This document shows positions 1-64,000 of a stretch of DNA of 64,000 nt, one piece after another. Position 1 is the stretch's first letter. Each line of letters starts with the position of its first letter. Made by a program: the position numbers and the translations under genes. The DNA comes from a virus, in IMG/VR virus record IMGVR_UViG_3300042569_002815, positions 1 to 64,000 of that record; one strand, 5' to 3'. The notes under the pieces are model-generated. The model was not told where the DNA came from. It ran no database searches and worked only from the letters and a program-made list of their open reading frames with translations.

Positions 1-1
1 T

Positions 2-919
2 GTTAGAATTCAAAATGATTCAATGGAAATTTTTGAAAGGCTGTCTAAAGTATTTAAGCGAGGAGTCTTTATTATTTTAGGAAACCATGATGTTTATTAT
101 AAAGACTCCAATCAAGTTAATTCAGTTAGACACCTTAAACACTTAGCCGAAAATATTCATGTATTTGAAAGTCCAGAAATCTTAACAATTAACGATACTG
201 AAAATTGGTTAATGTTACCTTGGGTTGAAGATACTAAGACTTTAGGTAATTATGTTGCAGATTATGCAAATATGTGTAAGCGAATTGTATGTCATGCAGA
301 TATCAAAGGACTAAAGTTTAATCGATGGACTAAAGTTGAACATGGATTAGAAATTACAGCGCTATCCCAGTATGACAGGGTTTACTCTGGTCACATCCAT
401 CACAGACAAGAACAAGATAATATATTGTATACTGGAACTCCTTACCAGATGGACAGGGGTGATCGTGGGAACACTAAGGGCTACTATATAATAGATGCTA
501 AAGATAATTATAAAGAAACCTTTATTGAAAACCAGGCATCACCAAATTATGTCAAATATGATATTTGCGAATTATTAGATATGAACTTAGATCAATTAAA
601 GAGTCTATTAACTAATAATTTTGTTGACGTTATGATTGAAATTAACTTATCAAACAAAATTCCAATTAGTCAATTCTTAATGGTCTTAGAACAGGTCAAA
701 TATAGAAAAATTGAATTTTTTACATATACAAGTGATTCAACTGAATCTCCAACTGCAGATATTTCATTAGATCTTTCTAGTTCAGATAAATTTGATGCGT
801 TTGAGATTTTTAAAACATATTTAAATTCAAAACAATATTCTCAAAGTATGAAAAAGGATTTGGTTACCAAGTTTTTTGAAATACAAGAGAGAGCAAAACA
901 AGAAAAAGATTATGCTTAA
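2..919 (+). CDS. 47: Recombination nuclease subunit gp47 (SbcD/Mre11-like), 5' partial
   Basis: Calcineurin-type metallophosphoesterase. It should be the nuclease partner of the gp46 ATPase encoded just downstream, acting in DNA end resection and recombination-dependent replication. The GNHD motif lies near residue 20 of the ATG at 23 and a GHIHH metal-binding motif near residue 122. The frame is open to the window edge and the first phosphoesterase motif (DxH) is not visible, so the true start is upstream; T4 gp47 has 339 residues. Its stop overlaps the start of the next gene. Family assignment is firm from the motifs and the linkage to gp46. Confidence 0.88.
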   Translation, partial: VRIQNDSMEIFERLSKVFKRGVFIILGNHDVYYKDSNQVNSVRHLKHLAENIHVFESPEILTINDTENWLMLPWVEDTKTLGNYVADYANMCKRIVCHADIKGLKFNRWTKVEHGLEITALSQYDRVYSGHIHHRQEQDNILYTGTPYQMDRGDRGNTKGYYIIDAKDNYKETFIENQASPNYVKYDICELLDMNLDQLKSLLTNNFVDVMIEINLSNKIPISQFLMVLEQVKYRKIEFFTYTSDSTESPTADISLDLSSSDKFDAFEIFKTYLNSKQYSQSMKKDLVTKFFEIQERAKQEKDYA

Positions 920-1412
920 ATTAGGATTATCTGACAAGGCTCAAGTACTATTTGATCATAAAGATGGGATTCCATCTGTAATTTCTACTGAGCGTATTAT
1001 CATTGGCGAAATTATTGAAATACTATGTGCCCAGCACATTTCAATTAGCGACGGTTTTGAAATATACGAAAGACTTCCGTCATTTGCAAATTGTGTTCAG
1101 CCTAATGAAATTAAATTGCGAGAGTTAAATCAAAAAACTGAAGAGTTACATCAGCAGTTACTTGCAGAGCTTATGACAAATGGAGAACCGTCTGCTGAAG
1201 AAATTGAAAAATTAAAGGAACACCCAGAACTGCTTTCATTTTTTAATTCATATAAGTGGCTAGACATGTTAATTGGAAATATTCCATATTATCATATGGC
1301 AGAGCAGCCAAATGCTAGAATTGTTTGGAATACTGAAACCAATGTTTGGAACGTTGTTGCATTTACTGAAATTTTACCTGGGAAAACTATAACTTTACCT
1401 ATTAAGAAATAA
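912..1412 (+). CDS. SET-domain-like protein between gp47 and gp46
   Basis: The C-terminal third has the signature of a SET-type methyltransferase core: an N-A-R-I-x-W segment, then V-V-A-F-T-E-I and a closing P-G-K-T-I-T-L. The N-terminal STERIIIGEIIE resembles the opening SET strand. The middle is helical and Gln/Glu rich. I chose the ATG at 912 because it overlaps the gp47 stop; an ATG at 876 would overlap by 44 nt. It ends 2 nt before gp46. Its location inside the recombination nuclease pair suggests co-expression, but substrate and activity are unknown. The catalytic Tyr usual near the SET C-terminus is not obvious. Confidence 0.6.
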   Translation: MLKLGLSDKAQVLFDHKDGIPSVISTERIIIGEIIEILCAQHISISDGFEIYERLPSFANCVQPNEIKLRELNQKTEELHQQLLAELMTNGEPSAEEIEKLKEHPELLSFFNSYKWLDMLIGNIPYYHMAEQPNARIVWNTETNVWNVVAFTEILPGKTITLPIKK

Positions 1413-1414
1413 TT

Positions 1415-3079
1415 ATGAAGATAAAAGAATTTGCTTTTAAAAATATATGTTCATATGGAAATAAGGTTCAAACCTTTAAGTTTTCAGATGATCCAAATTT
1501 AATCCTTGTTCAAGGAACAAATGGCTCAGGCAAATCTAGTATATCTGATGCATTAACTGTATCGATTTATGGAAAATCTGGTATTAGAAAGATTAAGGAA
1601 ATTCCAAATCGTATTAATAAAAATGCCTATACTTCAGTTAAATTTGTTGCAAATAATGGAGATGAAGTTGAAATAGAAAGAGGACTAGAACCAAATTTTT
1701 CAAAGATCTTAATTAATGGAAATGACTATAACTTACCAGATAAAAGACGAGTTGATGAATTTATTGAAGAAGAATTAGTTAAAATTCCATTTAACGTTTT
1801 CTCAAATACAATCTCTCTTTCTGTAAATGACTTTAAAAGTTTTGTTAAATTAAGCCCAGCCGATAAACGCAAGATTATCGATAAGATCTTTGGATTGGAC
1901 TTAGTTAATGATATGAATCAATTGGTTAAAGAAGATGCAAAAACAGTAAAAGGAAAACAGTCTTCCAGTCAAACCGCTCTTTTGAAAAACCAGCACTTAT
2001 TAGAGCAATCAGTTCAACAATTATCTGCTCTACAAGAAGATTTAACTCAAGAAAAGGAAAATCGAATTGCTCAACTAACTGATATTTTAACTAGAGCTAA
2101 AACAAAACAAGACGAAGTTAAATCTTCCTATGCTGAACTTAAAACACAATTAGACTCTGCCAAAAATGATTTAAAGGCGGCTAGAGAATCTAAATCAGCA
2201 TGTACGTTTAATATTGCAGAAATTGATAAAAAATTGGCGATTTACGCCAAAAATAAATGCCCGCATTGCTTAAGTGACTTAACTGATACTGTACATATTG
2301 GAATTAAACAACAGCTTGAAGATAACAAAAGTAAATTCTTAGAAGAGCTTACACCAATTGCGGCTAAAATATCTAATATAGAAGGTAGTTCTAGAGAATT
2401 AGAAAGTTCACAGGAAAAATTTAGAAATGATCATGCTAAATTGTCATCTGCTTTAGATTCTGCAAAAAGAGAATTAGATTCTTTAACCCAGTCTCAAGAT
2501 TCAGAAAAACAAACACAATACCTTCAAAAGATTATCGATCAATTAAATGAAGATATTGAATCTACTAAATTAGAAATAGGCGAATTAGAAAAAGAACTTT
2601 CTGTTAACCAGGAGCTTGAAGTAATTCTTTCAGATAATGGAATGAAGAGAATCTTAATGAACCAAATTATTCCACTTCTAAATAAGAATATTCTAAGAAC
2701 TTCTAAACTACTTGAATTTAAATTTGCATTTGAGTTTGATTTAGAATTTAATCCAATTATTACCCACCTTGGAATGCAGATTTCGCCAGAGTCTCTATCC
2801 GCTGGCGAACAAAAGAAAATGAATCTAATTGTTCTTTTATGCATATTAGAATTAATTAAGATGAAGAACAATAAAATTAATCTACTTTTCTTAGATGAGA
2901 TCTTTTCTTCTCTAGATTCTGTAAGCATTTACAAAGTAGTTGATTTATTAAAAACATTTGCTAAAAAGCATAATATGACAGTATTTGTGATCTCCCATGA
3001 TCCACTGCCAGAAGAGTTTTTCGATATTAAGTTATTTGTCGAAAACAAAGACCATTTTTCTGATATAAGAGTAAATTAA
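1415..3079 (+). CDS. 46: Recombination nuclease ATPase gp46 (SbcC/Rad50-like)
   Basis: SMC-like ATPase that works with gp47. Walker A GTNGSGKSS lies at residues 34-42, followed by long coiled coils with a zinc-hook CPHC at about 282-285. The ABC signature LSAGEQKK is at about 462, and Walker B with D-loop, LLFLDEIFSSLD, at about 490. Length 554 is nearly that of T4 gp46 (560). All catalytic elements are present, so the protein looks intact. It sits 2 nt after the SET-like gene. Confidence 0.95.
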   Translation: MKIKEFAFKNICSYGNKVQTFKFSDDPNLILVQGTNGSGKSSISDALTVSIYGKSGIRKIKEIPNRINKNAYTSVKFVANNGDEVEIERGLEPNFSKILINGNDYNLPDKRRVDEFIEEELVKIPFNVFSNTISLSVNDFKSFVKLSPADKRKIIDKIFGLDLVNDMNQLVKEDAKTVKGKQSSSQTALLKNQHLLEQSVQQLSALQEDLTQEKENRIAQLTDILTRAKTKQDEVKSSYAELKTQLDSAKNDLKAARESKSACTFNIAEIDKKLAIYAKNKCPHCLSDLTDTVHIGIKQQLEDNKSKFLEELTPIAAKISNIEGSSRELESSQEKFRNDHAKLSSALDSAKRELDSLTQSQDSEKQTQYLQKIIDQLNEDIESTKLEIGELEKELSVNQELEVILSDNGMKRILMNQIIPLLNKNILRTSKLLEFKFAFEFDLEFNPIITHLGMQISPESLSAGEQKKMNLIVLLCILELIKMKNNKINLLFLDEIFSSLDSVSIYKVVDLLKTFAKKHNMTVFVISHDPLPEEFFDIKLFVENKDHFSDIRVN

Positions 3080-3088
3080 TATAGAACT

Positions 3089-3973
3089 ATGCATACTTAC
3101 AAAGGAACATCATTTGCGGAAGCTTACCAAAAGTCATTAATAGATTTAATGGACAATGGTGACTTATGCGAAACTCGAGGAACTACTAGTAGAGAATTAT
3201 TAAATGTTTCTCTAGAAATCACTGATCCAAGTCAGTGTATGTATACCAATATGACTAGGTCTACCCAGACTAAATATATTGCCGCTGAATTTTTATGGTA
3301 TTATGCTGGTCGTAATGATGTAGCATTTATTTCAAAATATGCAAAATTTTGGGAGCAGATTCAAAATCCAAATGGTACGGCTAACTCTGCTTACGGTAAC
3401 CTAATATTTAAACCAAAATCTCTTGGTGGAATTACTCAATACGAATGGGCAATTGCATCATTAGCAAAGGATAAAGATAGTAGACAAGCGATTCTTCACT
3501 TTAATACGCCAGAACATCAATATAATGGCAATAAAGATTTTGTTTGCACAATGTATGGAATTTTTCATATTAGGCATAATAAACTAAACTTTAGTGTCTA
3601 TATGAGATCTAATGATGCTATTTGGGGTACACCAACTGATGTTGCATTTTTCTGTTCTCTACAAATGCAGGCTCTTGCTCATCTTAAGGAATTTTATCCA
3701 GAATTAGAGCTAGGAACCTATACTCACCATGCAAACTCATATCATATTTATGATAGACACTATGATCTAGTTAGTCGTATGTTAGTTGGAGAGTTCGTTC
3801 CGTCTAGATTACCTTCAATTAAAACAAATCTTGTTTCAATGTCAGGTCACCCTACTCAAGAGTTTAGTGACATTTTTGAATTTATCGAACACGATCAAGA
3901 TGATATTTTAATACTACAAGAAAAAGAAGATCTATTAACTTGGATCGTAAATCAATTTGGCGATGATAACTAG
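3089..3973 (+). CDS. 42: dCMP hydroxymethylase (gp42-like)
   Basis: Member of the thymidylate synthase/dCMP hydroxymethylase fold, predicted to convert dCMP to 5-hydroxymethyl-dCMP with methylene-tetrahydrofolate. Catalytic Cys is C153 in FVCTMYG; the phosphate-binding D-S-R is near 130 and R-S-N-D near 173. At the position where thymidylate synthase has the pyrimidine-reading Asn, this protein has Asp184 (GTPTDVAFF). T4 gp42 also has Asp there, and it is the known determinant of cytosine specificity. The R-S-N-D motif also matches T4 gp42 rather than ThyA. A true ThyA is encoded at 47950-49140, so the two roles are separated. Confidence 0.85.
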   Translation: MHTYKGTSFAEAYQKSLIDLMDNGDLCETRGTTSRELLNVSLEITDPSQCMYTNMTRSTQTKYIAAEFLWYYAGRNDVAFISKYAKFWEQIQNPNGTANSAYGNLIFKPKSLGGITQYEWAIASLAKDKDSRQAILHFNTPEHQYNGNKDFVCTMYGIFHIRHNKLNFSVYMRSNDAIWGTPTDVAFFCSLQMQALAHLKEFYPELELGTYTHHANSYHIYDRHYDLVSRMLVGEFVPSRLPSIKTNLVSMSGHPTQEFSDIFEFIEHDQDDILILQEKEDLLTWIVNQFGDDN

Positions 3974-4409
3974 ATACGATATTGTATACATGAAAATGGC
4001 CTCAGAATGGGGACAATTATCGAATGCTCGTCGTAAAAAAGTTGGAGCGCTCTTAGTTAAGAATAACACTATTATAGCTGATGGTTATAATGGAACTCCG
4101 TCTGGTTTTGAAAATGAATGTGAAAATCCTTTATTTGATGCAGATGGTAACTTTTTGGACTATGAAACAAAATGGTATGTTTTGCACGCTGAATCTAATG
4201 CGTTAGCTAAAGTTGCAAAATCTACTCAATCTTCTGAGGGTTCTACTCTTTATGTTACAATGTCTCCTTGCAGAGAGTGTAGCAAATTAATTCTTCAAGC
4301 AGGAATTAAAAGAGTAGTCTATTCGGAATCATACAGAGATTCTGCCGGTCTCGACCTCTTAAAAAAGGCAGGGGTTGATGTAGTTCAGATTCTACCCGAA
4401 TCAGAATAA
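3957..4409 (+). CDS. cd: dCMP deaminase
   Basis: Zinc-dependent deoxycytidylate deaminase supplying dUMP for thymidylate synthesis. The zinc and proton-shuttle motif HAE is at about residue 76 and PCRECS supplies two Cys ligands at about 105 and 108. Length 150 is typical. The start overlaps the end of the dCMP hydroxymethylase gene by 17 nt; an ATG at 3963 is an alternative. With gp42 and ThyA it forms the pyrimidine branch point of this phage. Confidence 0.93.
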   Translation: MAMITRYDIVYMKMASEWGQLSNARRKKVGALLVKNNTIIADGYNGTPSGFENECENPLFDADGNFLDYETKWYVLHAESNALAKVAKSTQSSEGSTLYVTMSPCRECSKLILQAGIKRVVYSESYRDSAGLDLLKKAGVDVVQILPESE

Positions 4410-4426
4410 AAAATTCCATTCGTATT

Positions 4427-4828
4427 TTGACAGAAGATATTGCAACCAGAGAATTAACGATTGTTTTCGTAAGAGATTATAAAACATTTGTTGAACACTT
4501 TTCTAAAAAATGTAAAAGTGATTACGTTCTTAACATTAATAAGATCGTAAAAGAGAAATTTCAAACTGAAATCTTTATTCCAAATAAAGTTCAGGCTTTT
4601 TTATTAAATTATGAAATTTCCAAACTTATTGATAAGGTAATTAAAATAAAGAATCAAAAGTATTCCAGGCTAATCTACTTGAATACAGAGCTTTCTCCCA
4701 CTGGAATTTTAAATTCAATTAACTTTTTAAAGACCACATATACATGGGTCGAATTTGATTTTACTGTTATTGATCCAGATAAGGAATTCCATGCCGTACT
4801 AAAGGACATAAAAAAAGGAGAGCTATAA
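4427..4828 (+). CDS. Hypothetical protein ending the first operon
   Basis: 133 residues, not recognised. It is mixed alpha/beta and Lys/Ile rich, with no membrane segment or obvious catalytic motif. No ATG precedes the conserved-looking body: the frame offers TTG at 4427 or ATT at 4418, so the start is uncertain. It follows the deaminase by less than 20 nt and its last codons form the left arm of the terminator, so it is the last gene of the rightward operon. Confidence 0.6.
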   Translation: MTEDIATRELTIVFVRDYKTFVEHFSKKCKSDYVLNINKIVKEKFQTEIFIPNKVQAFLLNYEISKLIDKVIKIKNQKYSRLIYLNTELSPTGILNSINFLKTTYTWVEFDFTVIDPDKEFHAVLKDIKKGEL

Positions 4829-4840
4829 AGTTCTCCTTTT
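4813..4840. terminator. Bidirectional terminator between convergent operons
   Basis: Perfect 9-bp stem AAAAGGAGA / TCTCCTTTT around a 10-nt loop, with A-rich and T-rich flanks on both sides. It therefore works as a hairpin plus U-tract for the rightward recombination/nucleotide operon and for the leftward late block ending at 4861. Confidence 0.85.
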
Positions 4841-4860
4841 TAATTTAAATTAATTTCTAA

Positions 4861-5667
4861 TTATTCTTCACTAGCTTTCTTTAATCTTAGAATACCAGCT
4901 TGGGCTTCTTTGTAATCACTTACAAATTTTACAGCTCTTTTATCAGAATCTTTATCTTTCCAATCACTTAAACTTTCCTTTGTATCTTTTCCATTATGGT
5001 GTGGATACGCAAATACAGTCATGTGTCCATCTTTTCTAAAATCGTAAGTTGCATAAGTTTCTTCACCTTCTGCTGATTCGGTAATAGTATCAAAGTCTTC
5101 ATCTAATTCTTCATCAGATTCGTCCTCTTCTGGCATTTCTGAAACTTTTTGAATTGCAGCTTTAAATATTTCAACACATTCTTCTTTTTCAATTTCCATC
5201 TTTTCGCAAGCGATTTCTAAAATTTCTTTTAGTTCATCACTAAACTCTTCCATAAACATTTCAAGAGCTTCTTCGTCGATTTCTGGAGTTTCTTCTAGAT
5301 CTGCGTCTTTAATTTCATCAGCTTCTTCTTCGAACATATAGTTTTCAAATTGAGGAACATGACTTTCTTTTACAATCTTAACTCCCATTGTAGGAATTGC
5401 AGTTAAAGGTTCTTCTGTTTTAATTTTAGCAGTACGACTAGGTACATCGCTATTAAATGCTTTCCAATAACCATCATAATTGTGGTTTTTTCCGCCATTT
5501 TCAAAGTTAGCATCTCTTTGTGCAACATTTGTCCAATTTTGTAAAGACTTTCTTTTAGATTTATCAAATGACTCAGTTTCACTAGGTCCACCAAATGATG
5601 GAGCTTTCATGTCCATGAATCTCTTAAAGTCTTTAACATCGTTACTTTTTAGGTTAAAAATATCCAT
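4861..5667 (-). CDS. Hypothetical acidic late protein next to the tail tube
   Basis: 268 residues, not recognised. The N-terminus is basic with an aromatic V-K-D-F-K-R-F-M segment. Residues about 115-200 are extremely acidic (Asp/Glu runs), and the C-terminus is a compact alpha/beta stretch. It lies directly downstream of the tail tube gene in the same transcript and is the last gene before the convergent terminator. The linkage suggests a tail or virion-assembly role, but no family feature supports a specific call. Confidence 0.65.
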   Translation of the reverse strand: MDIFNLKSNDVKDFKRFMDMKAPSFGGPSETESFDKSKRKSLQNWTNVAQRDANFENGGKNHNYDGYWKAFNSDVPSRTAKIKTEEPLTAIPTMGVKIVKESHVPQFENYMFEEEADEIKDADLEETPEIDEEALEMFMEEFSDELKEILEIACEKMEIEKEECVEIFKAAIQKVSEMPEEDESDEELDEDFDTITESAEGEETYATYDFRKDGHMTVFAYPHHNGKDTKESLSDWKDKDSDKRAVKFVSDYKEAQAGILRLKKASEE

Positions 5668-5688
5668 TTTAAAGTGGTTTTTAAATTT

Positions 5689-6279
5689 TTAGAATTGTCC
5701 GTTTCTTACTTCAGTATAACTATCAGCAATAAAGCTAAAAGTCGCATTATAAATTGAATCTGAAGTATAATCCAATTTCATATCTTCAACCAAATTAGTA
5801 TCTCCATAAACAAATACTGGAGAGAAATTAAATTCTCTATAAACGTCACCTGCACGGTTGTGTACTCCAACATAAACTCCGGCTCCGTTTGGTGCATAGT
5901 CTTTCTTAAGACCTTGTCTACCAGTCAATGGATCGTATACTAGGTTTGCCCAAGCTCTAAATAAGTTGTAAACATACATCTCATTAGCATTGTTTAAGTT
6001 GACTTCAAAATCAATTGTAAACTTAGCACCAGTTTCTTTAGGTTTTGCACCTGCAAAATATCTCTTAGAGAATCTGTAGCTTTGGTCGACTGTTCCACCA
6101 GTACCAGCTTGTTCTGGAAGTCCAGTAATCTTTTTTACGTGTTCAACTAATAACTCATTAATAGCTGTATTATTGATACTAGAAGGCGGCGTAATAATTA
6201 CCGTAAACTGGTTAAGGTATAACGGTTCAAATAATTGCTGGCCTACTTTTGAATTTTTAAAATGTGGTAACCCTGCCAT
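5689..6279 (-). CDS. 19: Tail tube protein (gp19-like)
   Basis: 196 residues. Like T4 gp19, it has a beta-rich body with a long alpha segment (NEMYVYNLFRAWANLVYDP) and a C-terminal strand run with the pattern V-E-D-M-K-L-D-Y-T-S-D then an aromatic-alternating strand. These are typical of the tube fold shared by gp19, gp48 and gp54. T4 gp19 is 163 residues, so this one is slightly longer. A late promoter lies 19 nt before the ATG. The sheath gene is not in this window. Confidence 0.75.
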   Translation of the reverse strand: MAGLPHFKNSKVGQQLFEPLYLNQFTVIITPPSSINNTAINELLVEHVKKITGLPEQAGTGGTVDQSYRFSKRYFAGAKPKETGAKFTIDFEVNLNNANEMYVYNLFRAWANLVYDPLTGRQGLKKDYAPNGAGVYVGVHNRAGDVYREFNFSPVFVYGDTNLVEDMKLDYTSDSIYNATFSFIADSYTEVRNGQF

Positions 6280-6297
6280 TTATGTTGGACTTTTTTG

Positions 6298-6306
6298 TTT
6301 ATTTAT
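6298..6306 (-). promoter_or_regulatory. Late promoter of the tail tube gene
   Basis: Minus-strand AATAAATAA preceded by GCG, 19 nt before the ATG at 6279. It matches the T4 late promoter core TATAAATA and the other copies in this window. Confidence 0.6.
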
Positions 6307-6314
6307 TCGCTAGA

Positions 6315-7493
6315 TTATGATATATCTCTACGCTCTGTTTCCTCCCATTTAGAAATGAGTTCCTTAAAGCGTTTTTCCTTTTCTTCTGGAGTTAGAGCTG
6401 CATTTCTTTCATCAAATTCAAATGCATTAATTTGAGCCTTAAGTTGTTTTGCACTAATTTCACTATATGCCTTAGGCTCCTCCTTTTCAGGCATAGTTTC
6501 ATTTCCAATAAGCGTCAATTCCAAGGTAGGAACGACTGCAACAATTAGATTTCCAGGATAAGATGGATTATCGCTATTAAAATCTTCAAGCTTCATATCG
6601 TAACTTGCACCAAAAATCTTAGTTAATCCATTTGATGCAGGTGTAATTGTAATAGTAAACTTATCAGAATTTGATATTTTATCATCTCCTAAATCTTTAA
6701 GCATGTTATTTGACATTAAGTATCTAAAGCTAAATGTCTTAGTTCCTTTACCCTCTTCAATCATTCGAAGTTTAGACGTTTTAATTGTAACGTAATAATT
6801 ACAGCAGTCTTCTTCAGATGATTCTTCGATAGTGCACTCTTTTTCAACTTCTTCCAGTGTTTTAAACGGTCCGGCTACAAGTTTAACCTTTCCTTTATCT
6901 TCAAGATCAGTTCCAACTAGAGACTGTACCTGTTCAGCTTCTTTTCCTATTTCAACTTCAACTGAGTGTACAACCTTTTTTTCATCTTCCATTGTTAAAC
7001 AATAAAAAAACGTTGCCATTCCTGGAGGTAGAAGTTTCTTTTCTTCTGGTTCGCCTAATAGTTTTTGGGGTTCAGGTCCAGTCAATAACCTTTGACCAGG
7101 ATCCTCTTGTTTTGCGTACTGTGCAGCATTATATGGAACTGGCAAACCTGGTTTTTGTGTAGTTGCAAGTTCACGACTTCCTTGAACAGCCGGTAAGTTT
7201 GATCCACCTGCCGGAAGCTCCAATGCTTCATTTTTGGTAGAAGTTTCTGCCTTTTTAGCATTAACTTTTTCGCAAACATGTTTATGAATTTCTAATAGTA
7301 ATTCACGAATCTTTTCTGCACTTGTATACTTAACATAGGTTGAAGTACCTTCAGCTTTAACATAATCCAAATCTGGATATAAAGTCATGCTATGCAGAAC
7401 GGTCTTTTGATCATTCTGATTCCATTTTGGCTCACAGTCTTTGATTTGCCACTTAAGTTCATGACTTTGGAAAATTTCGCAAATTACGCTCAT
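6315..7493 (-). CDS. Hypothetical late structural-region protein
   Basis: 392 residues, not recognised. The N-terminal ~85 residues are a Trp/Cys-containing alpha/beta unit. Residues about 95-150 are a low-complexity Pro/Lys/Glu/Gln linker. The central region (about 155-330) is beta-rich with several Cys, and the C-terminus is a charged helix. It follows the 159-residue gene by 4 nt in the late block between capsid and tail tube genes. Domain-linker-domain architecture fits a virion component, but that is inference. Confidence 0.65.
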   Translation of the reverse strand: MSVICEIFQSHELKWQIKDCEPKWNQNDQKTVLHSMTLYPDLDYVKAEGTSTYVKYTSAEKIRELLLEIHKHVCEKVNAKKAETSTKNEALELPAGGSNLPAVQGSRELATTQKPGLPVPYNAAQYAKQEDPGQRLLTGPEPQKLLGEPEEKKLLPPGMATFFYCLTMEDEKKVVHSVEVEIGKEAEQVQSLVGTDLEDKGKVKLVAGPFKTLEEVEKECTIEESSEEDCCNYYVTIKTSKLRMIEEGKGTKTFSFRYLMSNNMLKDLGDDKISNSDKFTITITPASNGLTKIFGASYDMKLEDFNSDNPSYPGNLIVAVVPTLELTLIGNETMPEKEEPKAYSEISAKQLKAQINAFEFDERNAALTPEEKEKRFKELISKWEETERRDIS

Positions 7494-7497
7494 TTAA

Positions 7498-7977
7498 TTA
7501 TGCTTGTGGTTTTTCTCCTCTAAAGGCCTTACCTTTATTAGAATCTTTTCTTTCTGGATCAACTGGCTTGTAGTTTGCCCAGATTTCATTGTATATTCTG
7601 CAGCTTGCGCCCATGAAATTGATAATTCCAACAAATTTCTTACGATCATCGCCAGTCATTCTAGAAACTTTCTTTCCAATACGACGAGCATCATCAAGAT
7701 CTAATTCTTCTTCATCATCTTTTCCAACTAATTCTTTAAGAGAATTTCTGGATTTTTCATTGATTGCAATAAAAGACTCGAATGTCATTGATTCAGTTGG
7801 AGTATCAGACTCATGGTCTGAAACATACGAATCAAAACGATCAACTTCATCACCAGTCATTAAACCAGTTGCATACGTTACAAATCTTTCATAAAGATCT
7901 GCACGGTCTTGCATTGGAATTCCGGCTTTGTCCATATACTGGACTATGCTGCGAGGTACGCTTAATGTAATCCTCAT
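7498..7977 (-). CDS. Hypothetical helical late protein
   Basis: 159 residues, mostly helical and highly charged, with no membrane segment. It contains an internal T-F-E-S-F-I-A-I-N-E stretch that resembles the packaging/processing peptide seen in other late genes of this phage. It lies 11 nt after the repeat protein and 4 nt before the 392-residue gene, so all three are one transcript. Confidence 0.65.
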   Translation of the reverse strand: MRITLSVPRSIVQYMDKAGIPMQDRADLYERFVTYATGLMTGDEVDRFDSYVSDHESDTPTESMTFESFIAINEKSRNSLKELVGKDDEEELDLDDARRIGKKVSRMTGDDRKKFVGIINFMGASCRIYNEIWANYKPVDPERKDSNKGKAFRGEKPQA

Positions 7978-7988
7978 CGAGTTTTTAA

Positions 7989-8342
7989 TTATTTTTGTTT
8001 GTTAGCCATCTTAGGGTCAACTGACTTAGTGATAGCTTTTCCTTTGATAACTAAATTACCGAAACTAGGATCTACTGACTTAGTGATAGCCTTTCCTTTA
8101 GGGTTTGTTTCAGCTAAGTTAGAATTAACTGACTTAGAGATTTTAGAACCTTTAGCAGCTTTAAGATCAGTCATTTTAGCGTCAACTGACTTTTTAACGC
8201 TAGAACCCTTAGGCATATCTAATTTAGCCATTTTAGGATCTACGCTTTTTCCTAATTTAGAACCTGTTGCAGGTAATACTGCCAAGTTTTGGTTAACTTT
8301 TTCAGTTAGGAACTCTGTGTAAGACAATACTGGGTTTGCCAT
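7989..8342 (-). CDS. Lys-rich repeat protein with capsid-targeting-like N-terminus
   Basis: 117 residues. The N-terminus SYTEFLTE fits the packaging/processing peptide (cleavage expected after L-T-E). The rest is five tandem units of about 17-20 residues built on G-[KS]-x-[IVL]-x-K-S-V-[DN]. They are strongly basic, without Cys or hydrophobic core, so the mature chain is likely extended and DNA-binding. T4 internal proteins IPI-III have the same arrangement of targeting peptide plus basic body. I infer a packaged DNA-associated protein; no sequence family is recognised. Confidence 0.75.
   Translation of the reverse strand: MANPVLSYTEFLTEKVNQNLAVLPATGSKLGKSVDPKMAKLDMPKGSSVKKSVDAKMTDLKAAKGSKISKSVNSNLAETNPKGKAITKSVDPSFGNLVIKGKAITKSVDPKMANKQK
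8000..8264 (-). repeat. Five in-frame repeats coding K-S-V-[DN] units
   Basis: Tandem in-frame repeats of roughly 51-60 bp. The two copies nearest the 3' end of the gene are almost identical in DNA (core GCTATCACTAAGTCAGT), which points to recent duplication. The others are diverged. Confidence 0.75.
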
Positions 8343-8524
8343 TTTATTGTTTTCTTTTTTTAATTACTCGATCTTCTCTGGGCACTCCTGGTCTCTCCAA
8401 TCTTTCAATATGAGTATTCATATTAAAATAATATTAAGGCCGTCAGAGGTCTCAGATTAATTTCTTTTTATAATTACCTAATTAGACAATTATTTTAGTT
8501 ATTTATCTGACCTCTTAAAATAAG
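8343..8524 (-). other. Long untranslated leader region of the repeat-protein operon
   Basis: Non-coding stretch between the capsid terminator and the ATG at 8342. It contains a late-promoter-like GATAAATAA (8499-8507) about 157 nt before the start codon, unlike the usual ~20 nt spacing. A GAGGTCTC-type inverted segment is visible near 8448-8456. I see no ORF here. Confidence 0.5.
8499..8507 (-). promoter_or_regulatory. Late promoter after the capsid terminator
   Basis: Minus-strand GATAAATAA placed directly downstream of the capsid-gene terminator, positioned to restart transcription for the genes from 8342 to 4861. Confidence 0.55.
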
Positions 8525-8546
8525 AAAGCCCTCCGAAGAGGGCTTT
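8525..8546 (-). terminator. Terminator of the major capsid gene
   Basis: Perfect 9-bp stem AAAGCCCTC / GAGGGCTTT. On the minus strand it is closed by a UUCG tetraloop with a C-G closing pair, and it lies 25 nt after the capsid stop codon. Confidence 0.9.
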
Positions 8547-8570
8547 ACTTTAATATAACCTGGGTTAAGA

Positions 8571-10088
8571 TTATGCTAATTTAGCAAGAGAACCAGATGC
8601 CAATGAGAATTGAACATACTGAGTTCCAGGGTGCCATCCAGCTTCAACCAAAGCATATCTTGACTTCATACCGATTTTCGGAGAGAAAGTACCCTCAGAA
8701 ATAGTTTGAAGAGATTCTGCCATGATGTAAGGCATGAATTTAAGACCTGGCTCTTCGTCAGCACCTTTACGACCAATTAATACAGTCGCATCGTCAAACT
8801 TCAAGTTAGGATCAACGTATACGTTAAGACCGTAAACTTTACCAGCAGGGTACAATGTACCAGCAGCAGAACCTAAATCGTTGTTGAAAGGAGCAATTGA
8901 GTAACCAGCAGCATCAGCCATAGCAGATGCAACTTTAGCACCAACTACTGCGAAAGTACCAGCACCAAAACGTGCTCTGTGGTAGATCAAGTTAGCAGAT
9001 TCTAACATCTTGCTAGCAAGTCTTCTTTGAGCAGTTGTTACGTTTTCGAAACCACCAGTATAAGTAGCAGCAGATAAGTCTAATGTAGCAGAATAACCTT
9101 CAGCTGTTGCAGCTGCAGCAGCGTGAGTTGTTGCTAAATTCTTAACTTTAGAAACGATTTCTTTGTTGATTGTTTGAGCAAGCTCGTTAACAGCAACATT
9201 CTCTAACATAGAGATTGCGTCGAAATTCCAAACTCTGTTAAGATCTTGGATTTGCTCAACTGTTGCAGAGATAGAAACTTGAGAAGTTTTAGCCTCAACA
9301 AACTTAGTGAACATTTTAAGACCCATTTGACGGAATTTAGAAGTTTCACCAGCACCTCTATTCATAGATTGAGTGTACTCTTGACCATCTAAGAAAGGAC
9401 CATACCAAGCAGAAGCTTCAGCTGTACCTGCAGGAGCTGCAGTTGAAGTGAAACCAGAGATATGATTTTCTAAAGCAGATACTAATTCTACTTCAGCTTC
9501 TGAAACAGCAATACCTGCAGCAACCGCTTGAGCAGCAACTGAAGTAGAAGCGTCTGTACCAGAAATAACTTTGTAGATGTATTTTGCATCTAGACGAGAT
9601 ACACCAACATAAGCAAACTCTCTGTCACCAGTGTTATCTGGAGTTGTATCAAGAGTTGCAGTTTTGATCAAATATGGTTCAAACTCACCAGTTACGTTAC
9701 CACCTTGGTAAACATAATCTAAGTAAGGAAGGAAACCAACTGGAGAGTCCATAGGAACTACACCAACTAGGTCAAAACCAATAGTTTTTGCTGCTACTTG
9801 AATAGCAACTGGCAATAAACTTGGGAATTTATCACCTGAACCATTTGCACCAGTTGTTGGAGCTAATGGGTTACCGATTCCACTGATAGAACCTGGTTGT
9901 TGATAGAATAAACCTGGAGCAACAGCTGATTCGTTGATTGCACCTGCGTTTTCGAACATTGCGTGATAGTGGCAATAATCTACTAACCAAGGACGTGAAT
10001 CTGCGTTTACACCATAGCTTTCTAAAACTGGAGCCCAAGTTGACTTAACAGAGGCATCGTTTAGTCTTTTAAATACTTTTGTAGACAT
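8571..10088 (-). CDS. 23: Major capsid protein (gp23-like)
   Basis: 505 residues, close to T4 gp23 (521). The region around residues 85-125 (D-L-V-G-V-V-P-M-D-S-P-V-G) matches the gp23 motif D-I-C-G-V-Q-P-M-N-S-P-T-G. The first ~53 residues look like the cleaved gp23 propeptide and end in A-I-N-E before SAVAPG, a plausible prohead-protease site. The gene is Ala/Gly rich, codon-regular, followed by a strong terminator and preceded by the fused protease/scaffold, the order expected of a T4-type head operon. No Shine-Dalgarno: the ATG follows an A-rich leader. Confidence 0.92.
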   Translation of the reverse strand: MSTKVFKRLNDASVKSTWAPVLESYGVNADSRPWLVDYCHYHAMFENAGAINESAVAPGLFYQQPGSISGIGNPLAPTTGANGSGDKFPSLLPVAIQVAAKTIGFDLVGVVPMDSPVGFLPYLDYVYQGGNVTGEFEPYLIKTATLDTTPDNTGDREFAYVGVSRLDAKYIYKVISGTDASTSVAAQAVAAGIAVSEAEVELVSALENHISGFTSTAAPAGTAEASAWYGPFLDGQEYTQSMNRGAGETSKFRQMGLKMFTKFVEAKTSQVSISATVEQIQDLNRVWNFDAISMLENVAVNELAQTINKEIVSKVKNLATTHAAAAATAEGYSATLDLSAATYTGGFENVTTAQRRLASKMLESANLIYHRARFGAGTFAVVGAKVASAMADAAGYSIAPFNNDLGSAAGTLYPAGKVYGLNVYVDPNLKFDDATVLIGRKGADEEPGLKFMPYIMAESLQTISEGTFSPKIGMKSRYALVEAGWHPGTQYVQFSLASGSLAKLA

Positions 10089-10105
10089 TTTGTTTTAAAA
10101 ATTTT

Positions 10106-12139
10106 TTAGTTGTTTGCTCTTCTTTTTAGAGCGTCGAGGTATGCATTACCATAACCTCTTTGATGTTCCGCAACTTTCTCAATCGAGATAAAACCTTCTC
10201 TACCTTGGCTTTCGTTGATGTGTTGCGCTGTTTTATTTTGTTTTTCGAAATAAATTCTTTCATTAACTCCTCTTAAATCTCTGCTCTCCCAGAAGTTTTT
10301 AACTTGGTAAGGAGTGTTAAGAACAGTTAAAGAAGCTTGAGCTTCTAAACGGCTCTTTTCTGCAGGAGTCATGCTTTCAAAAACTTCTTTGAATTTAGCA
10401 GGCATGAACTTAATTAAGTTTGGAGTATTTTCTTGTTGTTTGTTAAGAACTGATTCAATGATTTGGATAACGTCTTCTTCTTTGAAGTAAACTGCACCTG
10501 AAAGAGCTTCAATAATAGCAGTTTTTTGAGTTTGATCTAAATTAAAGAATCTTGATTTATTATCTTCGTTAAGAAGTTTTAAGAATGGATATCTGCTTTC
10601 TAATACAGATTTAGCAGAGTTATCTTTGATATGCTTAACAATTGAGTTAACTGAACTTACAATATCAGAAACATTAGAACCTTCAGAAACTTGATAGTTT
10701 ACAGACTCATCTAATTTTTCGATTTGGCTAAATGCAGAGGCAGTTTTAGTAGAAAGACCTACTTTACCTTCATTTAATTCAGTTGCAATATACTCAGAAT
10801 ATTTAATTCCTCTTTCAAGGTTTTCAGCAAGATAGTTAGCGTAACCAATAGAGTGCTTTAAGTTTTCAGCAACGTATTCAGTGTATCTGATACCTTGTTC
10901 TGATTTTTCAGCAACATACTCAGAATATTGAATTCCTTTATCAAGGTTTTCTGCTAAGTATTCTGTGTATTTAATATTTTTGTTTACGTTTTCAGCAATA
11001 TGCTCAGAGTAATCAATTGCATTATTTAGGTTTTCTCCAACGTATTCAGCATAACCGATACCTTGTTCAACTTTTTCTGCAAGATAATCAGAATAATCAA
11101 TTACTTTATTAACTTTCTCAGCAACATGCTCAGAATAATTAATTGATTTGTTCATCATTCCAGAAAGGTAATTGTTATATTCAATTACTTTGCTAAGCTC
11201 GCTTGAAAGATAGTTAACATACTCAACTAATTGTTCATTAGTTGCAGGTGTTTGTTCTTCATCTTGTTCAGCATTTGGATCTTCAACCACTGGAGCATCA
11301 GCAGGTTGGTCGTCTTCGGTAACTGCGAAGTTATCAACCATTTTATCTACACTTTCTTTAAGTGCGTCAAACTTGCCTTTAACAAGTTCAGAGTATTGGT
11401 TGAACGCTTCTTTCGTTACAAACTCATTAGTCATGTGTTTGTTATTATTTTCCATAGTTTGTACTATCTCTTCATTATTTATCTTATAAACTTTGATTGA
11501 TTCCTCGAGGTTTAAGCTTTCAGAAATATCAACCAATTTATTTACAATTGACGTAGATTTAATATTTTCCAAAGATTCGAAAAGCATAGAGTAATTGCTT
11601 TGGAAGCTCTCGTTAACAGATCTTCTAAGAACAGCTTCACTGAAACCAGGTTCAGCTACTAGATCGTATGTGAATATTCTTTGGATTTTTACTTTACCTT
11701 CATTCATTACCTGACCAGCGGCTCTTGAAGAAGTTGAAATTGTACAGCCTGACTCAACTAGAGTTTTTGCAATCTGGCCAGCGGGAGTGTTAAGCAGACG
11801 TACTTTAATTTTTACGTTATTAGAATTTTGATCGTACCATAATTTCTCAACTACGTGAGAAACGTTTTTAAGTGAAACGTCAAAATTTTGAGGGTGGTCT
11901 AGCTCACCAAATAATTGACCTCTTTCGATTTTCTCGTTTAGGTATTCTAGGTGAGGAAGATACTCTGCTTTTTCGTAGATACGGTTGTTGTTATTCTTTG
12001 TGTCAAATACTGCACAAACACCTTCCATAACGATATCACCATTATCTAGTTTTGCTGAGTTTAAACCTTCATTTACTCTTTCTATAATGAAGAGCATATC
12101 TGAGGTTTTTGTAATTTCGTTTACGCCTGTAAGGACCAC
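10106..12139 (-). CDS. 21: Prohead core protease (gp21-like) fused to a scaffold domain
   Basis: 677 residues. The first ~175 residues are a peptidase S77-type protease with the motifs N-N-N-R-I-Y, G-E-L-D-H-P and S-S-R-A-A-G, the last carrying the likely catalytic Ser. T4 gp21 has only 212 residues and the core protein gp22 is separate. Here a long helical scaffold follows, with 11 copies of a 14-residue repeat at 307-458 and a final helical domain. V-N-E sequences near residues 21-24 and 175-177 could be self-processing sites. A TATAAATAA late promoter lies 19 nt before the ATG at 12139; an internal ATG at 12097 is the alternative start. Confidence 0.85.
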   Translation of the reverse strand: MVLTGVNEITKTSDMLFIIERVNEGLNSAKLDNGDIVMEGVCAVFDTKNNNNRIYEKAEYLPHLEYLNEKIERGQLFGELDHPQNFDVSLKNVSHVVEKLWYDQNSNNVKIKVRLLNTPAGQIAKTLVESGCTISTSSRAAGQVMNEGKVKIQRIFTYDLVAEPGFSEAVLRRSVNESFQSNYSMLFESLENIKSTSIVNKLVDISESLNLEESIKVYKINNEEIVQTMENNNKHMTNEFVTKEAFNQYSELVKGKFDALKESVDKMVDNFAVTEDDQPADAPVVEDPNAEQDEEQTPATNEQLVEYVNYLSSELSKVIEYNNYLSGMMNKSINYSEHVAEKVNKVIDYSDYLAEKVEQGIGYAEYVGENLNNAIDYSEHIAENVNKNIKYTEYLAENLDKGIQYSEYVAEKSEQGIRYTEYVAENLKHSIGYANYLAENLERGIKYSEYIATELNEGKVGLSTKTASAFSQIEKLDESVNYQVSEGSNVSDIVSSVNSIVKHIKDNSAKSVLESRYPFLKLLNEDNKSRFFNLDQTQKTAIIEALSGAVYFKEEDVIQIIESVLNKQQENTPNLIKFMPAKFKEVFESMTPAEKSRLEAQASLTVLNTPYQVKNFWESRDLRGVNERIYFEKQNKTAQHINESQGREGFISIEKVAEHQRGYGNAYLDALKRRANN
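10766..11221 (-). repeat. Eleven tandem 14-residue (42-bp) scaffold repeats
   Basis: Period 14 residues (two heptads), consensus Y-[ST]-E-[YH]-[VIL]-A-E-[NK]-[VL]-x-x-x-I-x. Aromatic Tyr/His positions recur every unit and divergence between units is moderate. The pattern predicts a continuous coiled-coil rod in the scaffolding part of the fusion. Confidence 0.9.
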
Positions 12140-12157
12140 GTTGCCTGATTTTTTTTA

Positions 12158-12166
12158 TTATTTATA
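12158..12166 (-). promoter_or_regulatory. Late promoter of the protease-scaffold/capsid operon
   Basis: Minus-strand TATAAATAA, an exact T4-type late core, 19 nt before the ATG at 12139. Confidence 0.75.
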
Positions 12167-12209
12167 TCATATCGATAGAAATAATTCGCAACAAGTGACA
12201 AGTTGACAC

Positions 12210-13073
12210 CTATTTAGTCTTATTTATTAGGCTTATTAGATCCAGCTTCTCAGAATCAGTTAGTTTATCGAAATTAGGAACCTTGGTGTGAATTTTAAAG
12301 ATATAAGAACCTTTATTTTGTGTGCCAGTTGACATTCCTCTACCAGGAATAGTTATTCTAATGTCATTAAATGACTTAGCTTTGATTGACTTTATTTTAA
12401 AATTGGTTCCAGAAACTGAAGTAAAAATAAAATTTTCAATATTAATTAGTTCATCGAGACTTACTTCTCGATTATCAATAATATTACCTGATACATCAAG
12501 AGAAACTCCAGCCGGTAATACAATATCCAATAAAACATACAAATTGCCAATAAATGCACGGTTAAACATGCTTCCACCTCCAAGTTTTCCATGATTTCCC
12601 ATATTTTGAAAGGTTAATCTGGAAAAGGCCTTATTGCCATCGAATATTAATTGGTGTTTAGTTGTATCTGGGTTAAGATCAACACTAAATCTAATCGGAG
12701 AAGATTCTCCCCTTTTTGTGTAAGTAACCTCAATAGTTTTTCCAATTAACAAATCTTTAAGATCGATTTTTTGGTTAACAACAATGTCTAGATTAAGACC
12801 CCAGTTTTGAGTGAAAATATCTTCAGCCGCAAAGCCGCCAAACATGTCTCTAAGATCTTCAAACGTTGATCCAGCAGATCCGCCTCGATCGTAGTTTTTG
12901 CGTTTTTCCGCATCTCCTAATACACCATAAGCCTCAGCGATTTCCTTAAATTTGGATTCGCCGTCTGGATTTTTATCAGGGTGATATTTTACAACAAGCT
13001 TTCGGTAAGCCTTTTTAATATCTTCCTGACTGCATCCACGCTCTACTTCTAGTATATTATAATAGTCTTTCAC
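12210..13073 (-). CDS. DnaJ/Hsp40-family co-chaperone
   Basis: The N-terminal J domain (residues 1-65) has the invariant HPD tripeptide in V-K-Y-H-P-D-K-N-P and the helix [11 protein letters not shown] short Gly-containing linker follows, with no zinc-finger (CxxCxGxG) region. The C-terminal half is beta-rich with an L-N-P-D-T-T-K-H substrate-binding-like domain, so it is a type II/CbpA-like DnaJ. It should recruit host DnaK. Its place between the gp5-like hub gene and the protease-scaffold gene suggests a role in head or baseplate assembly, which is inference. Confidence 0.88.
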
Positions 13074-13092
13074 TATAATTAATATACCTAAA

Positions 13093-13893
13093 TTAGTAGC
13101 CTACTGTAACGGTTTTTGATAAAATGTTAGGTTCCAGTGCAGCAAGTACACCGGCATTTAGTCCTGGTGTTGCTGGAAGTTTTCCATCCACTGCGCTGGC
13201 TAGACTTTTTAGGGCAGTCATTACCGCATTACCCATAACTGCAGGTTCAGTTGATGAGCTGTGACCAAGTCGAGTAAAATCACCATTTAGCCATACTTGG
13301 CTTGATGTGACTCTAACTTCTGATGTTGCATTAATATCAACCGTTGAATTTGCTATAATATTAATAGTTGGACCCTCTAATTCAATAATAGATTGGGTTT
13401 CTTTATGTTCAATTGTTATCTTGGAATCTTGTGCAATATTAATTCTAGATGCCTTATTTTCAAAAGTAAGGCCCTTTCCAACAGTAAACCATAATTTAAG
13501 CGCTTCGTCTCCATCCCATAAAATAAAATGGGATCCTAAATATTCGCCGTCCTTTTTAAGTTCTTCTTGAAGGTCTTTTGCAAGTTCTTGTAATTGTTCG
13601 TATTCTGGGCTATAGATATCTCCTTGGTCAAATCTCACTACAACAAGTGCACCATTTTTTGGTATTGAGATACTAGCAGCGCCCTCTTTTCCAAAGAATG
13701 TAGATTTTGTTCCTGGATTAGCCCATGGAATATCTTCAATCGCAAGGGAATCGAATAGTCCATGCACCCTAACTCGACAGCGTCCTTCTTTCAATGGATC
13801 ATTTACGTCAACAACAGTTCCCATGTATCTCTTAATAAGATACTCAATTGAACTATCATCAGATCTATTAATATCGGTGTTACGGTTTAACAT
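13093..13893 (-). CDS. 5: Baseplate spike/hub protein, gp5-like OB and beta-helix without lysozyme
   Basis: 266 residues. Residues ~25-100 form a gp5-type OB domain ([18 protein letters not shown], then D-I-P-W-A-N-P). Residues ~165-235 contain alternating short strands ([24 protein letters not shown]) that look like a short spike beta-helix. T4 gp5 has a lysozyme domain between these parts; here it is absent, as in many other myophage spikes. The start overlaps the end of the upstream baseplate gene by 1 nt. Confidence 0.75.
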
Positions 13894-15605
13894 TATGACT
13901 TATATGGGTTTTGGCTAGTTATTTTACCTCCTTGTTTTCTTTGGTTTACAATTGATGAAACTGTAGAATCGCCTGGAAAAACATCAAACTTAATAGATCC
14001 AGTAGATTTAGTTGTATTATTTACAAAAACATCGGTCTTAATTGGCGATGCATATTGAGAAGACTTTCCAGGAAAAATATCATTCTTAATTGGCGGAGCC
14101 TTTCTATTATCAGCGCCAGTAAATTCATCTCTTGTAATTTTTGGAGCCTTACGGTTATCTGTTCCAGTAAACATGTCCACGTTTATTGGTAAGGCTGTCC
14201 TAATATCGGTTCCTTCAAAAACATCACTATTCAGTGGAGTTACTCGACGTCCATTAACCACGTCTTCAACTGATATGCTTGGTCCATATGGATTTATTTT
14301 AAGACCATTTTCTCCTAGGAAATTATTAACACCACTTTCAAAATTCTGCTGTACTCCTTGTAGAGCGTCATTTAACAATCTCTGTGGAGTACCTAAAATA
14401 TTAGCAAGCTTATTTTTTGCTGCGGTTAATACTCTAGTAACTCCTCCAGTAAATGGCCCAAGGTTAAGTGCTCCATTAAGGGCGCTAGTAATAGACGTAG
14501 TTACAAATGAATTTGGTTCTCCTAGTGATGCAAAACCAAATGACTGATCACCAAAATGGGTTGCAGGTAAAACTCGTTTAATTTTAATTTTAAATTGTGG
14601 TTGAAAACTTGAATCGCTTACGCTAGATTTTACTCCAGATGAATAGCTGTCAAGAAATCCAGAAAAATCAAAGGTACAACCTACACATCTAAATCCAATT
14701 CCACCAAAATTAATTTGTGCGCTAAATGTGTCATCATAAAAAGCATTTGGTCCAAATCCTAATCCAATATTAATTCCGCTAGTATCTACTCCACTTTTTA
14801 GAAATCTTAAATCCATTAAGTATAAATCCATTGAAAATTGTTCAAGGTTATGTGGTAAAATCTTTCTATTATTAAATGAATCCCAAGAAAGCATTTTATA
14901 GTAGTGAGCAAGTTTAGTTATTCTTAAGTCAACACTTTCTTCACACTTTATTGTAATTACTGACTCTGTTACGCTATGCTTATATGACGCATCCCATAAA
15001 GAGTTAAGACCATCTATTTCTTTAAATGTCCATGGAGATTGTGTTAAAATTAGATTTAGTAAATTTTTAAATTCTGCTAAATAATAACCTCTATTAATAT
15101 CAGTGACATCTGGTTTAATTCCATCAATTGTTGAGTTTGCTCGGTTCTTTAGTGGAACGCTGTTCGACCATTTTTCTTCATAATCATCATCTAGCGTTTC
15201 ATTTCCAAAGTGGTTTAGATATTGAATTGCACTAGCTTCGCTTGGATCACTTGCTAATTTTGTAAAGTTTTTTCCATCGTTTCTAGTGGCCATCGATCCG
15301 GTTTCAACGTTAAGGGAACCTTCTTCTGGGAAATAGAAAAGAGGGTTTGCTCGCAATCCAGTAAAAGGATTTTCAATATCTTTTGCTTCGGAATTAGTTG
15401 AATGTATATCAATATAGAAACCAAAGTAAGTTGGATCTTCATTTCCAACACTTTCTGTTCTACCGTTTCTAAATGCATAAATTATATTAGGTAGCTCATT
15501 GGTTCTTTTGTCAAATATTGAGGAGATTGCTGCCCCATACTTATTACTATTGGAGCTATTTCCGCTTAGCGAATTTTGGATTCCTGATAAAGCATCACTT
15601 GGCAT
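13893..15605 (-). CDS. Baseplate-cluster protein with 16-residue C-terminal repeats
   Basis: 570 residues, family not recognised. It begins M-P-S-D-A-L, very like the 631-residue protein at 17751 (M-P-T-D-A-L-P-S), so the two share an N-terminal peptide. The middle is beta-rich with Cys at G-F-R-C-V-G-C. Residues ~440-550 carry six units of 16 residues of the type P-I-x-x-D-x-F-x-G-x-D-x-R-K-A. It sits between gp27-like and gp5-like hub genes with 1-2 nt spacing, so it is almost certainly a baseplate or central hub component. Confidence 0.7.
   Translation of the reverse strand: MPSDALSGIQNSLSGNSSNSNKYGAAISSIFDKRTNELPNIIYAFRNGRTESVGNEDPTYFGFYIDIHSTNSEAKDIENPFTGLRANPLFYFPEEGSLNVETGSMATRNDGKNFTKLASDPSEASAIQYLNHFGNETLDDDYEEKWSNSVPLKNRANSTIDGIKPDVTDINRGYYLAEFKNLLNLILTQSPWTFKEIDGLNSLWDASYKHSVTESVITIKCEESVDLRITKLAHYYKMLSWDSFNNRKILPHNLEQFSMDLYLMDLRFLKSGVDTSGINIGLGFGPNAFYDDTFSAQINFGGIGFRCVGCTFDFSGFLDSYSSGVKSSVSDSSFQPQFKIKIKRVLPATHFGDQSFGFASLGEPNSFVTTSITSALNGALNLGPFTGGVTRVLTAAKNKLANILGTPQRLLNDALQGVQQNFESGVNNFLGENGLKINPYGPSISVEDVVNGRRVTPLNSDVFEGTDIRTALPINVDMFTGTDNRKAPKITRDEFTGADNRKAPPIKNDIFPGKSSQYASPIKTDVFVNNTTKSTGSIKFDVFPGDSTVSSIVNQRKQGGKITSQNPYKS
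13955..14285 (-). repeat. Six 16-residue (48-bp) repeats at a baseplate-protein C-terminus
   Basis: Period 16 residues, consensus P-I-x-x-D-x-F-x-G-x-[DN]-x-[RK]-x-A. Units 2 and 3 share T-D/A-D-N-R-K-A-P closely, and the last units are more diverged. Confidence 0.8.
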
Positions 15606-15607
15606 AA

Positions 15608-17164
15608 TTATGCATTAATATTTTTTAATCTTTCAGTTTCTAAATAAGAATCTGGTTTTACGTCTAGCCACTCTCTTTTTGCTAATACTAAAGTGGTTGA
15701 CATTTTTGTATTGTCTAATTCCGAAAGTGCATCGTATTCATATATTACGTCCTTTACATAATACAACCCTGACAAATAATAGTCATATGACTCTTGTGTA
15801 GTTGCTTCTGCTCCAGGGACCTCTTTAATATTATCATCAGTCTGCATATTTCTAGGATCGTCTGCACTCTTTAAATTTTTTATAACTACTCTAACTTTAA
15901 CTCCACGAATAACATTTTGGTTCATACTAGGAATTTTTACAACCAAGTAATTTTTAGTTAATTCTGTTAAGTTGTGTAAATTTAGTAATTTAGCAAATTT
16001 ATAGTTAGTATGACCATTGTTATAATCTATTCCCAGCCATCTTGCAGATTGTTCGCCTTCTGTAAAGTTGTTGAGCATAGGCTTTTGGTATAAAACTTGA
16101 TTATTAACAACCTCTCTTTTACTTAATGGCTCGTGGTAAAAAGACAAATACTTACCAGTATTTAAGTATTCAGCTCGATCATGCCAATTAATTTGTTTTT
16201 TATAGGCTTGAGTGGATAAAACTTCTCCGTGATTTGAATACATTGAATATTCAACTATATTTAGGGCCGAACCGGATCTTTTCCTGGAACTATTTAGCTC
16301 AACATCAAAAAATTGATAATTTTTTTCCTTATTATCAGTGGTTGTTGTTGCGTCTAAATTTGATAAGTTTGTTTGTGATGTAACATCTCCTGCAACAGCG
16401 TATTGGAATACTTTAGTTTCTGCACCTAATACCTTTTCAACATTAATAAAATTTAAAATATAGTTTACATCAATAAATGAAGTAAAAAAACTAGTTTCAT
16501 TTTTATATGCACGATCAGTTATATTTTTAATAAAATTTGCAACAGTTGAATTTGGATTTATCCAAGTCATTTCATCATTAGTTGACTCTTCGTTGGTTGC
16601 AAATCCAAGTTTTAAATCAGTTGCAATCTTTTTAAGAGCATCAATTGACTTAAGTTTAGGTAAAGCTTTTATAGTATCACCATATAAACCTGGAATAAAC
16701 AACGACCCAGTTATAGTGTAAATATTTTCTTGATTACTTCCAGTATAAGTATTATTCGTTGGACTTCCAACAATAGATTCAACTAAATAATCTCCCCTAA
16801 TCATTTTTGTTTCAGGGTTATTTGATTTAACATATAACTTTAACAGTGGATTTCTTCTAGGAAAGTATCTTCCGCTAAATGCACCGCTTTTATCAATAAA
16901 ACTTAGAGTAATTTCAGGCAAAAATCCATTTTGGTATATGTTTAATGAAATAAAATCTCTCATCATTATACGATAATTATCAATTTCTGCATATGGAACA
17001 AGTGCACCAGCAACGTTTGCCACGTCTTGGCCAGCTTTTGATGAATCATTAGACTGTCCACCTGATTGATTATTAAATCCCTTTATATCAGGTATTGCAA
17101 TTGTATTAATCACCAGGGTAGGCTGAAATACGGTCGATAATGCGTTTGGATCAGTTGTTGCCAT
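15608..17164 (-). CDS. 27: Baseplate hub protein (gp27/VgrG-hub-like)
   Basis: 518 residues with hub-fold features: an N-terminal strand pair (E-I-T-L-S-F-I-D-K-S-G), a K-L-K-S-I-D-A-L-K-K-I-A segment near 167, and the typical W-I-N-P-N-S-T-V-A-N-F-I-K near 200 followed by S-F-F-T-S-F-I-D. That order is seen in gp27 and gpD-type hubs. It overlaps the gp53-like gene by 1 nt and precedes the repeat and spike proteins, giving a gp53-gp27-x-gp5 order. The assignment rests on pattern and context. Confidence 0.65.
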   Translation of the reverse strand: MATTDPNALSTVFQPTLVINTIAIPDIKGFNNQSGGQSNDSSKAGQDVANVAGALVPYAEIDNYRIMMRDFISLNIYQNGFLPEITLSFIDKSGAFSGRYFPRRNPLLKLYVKSNNPETKMIRGDYLVESIVGSPTNNTYTGSNQENIYTITGSLFIPGLYGDTIKALPKLKSIDALKKIATDLKLGFATNEESTNDEMTWINPNSTVANFIKNITDRAYKNETSFFTSFIDVNYILNFINVEKVLGAETKVFQYAVAGDVTSQTNLSNLDATTTTDNKEKNYQFFDVELNSSRKRSGSALNIVEYSMYSNHGEVLSTQAYKKQINWHDRAEYLNTGKYLSFYHEPLSKREVVNNQVLYQKPMLNNFTEGEQSARWLGIDYNNGHTNYKFAKLLNLHNLTELTKNYLVVKIPSMNQNVIRGVKVRVVIKNLKSADDPRNMQTDDNIKEVPGAEATTQESYDYYLSGLYYVKDVIYEYDALSELDNTKMSTTLVLAKREWLDVKPDSYLETERLKNINA

Positions 17165-17733
17165 TATTGATTAAAGATTTTAGCTTCAATTAAAGTTTTT
17201 AATACCTTTGACCTTGAGATTGGAGTTGGACAGTCTGCTTTATTAACATTAGTAACATCTGCTCCAAATATAATATTTCCATCCTTTATTCTTATATTCT
17301 GATCTTTAGGTAAGGTTACATTTGGCGCAACTTTAGATGATGCTTTTTGTGTTAAGTAATTAAGTCTAGATCTATCTGCAGTTGAAGCTGGAACAATATT
17401 TGGAATTGCTTTGATTGAGCCTTTGTCAATAATACTAAGCGCATTTTTAAAAAAATTTGCAGGATTTTTTGGTACAATCAATATTTGCCCTGCATAAATT
17501 GAAAATGGATTAGATATGCCATTATATTTACATAAAACATCCAAATAGTTTGGATTATTATAATAATAATCTGAAATAATATCAGGTCTCATTTGTTCCT
17601 CTTCTGAAACAACATGTTTCCATGAACTTAGGGTATCTACTGTAAAAAATGAAAATATATTTGCTCCCAGTATTCTTTCTGTGAAACTACCAGTTTTAAG
17701 AGGTTTACCAATAAGAAGTCTTAAATTAATCAT
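17164..17733 (-). CDS. 53: Baseplate wedge protein gp53-like with LysM-like segment
   Basis: 189 residues. Residues ~45-90 match the gp53 signature: M-R-P-D-I-I-S, then N-P-N-Y-L-D-V-L-C-K-Y-N-G-I-S-N-P. This is followed by a LysM-like Y-A-G-Q-I-L-I-V-P. T4 gp53 is 196 residues. The C-terminal half is polar and variable. Its stop overlaps the hub gene start and it follows the 631-residue gene by 17 nt. Confidence 0.65.
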   Translation of the reverse strand: MINLRLLIGKPLKTGSFTERILGANIFSFFTVDTLSSWKHVVSEEEQMRPDIISDYYYNNPNYLDVLCKYNGISNPFSIYAGQILIVPKNPANFFKNALSIIDKGSIKAIPNIVPASTADRSRLNYLTQKASSKVAPNVTLPKDQNIRIKDGNIIFGADVTNVNKADCPTPISRSKVLKTLIEAKIFNQ

Positions 17734-17750
17734 ATAACAATTTTAATATT

Positions 17751-19646
17751 TTATGAACCTTGTGTTGTTGTAATTTGAGTTCCATTACCATTCGACCCAG
17801 TTGGTAGGTCCTTTGCCGCATTAGGGATGTAAAAATAGACATCATTAACCAGCGACTGAGTATCTGGTGTCCACATACCTGCACCATATCGGTTTTTAAT
17901 CCAAGCCTCTGCTCTAACCATGTTCACATTAGTATTTGTTCCAGCACCAGTAGTTGACCCAGCTGATCTTGATGTTTGATCAGTTGCTTGCGTGCCATAT
18001 GTATTTAGTTGATCTTGGGTTGCACCAACTCGACTATCAACATAATCCGTTCTACCGAGATCAAACGCTCTTCTAATATCTGCGCTATCTCTAGGTTTAG
18101 TTCTTTTAAGTGTAACTACAAATTTCATTTCAGTTGGAAAATCATTTGGTCCAAGTTCATCTCCAAACGTACATGATCCACTAGTTACAACAATATCTCC
18201 CATTTGCATAATAGGATTCATTGGATTTCCTATTGTTATATGCCAGTTTCCAGTTGGCTGATTACCAACGGCTGATCTTCTTTGAACAAATGCTGGAAAT
18301 GTTTCTCCAAGCGCTCTAGTAACAGCAATATTCATCGCTGTTTTGAGTGCTCCTTTATCGGTAACATTTTTAATATCTTCAAGTCCTACTAGTGATCCTA
18401 ATAAGTTTGCACCAGCGTCAATTGCTTCTCCGCCAGCCTGTAGAGTAAAATCTAGTGCCGCATTAACTCTTGCTTTTGTAATTTGTGCAAGTGCATTAAA
18501 TAATGCATCTGGGTTAAATGCGGAACCTTGCATAGAATTAGAAATTAGGGCCTGTTCAGTTTTGGTTAACGCTAATCCAACTTTTTTATAGTAAACATTC
18601 AATACTTCTAACCAATCTCCATCTGAATATGTTAATTCGAGCATATTTGCTAAAATGTCTAGGGCTACTCTTCGCTGGTCTAATCCAAAGTAGGAATCTG
18701 TTCTAAATTCAAAGGTTAATGACATATCGTCATCAAAATCGGGAGTCAATCCTCGACTTCTCATTAAAAATTGATTTTTAACGTTAACTGGTCCAAGTAT
18801 TTGATTAAAGTATGCACCATTATCTGAATATAATCCTTTAATAAAATCTTGTCTCTTTTGTTCAATCGATGCTTTACCGGTTGACGTGGCAACCCTTTCA
18901 AAGTTATCCTTTAATTGTTTTTGATATCCACTTTGACTTGGATTTAGATCCATATCAGATGCAGTTAGTGCAATGTCTAGTACTGAATTAAATAGAGGGT
19001 TAATTTTGTCTGCGCCTGCATCGGTAAATACCTTTTTTAGAGATTGCCCAAAGTTAACAACTTCATTACCTTCAACGTCCTTTTGATCAATTGATTTTTT
19101 AGCCCAAGGCATCGACCATTTATTTTGCCAAAATGAATTAATATCATTACCCGTACCCTCGCCAAACCAAGTTACAGCTTGTGCAATTGGAATAAATCTT
19201 GCAGTGTTATTATTCTTTCTTCCAGGAATTGCAGTATCATTAATTGCAACTGGATATTTTCTAAGAGTAATCATTCGATTATTTGATACAACTCCATATA
19301 ATTTACAAAAAATAAAGTCACTCCATGAATATGGGGCTGACCATAGCGTAAATTCACTAGCTAGAGTAGGTAGGTTTTTACCCCAATCGATAATTGAAGC
19401 AGCAGTTGGATTTGAATATTGCTTTCTAGTTGCGGCATTTACCAGACTTCTGGCTTTAACATAAGTATCTTCTTTGATTTCTGCAACGCCACCAGTATAT
19501 TTAAAAACATACCATGGGCTAAATAGAGAATAGTCCCTACCTCCAGCGACAACGGACCCAGTAATGGGGTCTACTTGTAAAAATTCCTTTTTGGCAGAAT
19601 CTTCGGCTGAAAGATCAGCTACACTTGGTAAAGCATCAGTTGGCAT
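17751..19646 (-). CDS. Large baseplate/tail-tube-associated protein
   Basis: 631 residues, exact family not recognised. The N-terminal M-P-T-D-A-L peptide resembles that of the protein at 13893. Residues ~470-545 have a G-N-P-M-N-P-I-M-Q-M-G-D-I-V-V strand and E-M-K-F-V-V-T-L-K-R-T-K-P-R-D, a pattern compatible with a tail-tube-like fold such as gp48 or gp54, the baseplate cap from which the tube grows. The C-terminus (~590-631) is Thr/Gly rich. It is the first gene of the baseplate cluster. The tube-initiator idea is inference. Confidence 0.6.
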   Translation of the reverse strand: MPTDALPSVADLSAEDSAKKEFLQVDPITGSVVAGGRDYSLFSPWYVFKYTGGVAEIKEDTYVKARSLVNAATRKQYSNPTAASIIDWGKNLPTLASEFTLWSAPYSWSDFIFCKLYGVVSNNRMITLRKYPVAINDTAIPGRKNNNTARFIPIAQAVTWFGEGTGNDINSFWQNKWSMPWAKKSIDQKDVEGNEVVNFGQSLKKVFTDAGADKINPLFNSVLDIALTASDMDLNPSQSGYQKQLKDNFERVATSTGKASIEQKRQDFIKGLYSDNGAYFNQILGPVNVKNQFLMRSRGLTPDFDDDMSLTFEFRTDSYFGLDQRRVALDILANMLELTYSDGDWLEVLNVYYKKVGLALTKTEQALISNSMQGSAFNPDALFNALAQITKARVNAALDFTLQAGGEAIDAGANLLGSLVGLEDIKNVTDKGALKTAMNIAVTRALGETFPAFVQRRSAVGNQPTGNWHITIGNPMNPIMQMGDIVVTSGSCTFGDELGPNDFPTEMKFVVTLKRTKPRDSADIRRAFDLGRTDYVDSRVGATQDQLNTYGTQATDQTSRSAGSTTGAGTNTNVNMVRAEAWIKNRYGAGMWTPDTQSLVNDVYFYIPNAAKDLPTGSNGNGTQITTTQGS

Positions 19647-19711
19647 TAATCACAATCTTTTTTTATTATCTATTTGTGATAACGCTAGCGTTCGTAGTGG
19701 AGAGTAATGGA

Positions 19712-20431
19712 TTATCCGTGGAATGGATCGAGATCTGGATTAGGAATCATTTTCCAGCGTCTTTCTAGATTTGCACCTTGACCTCGTGCAAGTTGAATTT
19801 CTTGTGAATTGTGTTTAATTACCTCTAGTGCATTAATATAATCTCTAGCATCGACTAGATCTTGTACCATTTCTGCATCATCATCAGATAATAAGACTCT
19901 ATAAACTACTGGATGACGCTGCTCATTAAAACGACAACGCATTATCATCATGCTTAGTTGGCCATTGTATTCTTTCATTACACTTTTTCTAGTTGGAGCA
20001 GTTTCATCTGCTAAACCTAAATCGTGAATTCTGTCTAATTGATCTAAATAGGTATGATCAATATTTTCTTTATTAAAAGACTCAATTCCATGACAATCTG
20101 CAATTCCAAAATACCAACTAGCAGATTCAGTTGATTCATTAATGAAAGAAGAAAATCGTAATACTTTATTTTCTGCAAGTGGTTCATTTGCATCAATGAG
20201 GTCTAAATCTGCATCACGAAGATCGTAAATTTCGTCAAATGTTGTTTCTTCAAATTTAATTGGCTCCTCTAAATCAACCATGTATAAAGTTTGATCTGGA
20301 GCATAGTCTAATTTATAAACTTTTCCAATAGTTACAATTTTATTATCAATTGGTGCGCCAACAAGATTAAGACGATCCATTGTGTCTTTGGATAATCTAA
20401 GTTTAACTCTATCTCCGATTTCGAATGCCAT
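19712..20431 (-). CDS. Two-part protein with internal capsid-targeting-like peptide
   Basis: 239 residues. Residues 1-75 look like an SH3/KOW-type beta barrel (F-E-I-G-D-R-V-K-L-R). A junction peptide at 86-99, A-E-N-K-V-L-R-F-S-S-F-I-N-E, is nearly identical to one inside the Cys-rich protein at 41734. The C-terminal ~135 residues are a separate alpha/beta domain (S-W-Y-F-G-I-A-D-C-H-G-I-E-S). If the prohead protease cuts after I-N-E it would release two proteins. Function of either half is unknown. Confidence 0.65.
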   Translation of the reverse strand: MAFEIGDRVKLRLSKDTMDRLNLVGAPIDNKIVTIGKVYKLDYAPDQTLYMVDLEEPIKFEETTFDEIYDLRDADLDLIDANEPLAENKVLRFSSFINESTESASWYFGIADCHGIESFNKENIDHTYLDQLDRIHDLGLADETAPTRKSVMKEYNGQLSMMIMRCRFNEQRHPVVYRVLLSDDDAEMVQDLVDARDYINALEVIKHNSQEIQLARGQGANLERRWKMIPNPDLDPFHG

Positions 20432-20432
20432 T

Positions 20433-20699
20433 TTACGATTTGTAGATTTTTACAACCAAATTACCATCACCTTTAATTAGTCTATGATAATCGTGCTTTT
20501 TAATATTTATTTTGGAGTTTTTAGTTAACTCGATCGGCAGTTGATTATCTAATTGTATCTTCCAATTAGATCCTTCAATTAATTCGAGGCCACGGTCTTC
20601 ATCATCTCTATGCCATAATAGTTCAATTGGATCCACAGCTTGGGTGAATTCTCGTATAACCCAGTTATCGCCAGATGATATATCTTTGTATGGATGCAT
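20433..20699 (-). CDS. Small cupin-like conserved phage protein
   Basis: 88 residues from the ATG at 20699, which leaves 1 nt to the upstream stop. Upstream ATGs at 20717 and 20750 would overlap that gene. The core L-L-W-H-R-D-D-E-D-R, G-S-N-W-K-I-Q-L-D-N-Q-L-P and H-D-Y-H-R-L-I-K-G has the His/Asp spacing and strand alternation of a small cupin barrel. I recall similar WHRD-containing small proteins in T4-like cyanophages. No catalytic role can be assigned. Confidence 0.6.
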   Translation of the reverse strand: MHPYKDISSGDNWVIREFTQAVDPIELLWHRDDEDRGLELIEGSNWKIQLDNQLPIELTKNSKINIKKHDYHRLIKGDGNLVVKIYKS

Positions 20700-20700
20700 G

Positions 20701-21183
20701 TTACTTAGTCTTTTTGACATCGGCCCAAGATTTACTTGGACTTGCCGCATTTACTCTAGCCATTGCCCATTGATGAGCAGTCATTCCTGGTCTGGAACCA
20801 GAAGAGTAAAATGCACCTAGACCTTTGGTGTATTCTCGTTTTAAATCGGCAAACGAATAACCCTTTTTATTAGCAACTGCCCTGATTTTAGCTAAAGTTT
20901 CTTTACTAAAATTAGAAGACTTTTTCTTACTAGCCTCAGTTACCTTTGAATCTGGTCTTGGTGTATTTTTCCAACCAGATTTCTTTCTTTCGGTTGCCTC
21001 CATCTCATCTCTAAGTTTATAGGCAGCATCATTTTTACCTTTATCTAGTAATTGTTTAGCCTTATCTAGCTTCTTATCTCTAGCACTTCCTTCTGGTGCT
21101 TTATATTGTGCTGGATTTTCAGAAGTTGACTTTTTCTCAAGTAAACTTATGTATTCATTAAAAGGTTTTACGTACATATTCAT
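20701..21183 (-). CDS. Lys-rich late protein with capsid-targeting-like N-terminus
   Basis: 160 residues. The N-terminus Y-V-K-P-F-N-E-Y-I-S-L-L-E matches the packaging peptide, with L-L-E as possible cleavage site. Residues 20-95 are a basic, low-complexity helical region. The C-terminal domain has G-L-G-A-F-Y-S-S-G-S-R-P-G-M-T, then W-A-M-A-R-V-N, a motif recurrent in phage proteins of unknown function. It is 4 nt after the 175-residue gene. Probably a head-internal protein. Confidence 0.65.
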   Translation of the reverse strand: MNMYVKPFNEYISLLEKKSTSENPAQYKAPEGSARDKKLDKAKQLLDKGKNDAAYKLRDEMEATERKKSGWKNTPRPDSKVTEASKKKSSNFSKETLAKIRAVANKKGYSFADLKREYTKGLGAFYSSGSRPGMTAHQWAMARVNAASPSKSWADVKKTK

Positions 21184-21187
21184 ATAA

Positions 21188-21715
21188 TTACCAGTACCCT
21201 GGATAAGTTTTACCGCCCCATAGATGGGCGTATCTATTAATTCTACATGCCCAATATCCAGCTTTAGTTTTGTCTTTCTTTAGGTGACATTGGTGTCTAG
21301 CAGCAAAACTTGCTCTAGCTTTAGGATTACTAACCTTTGCTGTAAGTCCTCCATGAATATCACCAAATGCAATTTTCATTACCCGGCCAGTCTTAGGATT
21401 CTTTACGTAAACGTGGTATTTCTTAGCGCCTCCTCTGCGTGGATAGTTAAGATCTACGTCCTTTCCTTTATAATCCGCTTCATTAATTTCTTCAATTGGA
21501 AAATCCAACGGAACTGGCTCACCAGCATATTCGGCAATAAATCCTAAATCAGTTTTTATGAATAACTCCTCTGTAATTGGATCAAGAGTTACTCCATTTT
21601 CAAAATAAAACCTAGCCTCAGTCAATAAAGAAATATGTGCATCGCTGCCCGGTCTAAAAACTGACTCAGCGATACACATATTTTCATTTAAGTGATATTG
21701 TAGGTTAGGAGACAT
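21188..21715 (-). CDS. Conserved phage protein with RGG-KK and H-C/C-R motifs
   Basis: 175 residues. The C-terminal ~85 residues carry a distinctive pattern: R-R-G-G-A-K-K-Y-H-V-Y-V-K-N-P, F-G-D-I-H-G-G-L, S-F-A-A-R-H-Q-C and A-G-Y-W-A-C-R. It resembles a conserved domain of T4-like marine phages whose function is not known to me. The two Cys and nearby His could bind a metal. The N-terminal half contains several E-A or L-x-E sites. Confidence 0.65.
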   Translation of the reverse strand: MSPNLQYHLNENMCIAESVFRPGSDAHISLLTEARFYFENGVTLDPITEELFIKTDLGFIAEYAGEPVPLDFPIEEINEADYKGKDVDLNYPRRGGAKKYHVYVKNPKTGRVMKIAFGDIHGGLTAKVSNPKARASFAARHQCHLKKDKTKAGYWACRINRYAHLWGGKTYPGYW

Positions 21716-21718
21716 TAA

Positions 21719-21931
21719 TTATTCTGCTTCTTTAGTTTCAACTTCTGCTTCTACTGCAGCTTCTACTGCTTCAATTGCTTCTTTTGCTACTTGTTCGGCC
21801 GCTTTTTGTGCTTCCTTTGCAGCTTTTTCAGCAGCTTTAGCTGCTTTTTCTACTTCCTTTGTGATAACAGCTGGTGTAATAACTGCAGCTCTAAATCCTC
21901 TAGCCATTGCTAAATCTGTTGCTTGTCCCAT
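21719..21931 (-). CDS. Ala/Lys/Glu helical small protein
   Basis: 70 residues. After a 22-residue head, the chain is a run of A/K/E/V heptads (K-A-A-K-A-A-E-K-A-A-K-E-A-Q) forming a single long amphipathic helix. No function recognised. It lies 3 nt upstream of the 175-residue gene in the late block, with AT-rich sequence before the ATG and a weak late-promoter-like AATAAATTA. Confidence 0.65.
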   Translation of the reverse strand: MGQATDLAMARGFRAAVITPAVITKEVEKAAKAAEKAAKEAQKAAEQVAKEAIEAVEAAVEAEVETKEAE

Positions 21932-21978
21932 GATTTAATTTATTAGTTTTTTATTTTATTTGGCTTATGCCATTGTTT

Positions 21979-22332
21979 TTAGTTTTCCTCTTTAAAGTCA
22001 GTAAGAAGCTCAGTGTCCTTTGAATCTTCTACTTCATTCATTAAAAAGTTAAGAACCTCTTCAACATCATCTTTTGATGTTGCAATATGATCTGCCGCCC
22101 ATGCATGACCGTTAGATAGGATTGAGTCTACTTTAGCCTCATCCATTTCCAATAAAATGTCAACTAGACGCTTGATTGTTTTAAGATTTCCAAAGAACAT
22201 ATAGTTTTCATATTCTGCTCCATGGGAATCTTCCTCACTATGAGAAATTTCTGGTTCGTTGTTAAATGGTTGAATTTGATTTGGTTCAAAATCATCATTA
22301 GCAAATGCTTCGAATGTTTTAATAGTTTTCAT
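21979..22332 (-). CDS. Acidic late protein with targeting-like N-terminus
   Basis: 117 residues beginning M-K-T-I-K-T-F-E-A-F, which closely follows the T4 internal-protein leader (M-K-T-Y-Q-E-F). The rest contains a helical domain (L-K-T-I-K-R-L-V-D-I-L-L-E-M, then H-A-W-A-A-D-H) found in other phage hypotheticals as far as I recall. It abuts the 540-residue gene. Packaged-protein status is inferred from the leader. Confidence 0.65.
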   Translation of the reverse strand: MKTIKTFEAFANDDFEPNQIQPFNNEPEISHSEEDSHGAEYENYMFFGNLKTIKRLVDILLEMDEAKVDSILSNGHAWAADHIATSKDDVEEVLNFLMNEVEDSKDTELLTDFKEEN

Positions 22333-23955
22333 TTAGTTTTTTCCTAAATTTTTATAAAAGCTCTTAAAGTCCATAATATTCTTATTAGACTTTTTAGTTT
22401 TTCTTGGTTGGAAATTATCACCAGAACCAACGTTAGTTTGAGTAGGTGCAACCGGGTTACCTGATCCGCTTATTGAGGCAGGCGTTTGAAATGCTACACC
22501 AGGGGCAGTTGCGTCTTCTTTAACTGTGCCAGATCCAACTTTAGTTGCTCCTTTGATTTTACTTTGTGGTGCATCTAGTCCACTTTCTGAACTAGTAAAA
22601 AGAAATCTAGTCCACTTTTCTGCTTTAAGTTGAGCTTCCTTTCCTCCTAATTGCTTAGCAGTTCTGGAAATAGTTCTACCTACAACCGGTTTAGTTGCTC
22701 TTCTGGCTCTAGCAAAAACTTCTCCTAATACCTTTTGTTCGTATCCATCAACTTCATCACTAAATTTAAGAAAACCCGAACCAATAAGATCGCCAATCTT
22801 TAGTAGATAATTAATTCTACTTGAATCTAGCATCTGTTTAGATGTAATAGGAATTATTTGCTTTTCATATAGAGGAAGTGCAATCTCTGGAGAATATGAA
22901 ACTCCTTTATAGCGCTTTAGATCTAGGTCAGTTTTATACTTACCTAGTCTTGCTCTAGCTTCCATATATGCTTCAACTGCAAGGGCCATATAGGTAGATT
23001 TAGCTTCTCTAGAAAGAGCCGTTTGATCATCAGTACCTCTCCTAGGATCAGTCATAATCTCGGTTCTAACTTTAACAAACTTTGATTCAAGAGTATTTAT
23101 GTCTGGCCAAGTTCTAAGTTCTTCAATCGCCAATCTAATAAGAACATCACGTTTAGTAAACTTTTCAGCTCTACCTCCAGTTTTCTTGTTAAGTTCATCT
23201 GAAAGTTCTTTAATCTTTCTCTTAAGCTCTTCTATCTTTTCTTGACTTTCATCGTATTTAATAGCTTGATCTTCTTCAAACTCTGGACTAACTATTTCAA
23301 TGAAATCAATATCTTCAATGTCTGGTTCAACTCGGTTTTTCTTTTTAGAAAAACCATCTAATATTTCTGCGATTTGAACGGCTTGTCTAACATCGTCCTT
23401 AATTGCTTCATCATCAGTTGAATCTTTTCCAAAATTAGATTCAACGTATTTCATTAAAGTTTCAGCTTGAGTTGCCTTTTCTTCACCAAGATCAGATGCT
23501 GCAATTTTTAGTTTAGATAAAAGATCATTTACCTCCTTTGTCCATTTGGACTCTTCTATTGCGTGATATGCATCCCAGATAGTTTTTAATCTTTGCTCAT
23601 ATACATTGATTCTTGCTTGCTGAGTAGTTGTATCTTGACCGTTTTTAATTAGATCTTCCAATTCAGAAATTTCTAATTTTAAGACTTGTGAAACATAATC
23701 AATATACTTATCTAAAATTTTGATCCATTGGGTTTGCAAGAATACTTGACTAAGTTGTTCTAAGATAACCGGATCAGTTTTAGATTTATTAATAATATCC
23801 TTTTCTATCAACATAGATAGAAATGCATCTAATTTTGCAAGCATATCTGCATCATTTTCGATGCTAATTATATCATTGGCTTCATTTCCAATAATAATAA
23901 GGTCAGCCTCCAATAGAAGATGTTCTAGAATATTTATGTGTTTAAATTTAAGCAT
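22333..23955 (-). CDS. Large helical head-associated protein with capsid-like C-terminal segment
   Basis: 540 residues, not recognised as a family. The N-terminus is helical with L-L-L-E-A; the long central part is coiled coil and charged helix (residues ~60-280). At about residues 470-515 it carries a segment matching the start of mature capsid protein: A-P-G-x-x-x-Q-x-P-x-S-I-S-G-x-G-N-P-x-A-P-T and later G-S-G-D-x-F. It is preceded by V-K-E, a plausible protease site equivalent to I-N-E in the capsid protein. The very C-terminus, D-F-K-S-F-Y, resembles the targeting peptide. Likely a head-internal or capsid-binding protein. Confidence 0.7.
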   Translation of the reverse strand: MLKFKHINILEHLLLEADLIIIGNEANDIISIENDADMLAKLDAFLSMLIEKDIINKSKTDPVILEQLSQVFLQTQWIKILDKYIDYVSQVLKLEISELEDLIKNGQDTTTQQARINVYEQRLKTIWDAYHAIEESKWTKEVNDLLSKLKIAASDLGEEKATQAETLMKYVESNFGKDSTDDEAIKDDVRQAVQIAEILDGFSKKKNRVEPDIEDIDFIEIVSPEFEEDQAIKYDESQEKIEELKRKIKELSDELNKKTGGRAEKFTKRDVLIRLAIEELRTWPDINTLESKFVKVRTEIMTDPRRGTDDQTALSREAKSTYMALAVEAYMEARARLGKYKTDLDLKRYKGVSYSPEIALPLYEKQIIPITSKQMLDSSRINYLLKIGDLIGSGFLKFSDEVDGYEQKVLGEVFARARRATKPVVGRTISRTAKQLGGKEAQLKAEKWTRFLFTSSESGLDAPQSKIKGATKVGSGTVKEDATAPGVAFQTPASISGSGNPVAPTQTNVGSGDNFQPRKTKKSNKNIMDFKSFYKNLGKN

Positions 23956-24374
23956 TAGTCTAGGGTTAATCTGTAAGCTAATTTATTTTTAAGAGATAAA
24001 AACTCATCTCTTAAGTTATACAATTCAGTATTTGATTCTTGTTCGAATATTTCACAAAAATCTTGGCAAAATACCTTTTCGATATTTTGAATAAAGATTG
24101 GCATAGCTGACTCATAATCCATTACAAGAATAGCACTACCTCCAACTTTAAATCTGCCGTATTTTCCAATAACTTGCTCAGCAATTTCATCAACTAAACC
24201 TAGGAAATCATCATAAAATGCACCAAATGCATTATGTTGAGCTTCGTTAGTTGTTTGCCAATGTAAAATATGAGCTTGGTCTCTAATTTGTAGTAGACTT
24301 AACATGAACGTAGATACATCCATGCCCTCGATTTGAGGTTCGTCTAGTCCGCTTTGTAATTCAAATGGAATCAT
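23955..24374 (-). CDS. Dps/ferritin-like four-helix protein
   Basis: 139 residues from the ATG at 24374, which overlaps the TGA of the small upstream gene (ATGA). A longer TTG start at 24398 is unlikely. The stretch A-H-I-L-H-W-Q-T, then H-N-A-F-G-A-F-Y-D-D-F and V-D-E-I-A-E-Q-V-I-G-K-Y-G has the H/W, H and D-E-I-A-E spacing of Dps/ferritin helices A and B. Ferroxidase activity is not proved; the second half is diverged with two Cys. It overlaps the 540-residue gene by 1 nt. Confidence 0.6.
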   Translation of the reverse strand: MIPFELQSGLDEPQIEGMDVSTFMLSLLQIRDQAHILHWQTTNEAQHNAFGAFYDDFLGLVDEIAEQVIGKYGRFKVGGSAILVMDYESAMPIFIQNIEKVFCQDFCEIFEQESNTELYNLRDEFLSLKNKLAYRLTLD

Positions 24375-24550
24375 TTCTTTGTAGTTTGTTTTTTCCAATC
24401 GGCGAACGGTTTAATCCAAAATGTTCTATTTGTTTCCTTCTTTAATAGATCCATAATTGGATTTTCTCCACTTGGATGTTGCATAACCGCATTTTCCAAT
24501 CTGGTCTTACCCTGGAGATAATCTTTATAGTTTTTCTGAGAAGAATTCAC
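24371..24550 (-). CDS. Small late protein, 59 residues, GTG start
   Basis: A short gene in what otherwise looks like a 190-nt gap. It reads M-N-S-S-Q-K-N-Y-K-D-Y-L-Q-G-K to a basic W-K-K-Q-T-T-K-K end. Its GTG at 24550 lies 20 nt after a GAATAAATA late promoter, and its TGA overlaps the next ATG. Both signals support it. Basic and helical; function unknown. The segment I-K-P-F-A-D-W near the C-terminus resembles the targeting peptide core I-K-P-F-x-x-[FY]. Confidence 0.65.
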   Translation of the reverse strand: MNSSQKNYKDYLQGKTRLENAVMQHPSGENPIMDLLKKETNRTFWIKPFADWKKQTTKK

Positions 24551-24569
24551 AAGTTTCGCCCTTTTAAGA

Positions 24570-24578
24570 TATTTATTC
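24570..24578 (-). promoter_or_regulatory. Late promoter upstream of the small 59-residue gene
   Basis: Minus-strand GAATAAATA, 20 nt before the GTG at 24550. Confidence 0.6.
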
Positions 24579-24592
24579 GAGCGAGTCTAGAC

Positions 24593-27487
24593 TTATTCTT
24601 GAGGAGCTGGTAAGAAAGAATCCATGTTAATATCGATTCCTAATAGAGAGTCTGAAGAAGTAGATTTAGTTCTAATATTATTAGCCTGCTCAACTTTAAA
24701 GTATTTAAGCTGATCGTCAGTTATCTTTCCATTGATTAAAACATAATCTCCAGTATGCTTACTTACTGCCATAAAGTAGGTTCCATCTTGTAAGTATCTG
24801 TCAAATTCAATTTTCAAGACTCCATTTAGATAGGCCTGGTTTGTAAATGTTCCGTCTTCAGCAATTGCATTATTAAAGGTTGAAACTAATTCATCTTTAT
24901 AGTTTTTATAAATTAGGTTAAATCCTGATGCTAAGATTTCAACAACTTCTGCTTTATTTGATGCCTGAACTGCTGCTGTAATTCCTTGGCTAAAATATTC
25001 CTTTCTTGGATTAGCTGCAGCGCTTGGTGCAAATGATGTAGAATTTTCAAGATATTCTGGAACTTCTTGTCCAGCTTCTGTAAATATGTCAGATAAACCT
25101 TTTCTAATATAGTTTCCAGCATCAGCACCCATACCAGTTCCGCTCTGTCCAGTTAATCTAAAATTATCTCCACTTGATTTAATTTCAATTGAATCACCTC
25201 CAACTTTAATATCTCCTTTAGTTTTATTATCCGCATTTACTGCATCTTTAACTAGGATAGACATTAAGATCTCTCCACGGCCGATATTTACATTTCCAAC
25301 TGATCCAATTAAATTGAATAATTGTTCATATAATTCTGGGCTAAGTCCGGTAGTATTAAATAGGGTTTTTAAATTTCCATTTGGGTTTGACGTAATATCT
25401 TCAAGCGTGATAGTTGGATTATCTAAATACGCTAATAGGTCATCGTCTTGGTCAAGCTCATCTGCAATTGTAACAATAGTTTTTGCTAAATCTTTATAAC
25501 CCTTAGTTTTGCTAAGAATATCAAATAGATCTTTGGTTACATCATTGTGAGTTCTCTTTAAGAGTTTTTCAATCTTTTTATAGAGAGCTTCATTATATGG
25601 AGCATCAATAATAAGATCAAGTAGAGCAGTTTTCTTTTTATCCAACTCTTCAACTGAAATTGATTCAGTTAATAAAGACTCTTCAATTTCTTTACCCATA
25701 TTATAGAATTCAGAATGAAGTGGTTTACTTGTTAAATTTTTGTATAGAACAAAATCTTGGTCTTTAACTGATTTAATTAAGTCGCTCTCTAATTCAATTT
25801 TAGGAACTTCAACTACTCTAAGCTGAGATGGAATCTTAGCGTATGGAGCCTTTTTATTAATTCGATTTAAATCTATTGATAAATCTGGAATAAAGTCTGG
25901 ATTTGTTGCAATCGCCTTAATTGAATAACCTGGACCAACTGACTTTATTAGTTCATCGATTCCAATTGAATCGACACTACCTCCTCCTACTACATAATCA
26001 GAGGTTTTAGAAAGTCTATCAATTGAACTTTTAACTGTATCAATTGACATTGGAAAAACTGAGCTTCTTTTTCCAGGATGGTATGCTACCATTAAACAAG
26101 GAGAATCATATTTTCCTTTAATATTAGCAGCAATCTTTTCGTGCTCTTTACTTAGGGGTTGAAATTTATCTAGGTAAACAATTACCTCAACTTCTTTTTT
26201 TTTATTTTGGTCTGCTTGAAATTGACTGAAAAAATCAGTTGCATCCTCGTCAGTTCCAAAAAATTGATTAAATGTTGGGAAAAAAGATTCGTTTAATTTA
26301 TCTTCTGCTGCTAATTGAACCTTAGATATTTGAGATTTTAGAGTTTCTTTCATAGTTTTATTAAAGAATGTTGAGCTAACTCTAATGTTCTTCTTTCTAA
26401 ATGTATTTAGGAAAACTCTATAAAGTTCTTTGAGTGTTTTATCAGAATCAATTAAATTAATAACAATATCATCATTAATTAATGATCGGTTAACGTCAAA
26501 TTCAGGTTTATTTAAGAATTCTGGTGTTGTAATTTCAAGTCCACGATATTTGCTACCATGTTCTTGAACAAAATCTTTGAAAATTGCATTTATAATTTGA
26601 ATGTATCTTCTTTCAAATGTTGTACCGTTTGGTTTAATTGCATCAAGATCCGCTTGTGAATAAGTCTCAATGAAATTCATTAAGTCAGCTGTCATGATCC
26701 AAATATAATCATCAGTTTTAGGTGCTTCAACTCTAGCCTGAGCCTTTTCCTTGGCTCTTGCTTGGAACACTGGGTCTACTAATTTTGCTAAAAATACAGA
26801 GTCTTCTCCATTTGGCTCATAAAATCTAAATACAATACCTTCAATATCTTTGTCTGCACTATCTCTTAAAAATGAAGTTTTAAGTTCAGGGTTTAGGACA
26901 TTAATAATGTATTTAGTAAATGACGCAGTTTTAAACTTTCCAACAAGTTCATCAAGAGGAGTATAGACGAAGTCTAAAATCTTTTCCTTTTGATCTTCGG
27001 TTAGCTTTCCTTGAAAAATAATTGGCGGGCGTTCAATATCTAAAATATCTGCCCATTTGTCTAAATCTTCTTTATCTTGAATAGTCTCAGCTTGTTCGCC
27101 TGCCTCATCCAATATATGAATATAACTTAGGATTAGGTGATTCTTAGGAAGTCTATCATATTGGATTGACTGTGCGGTTGGAGAACTAAAATACTCCATT
27201 CCAAAATGATAATTACACGGAAGCTTTTCGATTACATCTGACGATAACTCATCAAAGTGTTTAAGTGCAGGATTATAGTATGAACTTAGGACACGATCTA
27301 CTCCAGTTAATTTAGTATTACGTTTAAAAAATTCAAAAGGTTCTTCAGAATTTCCACAGTTTCTTTGAGCACCAAAGAAGGCACCGTCCATTTTTTCATT
27401 AACGATAACTTCTTTGTTTAATAGAGCTTCTAAGAATTCTTTGCCCTTTTTTTCGTAAATATCTTTTAAGTGGTTTAAACCTGCCAT
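24593..27487 (-). CDS. 964-residue ligase-like / nucleotidyltransferase-like / nuclease-like protein
   Basis: Three enzyme-like modules. Residues ~20-240 form a polynucleotide-ligase-type nucleotidyltransferase: E-K-M-D-G at 31-35 (motif I Lys32), M-E-Y-F at 97-100, E-G-I-V-F-R-F at 216-222 and L-A-K-L at 233-236. Residues ~435-560 resemble an NMN/cytidylyl-transferase: D-K-F-Q-P-L-S-K-E-H matches the G-x-F-x-P-x(4)-H pattern. Residues ~735-790 have G-R-G-E-I-L and K-G-D-I-K-V-G-G-D-S-I-E-I-K, a PD-(D/E)xK-like nuclease core. L-N-E at 398-400 sits between modules 1 and 2 and could be cut by the prohead protease. It lies in the late block, so it may be a virion protein. Confidence 0.7.
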   Translation of the reverse strand: MAGLNHLKDIYEKKGKEFLEALLNKEVIVNEKMDGAFFGAQRNCGNSEEPFEFFKRNTKLTGVDRVLSSYYNPALKHFDELSSDVIEKLPCNYHFGMEYFSSPTAQSIQYDRLPKNHLILSYIHILDEAGEQAETIQDKEDLDKWADILDIERPPIIFQGKLTEDQKEKILDFVYTPLDELVGKFKTASFTKYIINVLNPELKTSFLRDSADKDIEGIVFRFYEPNGEDSVFLAKLVDPVFQARAKEKAQARVEAPKTDDYIWIMTADLMNFIETYSQADLDAIKPNGTTFERRYIQIINAIFKDFVQEHGSKYRGLEITTPEFLNKPEFDVNRSLINDDIVINLIDSDKTLKELYRVFLNTFRKKNIRVSSTFFNKTMKETLKSQISKVQLAAEDKLNESFFPTFNQFFGTDEDATDFFSQFQADQNKKKEVEVIVYLDKFQPLSKEHEKIAANIKGKYDSPCLMVAYHPGKRSSVFPMSIDTVKSSIDRLSKTSDYVVGGGSVDSIGIDELIKSVGPGYSIKAIATNPDFIPDLSIDLNRINKKAPYAKIPSQLRVVEVPKIELESDLIKSVKDQDFVLYKNLTSKPLHSEFYNMGKEIEESLLTESISVEELDKKKTALLDLIIDAPYNEALYKKIEKLLKRTHNDVTKDLFDILSKTKGYKDLAKTIVTIADELDQDDDLLAYLDNPTITLEDITSNPNGNLKTLFNTTGLSPELYEQLFNLIGSVGNVNIGRGEILMSILVKDAVNADNKTKGDIKVGGDSIEIKSSGDNFRLTGQSGTGMGADAGNYIRKGLSDIFTEAGQEVPEYLENSTSFAPSAAANPRKEYFSQGITAAVQASNKAEVVEILASGFNLIYKNYKDELVSTFNNAIAEDGTFTNQAYLNGVLKIEFDRYLQDGTYFMAVSKHTGDYVLINGKITDDQLKYFKVEQANNIRTKSTSSDSLLGIDINMDSFLPAPQE

Positions 27488-27506
27488 AAATTTTAATGTT
27501 TATTAA

Positions 27507-28007
27507 TTAGTCTAGTGATCCGTATTTACCAGCTGACATGTCTTTTGCAAACTCTTGGCCAGCCTTAGATGAAACTCCAAGGTTAATACCTTTTAGTAAG
27601 CCAGCATCTTCTGGGTTTTCTTCAAAATAGGTAACTAATTGATCCAAGTTAATATTTTGATATGGTTGGATAGTTCCCTCAGGAAGTTTCTTTTCTAATT
27701 CTCTACCAGAAGAATAGTCTTTCCAGTTAAGATTCCAACAGTAAAATTTAACTTCTTGCTTCATTTTTGATGCAAAATAGTGATCAATATCTGCAAGTCT
27801 TGCCTGAACCTCTGAAAGATCTGTTTTGTATGAAGTAGAGTGTCCATAGATATCAGCCGGGGTTCCGATACTTAAGCTATCTGAAGTTAAATCTGTTAAT
27901 TTAACCAATTTGTCCATTAGCTCCTGAAATGGTATGCCTTTAAGATCTTGAGTATCTTCTGCTTCATTTAAGAATTGCTTGAAGTCTCCAATTACGCGAT
28001 TTGTCAT
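27507..28007 (-). CDS. Late protein with capsid-targeting-like N-terminus
   Basis: 166 residues. The leader M-T-N-R-V-I-G-D-F-K-Q-F-L-N-E fits the packaging peptide, with cleavage expected after L-N-E (residue 15). The mature part is a mixed alpha/beta domain with W/Y-rich segments (Y-C-W-N-L-N-W-K-D-Y) and no catalytic motif that I recognise. It precedes the 964-residue gene by 19 nt and has its own late promoter 22 nt upstream. Confidence 0.65.
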   Translation of the reverse strand: MTNRVIGDFKQFLNEAEDTQDLKGIPFQELMDKLVKLTDLTSDSLSIGTPADIYGHSTSYKTDLSEVQARLADIDHYFASKMKQEVKFYCWNLNWKDYSSGRELEKKLPEGTIQPYQNINLDQLVTYFEENPEDAGLLKGINLGVSSKAGQEFAKDMSAGKYGSLD

Positions 28008-28028
28008 TTTATAGTTGCCTATTTCTAA

Positions 28029-28037
28029 TTATTTATC
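28029..28037 (-). promoter_or_regulatory. Late promoter of the 166-residue gene
   Basis: Minus-strand GATAAATAA overlapping the stop codon of the kinase gene, 22 nt before the ATG at 28007. It separates late expression downstream from the kinase/HAD pair upstream. Confidence 0.65.
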
Positions 28038-28628
28038 CCGAACTAGTTTTTGGATTAAATCGCAGAACTCATCAACTGATTCTGAATCAAAATTATTTGT
28101 GAATGTATTAAATGAATTACCTAATCGACCTTCTTTAAATGTCCATGGAGCAGATTGAATTAAATTATGCATAATTCTTTTTTCTTCACTTGGTGAAATT
28201 AAGCCATCCCATAGGTCTTTTTGACGAGATTGGTCTTGTTTAAATTGATCGGGTGCATCAATCATAATAGTTTTACAGTCTTGATAGCCAGGACGATTAA
28301 TTAGACCAGCCAGCTCAGATTGAGCTTCATCAAAGGTTATTCGATTCCATAAAGTAGCCCAGGTGGCAGCTGTAATATGAGCTCTGTCAAATACAAAAAT
28401 CTTTTCTGGAAATTGCTTATGTAGATCTAGGATTGTCATAATATTACCCATGCTAAAGTAGTGGATTCCTTTATCTGACTTATCCCAATCTTTAACGATT
28501 GCAGAGTATTCGTTTGCTAGGTAAAATTTATAATAAAATAGGTTTAGATCAGCACCATGTCTTTCAATTAATTGGTTTAGCAAATAGGTTTTGCCTGAAT
28601 GACGTGTGCCTTCAATAAAAATTATCAT
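28029..28628 (-). CDS. P-loop nucleotide/polynucleotide kinase-like protein
   Basis: 199 residues starting M-I-I-F-I-E-G-T-R-H-S-G-K-T-Y, a Walker A at residues 7-14 with an R-H insertion typical of deoxynucleoside or thymidylate-kinase-like enzymes. V-F-D-R-A-H-I at about 84 fits the D-R-x second motif of that superfamily. A lid-like region D-Q-S-R-Q-K is at about 145. It overlaps the HAD phosphatase by 4 nt, so kinase and phosphatase may act as a split PNK-like pair or in nucleotide salvage. Confidence 0.7.
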   Translation of the reverse strand: MIIFIEGTRHSGKTYLLNQLIERHGADLNLFYYKFYLANEYSAIVKDWDKSDKGIHYFSMGNIMTILDLHKQFPEKIFVFDRAHITAATWATLWNRITFDEAQSELAGLINRPGYQDCKTIMIDAPDQFKQDQSRQKDLWDGLISPSEEKRIMHNLIQSAPWTFKEGRLGNSFNTFTNNFDSESVDEFCDLIQKLVRDK

Positions 28629-29155
28629 GAGTATTTAAGTTGTATTCTTTCTCTAGTTAATATACCAATATTTCCATTGATTTGAAGTAGTTCAGTCTTA
28701 TCAACAAACCAATATTCAATCTTTTCAGTGACTTTAGAAAGATATGGATTTTTGACATACTTATCGATTTGAACCAATGAGTCTTCGAATATTCGAATTG
28801 TATCAAAGTTTGGTCCAACCTTATCTAAGTACTCCAATAACATCTGTGGCTTGTCAGTATTTCTTTCACATAGGATAATTTGATCAAATCTTTTACTAAT
28901 ACCAAACTTATCCAATACAGCTTCCATGGCCTTTCTAGTTTTCTCAACTCGGTGACTTAATATAATAGTAGTATGGTCTTCGGATAATTGGTTAAATACT
29001 GATTCAATTAACTGTAATCGATAGAGATTTGTATTCAGGGACTTTGGATTATCAAACCATTCGTATGGCTTTTTAAATTCTGTTCCTGCATGGGTAAATG
29101 GCGGAACTCTAAAGAGGGTTTCATCAAAATCGACTACGTTTAAAACTTGCTTCAT
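28625..29155 (-). CDS. HAD-family phosphatase (RNA-repair-like)
   Basis: The start is taken at the ATG 29155, since the upstream in-frame residues are unstructured and cross a promoter. It begins M-K-Q-V-L-N-V-V-D-F-D-E-T-L-F, the HAD motif I (DxDxT) with the D-E-T-L-F form of so-called Swiss-army-knife RNA-repair HAD domains. Motif II T-I-I-L-S-H-R is at about 75, and the D-x-I-x-I-F-E-D-S acidic motif IV follows. 176 residues. Paired by overlap with the kinase. Confidence 0.72.
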   Translation of the reverse strand: MKQVLNVVDFDETLFRVPPFTHAGTEFKKPYEWFDNPKSLNTNLYRLQLIESVFNQLSEDHTTIILSHRVEKTRKAMEAVLDKFGISKRFDQIILCERNTDKPQMLLEYLDKVGPNFDTIRIFEDSLVQIDKYVKNPYLSKVTEKIEYWFVDKTELLQINGNIGILTRERIQLKYS

Positions 29156-29174
29156 ATGAAATAAATAACTTTGA

Positions 29175-29187
29175 AATAATATTATAC
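29175..29187 (-). promoter_or_regulatory. TATAAT-type promoter in the divergent region
   Basis: Minus-strand GTATAATATTATT, the same element seen at 46063, 59582 and 62626. Here it lies 20 nt before the HAD gene ATG. The reverse strand reads AATAATATTATAC and might also drive the rightward gene, but this is less clear. Confidence 0.55.
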
Positions 29188-29192
29188 TAAAA

Positions 29193-29654
29193 TTGAACTT
29201 AGAGTTTATCAAAGGAGAGTACGAGGGTAATAGAGTTAATCTGGTTAGGGAAACTATTCAGAGAAAGCAGCCCTTTGTCATCTTTACTTTTAGTAATCCA
29301 AAGATTTATCGTCAAGTTTTAACAGATTTATCCAAATTTGGTGCACTTCCATATGTTCGTCAGACATTTATTCCAAATGTTCAAATGGGCGGCTATCCTA
29401 TAATATACCCAAGTATTTTTGTAACAAACGTCGGATCTGATGTAAAAGACGGAGAATTTAAACAAATGATGCTTGGCAGCTTAAAACAATATCACATTGA
29501 TTCTATTATTTGTCTCTATGCTGGACAGCTTAGTTCATATTATAAAAATGGAGATACCCATTCAATTGGAACTGACATTTATACAACATTGGATCCACGT
29601 GAATTTGAAAGCTATTACTTTAAATTGGAGAGTACTTGTTATACCTTTGTCTAA
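29193..29654 (+). CDS. Hypothetical protein before uvsY
   Basis: 153 residues from TTG at 29193, and the start is doubtful: no ATG is available before the conserved-looking body, but an AGGAG sits at 29213-29217. Beta-rich, with V-I-F-T-F-S-N-P-K and P-I-I-Y-P-S-I-F-V-T-N. It is first in the rightward recombination operon with UvsY-like and UvsW. Not recognised. Confidence 0.55.
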   Translation: MNLEFIKGEYEGNRVNLVRETIQRKQPFVIFTFSNPKIYRQVLTDLSKFGALPYVRQTFIPNVQMGGYPIIYPSIFVTNVGSDVKDGEFKQMMLGSLKQYHIDSIICLYAGQLSSYYKNGDTHSIGTDIYTTLDPREFESYYFKLESTCYTFV

Positions 29655-29685
29655 ACCTTAAGTCCAGTACCAAGTAAAAGAAGGT

Positions 29686-30135
29686 ATGGAATTCGAACAA
29701 CAATCACAAGAAGTTAAGAAGAGTTTATCTGATGTTTTTTCAGCAAAGCGTAAGGTTGTGTCTGAAGAGGTGCAAGAAGGCATTGGCTATATGAATAATA
29801 TTAAACGCCTAGCCGACGCTCAGGTTTATTTCTTAAGTTTAAGACAGAGATTGCTCGAAGAAAACCATACCCTAATTGAACATTACAATCGCTATAAAAA
29901 GAAATATAGAGAACAAAAAGGAGACGAATGGGAAGCAGTCTCCAGAACATCCCAGCTAAGATACAATTCTAACGAAAAGACTACTATTGTCGACGGAAAA
30001 ACGTCTAACATCAAAGAAACGATCGAACAAATCGAAAGCCAAACTCAATTTTATCAAGACACAATCAAGACAGTAGATGCCGCTCTTTTCGGAATTAAAA
30101 CTAGACTTGATATCGAAAAGATGCTGGGTGTGTAA
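29686..30135 (+). CDS. uvsY: UvsY-like recombination mediator
   Basis: 149 residues, helical. Like T4 UvsY (137 residues) it has a central basic region (H-Y-N-R-Y-K-K-K-Y-R-E-Q-K), a conserved-looking S-Q-L-R-Y-N-S-N-E-K, and a C-terminal helix ending in A-L-F-G-I-K-T-R. UvsY loads the UvsX recombinase onto gp32-coated ssDNA. The call depends mainly on length, charge pattern and adjacency to uvsW, the arrangement in T4; sequence similarity is low. Confidence 0.55.
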   Translation: MEFEQQSQEVKKSLSDVFSAKRKVVSEEVQEGIGYMNNIKRLADAQVYFLSLRQRLLEENHTLIEHYNRYKKKYREQKGDEWEAVSRTSQLRYNSNEKTTIVDGKTSNIKETIEQIESQTQFYQDTIKTVDAALFGIKTRLDIEKMLGV

Positions 30136-30150
30136 AAACATCCACCGAGT

Positions 30151-31713
30151 TTGCTAAAGTTTAAGTTAACACCAGACAAAAGATATTTTCAGCTAATACA
30201 CAATGATCTTAAGAAAGAAGTAGTCGATCTTAAGAACTTCTTTAAGAAAAGAGCAAAGGGCTATCACTTCAGTCCTCTATTTCAACGTCGCCTTTGGGAC
30301 GGTTATGACAAGTTCATAGATCGAGAAAACCGAATTGGAGTAGGTCTTTGGTATCAAATCAAACAATTTAGCCAAATTTATGGTCATGAGATTGAATTAG
30401 ATGGATTAGATTCTCTACTTAATCTTGAATTTACAAAGGATCAACTTGATAAATTTGCAAGTGTCTTATTAGATGGTGTGGATCTTACACCATACGATTA
30501 TCAAATGGAAGCTGCATATCGAGCACTTAAGTTTAAGTTTAGCGCTCAAGAATTGGCAACTTCTGCTGGTAAAACTCTAATCCTATTTTTATATTTAAGC
30601 TTTCTTAAACGCAAAGGAATTATTAATGGCAAAGATAAAAAGGCCCTTATTGTAGTTCCCAATATTTCGCTAGTTGGCCAAACTGCAGAGAAATTTGTAA
30701 AAGACTATCATACTGGATTAATTAACTGGAATATTTTAGAAGTTGGTGGTAAAAACAAATACTCTGATAAGAAATTTGAAGAAGCCGATCTTGTAATTTC
30801 AACATATCAAAGTTTAGCAAAAAGGGACGGAGATTTCTTTAAGAAATTTACTGTGCTTTGTGTTGATGAGTGCCATACTTCAAGAGGAGATACTATTAAA
30901 GATATTCTCCTAGCTTCAACTAATGTTGAATATAAGTTGGGTCTTTCTGGAACAATTCAAGTAGACGAAGATTTTTCTGACTTCTATAAAATCCAAGAAT
31001 ATATTGGGCCTTTAAGTATGACTCTTAAATCCAGTTTCCTAATTGAAAACAAACACTCGCCGGACGTTTACATTAAGATTCTTTCCTTAAAATATCCCGA
31101 GAACGAACCATTTATTCAAAACTACAAATACATGCAAGAGCATGGTAAAAGTCAGTTTCATCGCATTGAGGACTATGGTAAAAATATGTTTCAAATGGAA
31201 AAGGACTTTATTATTTCATATGAACCTAGAGTAGATTTTATTTCAACTCTAGTTCAGAAACTTGGTGGAAATACCCTAATCCTATTCATTAATGTAAAAG
31301 ACAAATACGGCCAACGAATAAAGGAACGAATTTCAGATTGGAATCCAAATTCATTTTATATTGATGGTGAAGTAAGCGGAGATGACAGAGCTGAATATAA
31401 AGATGCAATGGAAGCTGGGTCTAATGTAACACTAGTTGCAAGTTATGCAACCTTTGCGACTGGTATCGACTTAAAGAATGTGCAAAATATTATCTTTGCT
31501 GAAAGTTATAAATCAGAGATTACCATTCGTCAAGCAGTAGGTCGTGGAATGCGTAAATTAGCTGGAAAAAGCAAAGTAACAATTTACGATCTAATCGATG
31601 ATCTAAATGGTTATATTGTAAAACACGGTAAAGTTCGTGAGAAAATCTATGAAAAGGAACAGTGGATTGTGTCTAAACACAATTATGATTTAAGTAAATT
31701 CATTAAGGGTTAA
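30151..31713 (+). CDS. uvsW: UvsW-type SF2 helicase
   Basis: 520 residues. The N-terminal UvsW domain (F-F-K-K-R-A-K-G-Y-H-F-S-P, F-Q-R-R-L-W-D-G) is followed by Walker A A-T-S-A-G-K-T at ~136, V-D-E-C-H-T (DExH) at ~239, L-S-G-T-I motif III at ~268 and R-Q-A-V-G-R-G motif VI near 458. UvsW remodels branched DNA and unwinds R-loops, switching replication from origin to recombination mode. The start is TTG at 30151, whose frame matches the T4 N-terminus. It converges with the 262-residue gene, overlapping 4 nt. Confidence 0.93.
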   Translation: MLKFKLTPDKRYFQLIHNDLKKEVVDLKNFFKKRAKGYHFSPLFQRRLWDGYDKFIDRENRIGVGLWYQIKQFSQIYGHEIELDGLDSLLNLEFTKDQLDKFASVLLDGVDLTPYDYQMEAAYRALKFKFSAQELATSAGKTLILFLYLSFLKRKGIINGKDKKALIVVPNISLVGQTAEKFVKDYHTGLINWNILEVGGKNKYSDKKFEEADLVISTYQSLAKRDGDFFKKFTVLCVDECHTSRGDTIKDILLASTNVEYKLGLSGTIQVDEDFSDFYKIQEYIGPLSMTLKSSFLIENKHSPDVYIKILSLKYPENEPFIQNYKYMQEHGKSQFHRIEDYGKNMFQMEKDFIISYEPRVDFISTLVQKLGGNTLILFINVKDKYGQRIKERISDWNPNSFYIDGEVSGDDRAEYKDAMEAGSNVTLVASYATFATGIDLKNVQNIIFAESYKSEITIRQAVGRGMRKLAGKSKVTIYDLIDDLNGYIVKHGKVREKIYEKEQWIVSKHNYDLSKFIKG

Positions 31714-32498
31714 CGAATATGACCGTCTGTTATCTCGTCCGCTAAGAACTCCATAAAATACCGTTCGGCATTGCGCTCAAATTCTTTATGTTGACGCTGG
31801 ATTGATTTAAGGTCCTCTTCGATTTGATCTAGTTTAGCACATTCTGTATCGAACCATTTAATAAGTTCAGCTAATTTATCAGTAATTTCCTTTACTGCAT
31901 CTTCGTCTTCGACTAAACCAAGTTCAGCAAGGCGGTTCCATTCAGGACTATTGATTGCAGTAGCAACTTCTGCAATAGTTTCTTCATCATAATATTCTTT
32001 AGTCTCTAAATAATCAGTAACAGTTTCTTCTGCATATTCTAGTAGACGGTCTGCTCCTAATTCTGGTTCAATGTGAACCCAACCTCCGCTATTTCCGCCC
32101 CAACCGACTGCATTTACCCAATCATAGGATTGTTCAATATCTTCTTGAAACATTTCCGCTTGATCTTGTAGCCATCTATACCAAATATCGCTTAGGTACT
32201 CTTCATCAAGTTCAATACCAAATTTAGATTCAACTTCATCTGTACTTGGCCATACATGAACCTTTACATTAAGCGCAAAATAGTCTCCTTTATGGTTGCT
32301 ATAGCCTCTTCCTCTATTTAAATTCCAATCATCTGAAAATAGTGAATCGACTTTAGCTTCAAATAATTCTAGTTTTTTAAGTATGTCCCTTTCTAACAGA
32401 AAATCACCAAGCTTATCTGTATAAAAAGCAACCAAAGAATTATTATTAGTCTTTAGATACTCTCTGCTAAAATTTTCAAATAGTTTAATATGCTTCAT
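31710..32498 (-). CDS. Acidic late protein with targeting-like N-terminus
   Basis: 262 residues beginning M-K-H-I-K-L-F-E-N-F, a packaging-type leader. The body is strongly acidic and Trp-rich (D-I-W-Y-R-W-L-Q-D-Q, G-W-G-G-N-S-G-G-W) with long helices at the C-terminus. No known family. It is downstream of two small late genes in the minus-strand island between the recombination and replication operons. Confidence 0.62.
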   Translation of the reverse strand: MKHIKLFENFSREYLKTNNNSLVAFYTDKLGDFLLERDILKKLELFEAKVDSLFSDDWNLNRGRGYSNHKGDYFALNVKVHVWPSTDEVESKFGIELDEEYLSDIWYRWLQDQAEMFQEDIEQSYDWVNAVGWGGNSGGWVHIEPELGADRLLEYAEETVTDYLETKEYYDEETIAEVATAINSPEWNRLAELGLVEDEDAVKEITDKLAELIKWFDTECAKLDQIEEDLKSIQRQHKEFERNAERYFMEFLADEITDGHIR

Positions 32499-32500
32499 CT

Positions 32501-32752
32501 TTACTTAGATTCAAAATATTCGTTAAATGGTAAAATGCTTTCGCTAACTGCTTGATACGCTGGAACCTTTGCTTTTTCTTTTACTAATGTCGATTTAGGT
32601 TGCGCAACAGCTTGTGTCTGTGACACCTTAACTGCCAGTTCAGTAACCTTATCCCTAATCGAACAAATTTTTTGATAGTCTTGTTTTGTTAATTGAATCG
32701 TTGATTCGTTTAGTGTAGACAAATAGTTTAAAAATTGGTCGATTTGCGACAT
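32501..32752 (-). CDS. Small late protein with C-terminal targeting-like peptide
   Basis: 83 residues from the ATG at 32752, 1 nt after the upstream stop. An ATG at 32776 would overlap that gene. It ends S-I-L-P-F-N-E-Y-F-E-S-K, the F-N-E-Y core also seen at the N-terminus of the 160-residue protein. The middle is a Lys/Ala/Gln linker, the N-terminus helical. Function unknown. Confidence 0.6.
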   Translation of the reverse strand: MSQIDQFLNYLSTLNESTIQLTKQDYQKICSIRDKVTELAVKVSQTQAVAQPKSTLVKEKAKVPAYQAVSESILPFNEYFESK

Positions 32753-32753
32753 T

Positions 32754-33368
32754 TTAAAGCGATATTTTTGCTGCAATAATTATCCCAAGTACCAATTTGC
32801 AATAAATCATTTGGAAATCGTAATACGTCATAATAATATCGTATTGCTTTTTATCCATTTTTATCACATTTGCACCAGAAGATAACTTATTGATATTATT
32901 TATCAATTGGACAGTCTCTTTGAGTTGCGTAACGCCGATCAGGCGCATCAAAATATCATTAAATGTACTATAATTTAACGTGGCGCGATCGTCGGCAATC
33001 TTCTTAAGCCAATGTTCAACTACTAGGACAGCATCTCTCTTTTTAATAATATCACTAGTCGGCAGAGAATCATTAATTATACGTACAACATCATCAAGTT
33101 CAGTAATTGACTCTGCTCTGGTGCTTAACCAGTCCAATTCTCTATCAAAAACTGAAATTGCAGTCTTTTGCTTTTCTCTAGTATAGACAAAATTAATTAT
33201 AAATGGATTTGTTATTGGGCCGGCTGCCATGGCAAATTCCCCATCTTCAGCTTGAGGCTTTTTTAACTCCTCCGCTTCAATGTGAAAATCCTGAAATGGA
33301 AAATTTCGCAAAAATGGATAATTTGCGTAAACTTTCGATAAAGTTCTGTCCTGTGCTACCAATGCCAT
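32754..33368 (-). CDS. Hypothetical late protein
   Basis: 204 residues, mainly helical, not recognised. The N-terminal 55 residues are Pro/Ala-rich. The rest includes a D-R-E-L-D-W-L-S-T-R-A-E helix and a C-terminal hydrophobic segment (L-V-L-G-I-I-I-A-A-K) that could be a membrane or core helix. A late promoter lies 12 nt before the ATG, within the divergent promoter region shared with the polymerase gene. Confidence 0.6.
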   Translation of the reverse strand: MALVAQDRTLSKVYANYPFLRNFPFQDFHIEAEELKKPQAEDGEFAMAAGPITNPFIINFVYTREKQKTAISVFDRELDWLSTRAESITELDDVVRIINDSLPTSDIIKKRDAVLVVEHWLKKIADDRATLNYSTFNDILMRLIGVTQLKETVQLINNINKLSSGANVIKMDKKQYDIIMTYYDFQMIYCKLVLGIIIAAKISL

Positions 33369-33379
33369 GCTAATTTTAA

Positions 33380-33388
33380 TTATTTATT
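33380..33388 (-). promoter_or_regulatory. Late promoter, divergent from the polymerase promoter region
   Basis: Minus-strand AATAAATAA, 12 nt before the ATG at 33368 (shorter than the usual 20). A TATAAT-like GTATAATACT overlaps it upstream, so early and late signals may be stacked here. Confidence 0.5.
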
Positions 33389-33442
33389 AGTATTATACTG
33401 ATAGGTTAAACTAAGAACCCCAACCAAGTAAAATACTCATGT

Positions 33443-34873
33443 ATGCAAACTAAAGAACAATTAGACAAAGAGATTAAACGTCTTAATCTTGAGCAAAACG
33501 CTCTAAAAATCTTGATTAACTCGTTTTATGGAGCCTTCGGTAACAAATATTTCTATTTTCACGATACAGATATTGCGCAATCAATTACTTTACAAGGTCA
33601 AGACCTTATTAAATTTTCAATTAAAGCAGTTAATCACTACTTTACAGAAAAATGGCATCTAGACACTGAATTACATGAAAAGCTTGGCATATCCAATCTA
33701 AAGATTAATCAAGTTAAAGAAGAAGCTGCAATTTATACTGACACAGACTCATGTTATGTTAGTTTTCATCCAGCAATTAACTCAATTGAAGGTTTTTCTT
33801 TAAGTGATACAGAAGCTCTTAAGTTTTGCTTAGCAATCAATCGTGAAAGGTTGAGTGGTTATTTTAGAGCAGCGTTTCAAAAATATGCAACTGCATTTAA
33901 TACTGATAATCGCCAAGAGTTTGAAATGGAAAATCTTTCACGAGCTGCAATTTGGTGTGCTAAAAAGAAATACGTTCTTAAAGTAAGTTATGAAGATAAT
34001 CCGGCTGAAGAATTATCAGAAAAAGAAAGTCAAGTAGTAAAAGGTCTTGAAAAAGTTCAATCTTCTTATCCAATTTGGGCAAGAGCTCACCTTGAAAAAT
34101 TATACGACTTCTTCTTAGATCGTGGCTATGATTTAGACCTTGAAGCTGAATTAATTCCTAAATTACAAGCCCTACGAGCTGAAATGGAAACTCTATCGCC
34201 TGATGATATTTGTTTTTCATTCTCTGTTCGCACTTATGATAAGTATGTTAAGTGCGAACATCCTTTAAAGTTAGACAAAGGCGTTCCAATCTATACTAGA
34301 GCCGCTTCCTATCATAACTTTATGCTAAAGGAAACAGGTAATAAAAAATACAATCGAGTTATTAGCGGTAAAGTTAAATTCTACTATGCTGCTCAAAACC
34401 AATATGATTTTGATATTTTTGCATTTTCTCCAGGTGTTTACCCAGCTGAATTTGCAATCCCAATGGATAAAGATCAACAATTCTTTCGTTTGATTTGCGA
34501 ACCTTTAAATAAGTTGCTTCTTGCAATGGGATTACCTCAAATTAATCCTCAACTACGTCGTGCAATTGAAGTAGTTAAGCATAAACCTAAAAAAGGTCAA
34601 GATATTCAATCTTTCCCAATTCATATTGTGGATTCAGAAACATTTGAAAATACCTTGGTTCCAGAAGCTCTTCAAGAGTTTATTGCAAATCCAGATTCAG
34701 CAATTCCACCTCAATTGATGCCACAGTACCTAAGTATTGTTTCTAAATATGGTTTAAATACGGTAGTTGTTCCAGATGCAGAACTTGCAAAATATATTGA
34801 TAAAATCAAGAAAAAGAAAGCTTCCAAAGCAGTCATAGTCGAAGAAGATGAGCTAGAAGAAGTAGAAGATTAA
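33443..34873 (+). CDS. 43: DNA polymerase, C-terminal half (gp43B-like, split gene)
   Basis: 476 residues covering only the B-family palm-thumb portion. Motif B N-A-L-K-I-L-I-N-S-F-Y-G-A-F-G-N starts at residue ~18 and motif C Y-T-D-T-D-S-C-Y-V is at ~110. The 3'-5' exonuclease domain, the N-terminal domain and palm motif A are absent. T4 gp43 has 898 residues and this corresponds to roughly its last 350. The gene has its own ATG and intergenic promoter region; the other part must lie outside this window. The C-terminus ends in an acidic run with no clear clamp-binding peptide. Confidence 0.9.
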   Translation: MQTKEQLDKEIKRLNLEQNALKILINSFYGAFGNKYFYFHDTDIAQSITLQGQDLIKFSIKAVNHYFTEKWHLDTELHEKLGISNLKINQVKEEAAIYTDTDSCYVSFHPAINSIEGFSLSDTEALKFCLAINRERLSGYFRAAFQKYATAFNTDNRQEFEMENLSRAAIWCAKKKYVLKVSYEDNPAEELSEKESQVVKGLEKVQSSYPIWARAHLEKLYDFFLDRGYDLDLEAELIPKLQALRAEMETLSPDDICFSFSVRTYDKYVKCEHPLKLDKGVPIYTRAASYHNFMLKETGNKKYNRVISGKVKFYYAAQNQYDFDIFAFSPGVYPAEFAIPMDKDQQFFRLICEPLNKLLLAMGLPQINPQLRRAIEVVKHKPKKGQDIQSFPIHIVDSETFENTLVPEALQEFIANPDSAIPPQLMPQYLSIVSKYGLNTVVVPDAELAKYIDKIKKKKASKAVIVEEDELEEVED

Positions 34874-34877
34874 TTAG

Positions 34878-35984
34878 ATGGAAATACATGAGGTTTCAAA
34901 GTTTGTTAAAAGTGTCTTGGGCGCCAGGTTTCCTGGCATTCACGATAAACAGACTATTGAAGAGAGCGACGGTAAATTAAATTTCGCTTGCCCATTTTGT
35001 GGAGACTCTAAGGTCAAAGCATCCAAAAAAAGAGGCCACCTCTATTTGGAAACTAAAACCTATAAATGTTTCAATGATGGTTGCATGGCATGGATGAGCC
35101 TTGCTGAATTTGTAGCCAGTTTAAGTAATCAATATGGAATTATTTCGTCCCTATTTCTAGAAGAAAAGGACCTTGAGGTAAATTACAAAAAAACTACTGA
35201 AAATCATCTTGTTAGATTCCTAACGTCTAATCGTAAAAGTATGATATCGATTACTGATGTCATAAACCGATTTTCTTTAAGAAGACTTGATCAAATTTCA
35301 GAAAATTCTGCTGCATTTAAATTTGCACAATCCAGAGGTTTAACTAAAGTCCAAAACTTTGGCGATATTATGTATGCTGATGCAATGGACAATAAAGTTT
35401 ATATCTTTAATTTTGATCACCGCTCTGGTAAAATTCTAGGTCTTGCTACCCGAAGCTTAGATCCATTTACTGACAGAAAATATTTGATTAAATCCTATAA
35501 CGAGGTTTCTAAAATATTTACAAATGGTGATACTCCAGAAATTATTGACGATGCAAACTATCTTAATAATTATTTCAATATTTTAAATGTTGATTTTACC
35601 CAACCTCTTATGGTAACTGAGGGTCAAATTGACTCTATGTTTTTAAAGAATGGATTAGCTACTTCTGGTGTTTCCAAAGCCAAATCAATCCTAAAAGCAA
35701 TGGGTGCGGTTGATATTAAAATTATATTTGACCGTGATAAAGCAGGAAAGGACTCAATGCTAGCCTTTATTAAAGATGGGTATTCTGTATTTTTATGGAA
35801 TAGTTTAATTGCAGAATTAAAAAAGAAATTTCCTACTCAAATTATAAAGCTATCCAAAATTAAAGATATTAACGATCTTTTCTTATTTCTAAATCGACAG
35901 GATCCGGCCTTTACAATTTCAAAATTTCAAGACCTAATAGGTAAGCACTTTAGTAATTCTGTATATGATATCGTCTATCTATAA
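34878..35984 (+). CDS. 61: DNA primase (gp61-like)
   Basis: 368 residues. The N-terminal zinc ribbon has C-P-F-C-G-D-S at ~38 and C-F-N-D-G-C at ~64, the arrangement of DnaG/gp61 primases. A TOPRIM-like segment has V-T-E-G-Q-I-D-S at ~248 and K-I-I-F-D-R-D-K-A-G at ~281, giving the catalytic Glu and D-x-D. T4 gp61 is 342 residues. It makes lagging-strand RNA primers with the gp41 helicase. It starts 4 nt after the polymerase stop. Confidence 0.88.
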   Translation: MEIHEVSKFVKSVLGARFPGIHDKQTIEESDGKLNFACPFCGDSKVKASKKRGHLYLETKTYKCFNDGCMAWMSLAEFVASLSNQYGIISSLFLEEKDLEVNYKKTTENHLVRFLTSNRKSMISITDVINRFSLRRLDQISENSAAFKFAQSRGLTKVQNFGDIMYADAMDNKVYIFNFDHRSGKILGLATRSLDPFTDRKYLIKSYNEVSKIFTNGDTPEIIDDANYLNNYFNILNVDFTQPLMVTEGQIDSMFLKNGLATSGVSKAKSILKAMGAVDIKIIFDRDKAGKDSMLAFIKDGYSVFLWNSLIAELKKKFPTQIIKLSKIKDINDLFLFLNRQDPAFTISKFQDLIGKHFSNSVYDIVYL

Positions 35985-35992
35985 ATATTAAT

Positions 35993-36505
35993 ATGAAAGA
36001 CCCTAATCAAAAAAAGAATATTAAAACATTTCTTAAACCTAGAATTGGAGGATCTGTAAAGCAAGGTTATTTTAGACCGCAGCAGCCAGATCGATATATG
36101 GGAGATCCTACTCAGATTATTTACAGATCGAGTTGGGAATATAAGTTTTTGAAATGGTTAGATTCAAGTCCATCAGTTCTTAAATATTCATCTGAACCAT
36201 TTGGAATTCCATATTACAATCCAATGGACAAACGTGGTCATATCTATTACATTGATTTCTTTGTTAAGTTGGTTGGTCCTAATAATACTGAGGAAAATTG
36301 GTTAATCGAGATTAAGCCAAACAAATATGTTTCGCCTCCAACTAAACCAAAGAGAATGACTGATAAACAAACTGCAAGTTATGTCTATGCTGCAAAGCAG
36401 TTTGTTATGAATCAGGCCAAATTTGAGGCAGCTAGGGACTATGCTGCGCAAAAAGGAATTAGATTCGGGATTATTACCGAAAACTTCTTATTTAAAAGTT
36501 TGTAG
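35993..36505 (+). CDS. 4: Head completion protein gp4-like
   Basis: 170 residues (T4 gp4 about 150). Conserved features are G-Y-F-R-P, I-I-Y-R-S-S-W-E-Y-K-F-L-K-W-L-D, then Y-Y-I-D-F-F-V-K and W-L-I-E-I-K-P. The E, D and E-x-K residues form a TnsA-like endonuclease core. T4 gp4 is required for filled heads to accept tails. It follows primase by 8 nt, so a replication gene and a late head gene share a strand segment here. Confidence 0.85.
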   Translation: MKDPNQKKNIKTFLKPRIGGSVKQGYFRPQQPDRYMGDPTQIIYRSSWEYKFLKWLDSSPSVLKYSSEPFGIPYYNPMDKRGHIYYIDFFVKLVGPNNTEENWLIEIKPNKYVSPPTKPKRMTDKQTASYVYAAKQFVMNQAKFEAARDYAAQKGIRFGIITENFLFKSL

Positions 36506-36514
36506 AATATAAAG

Positions 36515-37180
36515 ATGATCAAGCCAACATTTAGTGCCCAAATAGACAATTTTAGAAATAGCGGAGAAAGATTAGACGATCCATTCTTTAGCGACATTCA
36601 GCCATTACCGGAATCTATTTTTATTCCAGGTCATGTTTATACATTTTTTGCACAACCAGTTGACGACCAACAAATTCCAACTGCAGATCAATATCTTGAT
36701 GCAAGAGAAATGGCTAAATACCCAATTAAAAGACCATATTATGATCAGCGTCCAATTGGAATCTGTTTAGCTAATGGACAAACTGATGTTACCATATTAA
36801 ACCTTAAAGTAATGCCCATAGGGTCTACCCAAGTTATCCTGAACATACTCTGGCAGGTCTTTAATAATATTATAAGTAAATCATATACAGACAAGGGAGA
36901 GTTCATAGGAGATACTCGAAAGCTATACCAGCTTCCTGAATATACTCCGCTTATTGGATTTAACGCAAATCCATTTGCCCTATCTGACCTTTTTCAAAAT
37001 GCGAGTGGAGGTAAATTTAACGTCCGTTACGCAGTAAATAAATATCAAAAAGCAAATATTACAAACCCAACGCTTATTCCATTCCATCTGGTACCCAGAA
37101 TTGCTCAAACCAATATTTTCGATGGAATCCAGACACGATCTTTAAGCATGGACTCAGTAATATCACAATTTAACGCATAA
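36515..37180 (+). CDS. Hypothetical structural-region protein between gp4 and portal
   Basis: 221 residues, beta-rich, not recognised. Notable stretches are P-G-H-V-Y-T-F-F-A-Q-P-V-D, R-P-Y-Y-D-Q-R-P-I-G-I-C-L and V-T-I-L-N-L-K-V-M-P-I. In T4 the gene after gp4 encodes wedge protein gp53, but a better gp53 match is at 17164. A neck or baseplate role is possible from context only. It lies 9 nt after gp4 and 2 nt before the portal gene. Confidence 0.62.
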   Translation: MIKPTFSAQIDNFRNSGERLDDPFFSDIQPLPESIFIPGHVYTFFAQPVDDQQIPTADQYLDAREMAKYPIKRPYYDQRPIGICLANGQTDVTILNLKVMPIGSTQVILNILWQVFNNIISKSYTDKGEFIGDTRKLYQLPEYTPLIGFNANPFALSDLFQNASGGKFNVRYAVNKYQKANITNPTLIPFHLVPRIAQTNIFDGIQTRSLSMDSVISQFNA

Positions 37181-37182
37181 TT

Positions 37183-38892
37183 ATGGCAGGATTTCTAGAC
37201 AATATCGGCTTAGGCGGACTTAAATCAAGACTATCAGATTTAAGCCGAGTTGGTATGAAGTACGAGGATCTTTTAATTAAGAACTCACAATCGATAGGAT
37301 TTATTGAAAGTCAGCTAATGCAAGCTAGAGGAAGCGCTCTACCTGGTGGACAAACTGATTCTTTAGCTAGAGCTACAATGGCAATATCAGATACAACATC
37401 TGCTCTTAGAACTAAAGCTATTGCATTCTTTCAATTAGATTACGCAACAAAAAGAGAAAGACTAAGAGATCTTGCATCAAATGGTGAAATTGAATTTGTA
37501 ATCGAATCAATTACCGATGACGTTATTGTATTTGATGAAGATAACCGTTTTGCATATCCAAATGACCTAGTTGGAGAAATGCTCTATAAAGGAAAAAATA
37601 AAGAGCAGCGTCTTAAGTATCAAGAAAAAGTTATTGAAAAATATAACGAAAATTTTGAAAGAATCTACAATGCATGGGGTTTCAATGAAGGAATTTCAGC
37701 ATGGCAGTATTTTTATCAATGGTTAATTGAAGGACATTTGGCATTTGAGATTCTTTATGATGATTTACAAAACCCAAGAGAAATTATTGGATTTAAAGAA
37801 GTCGATCCATCTACTCTATATCCTCAAATTAAAAAGGACGCAGCTGGAAAGATCTTTTTAGAATGGGCCCAAAAAGTTGCTGGAGAATCTAAAGTAAGAA
37901 CCCTTACCGATTCCCAAGTTCTTTACTTATCATATTCAAACCATTTTAGAACTAAACGTATTTCTTTTGTTGAGCGAATGGTTAGATCATTTAACTTAAT
38001 GCGTGTTATTGAGCACTCTAAAGTTATTTGGCATACAATGAATGCTCCTATTCGTTTAACTACTAAAGTTCCAATTGGAAGTAAGTCTCTAAACAAAGCA
38101 AAAGAAGACGTTCGTGAATTTGCAAACCAATTAAAGGAAGATATTTTCTTTGATACTAATACTGGAGAAATCCAAGTAGACGGCCGCCCTAACCTATTAT
38201 TCTATAAGAATTATATTTTACCAGTAAACGATCAAAACCAAGCAATTGAAATTGCTCCATTGGAATACGCAGGTCCTAATATGTCAGGATCAGAGCTTCT
38301 TAACTATTTCAAAGAAAAGTTAAAGATGGACTCTAAGATTCCTTATTCAAGATGGGATTCTGCAAATGGCGCAGGTCAATATACAATGAATGCTGAAGGT
38401 ATTCGTCGTGAAGAAATTCGTTATAATAAATTTGTAACTCGTCTTCGTTCAGCGTTTAAAGAATTATTGACAAAGCCTCTATATCTTCAAATGTGTCTTG
38501 ATTTTAAAGATCTAAAAGATGATTACCGTTTTAAAAACGCAGTCGGTATTAACTGGCATGATGATAACGTATTTGAAGAAATCAAACAACAAGATTTACT
38601 TAATAAGCGTCTTGCTACACTTAATGCCCTTAAAGGAGTTGTTGATGATGAAGGTAAGCCATACTTCTCTACTGAATACTTGGTTAAAGAGTATTTAAGA
38701 ATGAGCGATGAGGATCTTCAAAAGAATAAAGATTATATGAATCAAACTCCAACTGGAGAGGGTGAAGCTGGAGAAGCTGCAGCACCAGGAGCAGCACCAG
38801 AAGCAGGTTCTGCCCCAGAAGGAGGCGCAGGCGCTGAAGCCGCTGCTGGTAAAGAAACAGCTAGCGAATTAGGAGCTCCTGGAGCTTTATAA
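37183..38892 (+). CDS. 20: Portal vertex protein (gp20-like)
   Basis: 569 residues (T4 gp20 524). It contains a run of portal features: R-E-R-L-R-D-L-A and E-F-V-I-E-S-I-T-D-D-V-I near 90-110, a Trp-rich A-W-Q-Y-F-Y-Q-W helix, V-D-P-S-T-L-Y-P, the long clip/stem region with Y-K-N-Y-I-L-P-V and M-N-A-E-G-I-R-R-E-E-I. The last ~50 residues are an Ala/Gly/Glu/Pro-rich tail, longer than usual. It forms the dodecameric DNA gateway. It is the last gene of the rightward operon, meeting the leftward gp25-like gene 1 nt away. Confidence 0.9.
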   Translation: MAGFLDNIGLGGLKSRLSDLSRVGMKYEDLLIKNSQSIGFIESQLMQARGSALPGGQTDSLARATMAISDTTSALRTKAIAFFQLDYATKRERLRDLASNGEIEFVIESITDDVIVFDEDNRFAYPNDLVGEMLYKGKNKEQRLKYQEKVIEKYNENFERIYNAWGFNEGISAWQYFYQWLIEGHLAFEILYDDLQNPREIIGFKEVDPSTLYPQIKKDAAGKIFLEWAQKVAGESKVRTLTDSQVLYLSYSNHFRTKRISFVERMVRSFNLMRVIEHSKVIWHTMNAPIRLTTKVPIGSKSLNKAKEDVREFANQLKEDIFFDTNTGEIQVDGRPNLLFYKNYILPVNDQNQAIEIAPLEYAGPNMSGSELLNYFKEKLKMDSKIPYSRWDSANGAGQYTMNAEGIRREEIRYNKFVTRLRSAFKELLTKPLYLQMCLDFKDLKDDYRFKNAVGINWHDDNVFEEIKQQDLLNKRLATLNALKGVVDDEGKPYFSTEYLVKEYLRMSDEDLQKNKDYMNQTPTGEGEAGEAAAPGAAPEAGSAPEGGAGAEAAAGKETASELGAPGAL

Positions 38893-38893
38893 T

Positions 38894-39271
38894 TTATTGA
38901 TAAGCAATAACAAATCTGATAGATTTGTCGATAGATATAACGACGTGAATTGAATCTCTAAATTGATCAATTCCGTCGTTAACTTTTAGTACCTCTACGT
39001 TCCAGTCACGGTTTTGTAATAAAGTACAATATAGTTTTAATTGAGAAACAATGTCATCGTGAATTTTAGTTGTACTAAAACTATCACTAAAATCGAATAG
39101 ATAAGTTTCTTCGTCAATTCCAAATCGATTTTCTCCCAAAACTGAATCATTTTTGGTTAATAGAACCATTTTGATTTGAGCAATAATTAGTGCAAGATCC
39201 TCTGTTTCTAATAAAGTCTCTTCGCTATAATTGGGTTCATCTATACTTTTTATGTAAAAATCTATTGGCAT
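38894..39271 (-). CDS. 25: Baseplate wedge protein gp25-like
   Basis: 125 residues (T4 gp25 132). The arrangement of an N-terminal helix, I-K-M-V-L-L-T-K-N-D-S-V-L-G-E-N-R-F-G and the following Y-L-F-D matches the gp25 pattern in which a loop after I-L-T is followed by the E/F-G-x-x-L turn. A helix, then V-E-V-L-K-V and a terminal strand pair complete it. gp25 initiates sheath polymerisation. Convergent with portal; 1 nt after the 244-residue gene. Confidence 0.6.
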   Translation of the reverse strand: MPIDFYIKSIDEPNYSEETLLETEDLALIIAQIKMVLLTKNDSVLGENRFGIDEETYLFDFSDSFSTTKIHDDIVSQLKLYCTLLQNRDWNVEVLKVNDGIDQFRDSIHVVISIDKSIRFVIAYQ

Positions 39272-39272
39272 A

Positions 39273-40007
39273 TTAGAATCTCATTGTATACATCCAACCT
39301 GCAGAGTTTTCGCCTTTAATTGCTTCCATAACAGCAGTCATTTCAGCATCAGCCTTTGTTACTAAGTTGGTATAATTTATTTTAACATCTCCTGGCAAAA
39401 CATAATCAAATGTTGTAATCATTTCGCCAAGTCTTTGTTTAGATTTTGCTCTACAGTATCTTTGGAACATTTCATCCTCGTACAGATTTGAAGGATCAAT
39501 CTTTTTTGCAACTTCCAAAACAGCTCCTCTTTTTGGAGTTCTTCCAAGAACAGTTAACTGTTTAGTGTTTTTATTATAGTCGTATGCAATTGTATCTAAC
39601 AAAAATGCTCTAGTTAAATCTAAGAATGAAAACATTACTGTTCTATACATTAAGGATTCTCCAACAAATGGAGTTAAGTACATCTCAGATCCAACAAATT
39701 TATTTTCACCAAAGTCTCTATCCATTGTTGAAAAAACAGATGCTCCAGTTGGTTCAACTGCTTTATGTACAAATTGTACGCAATCTGGTAAAGTAATAGT
39801 GCGGCTATCTTTAAATTGGCCAGCTGAAAAAACATCAACTGGAATTTGCAAATACGCTTTATCTAGAGCATATTGCCAATTATCATAAAAAAACACCTCG
39901 GCATTTTTAATAACCCTTTCTACTTCCTTTGTTGGAAGTTGATATGGAAGGGATCCCGAGAATGTTACTTCATCAATAATATCTGATATTAATTCTTGTC
40001 TAGTCAC
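39273..40007 (-). CDS. Probable virion protein (neck or connector region)
   Basis: 244 residues. An N-terminal helical region (S-L-P-Y-Q-L-P-T-K-E-V-E-R-V-I) precedes a beta-rich part with I-T-L-P-D-C-V-Q-F-V, L-T-V-L-G-R-T-P-K-R-G and F-Q-R-Y-C-R-A-K-S-K-Q-R-L-G. The combination resembles tail-completion or neck adaptor proteins in other large phages, but I cannot name a family. It shares a transcript with the gp25-like gene. Confidence 0.6.
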   Translation of the reverse strand: MTRQELISDIIDEVTFSGSLPYQLPTKEVERVIKNAEVFFYDNWQYALDKAYLQIPVDVFSAGQFKDSRTITLPDCVQFVHKAVEPTGASVFSTMDRDFGENKFVGSEMYLTPFVGESLMYRTVMFSFLDLTRAFLLDTIAYDYNKNTKQLTVLGRTPKRGAVLEVAKKIDPSNLYEDEMFQRYCRAKSKQRLGEMITTFDYVLPGDVKINYTNLVTKADAEMTAVMEAIKGENSAGWMYTMRF

Positions 40008-40026
40008 GCGATTTGCGTTATTTTAA

Positions 40027-40233
40027 TTATACAGTCGGCGCTTGTGCAGCAGCTAACTTTTGCTCTTCTGCTTGTTTAGCAGTAGTAGCTTTGATTTTTT
40101 CTCTGATTGCAGTTAATTTAATTTGAGCATCATTAACAACTTTCATTGCTTCAGCCTCTTGTTGATTTAATGTAACCAATTCAGTTGCAGCATCTTCGTT
40201 AACGCTAAAATAGTTTTGGAATGATTTAACCAT
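40027..40233 (-). CDS. Small helical protein with targeting-like N-terminus
   Basis: 68 residues. The leader M-V-K-S-F-Q-N-Y-F-S-V-N-E ends with V-N-E, the expected protease site; the mature 55 residues are one Ala/Gln/Lys/Glu helix. A GATAAATAA late promoter lies 20 nt before the ATG. It resembles small T4 internal proteins in organisation, not in sequence. Confidence 0.65.
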   Translation of the reverse strand: MVKSFQNYFSVNEDAATELVTLNQQEAEAMKVVNDAQIKLTAIREKIKATTAKQAEEQKLAAAQAPTV

Positions 40234-40252
40234 TTTTGATAGATTCTTTTTG

Positions 40253-40261
40253 TTATTTATC
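40253..40261 (-). promoter_or_regulatory. Late promoter of the 68-residue gene
   Basis: Minus-strand GATAAATAA, 20 nt before the ATG at 40233; it overlaps the stop codon of the upstream HAD gene. Confidence 0.7.
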
Positions 40262-41596
40262 GGAAATATAGTCCGAAAAAGTTTTTATACGGCTTGTTCC
40301 AGAACCCGGATTTGCTCCAAGTTCTTGTCTTCCACCTTTATACATGCCCCATTGTGCAGGTATCTTTAATGTTCCACTGACTCTCTGCGGAGCTCGTTCT
40401 GGCGGCAAATCATCCATATCTGGATTGCTTTTAGTACGGTCTCTGAGTAATTCTGGGGTTAGCAGGTCCTCTTCAATCTTTCCGCCTAATATCATCCAAA
40501 CCTTTTTGGGATCCTTTCCTTCAGGGATCCCCTGTGAAAAACTATTGAAATCTTGAGCTAACCAAAACTCTCTCATTAAAGTTCCAGAAACACCATCCTC
40601 GTCTCCGTCTGAACCAGTATTTCCTCCAAATTCAGGACGAGCTGTTTCAATTCGGTTAATTTTAGAGATACTGCCTCTCCACTTTTCCATGGCAGCCCAT
40701 CTAGGCATGTCTTTATCTGTTGCATAAAGATTAACCACTGTATTTGGAGCATATTGGGTTTTACCAAGCGCCTCAACAAATTCATATCCACTTCTAACTG
40801 GGGTAACATCCGCTAGGTGGAGTTCAACGTTATCAAAATCTTCTAGATAATATTCTAAAACTTCCATTGCAGTCTTACCGCTAATACCAGCCATTTCAGT
40901 TTTTGAAATAAAAACATGAACCTCATCGTTTTCCTCTGCAATTTTTGCAATTGCTTCATAGTGACCAGCATGAGGTGGCTTAAATTTACCACTAAAGATT
41001 CCAACTGTTCTGATATCTAATTTTGGAACTTGAGTACGACCAATTTTTCTAGTCTTCATTGTAATTTCTTCAAACTCATCCTCTAGACTCTTTGCAAGTT
41101 CTAGGTTTTTACGATCATCGTCATAAAAAGTAAAGTGTCTAAACCCTTTAGTGATTAGTTTTCGGAAGGCTTCTTTTTTCTTTTCTGCAATAGTTCCTTC
41201 AAATCCAAATTCTGGATCGCTAACCGCATAGATTAATTTTGGGTGAATATCAATCCCATGGGACAATAGAAATTCTCTGACTAGTTTCTTATTATCTCTA
41301 GCTGTAATAATGCCGACAGCAGTCCCAGATTCATAGGCAGAACGTAATATATTAAGTACCCATTCTACTAATCTTCCAGCCTTTAAAATATTAGCATCAT
41401 TAAATTGATTATAGTCTACTTCGTGATGTGGTTCCTTTTCATATTCATTAAACTCCTGTGGAGTAAGATCAAAGGTTTCACCAGTAAGTGCATCCTTAAC
41501 TAGGATCTTTGCATTAGTGACAACTAGTGTGTCATCTAAATCAAATATGATAATTGAGTTATCTCTAGAAAATGCCATTTCGTTTACTCTTTGCAC
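40253..41596 (-). CDS. HAD phosphatase fused to an NMN/cytidylyltransferase-like domain
   Basis: 447 residues. Domain 1 (to ~185) is HAD-like: I-I-I-F-D-L-D-D-T-L at ~13-22, G-I-I-T-A-R-D-N-K-K motif II and F-Y-D-D-D motif IV. Domain 2 (~195-390) has S-G-K-F-K-P-P-H-A-G-H at ~200, the H-x-G-H adenylyl/cytidylyl-transferase motif. It ends R-I-K-T-F-S-D-Y-I-S-D-K, a targeting-like C-terminal peptide. The GTG at 41596 is 18 nt after a late promoter; an ATG at 41578 is possible. A role in NAD or nucleic-acid end metabolism is inferred. Confidence 0.75.
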   Translation of the reverse strand: MQRVNEMAFSRDNSIIIFDLDDTLVVTNAKILVKDALTGETFDLTPQEFNEYEKEPHHEVDYNQFNDANILKAGRLVEWVLNILRSAYESGTAVGIITARDNKKLVREFLLSHGIDIHPKLIYAVSDPEFGFEGTIAEKKKEAFRKLITKGFRHFTFYDDDRKNLELAKSLEDEFEEITMKTRKIGRTQVPKLDIRTVGIFSGKFKPPHAGHYEAIAKIAEENDEVHVFISKTEMAGISGKTAMEVLEYYLEDFDNVELHLADVTPVRSGYEFVEALGKTQYAPNTVVNLYATDKDMPRWAAMEKWRGSISKINRIETARPEFGGNTGSDGDEDGVSGTLMREFWLAQDFNSFSQGIPEGKDPKKVWMILGGKIEEDLLTPELLRDRTKSNPDMDDLPPERAPQRVSGTLKIPAQWGMYKGGRQELGANPGSGTSRIKTFSDYISDK

Positions 41597-41613
41597 TGGC
41601 CTACTATTTTTTG

Positions 41614-41622
41614 TTATTTATT
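41614..41622 (-). promoter_or_regulatory. Late promoter of the HAD-nucleotidyltransferase gene
   Basis: Minus-strand AATAAATAA, 18 nt before the GTG at 41596 (36 nt before the alternative ATG). Confidence 0.6.
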
Positions 41623-41670
41623 TAGCCAGTTATTCAATGTAAATATACTAAACCTGGGCTAATAAAAGCA

Positions 41671-41702
41671 AAAAACGCAAAGCTTCTTGGCCTTGCGTTT
41701 TT
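41671..41702 (-). terminator. Terminator after the Cys-rich protein gene
   Basis: Perfect 10-bp stem AAAAACGCAA / TTGCGTTTTT with a 12-nt loop; U-tract on the minus strand. It lies 32 nt after the stop of the 440-residue gene. Confidence 0.88.
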
Positions 41703-41733
41703 CGATTACCTTCTTCCAATTGGAAGATGTATT

Positions 41734-43056
41734 TTATTTAAGTGATTTTCCTATTGCGGTTGCACCGAGTTGATATTCTTCTGGAGTAATACCCATGTCA
41801 GCTGCCTGATCTTCAACAGATAGCGATAATAATTTATCTTGATTTTGGCTAGTCCAATTTGCAACGATTGCTGCAATTTGTTCAGGTGTTTTTGAGTTAT
41901 CCGACTCATTTACATCATCATTTTCCATTTCCATTAAACCGTTTCTATAACAACCGATTGCTTCTGCAACATAATCATTATATTCAGTTATGGTTTCATC
42001 ATTATGAATTTCCAATGCTTCACTACAAAGTTTTTCGCAAACTTCTTTGATCATTTCACAAGTAGATTCATAGCAAGCAGATTCGTTATTCCAGCCTTCA
42101 TTAATTGTCATGCCGTCATCCACCATTTCGTACATACACTTTTCCATATAAGCACAAGCTTCATTAATATAGCCTTCAAATTGATGTTCTGGATCTGAAT
42201 CTGCTTCATACATTGAAGCATCTGAACAAGTCGATTCACATATAGATTCAATTAAGTGATGTGCAGCTTCAGATAACATAGATTTACTTCCATCATGGCA
42301 AGTATGACCCATTCCTTCTGCCATATACTCAGAATTTCCTGGAGTATTCATTATTCTTCCATTGGGCATATCTAAACGGTCCTTTCCAATTCCATATTCA
42401 AATTTATTTGAATTGTGACCTAATTCTTCTGGGTTTTCGCCATCTCCTTCTTCATCCCAATATTCAGCTTCACAGTGTTCTCCACAATCAGAGCAAATAT
42501 CGCCCATCATAACTGAAGCACCGCAGCAATTTGAGGTTGCACCATGTTCATATGCATCTCTTGGATCCCATGATTCATTCATCTTTTGGTGAGCCTTTGC
42601 TGAATCATAGATAGATTTTAACCAAGCTTCAAACTCTTTAGCTTCACCGGCTTTATCTAAACCTTTATAACGGCCATCCGCTTTAAATGCTCTAACGAAA
42701 CTTTTAAATGTTTTAGACTCTTGTGCTAAGATATCGATTTCTGACATTACGCCCTCTTTGATAGCAACTGTCTTTTTCTTTTTAATAGCATCAGTTTTAA
42801 ATGCTTTGTAATCTTCAAAGTCATTATCACCGTCTCCGTCCTTATCGTACTTTGGATTGTATTTTTTCTTTTCATTTACAAATTGTGTAAATCTTAGAAC
42901 TTTATTTTCAGCGATAGCTGGTTCTTGATCACAAGTTTCGCACTCTTCTGTAACCTGAGGGTTACGGCCAGTTTCATTATCAAACTGTTCGTCCTCTGAG
43001 TAGTAATTTGGCTTCTTTAGGAAAGCAGGTAAGTCTTTATTAGAAAATTTTCCCAT
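41734..43056 (-). CDS. Cys-rich protein with targeting-like peptide, EF-hand-like loop and zinc-ribbon-like motif
   Basis: 440 residues. At 50-62 an E-N-K-V-L-R-F-T-Q-F-V-N-E peptide nearly duplicates that of the 239-residue protein. It is followed by D-K-D-G-D-G-D-N-D-F-E-D, a Ca-binding EF-hand-like loop. A C-C-G-A then C-S-D-C-G-E-H-C cluster near 178-195 looks like a zinc site. Residues ~250-370 are helices with pairs of Cys spaced 3-4 (C-E-S-T-C, A-C-A-Y-M-E-K-C, C-E-K-L-C). Very acidic overall. Not a family I recognise. A late promoter lies 21 nt upstream and a terminator follows, so it is a single-gene late transcript. Confidence 0.7.
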   Translation of the reverse strand: MGKFSNKDLPAFLKKPNYYSEDEQFDNETGRNPQVTEECETCDQEPAIAENKVLRFTQFVNEKKKYNPKYDKDGDGDNDFEDYKAFKTDAIKKKKTVAIKEGVMSEIDILAQESKTFKSFVRAFKADGRYKGLDKAGEAKEFEAWLKSIYDSAKAHQKMNESWDPRDAYEHGATSNCCGASVMMGDICSDCGEHCEAEYWDEEGDGENPEELGHNSNKFEYGIGKDRLDMPNGRIMNTPGNSEYMAEGMGHTCHDGSKSMLSEAAHHLIESICESTCSDASMYEADSDPEHQFEGYINEACAYMEKCMYEMVDDGMTINEGWNNESACYESTCEMIKEVCEKLCSEALEIHNDETITEYNDYVAEAIGCYRNGLMEMENDDVNESDNSKTPEQIAAIVANWTSQNQDKLLSLSVEDQAADMGITPEEYQLGATAIGKSLK

Positions 43057-43076
43057 TTTAACTAGTTATTTCAGGG

Positions 43077-43085
43077 TTATTTATC
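43077..43085 (-). promoter_or_regulatory. Late promoter of the Cys-rich protein gene
   Basis: Minus-strand GATAAATAA, 21 nt before the ATG at 43056; it overlaps the last codon of the Clp gene. Confidence 0.7.
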
Positions 43086-45072
43086 TAGATCGGTCCTCTA
43101 TACTTGACTCTTTTAGTCCATTACCGTCTTCTGAGATAGTAATATTGACATGACCGTTATCTTTTAGCTTAGCATCAATCCAAAGTTCAGCTAGAAGGTC
43201 CTCAACGTGATTTTGAACCATTCGTTTAATTGGACGTGCTCCATATTTCTCATCATAGCCGTGTTCAATAATAAAATCTTTAGCCGGTTGATCTAATTCA
43301 AAGGTGTAACCATTTTCTAGTGATCGTGCAAGCAAATCTTTAAGTTCAATTTCTAAAATTTGACCTATTTCGGCCTTTTCTAGTGAATCAAAGATAATAA
43401 TATCATCTACTCGATTCAAAAATTCAGGTTGGAACTTATTTTTAAGAGCTTTATCTAAAATGCTCTTAGCAAGGGCCTTTTCCTTTTCAATATTGTTGGC
43501 AGTTGCAAATCCAATACCAACTCCGCGGTCCTGCATGTCTTTTACTCCAACATTTGAAGTCATAATAACTACAGTATTTCTAAAATTGATTTTTCGGCCT
43601 CTTCCATCAACTGCATAACCCTCATCTAAGATTTGGAGCAAATTATTAAAGATATCTGGATGAGCTTTTTCAATTTCGTCTAATAAAACTACTGAATAGG
43701 GTTTTCTACGAACTTTTTCAGTTAATTGACCACCCTCTTCGTATCCCACATAGCCTGGAGGCGCTCCCATCATTTTAGAAGCTGTAAATTTTTCTCCATA
43801 TTCATTCATATCAACTCTGATAATATTTTCTTCAGAGTCAAACATTTCTTTTGCTAAGGCTTTAGCTAATTCAGTCTTTCCAACTCCAGTTGGACCTAAA
43901 AACATAAAAGTTCCAATTGGTTTTTTACGAGACGCAATATTTGCACGACTTCTCTTAATAGCTCTAGCTAATTTTTTAATTGCTTCAGCCTGGCCAATAA
44001 CTCGCTTAGTCAAATCTGATTCTAGCGATGCAATTTTTTCAAGATCGGTCTGTGTTAGTTTTGCAACTGGAATTCCAGTCATTTCTGCAACTACTTCTGC
44101 AATTTTACGGTCATCTACTTCAAGTCGATTGTCTTTTAGAGTTTTTTCCCACTCAACTTTAGCTTCATCAATTTTAACTAATTGATCACGCTCAGCATCT
44201 CTTAATTTAGCAGCGGCTTCGTATTTTTGAGATTCAACGGCGCTTCTTTTATTTTTTGAAATTTCGCCAAGCTCTTCTTCAAGCTCTCTAATTTTTTGAG
44301 GAACAACTATTCCATCGATATGAACGTTAGCACCAGCTTCATCCAATAAGTCAATTGCTTTATCTGGAAAAAATCTTTCAGTTAGGTATCGATCTGCTAA
44401 TTTTACACATGAGTCCAATGCAGATGCGCTATACGTAACTGAGTGGTGACTTTCGTAGTATTCTTTAATATTTTCAAGAATTTGACGAGTTTGTTCTGGG
44501 GTAGACTGTTCAACTACTACTTGTTGAAAACGTCTATTAAGTGCACCATCCTTTTCAATAGACTCTCTGTATTCATCAATTGTAGTGGCTCCAATACATT
44601 GAATTTCTCCACGAGCCAATGCAGGTTTTAGGATATTCGCAGCATCTAGTGATCCACTAGCTGAACCTGCTCCAACCATAGTATGAATTTCATCAATGAA
44701 TAGGATAATGTTTGGATTGGCGCTTACTTCATTAATAATAGCCTCCATTCGTTCTTCAAACTGCCCTCTGTATTTAGTTCCAGCAACAAGGCTACTAATT
44801 TCAAGTGCAATAATTTTCTTGTCAAATAGAACCCTTGGGCAAGTTTTATCAATAATCATTTTGGCAATGCCTTCAACGATTGCAGTTTTACCAACTCCAG
44901 GTTCTCCAATTAAAATAGGATTATTCTTTTTTCGTCTAGATAAGATTTGGCTACAACGCTTAACTTCAGCAAGGCGGCCAATTACTGGATCCATTCTTCC
45001 TTCAAGCGCAAGTTGAGTAAGGTCCTTTCCGAAATTATCTAGGACTGGTGTTCGTGTGTCTCTTTTTGACAT
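43081..45072 (-). CDS. ClpA/ClpC-type AAA+ unfoldase without N-domain
   Basis: 663 residues with two AAA+ modules. D1 has Walker A G-E-P-G-V-G-K-T at ~56 and F-I-D-E-I-H; D2 has G-P-T-G-V-G-K-T at ~392 and L-D-E-I-E-K-A-H. A UVR-like middle segment (Q-K-Y-E-A-A-A-K-L-R-D) as in ClpC lies between. An I-G-F tripeptide at ~520 falls where ClpP-docking loops occur. Bacterial ClpC is ~820 residues with an N-terminal substrate domain; here the chain begins just before D1 (T-P-V-L-D-N-F-G-K-D-L-T), so adaptor binding is lost or different. Confidence 0.92.
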   Translation of the reverse strand: MSKRDTRTPVLDNFGKDLTQLALEGRMDPVIGRLAEVKRCSQILSRRKKNNPILIGEPGVGKTAIVEGIAKMIIDKTCPRVLFDKKIIALEISSLVAGTKYRGQFEERMEAIINEVSANPNIILFIDEIHTMVGAGSASGSLDAANILKPALARGEIQCIGATTIDEYRESIEKDGALNRRFQQVVVEQSTPEQTRQILENIKEYYESHHSVTYSASALDSCVKLADRYLTERFFPDKAIDLLDEAGANVHIDGIVVPQKIRELEEELGEISKNKRSAVESQKYEAAAKLRDAERDQLVKIDEAKVEWEKTLKDNRLEVDDRKIAEVVAEMTGIPVAKLTQTDLEKIASLESDLTKRVIGQAEAIKKLARAIKRSRANIASRKKPIGTFMFLGPTGVGKTELAKALAKEMFDSEENIIRVDMNEYGEKFTASKMMGAPPGYVGYEEGGQLTEKVRRKPYSVVLLDEIEKAHPDIFNNLLQILDEGYAVDGRGRKINFRNTVVIMTSNVGVKDMQDRGVGIGFATANNIEKEKALAKSILDKALKNKFQPEFLNRVDDIIIFDSLEKAEIGQILEIELKDLLARSLENGYTFELDQPAKDFIIEHGYDEKYGARPIKRMVQNHVEDLLAELWIDAKLKDNGHVNITISEDGNGLKESSIEDRSR

Positions 45073-45078
45073 AGTATA

Positions 45079-45708
45079 TTATCGTGGATTTTTATTAGTA
45101 TGTTTAAGCATTTTACCTTCTAAACTTGCAACAGCTTGTTCCAAAGTTGTCTTTGAATTATGGAGCATTTTCTTTTCCATTTGTCTGCGACGACTTTCAA
45201 TCATTCTATCAAATCTATCGAGTAGATAATCAAATACTGTTTGTGAAATTGCAATTTCATAATAGTATTGATGATTTGATAAAATTATAGTTTGGTACTT
45301 AAGAATAATAAAGACATGTGCGTTTGGGGTTTGTACATATCGTGCGCCGCTGGTTGGTGCAATTAAAAGGGTATTCTTTGGGTCCTTAAGCGAAACATCA
45401 AGGGCCTTTATTGCAAGAGCTGCTCTATCATCAATTGCAACACCAGATCGGGTTGAGTAAAACTTTTTTAGTTTTTGATTAACTAAATATCGTTTAAATT
45501 TAAAAGCAAGACGATTAAAGAATCGCTTAATAAAGCCTGGAGTTTTCACAAGTTTGGGTGGGGTTAGAATAGAATTAAATGCAGCCTCACTAAGAATTTC
45601 ATATGATTCATAGTTTGGTTTTACGGTATCTTCCTCGTGTTTTGGCTTAGCCGAAAAACTTTTGGGCGTCCTTTTAAGAACAATATCAAGAGTTGAGGAA
45701 TTTCGCAT
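45079..45708 (-). CDS. Hypothetical basic protein upstream of Clp
   Basis: 209 residues, very Lys/Arg-rich, with R-F-F-N-R-L-A-F-K-F-K-R-Y in the middle and a beta-rich C-terminal half (H-V-F-I-I-L-K-Y-Q-T-I-I-L). Its start overlaps the stop of the 76-residue gene by 1 nt and it ends 6 nt before the Clp gene. An adaptor or substrate role for Clp is a guess from position; no family recognised. Confidence 0.6.
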   Translation of the reverse strand: MRNSSTLDIVLKRTPKSFSAKPKHEEDTVKPNYESYEILSEAAFNSILTPPKLVKTPGFIKRFFNRLAFKFKRYLVNQKLKKFYSTRSGVAIDDRAALAIKALDVSLKDPKNTLLIAPTSGARYVQTPNAHVFIILKYQTIILSNHQYYYEIAISQTVFDYLLDRFDRMIESRRRQMEKKMLHNSKTTLEQAVASLEGKMLKHTNKNPR

Positions 45709-45935
45709 TATAGAATAATTTTAGATTCAGGGCCCTCCTCTGGAACTTCCATTCTTTCAATTAATAAATTAAAAGCCTCATCTAATCCAACTGCAAGCAG
45801 ATCCATCATATCGTCATCGGTTTTTAGTAAACCCATTACTTTAGCTTGACCCATTGCTTGCATCATGGCTTGAGCAGTTTCTTTTGCAAATTCTGTTATA
45901 TCGCCACTAGGCAATTTCTTTAACTTTGATTCCAT
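45708..45935 (-). CDS. Small helical Met-rich protein
   Basis: 75 residues from ATG 45935; a longer TTG start at 45971 is unlikely. Helical, Met-rich (Q-A-M-M-Q-A-M-G-Q-A-K-V-M) and acidic at the C-terminus. It overlaps the upstream 51-residue ORF by 29 nt. No function recognised. Confidence 0.58.
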   Translation of the reverse strand: MESKLKKLPSGDITEFAKETAQAMMQAMGQAKVMGLLKTDDDMMDLLAVGLDEAFNLLIERMEVPEEGPESKIIL

Positions 45936-46062
45936 ATGTTGTTTTATAAATTTTGTGAATTGATTCTGCAAGTTTTCTATCTAAGATTACTTGAGATAAG
46001 AGAATGCCGTGTTCCTTACAATATTCTCTAACAAATACTTTAAAGTTGGGTTTCTGTTTCAT
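45907..46062 (-). CDS. Small 51-residue protein directly behind a TATAAT promoter
   Basis: Reads M-K-Q-K-P-N-F-K-V-F-V-R-E-Y-C-K and continues to V-K-E-I-A. Basic, helical, one Cys. Its ATG touches a GTATAATATTATT promoter with the same spacing as two other small genes, which is the main support. The 29-nt overlap with the next gene is the main doubt. Confidence 0.5.
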   Translation of the reverse strand: MKQKPNFKVFVREYCKEHGILLSQVILDRKLAESIHKIYKTTYGIKVKEIA

Positions 46063-46075
46063 AATAATATTATAC
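46063..46075 (-). promoter_or_regulatory. TATAAT promoter abutting an ATG (leaderless type)
   Basis: Minus-strand GTATAATATTATT immediately followed by ATG at 46062. With a usual 6-7 nt from the -10 box to the transcript start, the mRNA would begin at the A of the ATG. Confidence 0.6.
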
Positions 46076-46081
46076 CTAATT

Positions 46082-46720
46082 TTAGTCCCACCAGCCTTTT
46101 AGGCCAGTACCATTAAACCAATTATTCCAAAGATCCTTATCATCTCGCATTCCTTCTTTTTTGGCCTTTTTGTATAGCCTATTGTATTCTTTATAGTTTT
46201 GACCCTGTAAGATTTCAAATAACTCTTTCCACTCCAATTCTTCTATTTCACGAGCCCTGTCGTATACTTTACGATTATGTTTCCTTTCTTCTGGAGTTTC
46301 CTTCTCGACTAGTCTAGAATATCCTGGTTTATCTGGAACCTCTTCAAATTCCCAATCATGAAGATAAATTGGGCCAAGTTCAGCCTCAGCCATATCAATA
46401 AAATTACTTTGATTATAATTCTTGATAATTTCAACAGCTCTACGCATAGCTGCTACCTTTTTCATTCTAGGTCCATCGACTTCCATTCCTTTAACTGCTA
46501 GGTTATCAGACATGTGAGTTAGACCAGTTTCTAAAAACATTAAGGTACCATGATGGTCCCACCAATAGTGATTAGCTAGGGCTTTTCGGAATCGCCACAC
46601 GTTCTTTATAAAACGAGAAATATCATATCGAAAAAATTCCCAAAATTTATAGACACGACTTTCATGCCAAATTAGTCTCTTTAAGCTTTTAGAAAAGCTA
46701 TCTGCAAATTGAATATCCAT
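46082..46720 (-). CDS. Conserved-type phage hypothetical, Trp-rich
   Basis: 212 residues, helical and aromatic-rich (K-F-W-E-F-F-R-Y-D-I, A-N-H-Y-W-W-D-H-H). It ends W-F-N-G-T-G-L-K-G-W-W-D. No known catalytic motif. I have the impression of similar proteins in other T4-like phages but cannot name a family. A TATAAT-like GTATAATATCC is 20-30 nt before the ATG. Confidence 0.6.
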   Translation of the reverse strand: MDIQFADSFSKSLKRLIWHESRVYKFWEFFRYDISRFIKNVWRFRKALANHYWWDHHGTLMFLETGLTHMSDNLAVKGMEVDGPRMKKVAAMRRAVEIIKNYNQSNFIDMAEAELGPIYLHDWEFEEVPDKPGYSRLVEKETPEERKHNRKVYDRAREIEELEWKELFEILQGQNYKEYNRLYKKAKKEGMRDDKDLWNNWFNGTGLKGWWD

Positions 46721-46751
46721 AACTATTTAAGTTTAGGATATTATACTTAAT

Positions 46752-47417
46752 TTACTTAACTTTGAACTTAAATCCGGTAATCTTTTCGATTTGGGCTACT
46801 GGTACTTCATTATTCTGCATACCATCTGGTTTGTCTGTAGTATTTGCAAACAGGTATGCATGCCATTCATTTTTAGATTTGATATAGATGACTTTCCAGC
46901 AATGGGTAGGAACTGCAGTTCCTTTACCAATAGTTTTGGCAACTCCAATATTTCCACACCATACTTTAACTGAATCAGCAACCGCTGCGGTTTGACGTGT
47001 ATAGGTTTCTAATGATTTCCAATCTCCAGCATTTAGGGAATGGTATTGAGCTGACATATTTGAAAAATAGAAACACTCATCTTGTACCGCTTGAGTTTGG
47101 CAAAGATTGTCTGCTGCTGGCATCATATGTCCACGATCAGTGCCTGATCCAACATAGTCTGCTGCAATATTAGTTTCAACTGGAAGTAGTGGATCTGGTT
47201 TAAATGCGTCCTTTCTTTTAAGAGGGGTTGGGCAAGTTACCATTGCTTTAGTTGTCCACCATTCAATAAGAACAGGGTACTTTAGAGATTTTGAAAAAAC
47301 TGCTGTGTAATTTGTATGCTTTAGTCTAACTGTATCAGTAGTAGCAAATTTGGTTTGGATCTGTGCTGATGTTACCACCGGTAACAAAAATAGCAAAATG
47401 TAAAATATACGTTTCAT
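46752..47417 (-). CDS. Secreted DNA/RNA non-specific endonuclease (NUC1 family)
   Basis: 221 residues. It begins with a Sec signal peptide (M-K-R-I-F-Y-I-L-L-F-L-L-P-V-V-T-S-A) and carries the D-R-G-H motif at ~95 (catalytic His in G-T-D-R-G-H-M-M-P-A), then N-M-S-A-Q-Y-H-S-L-N with the Mg-binding Asn. The family degrades single- and double-stranded nucleic acids. Export suggests action in the periplasm or outside the cell, for example against incoming DNA or host debris. A late-promoter-like GAATAAATA lies 5 nt before the ATG. Confidence 0.85.
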   Translation of the reverse strand: MKRIFYILLFLLPVVTSAQIQTKFATTDTVRLKHTNYTAVFSKSLKYPVLIEWWTTKAMVTCPTPLKRKDAFKPDPLLPVETNIAADYVGSGTDRGHMMPAADNLCQTQAVQDECFYFSNMSAQYHSLNAGDWKSLETYTRQTAAVADSVKVWCGNIGVAKTIGKGTAVPTHCWKVIYIKSKNEWHAYLFANTTDKPDGMQNNEVPVAQIEKITGFKFKVK

Positions 47418-47422
47418 AGGGA

Positions 47423-47431
47423 TATTTATTC
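47423..47431 (-). promoter_or_regulatory. Late-promoter-like element close to the endonuclease start
   Basis: Minus-strand GAATAAATA only 5 nt from the ATG, overlapping the stop of the preceding gene. Spacing is unlike the ~20 nt norm, so it would give a leaderless mRNA or be fortuitous. Confidence 0.4.
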
Positions 47432-47671
47432 CCTGGTTTTAACTATTTCAATCATTATACCAGCGCTGCCTGCTGAAATATTATAAGTATTAAAACGGTT
47501 ATCGTGGATCCAGCCATAATCCTTAAATCTAAATAAAATACAGTCTTTGCCTTCAAACCAAACATGAATTGCATTAGTTGCATAATCTATTGAAGGCTGT
47601 GAAATTACACCAGCTTTCCAACTATTTCTAAATTCCGGTTCAAATTCATCGGGCGTAATTAATATATGCAT
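47426..47671 (-). CDS. Hypothetical small protein
   Basis: 81 residues, beta-rich with aromatic pairs (A-I-H-V-W-F-E-G-K-D-C, Y-G-W-I-H-D). Cytoplasmic by composition. It lies between the 78-residue gene and the secreted endonuclease. Not recognised. Confidence 0.58.
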   Translation of the reverse strand: MHILITPDEFEPEFRNSWKAGVISQPSIDYATNAIHVWFEGKDCILFRFKDYGWIHDNRFNTYNISAGSAGIMIEIVKTRE

Positions 47672-47711
47672 TAAATAAGGAGAGTGTTTTCAAGATTATT
47701 TAACTTGGAGT

Positions 47712-47948
47712 TTAATATATTTTTAAGCCAGGGTATTCGATTATCTTGGCAAATCTTTTATCGATCTTAAATCTTTTTTCAAGTACGGTAGCCAATACCT
47801 CTTCTTTAGTTTTACCGCTATACAAATAAGACACTGAACCATATCCCATATCAATAACGTATCTAAGTTCTAACCAACCAAACCATGTTTTTTGTTGAAT
47901 CGAAAATTGTCCATCAAATTCAACAAATCTAATTTTAAAAGTTTTCAT
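47712..47948 (-). CDS. Hypothetical small protein downstream of thyA
   Basis: 78 residues, beta-rich (F-K-I-R-F-V-E-F-D-G-Q-F, K-T-W-F-G-W-L-E-L-R-Y) with a C-terminal helix. It starts 1 nt after the thymidylate synthase stop and so is probably co-expressed with it. No motif. Confidence 0.6.
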   Translation of the reverse strand: MKTFKIRFVEFDGQFSIQQKTWFGWLELRYVIDMGYGSVSYLYSGKTKEEVLATVLEKRFKIDKRFAKIIEYPGLKIY

Positions 47949-47949
47949 A

Positions 47950-49140
47950 TTAATTACTTAGCGGTGCTTTAATTGAAGGATGCGATTTATAATTCTCTAC
48001 TTTAAACGTAAAATCAGTATCAAACGTATTAATAATCTCATCTACTTCTAATAGATGCCAATTTTTATTTCCAGAATTTATTACTAGCTTAGGTAACGCA
48101 TAAGGCTCTCTGTCGGCTATTCTGGGCACTCCCCATTGATCTATTTCTGAATGAGATAAGGTACTAGGGTCTCCACCAGTATAGATCTCATTGAACATCT
48201 CTTGAGTAACCATTGCTCTACGCTCGTCTAAACTGTATCGATGTCCAATCTGTTCTTGCGCTTGCTCTAGGTGATTTAAGTAAAGGTGAGTATCGCCTAG
48301 GTTTCCAACTAATTGATCTGGTACCATATTGACCATCTTTGCAATAATTTCAAGTAGCAAACCATATGAAGCAATATTGAAAGGCAAACCTAAAAACGTA
48401 TCAACTGAACGCTGATTCCACATTAGGGAAACTGCTCTCTTTGGAGTTGAGTCCTTTGCAATCTCTTCAACGATATAAAGATTCTCTAATTCAACATCTG
48501 TATTTTTTAGAACCCATTGAACCTGTTCTTCCCCTGTTAATTCTCTCGTATACATTTGAAATCCATAATGACAAGGTGGAAGAACCATATTATCGATTTC
48601 TCCAACATTCCATGCATTAACCATTAATCTCCTAGAATCTGGATTTGTTTTAAGATCATGGATTAGGTTTTGGATTTGGTCTATATACTTAATACTTTCA
48701 GTATCTTCCCATTCAATCCCCCATCTTCTCCATTGCTTACCATAAATTGGTCCTAATTCGCCAAATTCTTTTGCAAAAGTATCATCAGTTTTAATACGCT
48801 CAATGAAAGCTGGCATTTCCATTGGAATATAATATTTTGAATGCACTTTTGATAATTCAGTCACATAATTTTTATATGCGTCTCCATTCCAAATATTACA
48901 GCCATTTTGAACTAGGAATTGAATATTTGTATCTCCTCTTAGGAACCAAATTAGCTCAGTGACCATGGTTTTCCAAGCCATTTTCTTAGTAGTTAAGAGA
49001 GGAAATCCATCTTTCATATTATGACGAACCGTATAACCAAAAATAGATTTGGTTCCAGTTCCAGTTCGATCGCCTTTAACAATTCCATGTTCTAAAATTG
49101 TTTTAAGCAGATCTTGATATTGAGTGTCTAAGTTATTCAT
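47950..49140 (-). CDS. thyA: Thymidylate synthase
   Basis: 396 residues. All core motifs of ThyA are present: G-D-R-T-G-T-G-T near 23, N-P-D-S-R-R near 163, L-P-P-C-H-Y-G with the catalytic Cys at ~188, N-Q-R-S-V-D-T-F-L-G-L-P-F-N-I-A-S-Y with the specificity Asn, and D-T-H-L-Y-L-N-H. Longer than T4 Td (286) because of insertions before G-P-I-Y-G, after the Cys motif (~195-240) and near the C-terminus. It makes dTMP from dUMP, the product of the dCMP deaminase at 3957. Confidence 0.95.
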   Translation of the reverse strand: MNNLDTQYQDLLKTILEHGIVKGDRTGTGTKSIFGYTVRHNMKDGFPLLTTKKMAWKTMVTELIWFLRGDTNIQFLVQNGCNIWNGDAYKNYVTELSKVHSKYYIPMEMPAFIERIKTDDTFAKEFGELGPIYGKQWRRWGIEWEDTESIKYIDQIQNLIHDLKTNPDSRRLMVNAWNVGEIDNMVLPPCHYGFQMYTRELTGEEQVQWVLKNTDVELENLYIVEEIAKDSTPKRAVSLMWNQRSVDTFLGLPFNIASYGLLLEIIAKMVNMVPDQLVGNLGDTHLYLNHLEQAQEQIGHRYSLDERRAMVTQEMFNEIYTGGDPSTLSHSEIDQWGVPRIADREPYALPKLVINSGNKNWHLLEVDEIINTFDTDFTFKVENYKSHPSIKAPLSN

Positions 49141-49436
49141 ATATTTGCATCATATTTCTTTGCTAATCCAATTGCTCTAATTATGGTGAGAACTGCACCC
49201 ATTACCATCCATACATAGTGCCTAAAACCCCAATGCCATTCTGGATCATGGAATCCATTTCCTGCATAATTACAGCCTGTATAATGATAAGTATTTGGAA
49301 TTGCTTCGCCGCTACCTTGACACATCCAATCTCCAAAAAATTCTCTAAAGTATTCAGGAATAAATGATACTATCATTAATAGTAGACCAATTAACACTAT
49401 GTCAATCATTAATCTTAAATTCTTACTCATTGACAC
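49137..49436 (-). CDS. Small membrane protein with two predicted helices
   Basis: 99 residues. Membrane helices are at ~9-27 (I-D-I-V-L-I-G-L-L-L-M-I-V-S-F) and ~70-90 (Y-V-W-M-V-M-G-A-V-L-T-I-I-R). Between them is a Trp/His/Cys-rich loop with two Cys (W-M-C-Q-G, T-G-C-N-Y), possibly disulfide-bonded in the periplasm. It overlaps the thyA start by 4 nt. Function unknown. Confidence 0.6.
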   Translation of the reverse strand: MSMSKNLRLMIDIVLIGLLLMIVSFIPEYFREFFGDWMCQGSGEAIPNTYHYTGCNYAGNGFHDPEWHWGFRHYVWMVMGAVLTIIRAIGLAKKYDANI

Positions 49437-49617
49437 CTATTTTTTTAATATTATAGGCATAGCCCGAATCAGAATTTACTTGGAATCTTCTTCGCATTTC
49501 TTCAGCCTCAGTCTCATTTTCAAATTCCATTACTTCGCTGTTACCATCTAATAAGATAACTGGCAAGTGAGATGAACCATCAGAGGTTCTAACCATTTTT
49601 ACAATTACGTAGCTCAT
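49423..49617 (-). CDS. Hypothetical small protein
   Basis: 64 residues, one compact alpha/beta unit (V-I-V-K-M-V-R-T-S-D, then an E-T-E-A-E-E-M-R-R-R helix). It overlaps the membrane-protein gene by 14 nt. Not recognised. Confidence 0.55.
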   Translation of the reverse strand: MSYVIVKMVRTSDGSSHLPVILLDGNSEVMEFENETEAEEMRRRFQVNSDSGYAYNIKKIGVNE

Positions 49618-49619
49618 AT

Positions 49620-49976
49620 TTAAAATTTTAAATCAATGTTTATATTGTTTGAATTATTACTCCAGAATTCATAAGTATCGCCATCTTTAAATTTATCGCG
49701 ACCCTTTTCTAATTCTTTGGTAATCTTTTTAGCAAGTTCTTCAGTAAGCTTGCGTTTTTCAGCTTGGATTTCATTATTAATTTGAGTAATTACCGCATCT
49801 TCAAAATTAGCAGAAATTCCATCTTCTGTAACTAATACGGTTTTATCAGAATTAATTACAAACCAATCAAATCCAGTTGTACAACCCGCTAAAAATAAGA
49901 GTCGACTCTGTGGATCTTCTCCATAAAAGTCGACTAGCCTATCAAATACCCTATGACCAATATCAATTACATCCAT
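49620..49976 (-). CDS. Hypothetical protein
   Basis: 118 residues with a central Lys/Glu coiled-coil helix (~65-95) between two beta segments (F-D-W-F-V-I-N-S-D-K-T-V). No family recognised. It overlaps the upstream gene by 10 nt and ends 2 nt before the next. Confidence 0.55.
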   Translation of the reverse strand: MDVIDIGHRVFDRLVDFYGEDPQSRLLFLAGCTTGFDWFVINSDKTVLVTEDGISANFEDAVITQINNEIQAEKRKLTEELAKKITKELEKGRDKFKDGDTYEFWSNNSNNINIDLKF

Positions 49977-50266
49977 TTTGTTTCTGAAGTTTTCTGATTG
50001 TATCTTTTTCTAATTAATTTACCCAATTCCATATCGTTTGGAGTTTCATTAATTAGATCAGTTTGAATTACTAGAAAATTTCCCTGAAGACTATTCCAAA
50101 AAACTCGACTTGCTTCGTTAAGAGCCTCTTCGTCTTTCATATAGGTAATATTACCAGTCTTATCAATTTCAATTAGTCTTTCGCCAGCATCATTAATTGT
50201 AAAAAGATATTCTGGTTGAACTAATTTAAGTTCACCAATTGGTTCTAAATTTTCGTGATTGTCCAT
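49967..50266 (-). CDS. Hypothetical acidic protein
   Basis: 99 residues, acidic, with a helix around D-E-E-A-L-N-E-A-S-R. First gene of the operon that leads through two small genes to the membrane protein and thyA; it follows the lysis-cassette terminator. Not recognised. Confidence 0.55.
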   Translation of the reverse strand: MDNHENLEPIGELKLVQPEYLFTINDAGERLIEIDKTGNITYMKDEEALNEASRVFWNSLQGNFLVIQTDLINETPNDMELGKLIRKRYNQKTSETKWM

Positions 50267-50322
50267 TATAGTAGGTTTAAGATATTTTACTATAGTTAAT
50301 TACCAAAGTTTATGCATAAAAA

Positions 50323-50342
50323 AAGCTGCCCGAAAGCAGCTT
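50323..50342 (-). terminator. Terminator of the lysis cassette
   Basis: Stem AAGCTGC / GCAGCTT (7 bp) with a 6-nt loop and a minus-strand run of T. It lies 37 nt after the stop of the spanin-like gene. Confidence 0.85.
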
Positions 50343-50378
50343 ATTTAGAGTTGGAGCTCTAGGTTCCAAAGGAATCCT

Positions 50379-50918
50379 TTATTGTTTTTTCTTCTCAATA
50401 TCAGAAGAAATTTTCTTTTTAAGTTGTTTAATTGAATTTAAGGCTTTACTATTATCAGGTCTTGTCTCAATTATAGTTGGTTCAGGTTCATCTGGTATTA
50501 TTGAATATGCAACTTGAATAGTATCTTCAGTTGAGCTAGGCGAGCGTCTTATCATTCGATTGCTAGTTTCTGCTCGTTTCTCAGTTCTAGTAATAGTGGT
50601 TTGTCCACGTTCCATTTCAATTTCAATTGAAGTAATAATGCCAAGAATTTCCTTTTCTTTTGCAATTAAGTCATTTGTACAGCTACGTTGATTGTCTAAT
50701 ACTTGTTGTGTTAATTCTCCAACTCGTGAATTTAATTCAAAGATTTCAGTTTTTTGACGATTTACCTTAAGGTTGAGTTCGTCATGATCCATTGTAACAC
50801 TATCAAATAGGCGTGGGCCAACTGTCATTAGTGTTATAGCAATTAGTAAAAATACCAGGGCAAAAAGTCTCTGCCCTGGCGTAATTGTAGTTAATATGTC
50901 TTTAATGTACTTAATCAT
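50379..50918 (-). CDS. Spanin-like membrane protein with periplasmic coiled coil
   Basis: 179 residues: one N-terminal membrane helix (~18-36, L-F-A-L-V-F-L-L-I-A-I-T-L-M) followed by a long coiled coil and a polar C-terminus. This is the topology of an inner-membrane spanin (Rz). It is the last gene of the lysis-type cassette. No separate outer-membrane partner is nested in it; the lipoprotein at 59041 could be one. Call by topology and position only. Confidence 0.5.
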   Translation of the reverse strand: MIKYIKDILTTITPGQRLFALVFLLIAITLMTVGPRLFDSVTMDHDELNLKVNRQKTEIFELNSRVGELTQQVLDNQRSCTNDLIAKEKEILGIITSIEIEMERGQTTITRTEKRAETSNRMIRRSPSSTEDTIQVAYSIIPDEPEPTIIETRPDNSKALNSIKQLKKKISSDIEKKKQ

Positions 50919-51511
50919 TATACAATATCCTTAGACTCAATTAGAGTGTAAGTAAATGATTTACCGTGAATCCCTGCAGCTTTTCTACAGAGAGCCATAA
51001 AATCTTCAAACTCAGCCGCCTTTTTAAATACTTGACATCCTTCTGACCAGTTTTCTACATAGGTAGAATCTGCTCCAGCTTTATGGATGTTAATACCAAA
51101 AATACCTTCTTGAATTTTGTTTTCATCGTATTCTAGATCTTTGTCTGCATCACGATATACTTTTACAGGTTTTTGTTGCTTAAGAGCTTCATACTTACCT
51201 TGGTGTAAACCTAGTGTATGCGAACCTCTATATTGACCTTCAACAAGTCTAGCAACTCCTGCTGCATTATGGTATTCCATAACACCCTTTTTACCTGGAT
51301 CGGTTGTGGCCATCCAGCAATGAGATTTCCATTCGCCTCCTAGTTTATATGATACTGTAATGCAATCATCGAATGCATTTGTAACTTTTTGACCAGTTGC
51401 TGAATTTCTAACTCCAACAATATTAAGATCATAGTCCTTTGCACCTTCAAACCAAACATATCCCTTTGATTTTACTGCATTTTCAATCTGTTCTCTAGTG
51501 TAACAACTCAT
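50918..51511 (-). CDS. Putative L,D-transpeptidase-like (YkuD-type) cell-wall protein
   Basis: 197 residues. The C-terminal part has G-I-N-I-H-K-A-G then W-S-E-G-C-Q-V-F, the His and Ser-x-Gly-Cys spacing of a YkuD-like Cys active site. There is no signal peptide, so it would depend on holin release, as T4-type lysozymes do. Its start lies 18 nt after the Ala-rich gene and its stop overlaps the spanin-like gene by 1 nt. A cell-wall role is inferred from motif and neighbours. Confidence 0.5.
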   Translation of the reverse strand: MSCYTREQIENAVKSKGYVWFEGAKDYDLNIVGVRNSATGQKVTNAFDDCITVSYKLGGEWKSHCWMATTDPGKKGVMEYHNAAGVARLVEGQYRGSHTLGLHQGKYEALKQQKPVKVYRDADKDLEYDENKIQEGIFGINIHKAGADSTYVENWSEGCQVFKKAAEFEDFMALCRKAAGIHGKSFTYTLIESKDIV

Positions 51512-51529
51512 AATTTAAAAAATTTATTT

Positions 51530-52774
51530 TTATCTAAACCAATTTTTAGGATTGGCTTTCTTTGCGGCCTTTTCTAATTCTCTAGCGGCTTTATTTGCTG
51601 CATCTTCTGCCGCTCTTGCTGCTTGTTCAGCAGCTCGCTTAGTTGCTTCAGCTGCGCGTTGAGCTTCTACTGCAGCAACTCTAGCTGCCTCATCTGCTAC
51701 TCGTTTAGCCTCAGCAGCTTGTCTTTCAATTTCTCTAGCTGCAGCTGCTGCTTGTTCATCAGCAATACGTTTAGCTTCTGCTGCTTGCTTTCTAGCTTCT
51801 TCGGCTGCAGCCTTTGCAATACGATCCGCTTCTTCCGCGGCTCTTTGTGCTTCAGCTGCGGCAAGTTCTGCTGCTTTCTTAGCTTCCTCAGCCGCGATTT
51901 CAGCTTGTTTATGAGCCTCTTCTGCTGCTGCTTTTGCAATTTCATCTGCATTATTTGCAAGATCAATTGCTGGATTTAAGTCTAAATCAACATTAATATC
52001 AGCATCCAAACCTACTAATAAGGCGGCTTCTCCACTAATACCAATTGAAACTTCTCCATCATTATATGTTGCATGAGCTTCACCTTCAACTCCAACCTGA
52101 ACTCCGATACTTGCACCAACTTCAGCGCTTGCATCCGCATTACCAATTGGAGTATCAATACCAGCAGATCCGCCAGCTTCAACTCCTGCTCCAGCTCCAG
52201 CCATTGCGCCACCACCTACGTCAACTCCATGCTCTCCAACTGAGGCATGTCCTTCAACTCCAGCATGTGCTTCAGCATAAGCTCCAGCATGACCTTCAGC
52301 GTCTGCTCCAACTTTAACTTCTCCAAGTGGAGTGTCTAATCCAGCTTCAGCATGGGCTTCAGCGCTAGCTTCAACTTCTACCCTAGCATCAACGCTAGCT
52401 CCAGCTTCGACTACTGCATCTGTTCCATTCCAACCTGCTTGGGCATGAGCTTCAGCATTTGCTTCTGCGCTTGCATGAGCCTCTGCATGAGCATCTGTTT
52501 CAGCTTCAACACTTACTCCTCCACCTAGTTCTTGACTAGCATGAGCTTCAGCGTTTGTTTCTGCTGATACTTCGGCACTTACGTGAGCCTCAGCTCCAGC
52601 ATATGCCATTCCACCATCAATACCAGCTTCAGCACTTGCGCTTGCTTCAGCGTGTGCATCGTATGAGGCATCAGCGCTTGCGCCAACTTCTTCATTACCA
52701 GTTTGTGTAGATACTGAATCAGAAATTTCTACTGAAACTTCTGCCTCTACCTTAACTTCTTGAGTGTTTTCCAT
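51530..52774 (-). CDS. Ala/Glu/His-rich low-complexity protein with C-terminal coiled coil
   Basis: 414 residues. Residues ~30-260 are built from irregular A-E-A-H-A-S-A-E-A and V-E-A-G-A-S-type units that favour beta or polymeric folding. Residues ~285-400 are a long A-E-E-A-x-K-x-A coiled coil. The last motif is P-K-N-W-F-R. The strand is also open in other frames because of low complexity, but those are shadows. It lies in the lysis cassette between a membrane protein and the YkuD-like gene. Function unknown. Confidence 0.65.
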   Translation of the reverse strand: MENTQEVKVEAEVSVEISDSVSTQTGNEEVGASADASYDAHAEASASAEAGIDGGMAYAGAEAHVSAEVSAETNAEAHASQELGGGVSVEAETDAHAEAHASAEANAEAHAQAGWNGTDAVVEAGASVDARVEVEASAEAHAEAGLDTPLGEVKVGADAEGHAGAYAEAHAGVEGHASVGEHGVDVGGGAMAGAGAGVEAGGSAGIDTPIGNADASAEVGASIGVQVGVEGEAHATYNDGEVSIGISGEAALLVGLDADINVDLDLNPAIDLANNADEIAKAAAEEAHKQAEIAAEEAKKAAELAAAEAQRAAEEADRIAKAAAEEARKQAAEAKRIADEQAAAAAREIERQAAEAKRVADEAARVAAVEAQRAAEATKRAAEQAARAAEDAANKAARELEKAAKKANPKNWFR

Positions 52775-52782
52775 TTTTTATA

Positions 52783-53067
52783 TTATTTGTTTTTTAACTC
52801 TTGAATTGCATCTTCAACATACTTATCGCGTTGATCCTGTAAATACTTGATTCGTTCTAGCATATCTTCCTTATCTTCCTTTGCTGTTTGTTGAATATAA
52901 GTTTTTTGTTCTTCGTACAGCTTTTGCCAATATGCAACACGCTCTTCCATCATTACGCCCTGATACCAAATAACACCTACCATCAATATAATAGTAAAGG
53001 ATTGTTCCTTTAGCTTTGAAAAGAATGTATCAGCAAATCCACTAACTGGACTCTGGTTTTCTGCCAT
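52783..53067 (-). CDS. Holin-like small membrane protein
   Basis: 94 residues from ATG 53067; an upstream ATG at 53091 overlaps the SpeD-like gene. One membrane helix (~22-38, F-T-I-I-L-M-V-G-V-I-W-Y) is followed by a charged coiled coil to the end. A single membrane helix with a cytoplasmic or periplasmic coil fits a pinholin or a spanin. It is adjacent to other lysis genes. Confidence 0.45.
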   Translation of the reverse strand: MAENQSPVSGFADTFFSKLKEQSFTIILMVGVIWYQGVMMEERVAYWQKLYEEQKTYIQQTAKEDKEDMLERIKYLQDQRDKYVEDAIQELKNK

Positions 53068-53074
53068 TAGATTT

Positions 53075-53458
53075 TTATCTTTTTCCTTCATGAACCACCT
53101 TTAATCCATGGTTTCGGTCAATATACATGTATTCACATGACACTAAACCAAATTGTTCAAAGTGATCTAAAACTTCATCTGCTGAAAATTCAGAACAAGA
53201 GTAAATATCAAATTGAAAAAATGCTGGGTCGGCTTTATCCCAAACGTGAATGGCTGCATGTGATGTAGCTAAGGTAACTGTACCAGTAATACCTTCATTG
53301 CCAGGTTCATCTACATAAATTGAAGTTGGACCGGCTACAACAACCATTCTTACTTTTTTAACAAGATCAGTTAGCCACTGATTTAAAATATCTTCATCTT
53401 TTGGAGGGTTTTGGATATAGCCTCTTACCAAAAGATGAAGATGATTAGGAGTGAACAT
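53075..53458 (-). CDS. speD: S-adenosylmethionine decarboxylase-like (SpeD family)
   Basis: 127 residues. The pattern L-A-T-S-H-A-A-I-H-V-W-D and F-D-I-Y-S-C-S matches the SpeD proenzyme: the pyruvoyl-forming Ser precedes His, and a catalytic Cys follows in the Y-S-C segment. In bacterial SpeD the residue before the Ser is Glu; here it is Thr, so self-cleavage is uncertain. SpeD makes decarboxylated AdoMet for spermidine. T4-like cyanophages carry speD-like genes. Its place among lysis genes is unusual. Confidence 0.72.
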   Translation of the reverse strand: MFTPNHLHLLVRGYIQNPPKDEDILNQWLTDLVKKVRMVVVAGPTSIYVDEPGNEGITGTVTLATSHAAIHVWDKADPAFFQFDIYSCSEFSADEVLDHFEQFGLVSCEYMYIDRNHGLKVVHEGKR

Positions 53459-53476
53459 TTTAAAATTCCTCGAAAA

Positions 53477-54313
53477 TTATTTTAATAGATTGTAATATTC
53501 GTTAAAGTGTTTAATACGATCATCAAGACCAATTGTACCACCATTAACTCTTTTAGTTACAGCAGTAACGGTTGCAGTATCTGCACCTTTATCGCAAATT
53601 GACCAAAGTTTATTTGAATCAAAAAAGAATGCTGCAGAAGCTAAAGGATATTTAGTTGCAACTAGGTCTGGATTAGCTACAGTATCTTCACCAATAAACT
53701 TAGCGAAATTTGTGTAGTTTGATTTTCCAGTTAATTGAATATAACCACGACCGCGGAATTTGAAACCATCTTTAGATGCTTCATTACCATTACCCATACG
53801 ATCTGCATAAACTCTTGAAGCAATTTTCTCAGGATTACGAGCATAAGACTCATTTAGGTTACCTGGGAAATATTTACCAAAGATTTTTTTAAGACCATCT
53901 GCTGAATAATTAACATTTTCGCTAACGGCTTTAAATCCGCCACTTTCGTGACCACACTGTGCTAAGAAGTGAGCTAAACGCAAAGGAGTAGTAATATTAA
54001 ATTTAGCAGCAGTATCAGGAATTTGCGCAAGAACTGCATCTGGTACATGACCTTTAAGCGCAGCTAATTTAAAAGAAGATGGTGGAATTGCGGCAGCAGG
54101 GGCTGCAGCTACAGGAGCAGCTGATTCGCTAATACCTAATTTTGCAAGTGTAGCAGGTCCAGCAATACCATCAGCAGTAAGACCGTTTGCGGTTTGCCAT
54201 GCTTTTAATTTTGCTTCTGTACCAGGACCAAATGATCCATCGGCACCTGCACCTAATTTTTCTTGAAGTTTTTTAACTAAGTCTCCGGTAGAACCGATTT
54301 TAAGTACTGACAT
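53477..54313 (-). CDS. Endolysin: peptidoglycan-binding domain plus GH19 chitinase-like lysozyme
   Basis: 278 residues. Residues 1-60 are a PG_binding_1 domain (G-S-T-G-D-L-V-K-K-L-Q-E-K-L, then D-G-I-A-G-P-A-T). After a Pro/Ala linker, ~95-278 are GH19: A-H-F-L-A-Q-C-G-H-E-S-G-G-F with the catalytic Glu at ~127, and F-R-G-R-G-Y-I-Q-L-T-G near 195. No signal peptide, so it needs a holin. It is the main muralytic enzyme of the cassette. Confidence 0.93.
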   Translation of the reverse strand: MSVLKIGSTGDLVKKLQEKLGAGADGSFGPGTEAKLKAWQTANGLTADGIAGPATLAKLGISESAAPVAAAPAAAIPPSSFKLAALKGHVPDAVLAQIPDTAAKFNITTPLRLAHFLAQCGHESGGFKAVSENVNYSADGLKKIFGKYFPGNLNESYARNPEKIASRVYADRMGNGNEASKDGFKFRGRGYIQLTGKSNYTNFAKFIGEDTVANPDLVATKYPLASAAFFFDSNKLWSICDKGADTATVTAVTKRVNGGTIGLDDRIKHFNEYYNLLK

Positions 54314-54324
54314 TTTGTTAAGTT

Positions 54325-54720
54325 TTATTTTTTAAAGAATAATTCAAAGATGATTCCAATAAGTGCAGCGAAAATAATCCACATTGCTTTGTTAATACCG
54401 TCTTTCCACTTATTAACTTCATTAAGCACTTCAAACTTTTCGCGCATGCTTTTTTCATTATCCTCTCTAAATTGAGTGTTTTTGTTTACTCTAACTACAA
54501 CTCCTGTTTCAGGGTCAAGTAGGAGTTTTTTAATTTGACTAATGTCATCATGCAACTTTTCGTGAGATTCCTCAATTGCCTCAACCTTTTCTTGAATAAT
54601 CTTTAGTTCACCATTGGGCATATGCTTACGGATATGGTCCAGTGCACCAAGGATTTCGTCCATCATTTGGCTAACCTCTTCGTTATTGCTTTTTCGACGT
54701 CTGATAGGCTGATCTGACAT
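54325..54720 (-). CDS. C-terminal membrane-anchored coiled-coil protein, holin-like
   Basis: 131 residues. A charged coiled coil (~15-105) leads to one C-terminal membrane helix (~113-128, A-M-W-I-I-F-A-A-L-I-G-I-I). This tail-anchored layout occurs in some phage holin or antiholin candidates. Position next to the endolysin is suggestive. It could also be an unrelated membrane protein. Confidence 0.5.
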   Translation of the reverse strand: MSDQPIRRRKSNNEEVSQMMDEILGALDHIRKHMPNGELKIIQEKVEAIEESHEKLHDDISQIKKLLLDPETGVVVRVNKNTQFREDNEKSMREKFEVLNEVNKWKDGINKAMWIIFAALIGIIFELFFKK

Positions 54721-54741
54721 TTACTGTGTTCTAATTTTTTA

Positions 54742-54981
54742 TTAAGCTGTAGGTTCTTCTAGCATTTGAAGACCTTCTTCCCCTTGACCAGGTTCAACTG
54801 CAGGCTGTTCCATACTAGGTGCCATAGCTGGTTCAGCTTGAGGCATCATAGGCTCTTCCATTGGTTGCTCTTGAGCAATTGGCATCTCTGGTTGCATCTC
54901 TGGTTGCATAGCTGGCATTGCATCAACTTGAGGTTGATCTTTTGCTACGAACTCATCGAAACTCATGATACGATTATCCAT
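54742..54981 (-). CDS. Met/Pro/Glu/Gln-rich late protein with targeting-like N-terminus
   Basis: 79 residues. The leader M-D-N-R-I-M-S-F-D-E-F-V resembles the packaging peptide. The rest is a Q-P-E-M/P-x-M low-complexity run (M-Q-P-E-M-Q-P-E-M-P) with no hydrophobic core. A TATAAATAA late promoter lies 21 nt before the ATG. Function unknown. Confidence 0.62.
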   Translation of the reverse strand: MDNRIMSFDEFVAKDQPQVDAMPAMQPEMQPEMPIAQEQPMEEPMMPQAEPAMAPSMEQPAVEPGQGEEGLQMLEEPTA

Positions 54982-55001
54982 TGTTTTCGGTTTTATTTTT
55001 G

Positions 55002-55010
55002 TTATTTATA
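55002..55010 (-). promoter_or_regulatory. Late promoter upstream of the lysis cassette
   Basis: Minus-strand TATAAATAA, an exact T4 late core, 21 nt before the ATG at 54981 and directly after the upstream terminator. It can drive the whole 54981-50379 run. Confidence 0.75.
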
Positions 55011-55026
55011 CGCCAGGAAAAAAGAA

Positions 55027-55046
55027 AAAGGGCCGAATGGCCCTTT
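55027..55046 (-). terminator. Terminator after the 127-residue late gene
   Basis: Perfect 8-bp stem AAAGGGCC / GGCCCTTT with a 4-nt loop and a minus-strand T-rich tail, 24 nt after the stop at 55070. Confidence 0.85.
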
Positions 55047-55069
55047 AAAAAATGTTGATTTGTGTAATA

Positions 55070-55453
55070 TTAGAATCCTTGTTCACGACGTAATTGATCT
55101 TCATCGTGATCCATTTGAATTTTAGTCATTCTGTCCATTTCCTCATCACTAATAGATTTATTAAATACAATTCTAGGGTACCAATATCTATCATCATCAC
55201 TATCAAATTCATTATATGATTGATCTTTGTCAACTGAATATCCTTGAGATTCAACCCATTGCATCATTTGCGAAAATTCTTCAGGATGAATATCGCCTCT
55301 AACCTGAATAGTAATTTTACCATGAGTAGAATAAGTATCAGAATAAGCTCTAACACCAAATTGCTCGCTAAAGTCCTTACCTAATTGTTCTTCTTGATAT
55401 TCTCCATATGATTCGTTAACATATTGACTAAATGGTTTAATGTGTTTTGACAT
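55070..55453 (-). CDS. Late protein with strong targeting-like N-terminus
   Basis: 127 residues from the ATG at 55453. The leader M-S-K-H-I-K-P-F-S-Q-Y-V-N-E is nearly identical in layout to that of the 130-residue protein at 58391. The mature part is acidic alpha/beta (Y-S-V-D-K-D-Q-S-Y-N-E-F-D-S-D-D-D). Single-gene transcript with late promoter 20 nt upstream and a terminator downstream. Function unknown. Confidence 0.68.
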   Translation of the reverse strand: MSKHIKPFSQYVNESYGEYQEEQLGKDFSEQFGVRAYSDTYSTHGKITIQVRGDIHPEEFSQMMQWVESQGYSVDKDQSYNEFDSDDDRYWYPRIVFNKSISDEEMDRMTKIQMDHDEDQLRREQGF

Positions 55454-55472
55454 TATTTGCAAATAATTTTTA

Positions 55473-55481
55473 TTATTTATC
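55473..55481 (-). promoter_or_regulatory. Late promoter of the 127-residue gene
   Basis: Minus-strand GATAAATAA, 20 nt before the ATG at 55453. Confidence 0.7.
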
Positions 55482-55491
55482 TAAAAAGAAA

Positions 55492-55517
55492 AAAGGAGAA
55501 TCTTTCGATTCTCCTTT
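55492..55517 (-). terminator. Terminator after tRNA-Ser
   Basis: Perfect 11-bp stem AAAGGAGAATC / GATTCTCCTTT, GAAA tetraloop on the minus strand, followed by T residues. It starts 2 nt after the tRNA 3' end. Confidence 0.9.
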
Positions 55518-55518
55518 G

Positions 55519-55603
55519 CGGAGGCGGTAGGATTCGAACCTACGGAACCTTTCAGTTCAACAGTTTTCAAGACTGCCGCGATCGACCACTCTGCCACACC
55601 TCC
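55519..55603 (-). tRNA. tRNA-Ser (TGA)
   Basis: Minus strand. Acceptor GGAGGTG/CGCCTCC, anticodon loop CTTGAAA with TGA, a long variable arm, and T-loop TTCGAAT. Discriminator G, no encoded CCA. It reads UCA, a codon common in this AT-rich genome. Confidence 0.93.
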
Positions 55604-55616
55604 AATTAAATATAAC

Positions 55617-55844
55617 TTACCTATTTACTATCATTTCATGCATTCGGTTAAGATCAGAGTTATCATATATTAGGATCTTTTCATCTCCAACTCGACCGAC
55701 TGCCCTTAATCCGCAACCTTCACAAATAATTCCGTCTTGATAGTGTTCATCCATCAGACTACCAAAAATTTGATCTGTGTCGATGTCTGGTGGAAACTCA
55801 TCTCCCCACATTTCAGGGGCGCATTTATCACAAAATTCTGCCAT
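55617..55844 (-). CDS. Small zinc-ribbon-like protein
   Basis: 75 residues with two Cys pairs, C-D-K-C near 5-8 and C-E-G-C near 41-44, compatible with one zinc ribbon. Acidic elsewhere. It ends 13 nt before the tRNA-Ser on the same strand. Function unknown. Confidence 0.6.
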   Translation of the reverse strand: MAEFCDKCAPEMWGDEFPPDIDTDQIFGSLMDEHYQDGIICEGCGLRAVGRVGDEKILIYDNSDLNRMHEMIVNR

Positions 55845-55847
55845 AGT

Positions 55848-55952
55848 TTAAAATTTACCCCATTGGGATTTATGTCTATTTTCTTCGGCTATCTTGAATC
55901 CAAGTAGAATCTCTTTAACGATAGCTTTAATTTTAGTTATTATATTTTTCAT
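55848..55952 (-). CDS. Small basic 34-residue protein
   Basis: Short ORF in an otherwise empty gap. It reads M-K-N-I-I-T-K-I-K-A-I-V-K-E-I-L-L-G-F-K and ends W-G-K-F. One amphipathic helix. Its ATG overlaps the stop of the IMPDH-like gene by 4 nt and its stop is close to the zinc-ribbon gene, which supports it. Function unknown. Confidence 0.5.
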   Translation of the reverse strand: MKNIITKIKAIVKEILLGFKIAEENRHKSQWGKF

Positions 55953-57022
55953 AATAGGTGAGGTTTTGCTTCTGTTTGACCAGCATTAGTTATTTGTACC
56001 CATTTTGGATGGAAAGTTGCAAGCGATTCTGCTCCGGCATAAGAAAGAGCAGATTTTACTCCATCAATTAGGCCTTCTACAATAAACTTAACTCCGCCTT
56101 TAAAAGGAACAATAGTAGATTCTCCTTCAACATTACGCTGAGCTTGACCGTGAACTGTTTTAGTTTCTAATGAGGCTGCTCCTCTATATCGCTTATACAA
56201 ACCAGTTGACTTTTCAACAATTTGACCTGGACTTTCTGAAGTTCCAGCTAGGAGAGAGCCTAACATTACTGTACTTGCGCCTAGTGCTAGGGCTTTTGCA
56301 ATATCTCCGCTAGTTTTAATTCCGCCGTCTGCCATTACTGGAGTTTTTGCAACTGCAACAATATCATTAACACAGGTTACGTTTGGAATTCCAAATCCAG
56401 TTTTAATTCGCGTTGTGCAAAGGGATCCTCCACCAATTCCAACTCGCAAACCATCTGCTCCCCATGATTCTAAATCTTGAGCTGCTTCTGCAGTTGCAAT
56501 ATTTCCTGCAATAATATCAACATGTTCTGGTAAATTTTCTTTACACCATTCAATCATGGACTTTACATTTTTGTGATGGCCGTGTGCAACATCAATTAAG
56601 AGGATATTTGCACCAGCTTCCACTAGTGCTTTAGCTCTATCCATATCGCTTGCCATTACTCCGATTGCTGCCATAATTGGAACCTGTTTAATTTCAGCGT
56701 GCCAATCATCATACATAACTCCCCAATCTTCGTATGGTCCACCAAATCCATCGCCATAAATTTTATGACTTAGCAGTTTAACCTGTTTAGCCTGCTCTTC
56801 AATTGGCATAAATCTGTGAATACAGCCGACTCCTCCTAAAAGAAACATTCTAAATGCCATTTCCAATTCGCACACAGTGTCCATTGGCGAAGCAACTAGA
56901 GGTCGCATTAAACCATAGCGGCGACTTACTAGAGTTTGTAAGTTAATGTTTTGACGACTTGAAACCTCTGAATAACCAGGTACAAGTTGAATATCGTCAT
57001 ATGTAAGGGCAATGCTATTCAT
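55949..57022 (-). CDS. IMP dehydrogenase/GMP reductase-like enzyme without CBS domains
   Basis: 357 residues from ATG 57022. TIM-barrel with L-T-Y-D-D-I-Q-L-V-P-G near the N-terminus, G-G-G-S-L-C-T-T-R-I-K-T-G (catalytic Cys and following TTR) near 205, M-A-D-G-G-I-K-T-S-G-D-I, S-T-V-M-L-G-S-L-L-A-G-T and a flap Y-K-R-Y-R-G. The flap is IMPDH-like, whereas the absence of CBS domains and the length also fit GMP reductase. It would supply or interconvert guanine nucleotides. It overlaps the phosphoesterase stop by 8 nt. Confidence 0.8.
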   Translation of the reverse strand: MNSIALTYDDIQLVPGYSEVSSRQNINLQTLVSRRYGLMRPLVASPMDTVCELEMAFRMFLLGGVGCIHRFMPIEEQAKQVKLLSHKIYGDGFGGPYEDWGVMYDDWHAEIKQVPIMAAIGVMASDMDRAKALVEAGANILLIDVAHGHHKNVKSMIEWCKENLPEHVDIIAGNIATAEAAQDLESWGADGLRVGIGGGSLCTTRIKTGFGIPNVTCVNDIVAVAKTPVMADGGIKTSGDIAKALALGASTVMLGSLLAGTSESPGQIVEKSTGLYKRYRGAASLETKTVHGQAQRNVEGESTIVPFKGGVKFIVEGLIDGVKSALSYAGAESLATFHPKWVQITNAGQTEAKPHLL

Positions 57023-57752
57023 TATCTGTAAATTTAATAAAGGTGATTTCATTTGTTTCGGGATTCCAGTCAAATGTTACTGGTTTGTTAGCATATTCGT
57101 AATATTCATTTAAGATTGATGCATTAAACCAGTGAGTGTGTCCATCAAACTTGTAACCAAATCCTCCATGGATATGACCACAAACATGAATTTTAGGTTT
57201 GCGTTCAGCTGTATCAATATGATTTCTCAAAAGTGGACAACCTAAATTTGGTTCGTTATATGGAGGACCACTCGTATCTAAATGACCTTGTGCAGGACCG
57301 TGTGTAACCAAAATATCAGTATCTTCTGGAATAGCTGCCCATTTAGCAGCTAACTCTTCTCCTTGACGAGGAAGATTAAATGCCCAGTGATGGAATTCTG
57401 GTTGCCAAGGGCTACCATAGATTTTAGCAGTTTTTACATTTGCATCATGCGCATCTCTATCTCCAACGATAATCCAATCGTCTTGCAAATAATCAATCCA
57501 CTTATAAGAGCGAACAATCTCCATTGATTTCTCTGGAAAATCTTCAAACATTCTGTCATGATTTCCTGCAATAAACACCTTATGGTCGTATTGGTCTAAC
57601 CCATCAAACCATTTACAAAAACTTGTAATGTCTGGCGCATTTCTTCCAGAGTTCATAATATCTCCAGCATGGATTAGTAAGTCTCCACCTGGTAAATCAT
57701 GGGTTACCTCATGGTGTTTTGTGTGCGTGTCGCTAATTAGTGTAATTCTCAT
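57015..57752 (-). CDS. Calcineurin-like metallophosphoesterase
   Basis: 245 residues with the full motif set: I-S-D-T-H near 6, G-D-L-L-I-H-A-G-D near 25, F-I-A-G-N-H-D near 62, T-H-G-P-A near 140, and C-G-H-I-H-G near 188. Small single-domain enzyme, substrate unknown. It follows a terminator and a TATAAT-type promoter with a 30-nt leader. It is distinct from the gp47 nuclease at the start of the window. Confidence 0.88.
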   Translation of the reverse strand: MRITLISDTHTKHHEVTHDLPGGDLLIHAGDIMNSGRNAPDITSFCKWFDGLDQYDHKVFIAGNHDRMFEDFPEKSMEIVRSYKWIDYLQDDWIIVGDRDAHDANVKTAKIYGSPWQPEFHHWAFNLPRQGEELAAKWAAIPEDTDILVTHGPAQGHLDTSGPPYNEPNLGCPLLRNHIDTAERKPKIHVCGHIHGGFGYKFDGHTHWFNASILNEYYEYANKPVTFDWNPETNEITFIKFTDNE

Positions 57753-57780
57753 TGATTGATTCTTTCTTATTTTTTACTTA

Positions 57781-57792
57781 ATACTATTATAC
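57781..57792 (-). promoter_or_regulatory. TATAAT promoter of the phosphoesterase/IMPDH operon
   Basis: Minus-strand GTATAATAGTAT, 29 nt before the ATG at 57752, and immediately after the U-tract of the upstream terminator. Confidence 0.6.
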
Positions 57793-57796
57793 AAAA

Positions 57797-57821
57797 AAAG
57801 AGCAGTGATTATCTGCTCTTT
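57797..57821 (-). terminator. Terminator after the 185-residue gene
   Basis: Perfect 9-bp stem AAAGAGCAG / CTGCTCTTT, 7-nt loop, seven T on the minus strand. Confidence 0.9.
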
Positions 57822-57846
57822 CTTATATCTTCTATGTTTAATTTGG

Positions 57847-58404
57847 TTATCCTAATTCATAAAATTTTTCAAGAGCAGCTTGAATTCTATCCGAAATAGA
57901 TGGATCGGCTTGTTCAGCAATATCTGCAATTAGTGCAATACCATTTACGACATTATCGTAACCAGGAAGGTATGTGACATTTTTATCTTTCTTATACATT
58001 CTTAGTACATCGATTAGGGTATCTTCAATAAAACCTGCAATTGCATTTGCATTAACGTTCATTGGATCTTCTCCATCTGGAGAAATGATTTCAGCGTATT
58101 GTCTAACCTGTTCCCCGATTTCAGCAATTTCTTCAGCATGAGATTTATTATCTTGGTAAACATCAACCTTTTTGGTCTTATTAACAAGATCCTTTGGAAC
58201 TCTAACTATCTTTTTGCTAGAATCCAATAATTCAATCTTAATAAAATCCGAATCCATATCAATTACTTGACCAGGCCCTCTGTAACTAGTTACATAATCA
58301 CCAGGTTCAATTTCAGGATTGTCTTCATTTTTCTGAAACTCTGCTTCAGGATCTTGCATAAATTTGTCAAGATCAAAGTCTTCGTATATCTTAATATATT
58401 TCAT
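57847..58404 (-). CDS. Acidic late protein with targeting-like N-terminus and SH3-like segment
   Basis: 185 residues. Leader M-K-Y-I-K-I-Y-E-D-F resembles the packaging peptide. Residues ~33-75 have an SH3/KOW-type strand set (E-P-G-D-Y-V-T-S-Y-R-G-P-G-Q-V), similar in kind to the first half of the 239-residue protein. The C-terminal half is helical. It overlaps the upstream gene by 14 nt. Function unknown. Confidence 0.62.
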   Translation of the reverse strand: MKYIKIYEDFDLDKFMQDPEAEFQKNEDNPEIEPGDYVTSYRGPGQVIDMDSDFIKIELLDSSKKIVRVPKDLVNKTKKVDVYQDNKSHAEEIAEIGEQVRQYAEIISPDGEDPMNVNANAIAGFIEDTLIDVLRMYKKDKNVTYLPGYDNVVNGIALIADIAEQADPSISDRIQAALEKFYELG

Positions 58405-58783
58405 CGTATTTAATAACTAGTTCACCAAGAACTTCAATTTTTCCAACTAACCTCTGAAAAGCAGTCTGATCAATTTTAACAGAATCTTTTGTTGAATATA
58501 ATTCATCTAATAGTTTACTGTACTCTTTAACTGCAGATTCTCTATCTTCCTTAGACCAACCGTTTGCTGCTTTTTTGTAATATGGTAATTTAACAACAAA
58601 GTGATTATATGTTAGTAGTGCATTACCGCCTCTTTCCTTTGCACCATCTGCAATTTTAGTAGCGCCCATTAATCTAGATTCGTCAAACTCAATAAATTTT
58701 TGTTTGAGTGTATCTACCTTGGTTTCTTCAGATTTAGCCTCCTCATTAATAAATTCGCTAAAAGGTTTAATTTGGTTTTTCAT
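58391..58783 (-). CDS. Late protein with strong targeting-like N-terminus
   Basis: 130 residues. Leader M-K-N-Q-I-K-P-F-S-E-F-I-N-E then E-A-K, very close to that of the 127-residue protein at 55070. The mature domain is basic and helical with a K-L-P-Y-Y-K-K-A-A-N-G-W segment. A GATAAATAA is only 4 nt before the ATG. Function unknown. Confidence 0.68.
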   Translation of the reverse strand: MKNQIKPFSEFINEEAKSEETKVDTLKQKFIEFDESRLMGATKIADGAKERGGNALLTYNHFVVKLPYYKKAANGWSKEDRESAVKEYSKLLDELYSTKDSVKIDQTAFQRLVGKIEVLGELVIKYDEIY

Positions 58784-58787
58784 ATAG

Positions 58788-58796
58788 TTATTTATC
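58788..58796 (-). promoter_or_regulatory. Late promoter close to the start codon
   Basis: Minus-strand GATAAATAA 4 nt before the ATG at 58783, right after the tRNA-region terminator. This spacing would give a leaderless late mRNA. Confidence 0.55.
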
Positions 58797-58808
58797 TAAA
58801 ATAAAAAA

Positions 58809-58828
58809 GGACTGAATTTCTTCAGTCC
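58809..58828 (-). terminator. Terminator after the tRNA-like RNA
   Basis: Perfect 8-bp stem GGACTGAA / TTCAGTCC with a 4-nt loop and a minus-strand T-tract, 5 nt after the 3' end of the tRNA-like element. Confidence 0.88.
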
Positions 58829-58833
58829 AGTCG

Positions 58834-58947
58834 TACAAGAGGAAGGACTTGCACCTTCACGGTTTAGTTACCTACTAACCAACCTCTGGGCGAGGTCACG
58901 TCTATCTATCGACATGTGGCCACATGTGTCGCTTCCGCCACTCTTGT
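58834..58947 (-). ncRNA. Aberrant tRNA-like RNA with palindromic D-arm insertion
   Basis: Minus strand, 114 nt. Acceptor ACAAGAG pairs with CTCTTGT, and the T-stem GAAGG/CCTTC is perfect. The T-loop is TGCAAGT rather than TTC-type. A stem GACCT/AGGTT encloses CGCCCAG where an anticodon loop would be, without U33. A GGTTAGT/ACTAAACC hairpin sits as a variable arm. The D region holds a 16-bp perfect palindrome. It is too abnormal for a confident isotype; it may be a decayed tRNA, a tRNA mimic, or a tRNA with an insertion. Confidence 0.6.
58912..58927. repeat. 16-bp perfect palindrome inside the tRNA-like RNA
   Basis: ACATGTGGCCACATGT, self-complementary, located where the D-loop of the tRNA-like element would be. 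Confidence 0.9.
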
Positions 58948-58953
58948 ATTGAG

Positions 58954-59035
58954 TACCCCCTGAGAGACTCGAACTCTCAAACCTTGCGGCACTAGATCCT
59001 AAGTCTAGCGTGTCTACCAATTCCACCAAAGGGGC
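58954..59035 (-). tRNA. tRNA-Leu (TAG)
   Basis: Minus strand, 82 nt. Acceptor GCCCCTT/AGGGGGT, D-loop with TTGGTAGAC, anticodon stem CTAGA/TCTAG with loop CTTAGGA (TAG), a long variable arm, and T-loop TTCGAGT. It reads CUA. Confidence 0.93.
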
Positions 59036-59040
59036 AGGTG

Positions 59041-59298
59041 TTATTTCTTATACTTTACAATTTTAATTTGAACAGTATCACCCACTCTCATTGCTTTTCT
59101 AGATGTGTGAGTTGTTCCGCAATCAGTTTTAATTCTCCACTCTGGATCAATTTGCAGTGTATGCTTTTGACCGATTTGGAAATATTCAACCTCTGTCACA
59201 ACACAATCCTTTTCGATTACTTCAGCAACCTTAGGAGATTCACAGCCAAGAGCGGCTATTGTAAAAATTGTTCCAATTATAAAATATACTTTTTTCAT
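59041..59298 (-). CDS. Small lipoprotein
   Basis: 85 residues from ATG 59298. Signal peptide M-K-K-V-Y-F-I-I-G-T-I-F-T-I-A with lipobox A-A-L-G-C-E. The mature part is a small beta domain with two Cys (K-D-C, T-D-C-G-T). It lies between tRNA-Arg and tRNA-Leu. A spanin outer partner or surface-exclusion role is possible, but unproven. Confidence 0.68.
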   Translation of the reverse strand: MKKVYFIIGTIFTIAALGCESPKVAEVIEKDCVVTEVEYFQIGQKHTLQIDPEWRIKTDCGTTHTSRKAMRVGDTVQIKIVKYKK

Positions 59299-59313
59299 AT
59301 CTAAATTTTGTGG

Positions 59314-59385
59314 TAGTCCCGCCAAGAATCGAACTTGGATCCACTGCTTAGAAGGCAGTTGTTCTATCCGTTGAACTACAGGACC
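59314..59385 (-). tRNA. tRNA-Arg (TCT)
   Basis: Minus strand, 72 nt. Acceptor GGTCCTG/CGGGACT, anticodon stem CTGCC/AGCAG with loop TTCTA region (TCT), T-loop TTCGATT. It reads AGA, a codon frequent in this phage. Confidence 0.92.
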
Positions 59386-59391
59386 GTGTCG

Positions 59392-59580
59392 TTATTTACT
59401 GTTATTCAATTCTCTCCATAGCTTATCGCTATATAGATTAACTAAAATAAACAGGGTCCACCATCTGACATCAATAACATCTAACATGCTCTTATCAAAT
59501 GCTGCAATTGCCAATACTACCATAAGTAGTAAGTTAATTACAATCTGTGTCCAAATTAAAAATTTACTCGTCTTTTCCAT
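59392..59580 (-). CDS. Small membrane protein behind a TATAAT promoter
   Basis: 62 residues from ATG 59580. Two hydrophobic helices (L-L-L-M-V-V-L-A-I-A-A-F, then W-W-T-L-F-I-L-V-N-L). The ATG abuts GTATAATATAATT, giving the leaderless layout. Function unknown. Confidence 0.6.
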   Translation of the reverse strand: MEKTSKFLIWTQIVINLLLMVVLAIAAFDKSMLDVIDVRWWTLFILVNLYSDKLWRELNNSK

Positions 59581-59581
59581 A

Positions 59582-59593
59582 ATTATATTATAC
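59582..59593 (-). promoter_or_regulatory. TATAAT promoter abutting an ATG (leaderless type)
   Basis: Minus-strand GTATAATATAAT immediately followed by T and ATG at 59580. Same spacing as at 46063 and 62626. Confidence 0.6.
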
Positions 59594-59604
59594 CTAAAAT
59601 TTAG

Positions 59605-59679
59605 TCGGGATGGCAAGATTCGAACTTGCGACCTCCTGCTCCCAAAGCAGGCGCGATAACCGTGCTACGCTACATCCCG
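59605..59679 (-). tRNA. tRNA-Pro (TGG)
   Basis: Minus strand, 75 nt. Acceptor CGGGATG/CATCCCG, anticodon stem CCTGC/GCAGG with loop TTTGGGA (TGG), T-loop TTCGAAT. Confidence 0.93.
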
Positions 59680-59702
59680 AGTAGCTAAAACTAATATACT
59701 AA

Positions 59703-60005
59703 TTAACTAGTAATTAGAGTGTCCGATTTTTGCGACTTTGAACTTGTCGATCCTAATTTTTTATCAAGTCTTGAATCAGTGTAGGATTTGCACTCTAATT
59801 CGACTCTTCTTATTTCTAATTCTAAATCTGTTCTCCATACTTGGAGATCTTGGTGGTAATCTCGATTTATTTGATCGAGACCTTGGTGGAGATTTTCAAT
59901 CTGCCTTGCTTGTCTGTTAACCTTAAGCAAACCAATAACAACAACTACGGCAAATGCAATAGCAACCATCGTTAGCATACCTAAAGCGAATGAAGTTAAT
60001 TCCAT
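59703..60005 (-). CDS. Membrane-anchored coiled-coil protein
   Basis: 100 residues. N-terminal membrane helix (~6-27, A-L-G-M-L-T-M-V-A-I-A-F-A-V-V-V-V) and a coiled-coil body with Q-I-E-N-L-H-Q-G-L-D; polar Ser-rich tail. Topology like an inner-membrane spanin, though it is outside the lysis cassette. Function unknown. Confidence 0.58.
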   Translation of the reverse strand: MELTSFALGMLTMVAIAFAVVVVIGLLKVNRQARQIENLHQGLDQINRDYHQDLQVWRTDLELEIRRVELECKSYTDSRLDKKLGSTSSKSQKSDTLITS

Positions 60006-60066
60006 TGTTTTAAGATTATTTTGTGTCTTAGCTACAATGGTCTTATACTACAGAAAAAAGAATGGA

Positions 60067-60303
60067 TTAATCGAGATGAAAATAGATCTCAGCCAGTGGA
60101 TAGAGTTTTTCACTGGGGCTTTTAACTGATACTTGCGGTCGATAAACTCTAGTGTTTGTTTTCCTGTGGTTTCTTGCCATCCAGATTGTTACAAACTCTT
60201 TTACCGTATCTTCTACCTCTTCACCTTTAGAATTTACCATAGTAAAGCGCTTGCCGATGTAAGTATCGTCAATGGTAACTGGTGATTTTAGTAGTGTCGA
60301 CAT
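60067..60303 (-). CDS. Hypothetical small beta-rich protein
   Basis: 78 residues, basic, with I-D-D-T-Y-I-G-K-R-F-T-M-V-N-S and Y-R-P-Q-V-S-V-K-S. No membrane segment or motif. A weak late-promoter-like TTAAATAAC lies ~20 nt upstream. Not recognised. Confidence 0.55.
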   Translation of the reverse strand: MSTLLKSPVTIDDTYIGKRFTMVNSKGEEVEDTVKEFVTIWMARNHRKTNTRVYRPQVSVKSPSEKLYPLAEIYFHLD

Positions 60304-60389
60304 AATAACAGTTGTTAATTTTAGTTATTTAACAAAGTCGCCACTAAAAGTTTTTAAAAAATGAAAGCTTTTATAAAAATAACATTAAA
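60304..60389. other. Short AT-rich intergenic region
   Basis: Between two minus-strand genes. It holds an AAAAGCTTTT palindrome near 60364 but no convincing terminator or ORF. Confidence 0.4.
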
Positions 60390-60854
60390 TTAATCTTGAA
60401 GTCGTCCCGCTCCTTTGTATGCAGCCCTATATCGAGGTTCCATTAGTGAACTTACTTTAACACCCTCTGCCCTATTTGCTGAATGAACAAACATAGTTTC
60501 TCCGATATAAGTTCCACAGTGCCAACCCGATGGAGATTGACTGCTTCTAAAAAATACGAGGTCTCCTATTTCAAGACTGTCCTTTTTAATTCGGATAGTT
60601 TGATTCCATTGTTTATAGCAAACTCCTTCTAGTTTAACCTCATAAACATCTTGATAGAGTCTTTTATTAAACTGTGAACAGTCAATACCCGCTTCAGTTG
60701 AACCGCCAAGTTTATATGGTTTACCGATCCACCTTATAACAAATGCATTAAGAATTGAATCTTGTGTAAATGGAGGAACTTCAGTTAAAACTTGACCGAA
60801 GCCTAACGACGTTAATGCGGTAAGAAGAAATCCTACAACCAATAATTTTTTCAT
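60390..60854 (-). CDS. Secreted NlpC/P60-family peptidase
   Basis: 154 residues. Signal peptide M-K-K-L-L-V-V-G-F-L-L-T-A-L-T-S-L-G. Catalytic Cys in G-I-D-C-S-Q-F near 59 and His in W-H-C-G-T-Y near 112, with V-H-S-A supplying the third position. The family cleaves peptidoglycan stem peptides. Exported rather than holin-dependent, so it may act in wall remodelling, adsorption or lysis timing. Confidence 0.85.
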   Translation of the reverse strand: MKKLLVVGFLLTALTSLGFGQVLTEVPPFTQDSILNAFVIRWIGKPYKLGGSTEAGIDCSQFNKRLYQDVYEVKLEGVCYKQWNQTIRIKKDSLEIGDLVFFRSSQSPSGWHCGTYIGETMFVHSANRAEGVKVSSLMEPRYRAAYKGAGRLQD

Positions 60855-60871
60855 AATTTTAATTTTTAAAT

Positions 60872-61105
60872 TTAATCTGGAAGATCTAATGCAAGAGATT
60901 GCATAAATCCAGGATTTGCTTTGATTTCGCTAATTGCATCTAATAATTCACCCTTTGACATGCCAAACAGCGAACAGCGTTCTTTAATACACTTTTCTTC
61001 TTTAGTGTCATAGTTTTCCCAAACATCATAGAAATATCCAAGCGCATGGTCCCAACCATATATGATGGTATTTCCATTGTCTAGTTTTTTAGTGTATCTG
61101 CTCAT
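60872..61105 (-). CDS. Hypothetical small protein
   Basis: 77 residues with aromatic N-terminal strands (I-I-Y-G-W-D-H-A-L-G-Y-F-Y-D-V-W) and two Cys (K-C-I-K-E-R-C). It overlaps the upstream gene stop by 1 nt. Not recognised. Confidence 0.55.
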   Translation of the reverse strand: MSRYTKKLDNGNTIIYGWDHALGYFYDVWENYDTKEEKCIKERCSLFGMSKGELLDAISEIKANPGFMQSLALDLPD

Positions 61106-61413
61106 TAGTTCTTTGATTTAATTGCGCTAAGAATAATATCAGTTATTCTATTTAGACGCCATTCACTCTTTTGTTCTTTAATTGTTAATGGTTCAGTATT
61201 ATTATGAACATTAACTTGACTATTATATTGATATCTAAATGCATCAAAATATATTTGATGTAAATGGGTTGGAATATCACTAAAGTCAGCTGTACATTCA
61301 ATTGGTAAAGAGGTCTCACTACCAGCAATCTTAATACTACTCTTAATAGTAACTTTGCCAGAACCTTTCATGGTTAGGTGGCTTGAATCTGTATTAATTG
61401 TTAGTGTGCTCAT
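61105..61413 (-). CDS. Hypothetical beta-rich small protein
   Basis: 102 residues from ATG 61413. N-terminal half of Thr/Ser-rich strands (G-S-G-K-V-T-I-K-S-S-I-K), C-terminal helix. It overlaps the next upstream gene by 20 nt. Not recognised. Confidence 0.55.
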   Translation of the reverse strand: MSTLTINTDSSHLTMKGSGKVTIKSSIKIAGSETSLPIECTADFSDIPTHLHQIYFDAFRYQYNSQVNVHNNTEPLTIKEQKSEWRLNRITDIILSAIKSKN

Positions 61414-61681
61414 AATCTGATACTTTAAGACCCCATTGCATATCAACCCAGCTCATATTGATCTCGGCCTGTTTTTTAGTTGTAAGTCTATTGTTTTTAC
61501 GTAAATAATCAACGCCCCATTCCATCCATTGATCACGCTGTTCCATAGTCATGGTCCAATCCCAAAACCAATTGTCTTTACGGTCAACTATATCTTCGTA
61601 CTTAACAGCATGACCAGCGATCTCAAACATTTTATCAATGAGGATCTTAGCATTTTCTTCTGGAGTTTTCTTCTTTGCCAT
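61394..61681 (-). CDS. Hypothetical Trp/Lys-rich protein
   Basis: 95 residues from ATG 61681. Helical; contains D-N-W-F-W-D-W-T-M-T-M-E-Q-R-D-Q-W-M. Resembles small phage hypotheticals but no function is known to me. It overlaps the downstream start by 20 nt. Confidence 0.57.
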   Translation of the reverse strand: MAKKKTPEENAKILIDKMFEIAGHAVKYEDIVDRKDNWFWDWTMTMEQRDQWMEWGVDYLRKNNRLTTKKQAEINMSWVDMQWGLKVSDYEHTNN

Positions 61682-61682
61682 A

Positions 61683-61946
61683 TTATAGAGCTTGAATTTT
61701 CGCAAGAGCTTCGCTCACTGCAGTCTCACTTAAATATCCTAATACATCATCAGTAATTGGAGTATCATAAGTAATATCACCATCTTGACCAAATACTGCT
61801 AATTCGTATTGACCTCTGGTTCCACCATATGAAAATGGGGTTTTAACTATGCTTGCTCCAAATCCATTAGCAAATTGGATTTTTGCCTGAACGCCACCCA
61901 TTCCATTTGGATGATCTTTAAATTCTAAATCTTTAAATGTTTTCAT
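61683..61946 (-). CDS. Hypothetical small protein
   Basis: 87 residues, alpha/beta with Gly-rich turns (H-P-N-G-M-G-G-V-Q-A, S-Y-G-G-T-R-G). It begins M-K-T-F-K-D-L-E-F, a weak match to the targeting leader. It stops 1 nt before the 95-residue gene. Confidence 0.55.
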   Translation of the reverse strand: MKTFKDLEFKDHPNGMGGVQAKIQFANGFGASIVKTPFSYGGTRGQYELAVFGQDGDITYDTPITDDVLGYLSETAVSEALAKIQAL

Positions 61947-61949
61947 TTC

Positions 61950-62189
61950 TTAAAAATTAAATGGTTCGCCGTCTACCTTAACTGCAACAATATCCTTGTA
62001 GTTAGATAAACTTTGAATATACTTTTTAGGATTTTTAACCTTATCATAAGATAGGGTTTTTCCATTATTGTAGGTAATTTCAACAACTGACCCACCTGGA
62101 GTCAAGCTTAAATTATTTGTTCTAAATTGATCAGAGACATTTAGTGTTCTACTTACTTGCATATATCGTTTTAAATTTGCTGGGTTCAT
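61950..62189 (-). CDS. Hypothetical small protein
   Basis: 79 residues with a strand pair V-V-E-I-T-Y-N-N-G-K-T-L-S-Y and a terminal I-V-A-V-K-V-D-G. Small DNA-binding-like KTSC folds have a similar strand order, but the match is too weak to name. 6 nt after the upstream gene. Confidence 0.52.
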   Translation of the reverse strand: MNPANLKRYMQVSRTLNVSDQFRTNNLSLTPGGSVVEITYNNGKTLSYDKVKNPKKYIQSLSNYKDIVAVKVDGEPFNF

Positions 62190-62195
62190 ATTAGA

Positions 62196-62525
62196 CTATT
62201 GTCCGCAACCGCAATCGGCATCCTCTGATAGAGGACCTTCAATTGGAGGTTCGCTCGGTTTATAAAATGCTTGATTACGTTCCCATAATTCATCATCAGT
62301 AATATCAACTTGACCTTCTTCATCGATAAATCTAAGAGTCCATCTACCTTCACCATACTTTTGGTTAAGTTCTTCAATTCTGTCCGGTCTAGTATCAACT
62401 AAATCTCCTTTTGCAAAGGTATAGTTTGAACACACATGAGAATAGAGTACTTCTCCTTCTTCAGTTACAACTAAAAATTGGGCATCTTCTGTTTGTCTAA
62501 TGCCTGGATAAATGTATAGATTCAT
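62196..62525 (-). CDS. Hypothetical protein with C-terminal CGCGQ
   Basis: 109 residues, acidic, alpha/beta. It ends D-C-G-C-G-Q, a Cys pair that could bind metal or be modified. It starts 4 nt after the small membrane protein. Not recognised. Confidence 0.55.
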   Translation of the reverse strand: MNLYIYPGIRQTEDAQFLVVTEEGEVLYSHVCSNYTFAKGDLVDTRPDRIEELNQKYGEGRWTLRFIDEEGQVDITDDELWERNQAFYKPSEPPIEGPLSEDADCGCGQ

Positions 62526-62529
62526 ATAA

Positions 62530-62625
62530 TTAGCTTGATTTGATAATTCCCCAAATAACTCCGCCTAGCCAAAGAGCTATGACTAAATAAATTATTAGGT
62601 CCTTTCCGTTAATTTTATTTTTCAT
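62530..62625 (-). CDS. 31-residue single-span membrane protein behind a TATAAT promoter
   Basis: Reads M-K-N-K-I-N-G-K-D-L-I-I-Y-L-V-I-A-L-W-L and continues G-G-V-I-W-G-I-I-K-S-S. Positively charged N-terminus, then a single hydrophobic helix. The ATG abuts a GTATAATATTATT promoter exactly as at 46062 and it is 4 nt before the next ATG. Function unknown. Confidence 0.62.
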   Translation of the reverse strand: MKNKINGKDLIIYLVIALWLGGVIWGIIKSS

Positions 62626-62638
62626 AATAATATTATAC
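62626..62638 (-). promoter_or_regulatory. TATAAT promoter abutting an ATG (leaderless type)
   Basis: Minus-strand GTATAATATTATT directly followed by ATG at 62625. The 18-mer GTATAATATTATTATGAA is identical to that at 46058-46075. Confidence 0.65.
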
Positions 62639-62651
62639 TAAATTAGTTTTA

Positions 62652-63779
62652 TTAATGGCTATCACCAACTTCCCAGTTTTCTGCATAGATCAAGTAATCT
62701 GGATTAATTACTTTTGCAACTTTGCTTCTATCTCCAGTATGATGTTTTACAACAACTCCTTCGTGAGGCACTTTAGTTCCAAAGATAAAATTATCAAAGA
62801 CATACATATCTTCAATTTCTTTATTCCAATCTCCTACATAAAGTACATCAACATAAGGTAAGTCCATTTCAATTCCAACAAAATTAAAGGCCTCATCAGT
62901 TGAACAGTATTTGCCATTGATTTCCAAGTCAAATCCTGCAAATTCAATTTCCTTTAGACCATAGTCATAATTCTTTTGAATACCTGCTCCATAGATTTCT
63001 CCATATAGAACAACGCCAATTCCAATACCATCTGGGAATCTTTCGGGATCCTTGGCAAACTTCCATAAAACCTGTTTAAGATTATACTTTGCAGCAATAT
63101 CATACCAGACATTAGTGTCGTAGAAGCCCTGAGAGTCTGATCCTTTTTCTACATTATGTGAACCTACTACAAATTCGTAATCGACCCATTTTGCACCAAA
63201 GAATTTCTTTACCTTATCGAATAGAGATAATTTGTTTTTCTTTACAATACCATATCGAGCATTGGTTCCATGGATCTTACGTGAAATTTCAACCCAATCA
63301 TCTTCAGTAAAAATTCCTGGTACGTTCTTTGCATTTGGAAATTTGTAGTAAATATGAAAGTTTGGATTTTCTGAATATCTGATCTTTTTACCAGAACTCA
63401 ATTGAACCTGCTTAACTGGTGGTTCGTATTTCCAAATATTCATTGCATACATCATGTCTTTACCTTCATAGTAATTTTCCATGAATGGAACATGTTTAAT
63501 TGGAATGATTAGACACTCTGAATATACTCCACGTAATTTTACAGTACGGACTCTACCGCCTTTACGTAAATAGTTTGTAACATTTAAGGTGTCAGACAAT
63601 TCGACTGGAATTACTGCATCGGTTGTTGCAACTACTACAAGATCCCCATTAGAGTATTGTCCCTTTTGGACAATTGCTTGCCATCCACTGACTAATGCCA
63701 ATTCAATAGCATCTGCTCCTGGAATAGGTACGATTTCACCAATACTTGTTACAAAGCAAACTGAATTATTATTTTCCAT
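62652..63779 (-). CDS. RNA ligase (Rnl5/DraRnl-like) with N-terminal OB domain
   Basis: 375 residues. N-terminal ~100 residues form the Rnl5 OB module (P-I-P-G-A-D-A-I-E-L-A, V-S-G-W-Q-A-I-V-Q-K-G, G-D-L-V-V-V). Catalytic domain: S-R-K-I-H-G-T-N-A-R with nucleotidyl Lys near 188, L-Y-G-E-I-Y-G near 258, H-E-G-V-V-V-K near 340 and A-K-V-I-N motif V. It seals RNA ends such as tRNA cleaved by host anticodon nucleases. The kinase-like gene lies directly upstream. Confidence 0.85.
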   Translation of the reverse strand: MENNNSVCFVTSIGEIVPIPGADAIELALVSGWQAIVQKGQYSNGDLVVVATTDAVIPVELSDTLNVTNYLRKGGRVRTVKLRGVYSECLIIPIKHVPFMENYYEGKDMMYAMNIWKYEPPVKQVQLSSGKKIRYSENPNFHIYYKFPNAKNVPGIFTEDDWVEISRKIHGTNARYGIVKKNKLSLFDKVKKFFGAKWVDYEFVVGSHNVEKGSDSQGFYDTNVWYDIAAKYNLKQVLWKFAKDPERFPDGIGIGVVLYGEIYGAGIQKNYDYGLKEIEFAGFDLEINGKYCSTDEAFNFVGIEMDLPYVDVLYVGDWNKEIEDMYVFDNFIFGTKVPHEGVVVKHHTGDRSKVAKVINPDYLIYAENWEVGDSH

Positions 63780-63781
63780 TT

Positions 63782-64000
63782 TTATAATTTTATTTCAAAA
63801 CGATTTTTCATTTGTTCCAACTTATCATCAGGCACACCATGCACATTTACACCACCGTGTCTATTTTCTACAATTAGGGAAGTAACCCGATAGTTCCACT
63901 GTTTAGCTAAATCAAAGTATGCCTCCATTTCCCATTCTTGTGTAAAGGTATTAGATACAATAATTGTACTATTGTGTCCAGTTGTATGGTTTAGGAGCAT
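63782..64000 (-). CDS. Kinase-like P-loop protein, C-terminal part (5' truncated)
   Basis: 72 visible residues; the gene continues beyond the window. The pattern S-T-I-I-V-S-N-T-F-T-Q-E-W-E-M then V-H-G-V-P-D-D-K-L-E-Q-M-K-N-R-F-E is the C-terminal half of polynucleotide-kinase-like ATPases, with the N-T-F-T lid and M-x-x-R-F-E end. The Walker A is off-window. It is 2 nt upstream of the RNA ligase, suggesting a PNK-ligase repair pair. Confidence 0.65.
   Translation of the reverse strand: MLLNHTTGHNSTIIVSNTFTQEWEMEAYFDLAKQWNYRVTSLIVENRHGGVNVHGVPDDKLEQMKNRFEIKL

Follow-up and report, generated by a model that had tools for sequence, protein, structure and literature searches.

An unbroken 964-residue reading frame encodes a multidomain phage protein

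The window analyzed here is a stretch of 64,000 nucleotides (positions 1 to 64,000) of the viral IMG/VR record IMGVR_UViG_3300042569_002815, which is 114,161 bases long and carries T4-like head and tail genes for a major capsid protein, a gp21-like protease, a portal, a head-completion protein, and a baseplate hub. A first-pass annotation of the window had picked out a 964-residue open reading frame and given no strand; the frame is real, begins with ATG, and is read from the minus strand; at the same position the plus strand is full of stop codons. Its reading frame is unbroken in nearly all IMG/VR contigs at 85-100% identity. In one near-identical contig (L013/L031), a frameshift or stop after residue 344 breaks it. 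The gene and its parts are:

24593..27487, minus strand: polyprotein gene, 964 aa, ordered ligase, linker, nucleotidyltransferase (NTase), linker, nuclease-like module; same frame in near-identical IMG/VR contigs
26303..27487, minus strand: module 1, residues 1-395, nucleotidyltransferase domain of an RNA ligase (T4 Rnl2 type) followed by a helical C-terminal domain (Pfam, AF2, Foldseek)
26195..26299, minus strand: linker, residues 397-431, predicted disordered (pLDDT <50), with conserved motif [LIV]xE[SNGA]xFP[ST]Fx[EQD]F
25673..26197, minus strand: module 2, residues 431-605, HIGH-superfamily, NMNAT-like NTase fold, degenerate here (FQPLSKEH) (Foldseek, relatives' profiles)
24596..25639, minus strand: module 3, residues 617-964, nuclease-like, outside known families (C-terminal alignment, AF2)

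In order, the protein contains the ligase motifs K32-M-D-G35, E98-Y-F100, E216-G-I-V-F-R-F222, and L233-A-K-L236, followed by L398-N-E400, F442-Q-P-x4-H449, and G758-D759. Every motif listed in the first-pass annotation is present, with one corrected spacing: D759 and E768 are separated by eight residues, giving GD-x8-EIK rather than GD-x9-EIK. The ligase and NTase folds of the first two modules are supported by the comparisons described below, and the nuclease-like character of the third is supported by its conserved residues. A search of the whole protein against PDB sequences returned chance matches only, and a DNA-level search found no annotated relative of the gene.

Module 1 has the fold and motifs of T4 RNA ligase 2

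The Pfam family RNA_ligase (PF09414) matches residues 25-236 with an E-value of 4.3e-8 and 33.9 bits, against a curated cut-off of 27. An AlphaFold (AF2) model of module 1 has pLDDT values mostly between 75 and 93, and its top solved structures in Foldseek are T4 RNA ligase 2 with and without substrate (2hvr: E 1.4e-7, probability 1.0), with other RNA ligases next. The module shares with the T4 Rnl2 family motifs I (KxDG), III, IV, and V in order and the fold over domain 1, probably also part of the helical C-terminal domain. It differs in its low identity (~14%), in the NTase and nuclease-like modules fused to it, and in the loss of the catalytic lysine from some branches of its family. Family model, fold, and conserved motifs thus uphold the ligase module proposed at first pass.

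27392..27394, minus strand: codon of Lys32, the predicted adenylylated lysine (KMDG)

In an alignment of 52 relatives, 51 have K32 and all have G35 and K235; at the motif IV position E216, 36 have glutamate and 12 aspartate. Conservation of Lys32 had been named earlier as a check on the ligase assignment, and it mostly holds: in a wider set of 113 different proteins the residue is lysine in 101 and otherwise Q, D, N, V, or R. Losses are confined to some branches, namely L123-L127 (Q), L057, L064, L015/L122, and L016-L019, with N or D in huge phages and single cases of R and V. The window protein itself has the motif I lysine K32, the motif IV glutamate E216, and the motif V lysine K235; from these residues, its ligase is probably active, and some other branches have probably retired theirs. 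The genome encodes two RNA_ligase proteins, the second being of another type and located at 62652-63779 (phrog_968, E 5.7e-57; PHA02142 OB fold plus RNA_ligase).

Module 2 is a degenerate member of the HIGH nucleotidyltransferase superfamily

Foldseek matches module 2 to NadD and CoaD structures with E-values of 1e-4 to 1e-3 (NadD 8aih, 9.4e-5; CoaD 3x1k, 5.4e-4). When relatives were scanned for NTase profiles in 62 rows, 10 of which are module-3-only fragments, a cytidylyltransferase-like profile (CTP_transf_like) was matched in 43 rows and NMN adenylyltransferase models in 31, with a best E-value of 3.6e-9. H449 is kept in all 52 aligned relatives. The fold is thus shared with NMN and nicotinate-nucleotide adenylyltransferases (NadM, NadD, and NadR), and other branches of the family also share GRFQPFHxGH and STSATEVR motifs with these enzymes; the window copy, in contrast, lacks both the (H/T)xGH motif, reading S-K-E-H instead, and the C-terminal STxxR motif (no STxxVR). 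The nucleotidyltransferase module proposed at first pass therefore stands as a fold, but its H-x-G-H-type motif is degenerate in this phage, and from these residues it is doubtful that module 2 is an active enzyme here. A 462-kb huge phage carries the same ligase-NTase fusion with an intact GRFQPFTLGH and without the ligase lysine. Elsewhere in the window, at 40253-41596, a HAD domain is fused to a HIGH nucleotidyltransferase with an intact GKFKPPHAGH motif, and this protein matches polynucleotide-kinase and cytidyltransferase PHROGs.

Module 3 carries an invariant set of nuclease-like residues

Full-length modeling was poor in the C-terminal region, partly from misaligned fragment rows, and the structure of module 3 was taken from a separate C-terminal model (pLDDT 78.9, pTM 0.72), which places a helix and strands around one group of residues:

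25178..25282, minus strand: G736-x-G-E739 ... D759 ... E768-x-K770, PD-(D/E)XK-like residues, invariant in 16 divergent relatives

G736, G738, E739, D759, E768, and K770 are the only invariant positions among 16 C-terminal relatives with identities down to ~14%, which include stand-alone proteins of Flavobacterium phage immuto and of IMG/VR contigs. The stand-alone homologue of immuto phages (QQO92110) adjoins terminase, portal, and prohead protease genes, a setting that counts in favor of the packaging model given below. We found no match to module 3 in the Pfam, PHROG, or PDB sequence families, and profile searches found no nuclease; its best viral matches are uncharacterized phage proteins (E 4e-10), and its best PDB match, the restriction enzyme HinP1I, is not significant (E 0.98). 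Structure prediction, proposed earlier as a check, thus recovered the ligase fold of module 1 but gave module 3 no significant match to a solved nuclease, so that what stands of the suggested nuclease module is its conserved catalytic-like residues. We describe module 3 as nuclease-like, its residues resembling a PD-(D/E)XK set. A second type of C-terminal module (type B; FGE...LVDF...SSK) was considered as a homologue of module 3 and rejected, as profile comparison detected no homology, and no separate module 3 gene was found near other ligase-NTase genes.

The pattern of residue loss across the three modules bears on whether the protein is an enzyme at all. It could be a packaged protein with a structural or core role, derived from retired enzymes, with the folds kept for shape and for nucleotide or DNA binding and with little or no catalysis. 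K32 has been lost repeatedly and separately (in L123-L127, L057, L064, and the huge phages), the NTase motif is lost in the window clade, and the motif IV glutamate is replaced in many relatives. This reading does not account for the window phage, in which every ligase motif tested is intact, as are the nuclease-like residues, or for K32 and K235 being among the best-conserved residues of the family, and we consider it unlikely.

Both module joints carry sites resembling that of the capsid protein

The first-pass annotation had noted an L-N-E site between the first two modules. It is present at L398-N-E400 and is nearly invariant in close relatives: although the linker is predicted to be disordered, E400 and F406 are kept in all of the 52 aligned proteins and F409 in 51. 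In more distant branches, E400 becomes aspartate or is lost. The linker consensus at this point, [LIV]-x-E-[SNGA], has the look of a T4-type prohead protease (gp21) site. An AXE motif in a relative has been called reminiscent of that of gp21 (PMC7411985). The features relevant to possible processing are:

26285..26296, minus strand: LNE↓S, residues 398-401, proposed prohead-protease site 1 (conservation, capsid-site comparison, pattern count)
25661..25672, minus strand: LTE↓S, residues 606-609, proposed protease site 2 (only other pattern match in the protein)
10106..12139, minus strand: gp21-like prohead protease, candidate processor (phrog_207, E 2.2e-35)
8571..10088, minus strand: major capsid protein, with INE↓S at residues 51-54 as proposed reference cleavage site (phrog_138, E 4.2e-47)

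Only two matches to the pattern [LIVP][NFYT]E[SANG] lie in the window protein, one at each module joint; across 113 relatives there are 166, against 86.5 expected, and 71 of these fall in the linker. As the pattern was defined only after the sites had been seen, and as chance would fairly often give a protein of this length two such sites (P 0.26), the weight is carried by the position and conservation of the sites and not by their number.

In the window phage, the capsid protein reads INE↓SAVAPG just ahead of its conserved mature part. Comparing capsid and linker sites in those related phages with a readable capsid protein, we found agreement in the window phage (INE↓S and LNE↓S) and in L037 and L025 (INE↓A and LNE↓A), similarity in L065 (LFE and VFE) and in L044 and L048 (LFE and VYE), and a mismatch in L056 and L053 (INE against LFE). 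Overall, these observations fit a model in which both joints would be cut by the gp21-like prohead protease, followed by packaging. The earlier proposal of delivery as a polyprotein thereby gains indirect support from the protease-like sites at both joints and the head and tail gene context; delivery itself is inferred.

An N-terminal T4-type capsid-targeting peptide is absent from the polyprotein, whose N-terminus is conserved ligase sequence (MAGLNHLKDIYEKKG...) with no F..F.NE. Starts resembling the T4 capsid-targeting sequence (MK.IK.F..F.NE-like) are seen in the proteins at 27507, 31710, 55070, 58391, and 21979, and the enrichment of FxxFxNE-like starts in the window is not significant (5, against 2.0 in shuffles, with a largest value of 7). 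A 540-aa protein at 22333-23955 ends in a stretch (VKEDATAPGVAFQTPASISGSGNP...) like the capsid N-terminal arm after the proposed cut site, and an arm-like segment of this kind is also found in other phages.

Neighboring genes suggest a possible link to RNA repair

Across 61 loci around the gene, the most frequent neighbors are a UvsW-like helicase (59 loci), a P-loop kinase-like protein (42), a HAD protein (40), and a 166-aa protein (27). The last three are encoded just upstream, on the same strand as the polyprotein:

27507..28007, minus strand: 166-aa protein, N-terminal FKQFLNEAE, T4-CTS-like by eye; conserved upstream neighbor
28029..28628, minus strand: P-loop nucleoside/nucleotide-kinase-like protein; conserved neighbor
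28625..29155, minus strand: HAD phosphatase related to HAD_SAK_1 (Swiss Army Knife RNA repair); conserved neighbor

The kinase-like protein matches deoxynucleoside kinase (6ybh, E 1.5e-5) and dTMP kinase (6.4e-6), and its family matches AAA_28; by sequence it resembles a nucleoside or dTMP kinase and is not clearly a polynucleotide kinase. HAD_SAK_1 (PF10307) is matched by 13 of 20 members of the HAD family (best 1.4e-9), and a jumbo-phage survey placed HAD_SAK_1 in phage RNA repair (PMC7824862). The phage also carries tRNAs, and its structural genes run on the same strand as the polyprotein gene. With 3 copies against 9.8 expected, the T4 late promoter TATAAATA shows no enrichment, so "late" here is a reading of gene context only. 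Directly downstream, at 23955-24398, lies a small DUF5856 / starvation-inducible-regulator-like protein, conserved in 24 of the 61 loci.

Loci with the kinase and HAD genes have the degraded NTase, and loci with an intact NTase almost always lack both, which leaves a single joint pathway of all these parts unsupported. The same pattern bears on NAD handling, in which module 2 (as NMN adenylyltransferase) and the P-loop kinase (as NR kinase) would together act like a split NadR and rebuild NAD+, with the ligase using NAD+ and returning NMN. The NTase is best matched by NMN adenylyltransferase models, the kinase family matches AAA_28 and deoxynucleoside kinases, and phage NAD+ salvage enzymes have been described (PMC9503650). 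However, the kinase occurs in relatives whose NTase is degraded and is missing where the NTase is intact, and this failure to co-occur lowered our estimate for the split-NadR pair; the ligase, moreover, resembles ATP-type RNA ligases and not LigA. We regard NAD handling as very improbable.

The main rival to packaging is ordinary intracellular RNA repair: the ligase would seal cut tRNAs in the cytoplasm while the HAD and kinase proteins heal the ends, the other modules would help binding, the conserved linker motif would be a docking site, and nothing would be packaged. Its strengths are the Rnl2-type fold, the HAD_SAK_1 phosphatase and P-loop kinase genes adjoining in about two thirds of loci, the tRNAs and second RNA ligase of this phage, and the well-known occurrence of phage RNA repair (PMC7824862). 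It leaves unexplained the protease-like sites at both joints and their likeness to the capsid-protein site, the same-strand run of structural genes, and the nuclease-like third module. We judge it somewhat unlikely.

A phage family with a variable C-terminal slot

Relatives of module 1 occur in at least 311 IMG/VR stretches and in almost no annotated phage records; the huge-phage version has 257 relative stretches in IMG/VR, a set that overlaps with the 311. A pattern-based and non-exhaustive search of one genome from each of 84,980 bacterial and archaeal species found no relative of the polyprotein. Judged from these sequences, ligase-NTase proteins are a widespread aquatic phage family present in hundreds of viral contigs.

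The C-terminal slot varies among 113 different members: 68 consist of the ligase and NTase only; module 3 is present in 10, of which 8 have the window type and 2 the L032 type; 13 carry a different E-D-SxK module, some of them lacking the NTase; and 12 end in another tail. L128 has a related-looking GRGE module. Members with module 3 do not form a single supported clade. In one group of relatives (L138-L197), the ligase-like domain reads EKLSG, there is no HIGH NTase, and the C-terminus holds either an E-D-SSKAGxGGTP module or, in the L156 type, a long tail that nothing matches. In the huge phage LR756500, a ligase-like frame at L015:4704-5969 (EKLDGYALSITW...RNKGHLKN), with no Pfam match, lies directly upstream of the ligase-NTase gene.

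Proposed model and relation to known systems

The reading we favor, tentatively and at somewhat less than an even chance, is that the gene encodes a three-module polyprotein that is packaged, cut, and injected. The protein would be made late alongside head and tail proteins, would enter or associate with the prohead, and would be cut by the gp21-like protease after E400 and after E608 during head maturation. The ligase, NTase-like, and nuclease-like parts would then lie separately inside the capsid and enter the cell with the DNA. There, module 1 would take AMP onto Lys32 and seal broken RNA, for example tRNA cut by host defense nucleases, with the neighboring HAD phosphatase and P-loop kinase possibly supplying it with prepared ends or nucleotides. 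We infer both this catalysis and its RNA substrate. Module 2, NMN-adenylyltransferase-like and probably active in other branches, may serve as a binding or structural part here, and module 3 would be a metal-dependent PD-(D/E)XK-like nuclease domain.

A further-reaching version, a minority possibility in our estimation, is that the internal protease sites evolve along with the capsid-protein site and that the capsid is filled with a nucleic-acid kit. Its ligase, NMNAT-like, and nuclease parts would enter with the DNA and, from the first minute, mend damaged RNA and attack the nucleic acid of the host or of rivals, and the C-terminal nuclease slot would be swapped between unrelated modules.

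Elements of the packaging model are already described: injected multi-domain proteins (PMC5512222), Rnl2-HNH fusions together with RNA repair by phages (PMC7824862), T4 proteins that are packaged and cut by gp21 (PMC7411985, PMC3012670), and phage NAD+ enzymes (PMC9503650). Combining at least two unrelated enzyme domains in a single chain, the window protein bears the mark of a polyvalent protein. Like the polyvalent proteins in the parts of Iyer et al. 2017 considered here (PMC5512222), it combines such domains with variable domain slots, and its processing and delivery with the DNA are predicted, as theirs are. Those parts describe ART, Pol-beta NTase, peptidase, RadC, and similar domains and show no ligase-HIGH NTase-nuclease chain, and the window protein lacks a peptidase domain. 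Rnl2-HNH fusions (PMC7824862) likewise join an RNA ligase and a nuclease in one phage protein, but their HNH domain is N-terminal, whereas in the window protein the E-D-ExK module is C-terminal and separated from the ligase by an NTase. T4 internal proteins and Alt (PMC7411985, PMC3012670) show the packaging, gp21-type cleavage, and injection proposed here; they carry a short N-terminal targeting peptide, whereas the window protein has none and its proposed cut sites are internal.

The first-pass annotation had not recognized this arrangement from described systems. Injected polyvalent proteins and Rnl2-HNH fusions are such systems, but in the literature searched, with subscription literature outside it, we found neither a ligase fused to a HIGH nucleotidyltransferase nor the ligase-NTase-nuclease architecture described. 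The concept is thus known, and the architecture and family appear undescribed. If packaged and cut, the protein would be an example of phage cargo synthesized as a polyprotein whose prohead-protease sites are internal, and a preloaded RNA-repair enzyme could act before phage gene expression, when tRNA-cutting defenses strike. Even without packaging, it represents an aquatic phage family of wide occurrence, in which a ligase-NTase core is found along with a nuclease-like module that is new and described by no library used.

Two other arrangements were seen in immuto-like phages. Across L101-L121, two nuclease-like modules unrelated to each other, GxGE-D-ExK and ISEVLL...D.I.NG..ISLKT, follow a near-invariant N-terminal peptide of 43 residues (MSVVDKIVNEWAFRCKKGYPDMNNPDDMKILKEIYSEYG) that is perhaps a targeting signal common to both. 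An immuto phage 907-aa protein annotated as NadR (L021:588-3311) has a Pol-beta-like start, a HIGH NTase (GGFKPPHLAH), and, by eye, two HExxH-type peptidase motifs, giving it the look of a polyvalent-like late protein.
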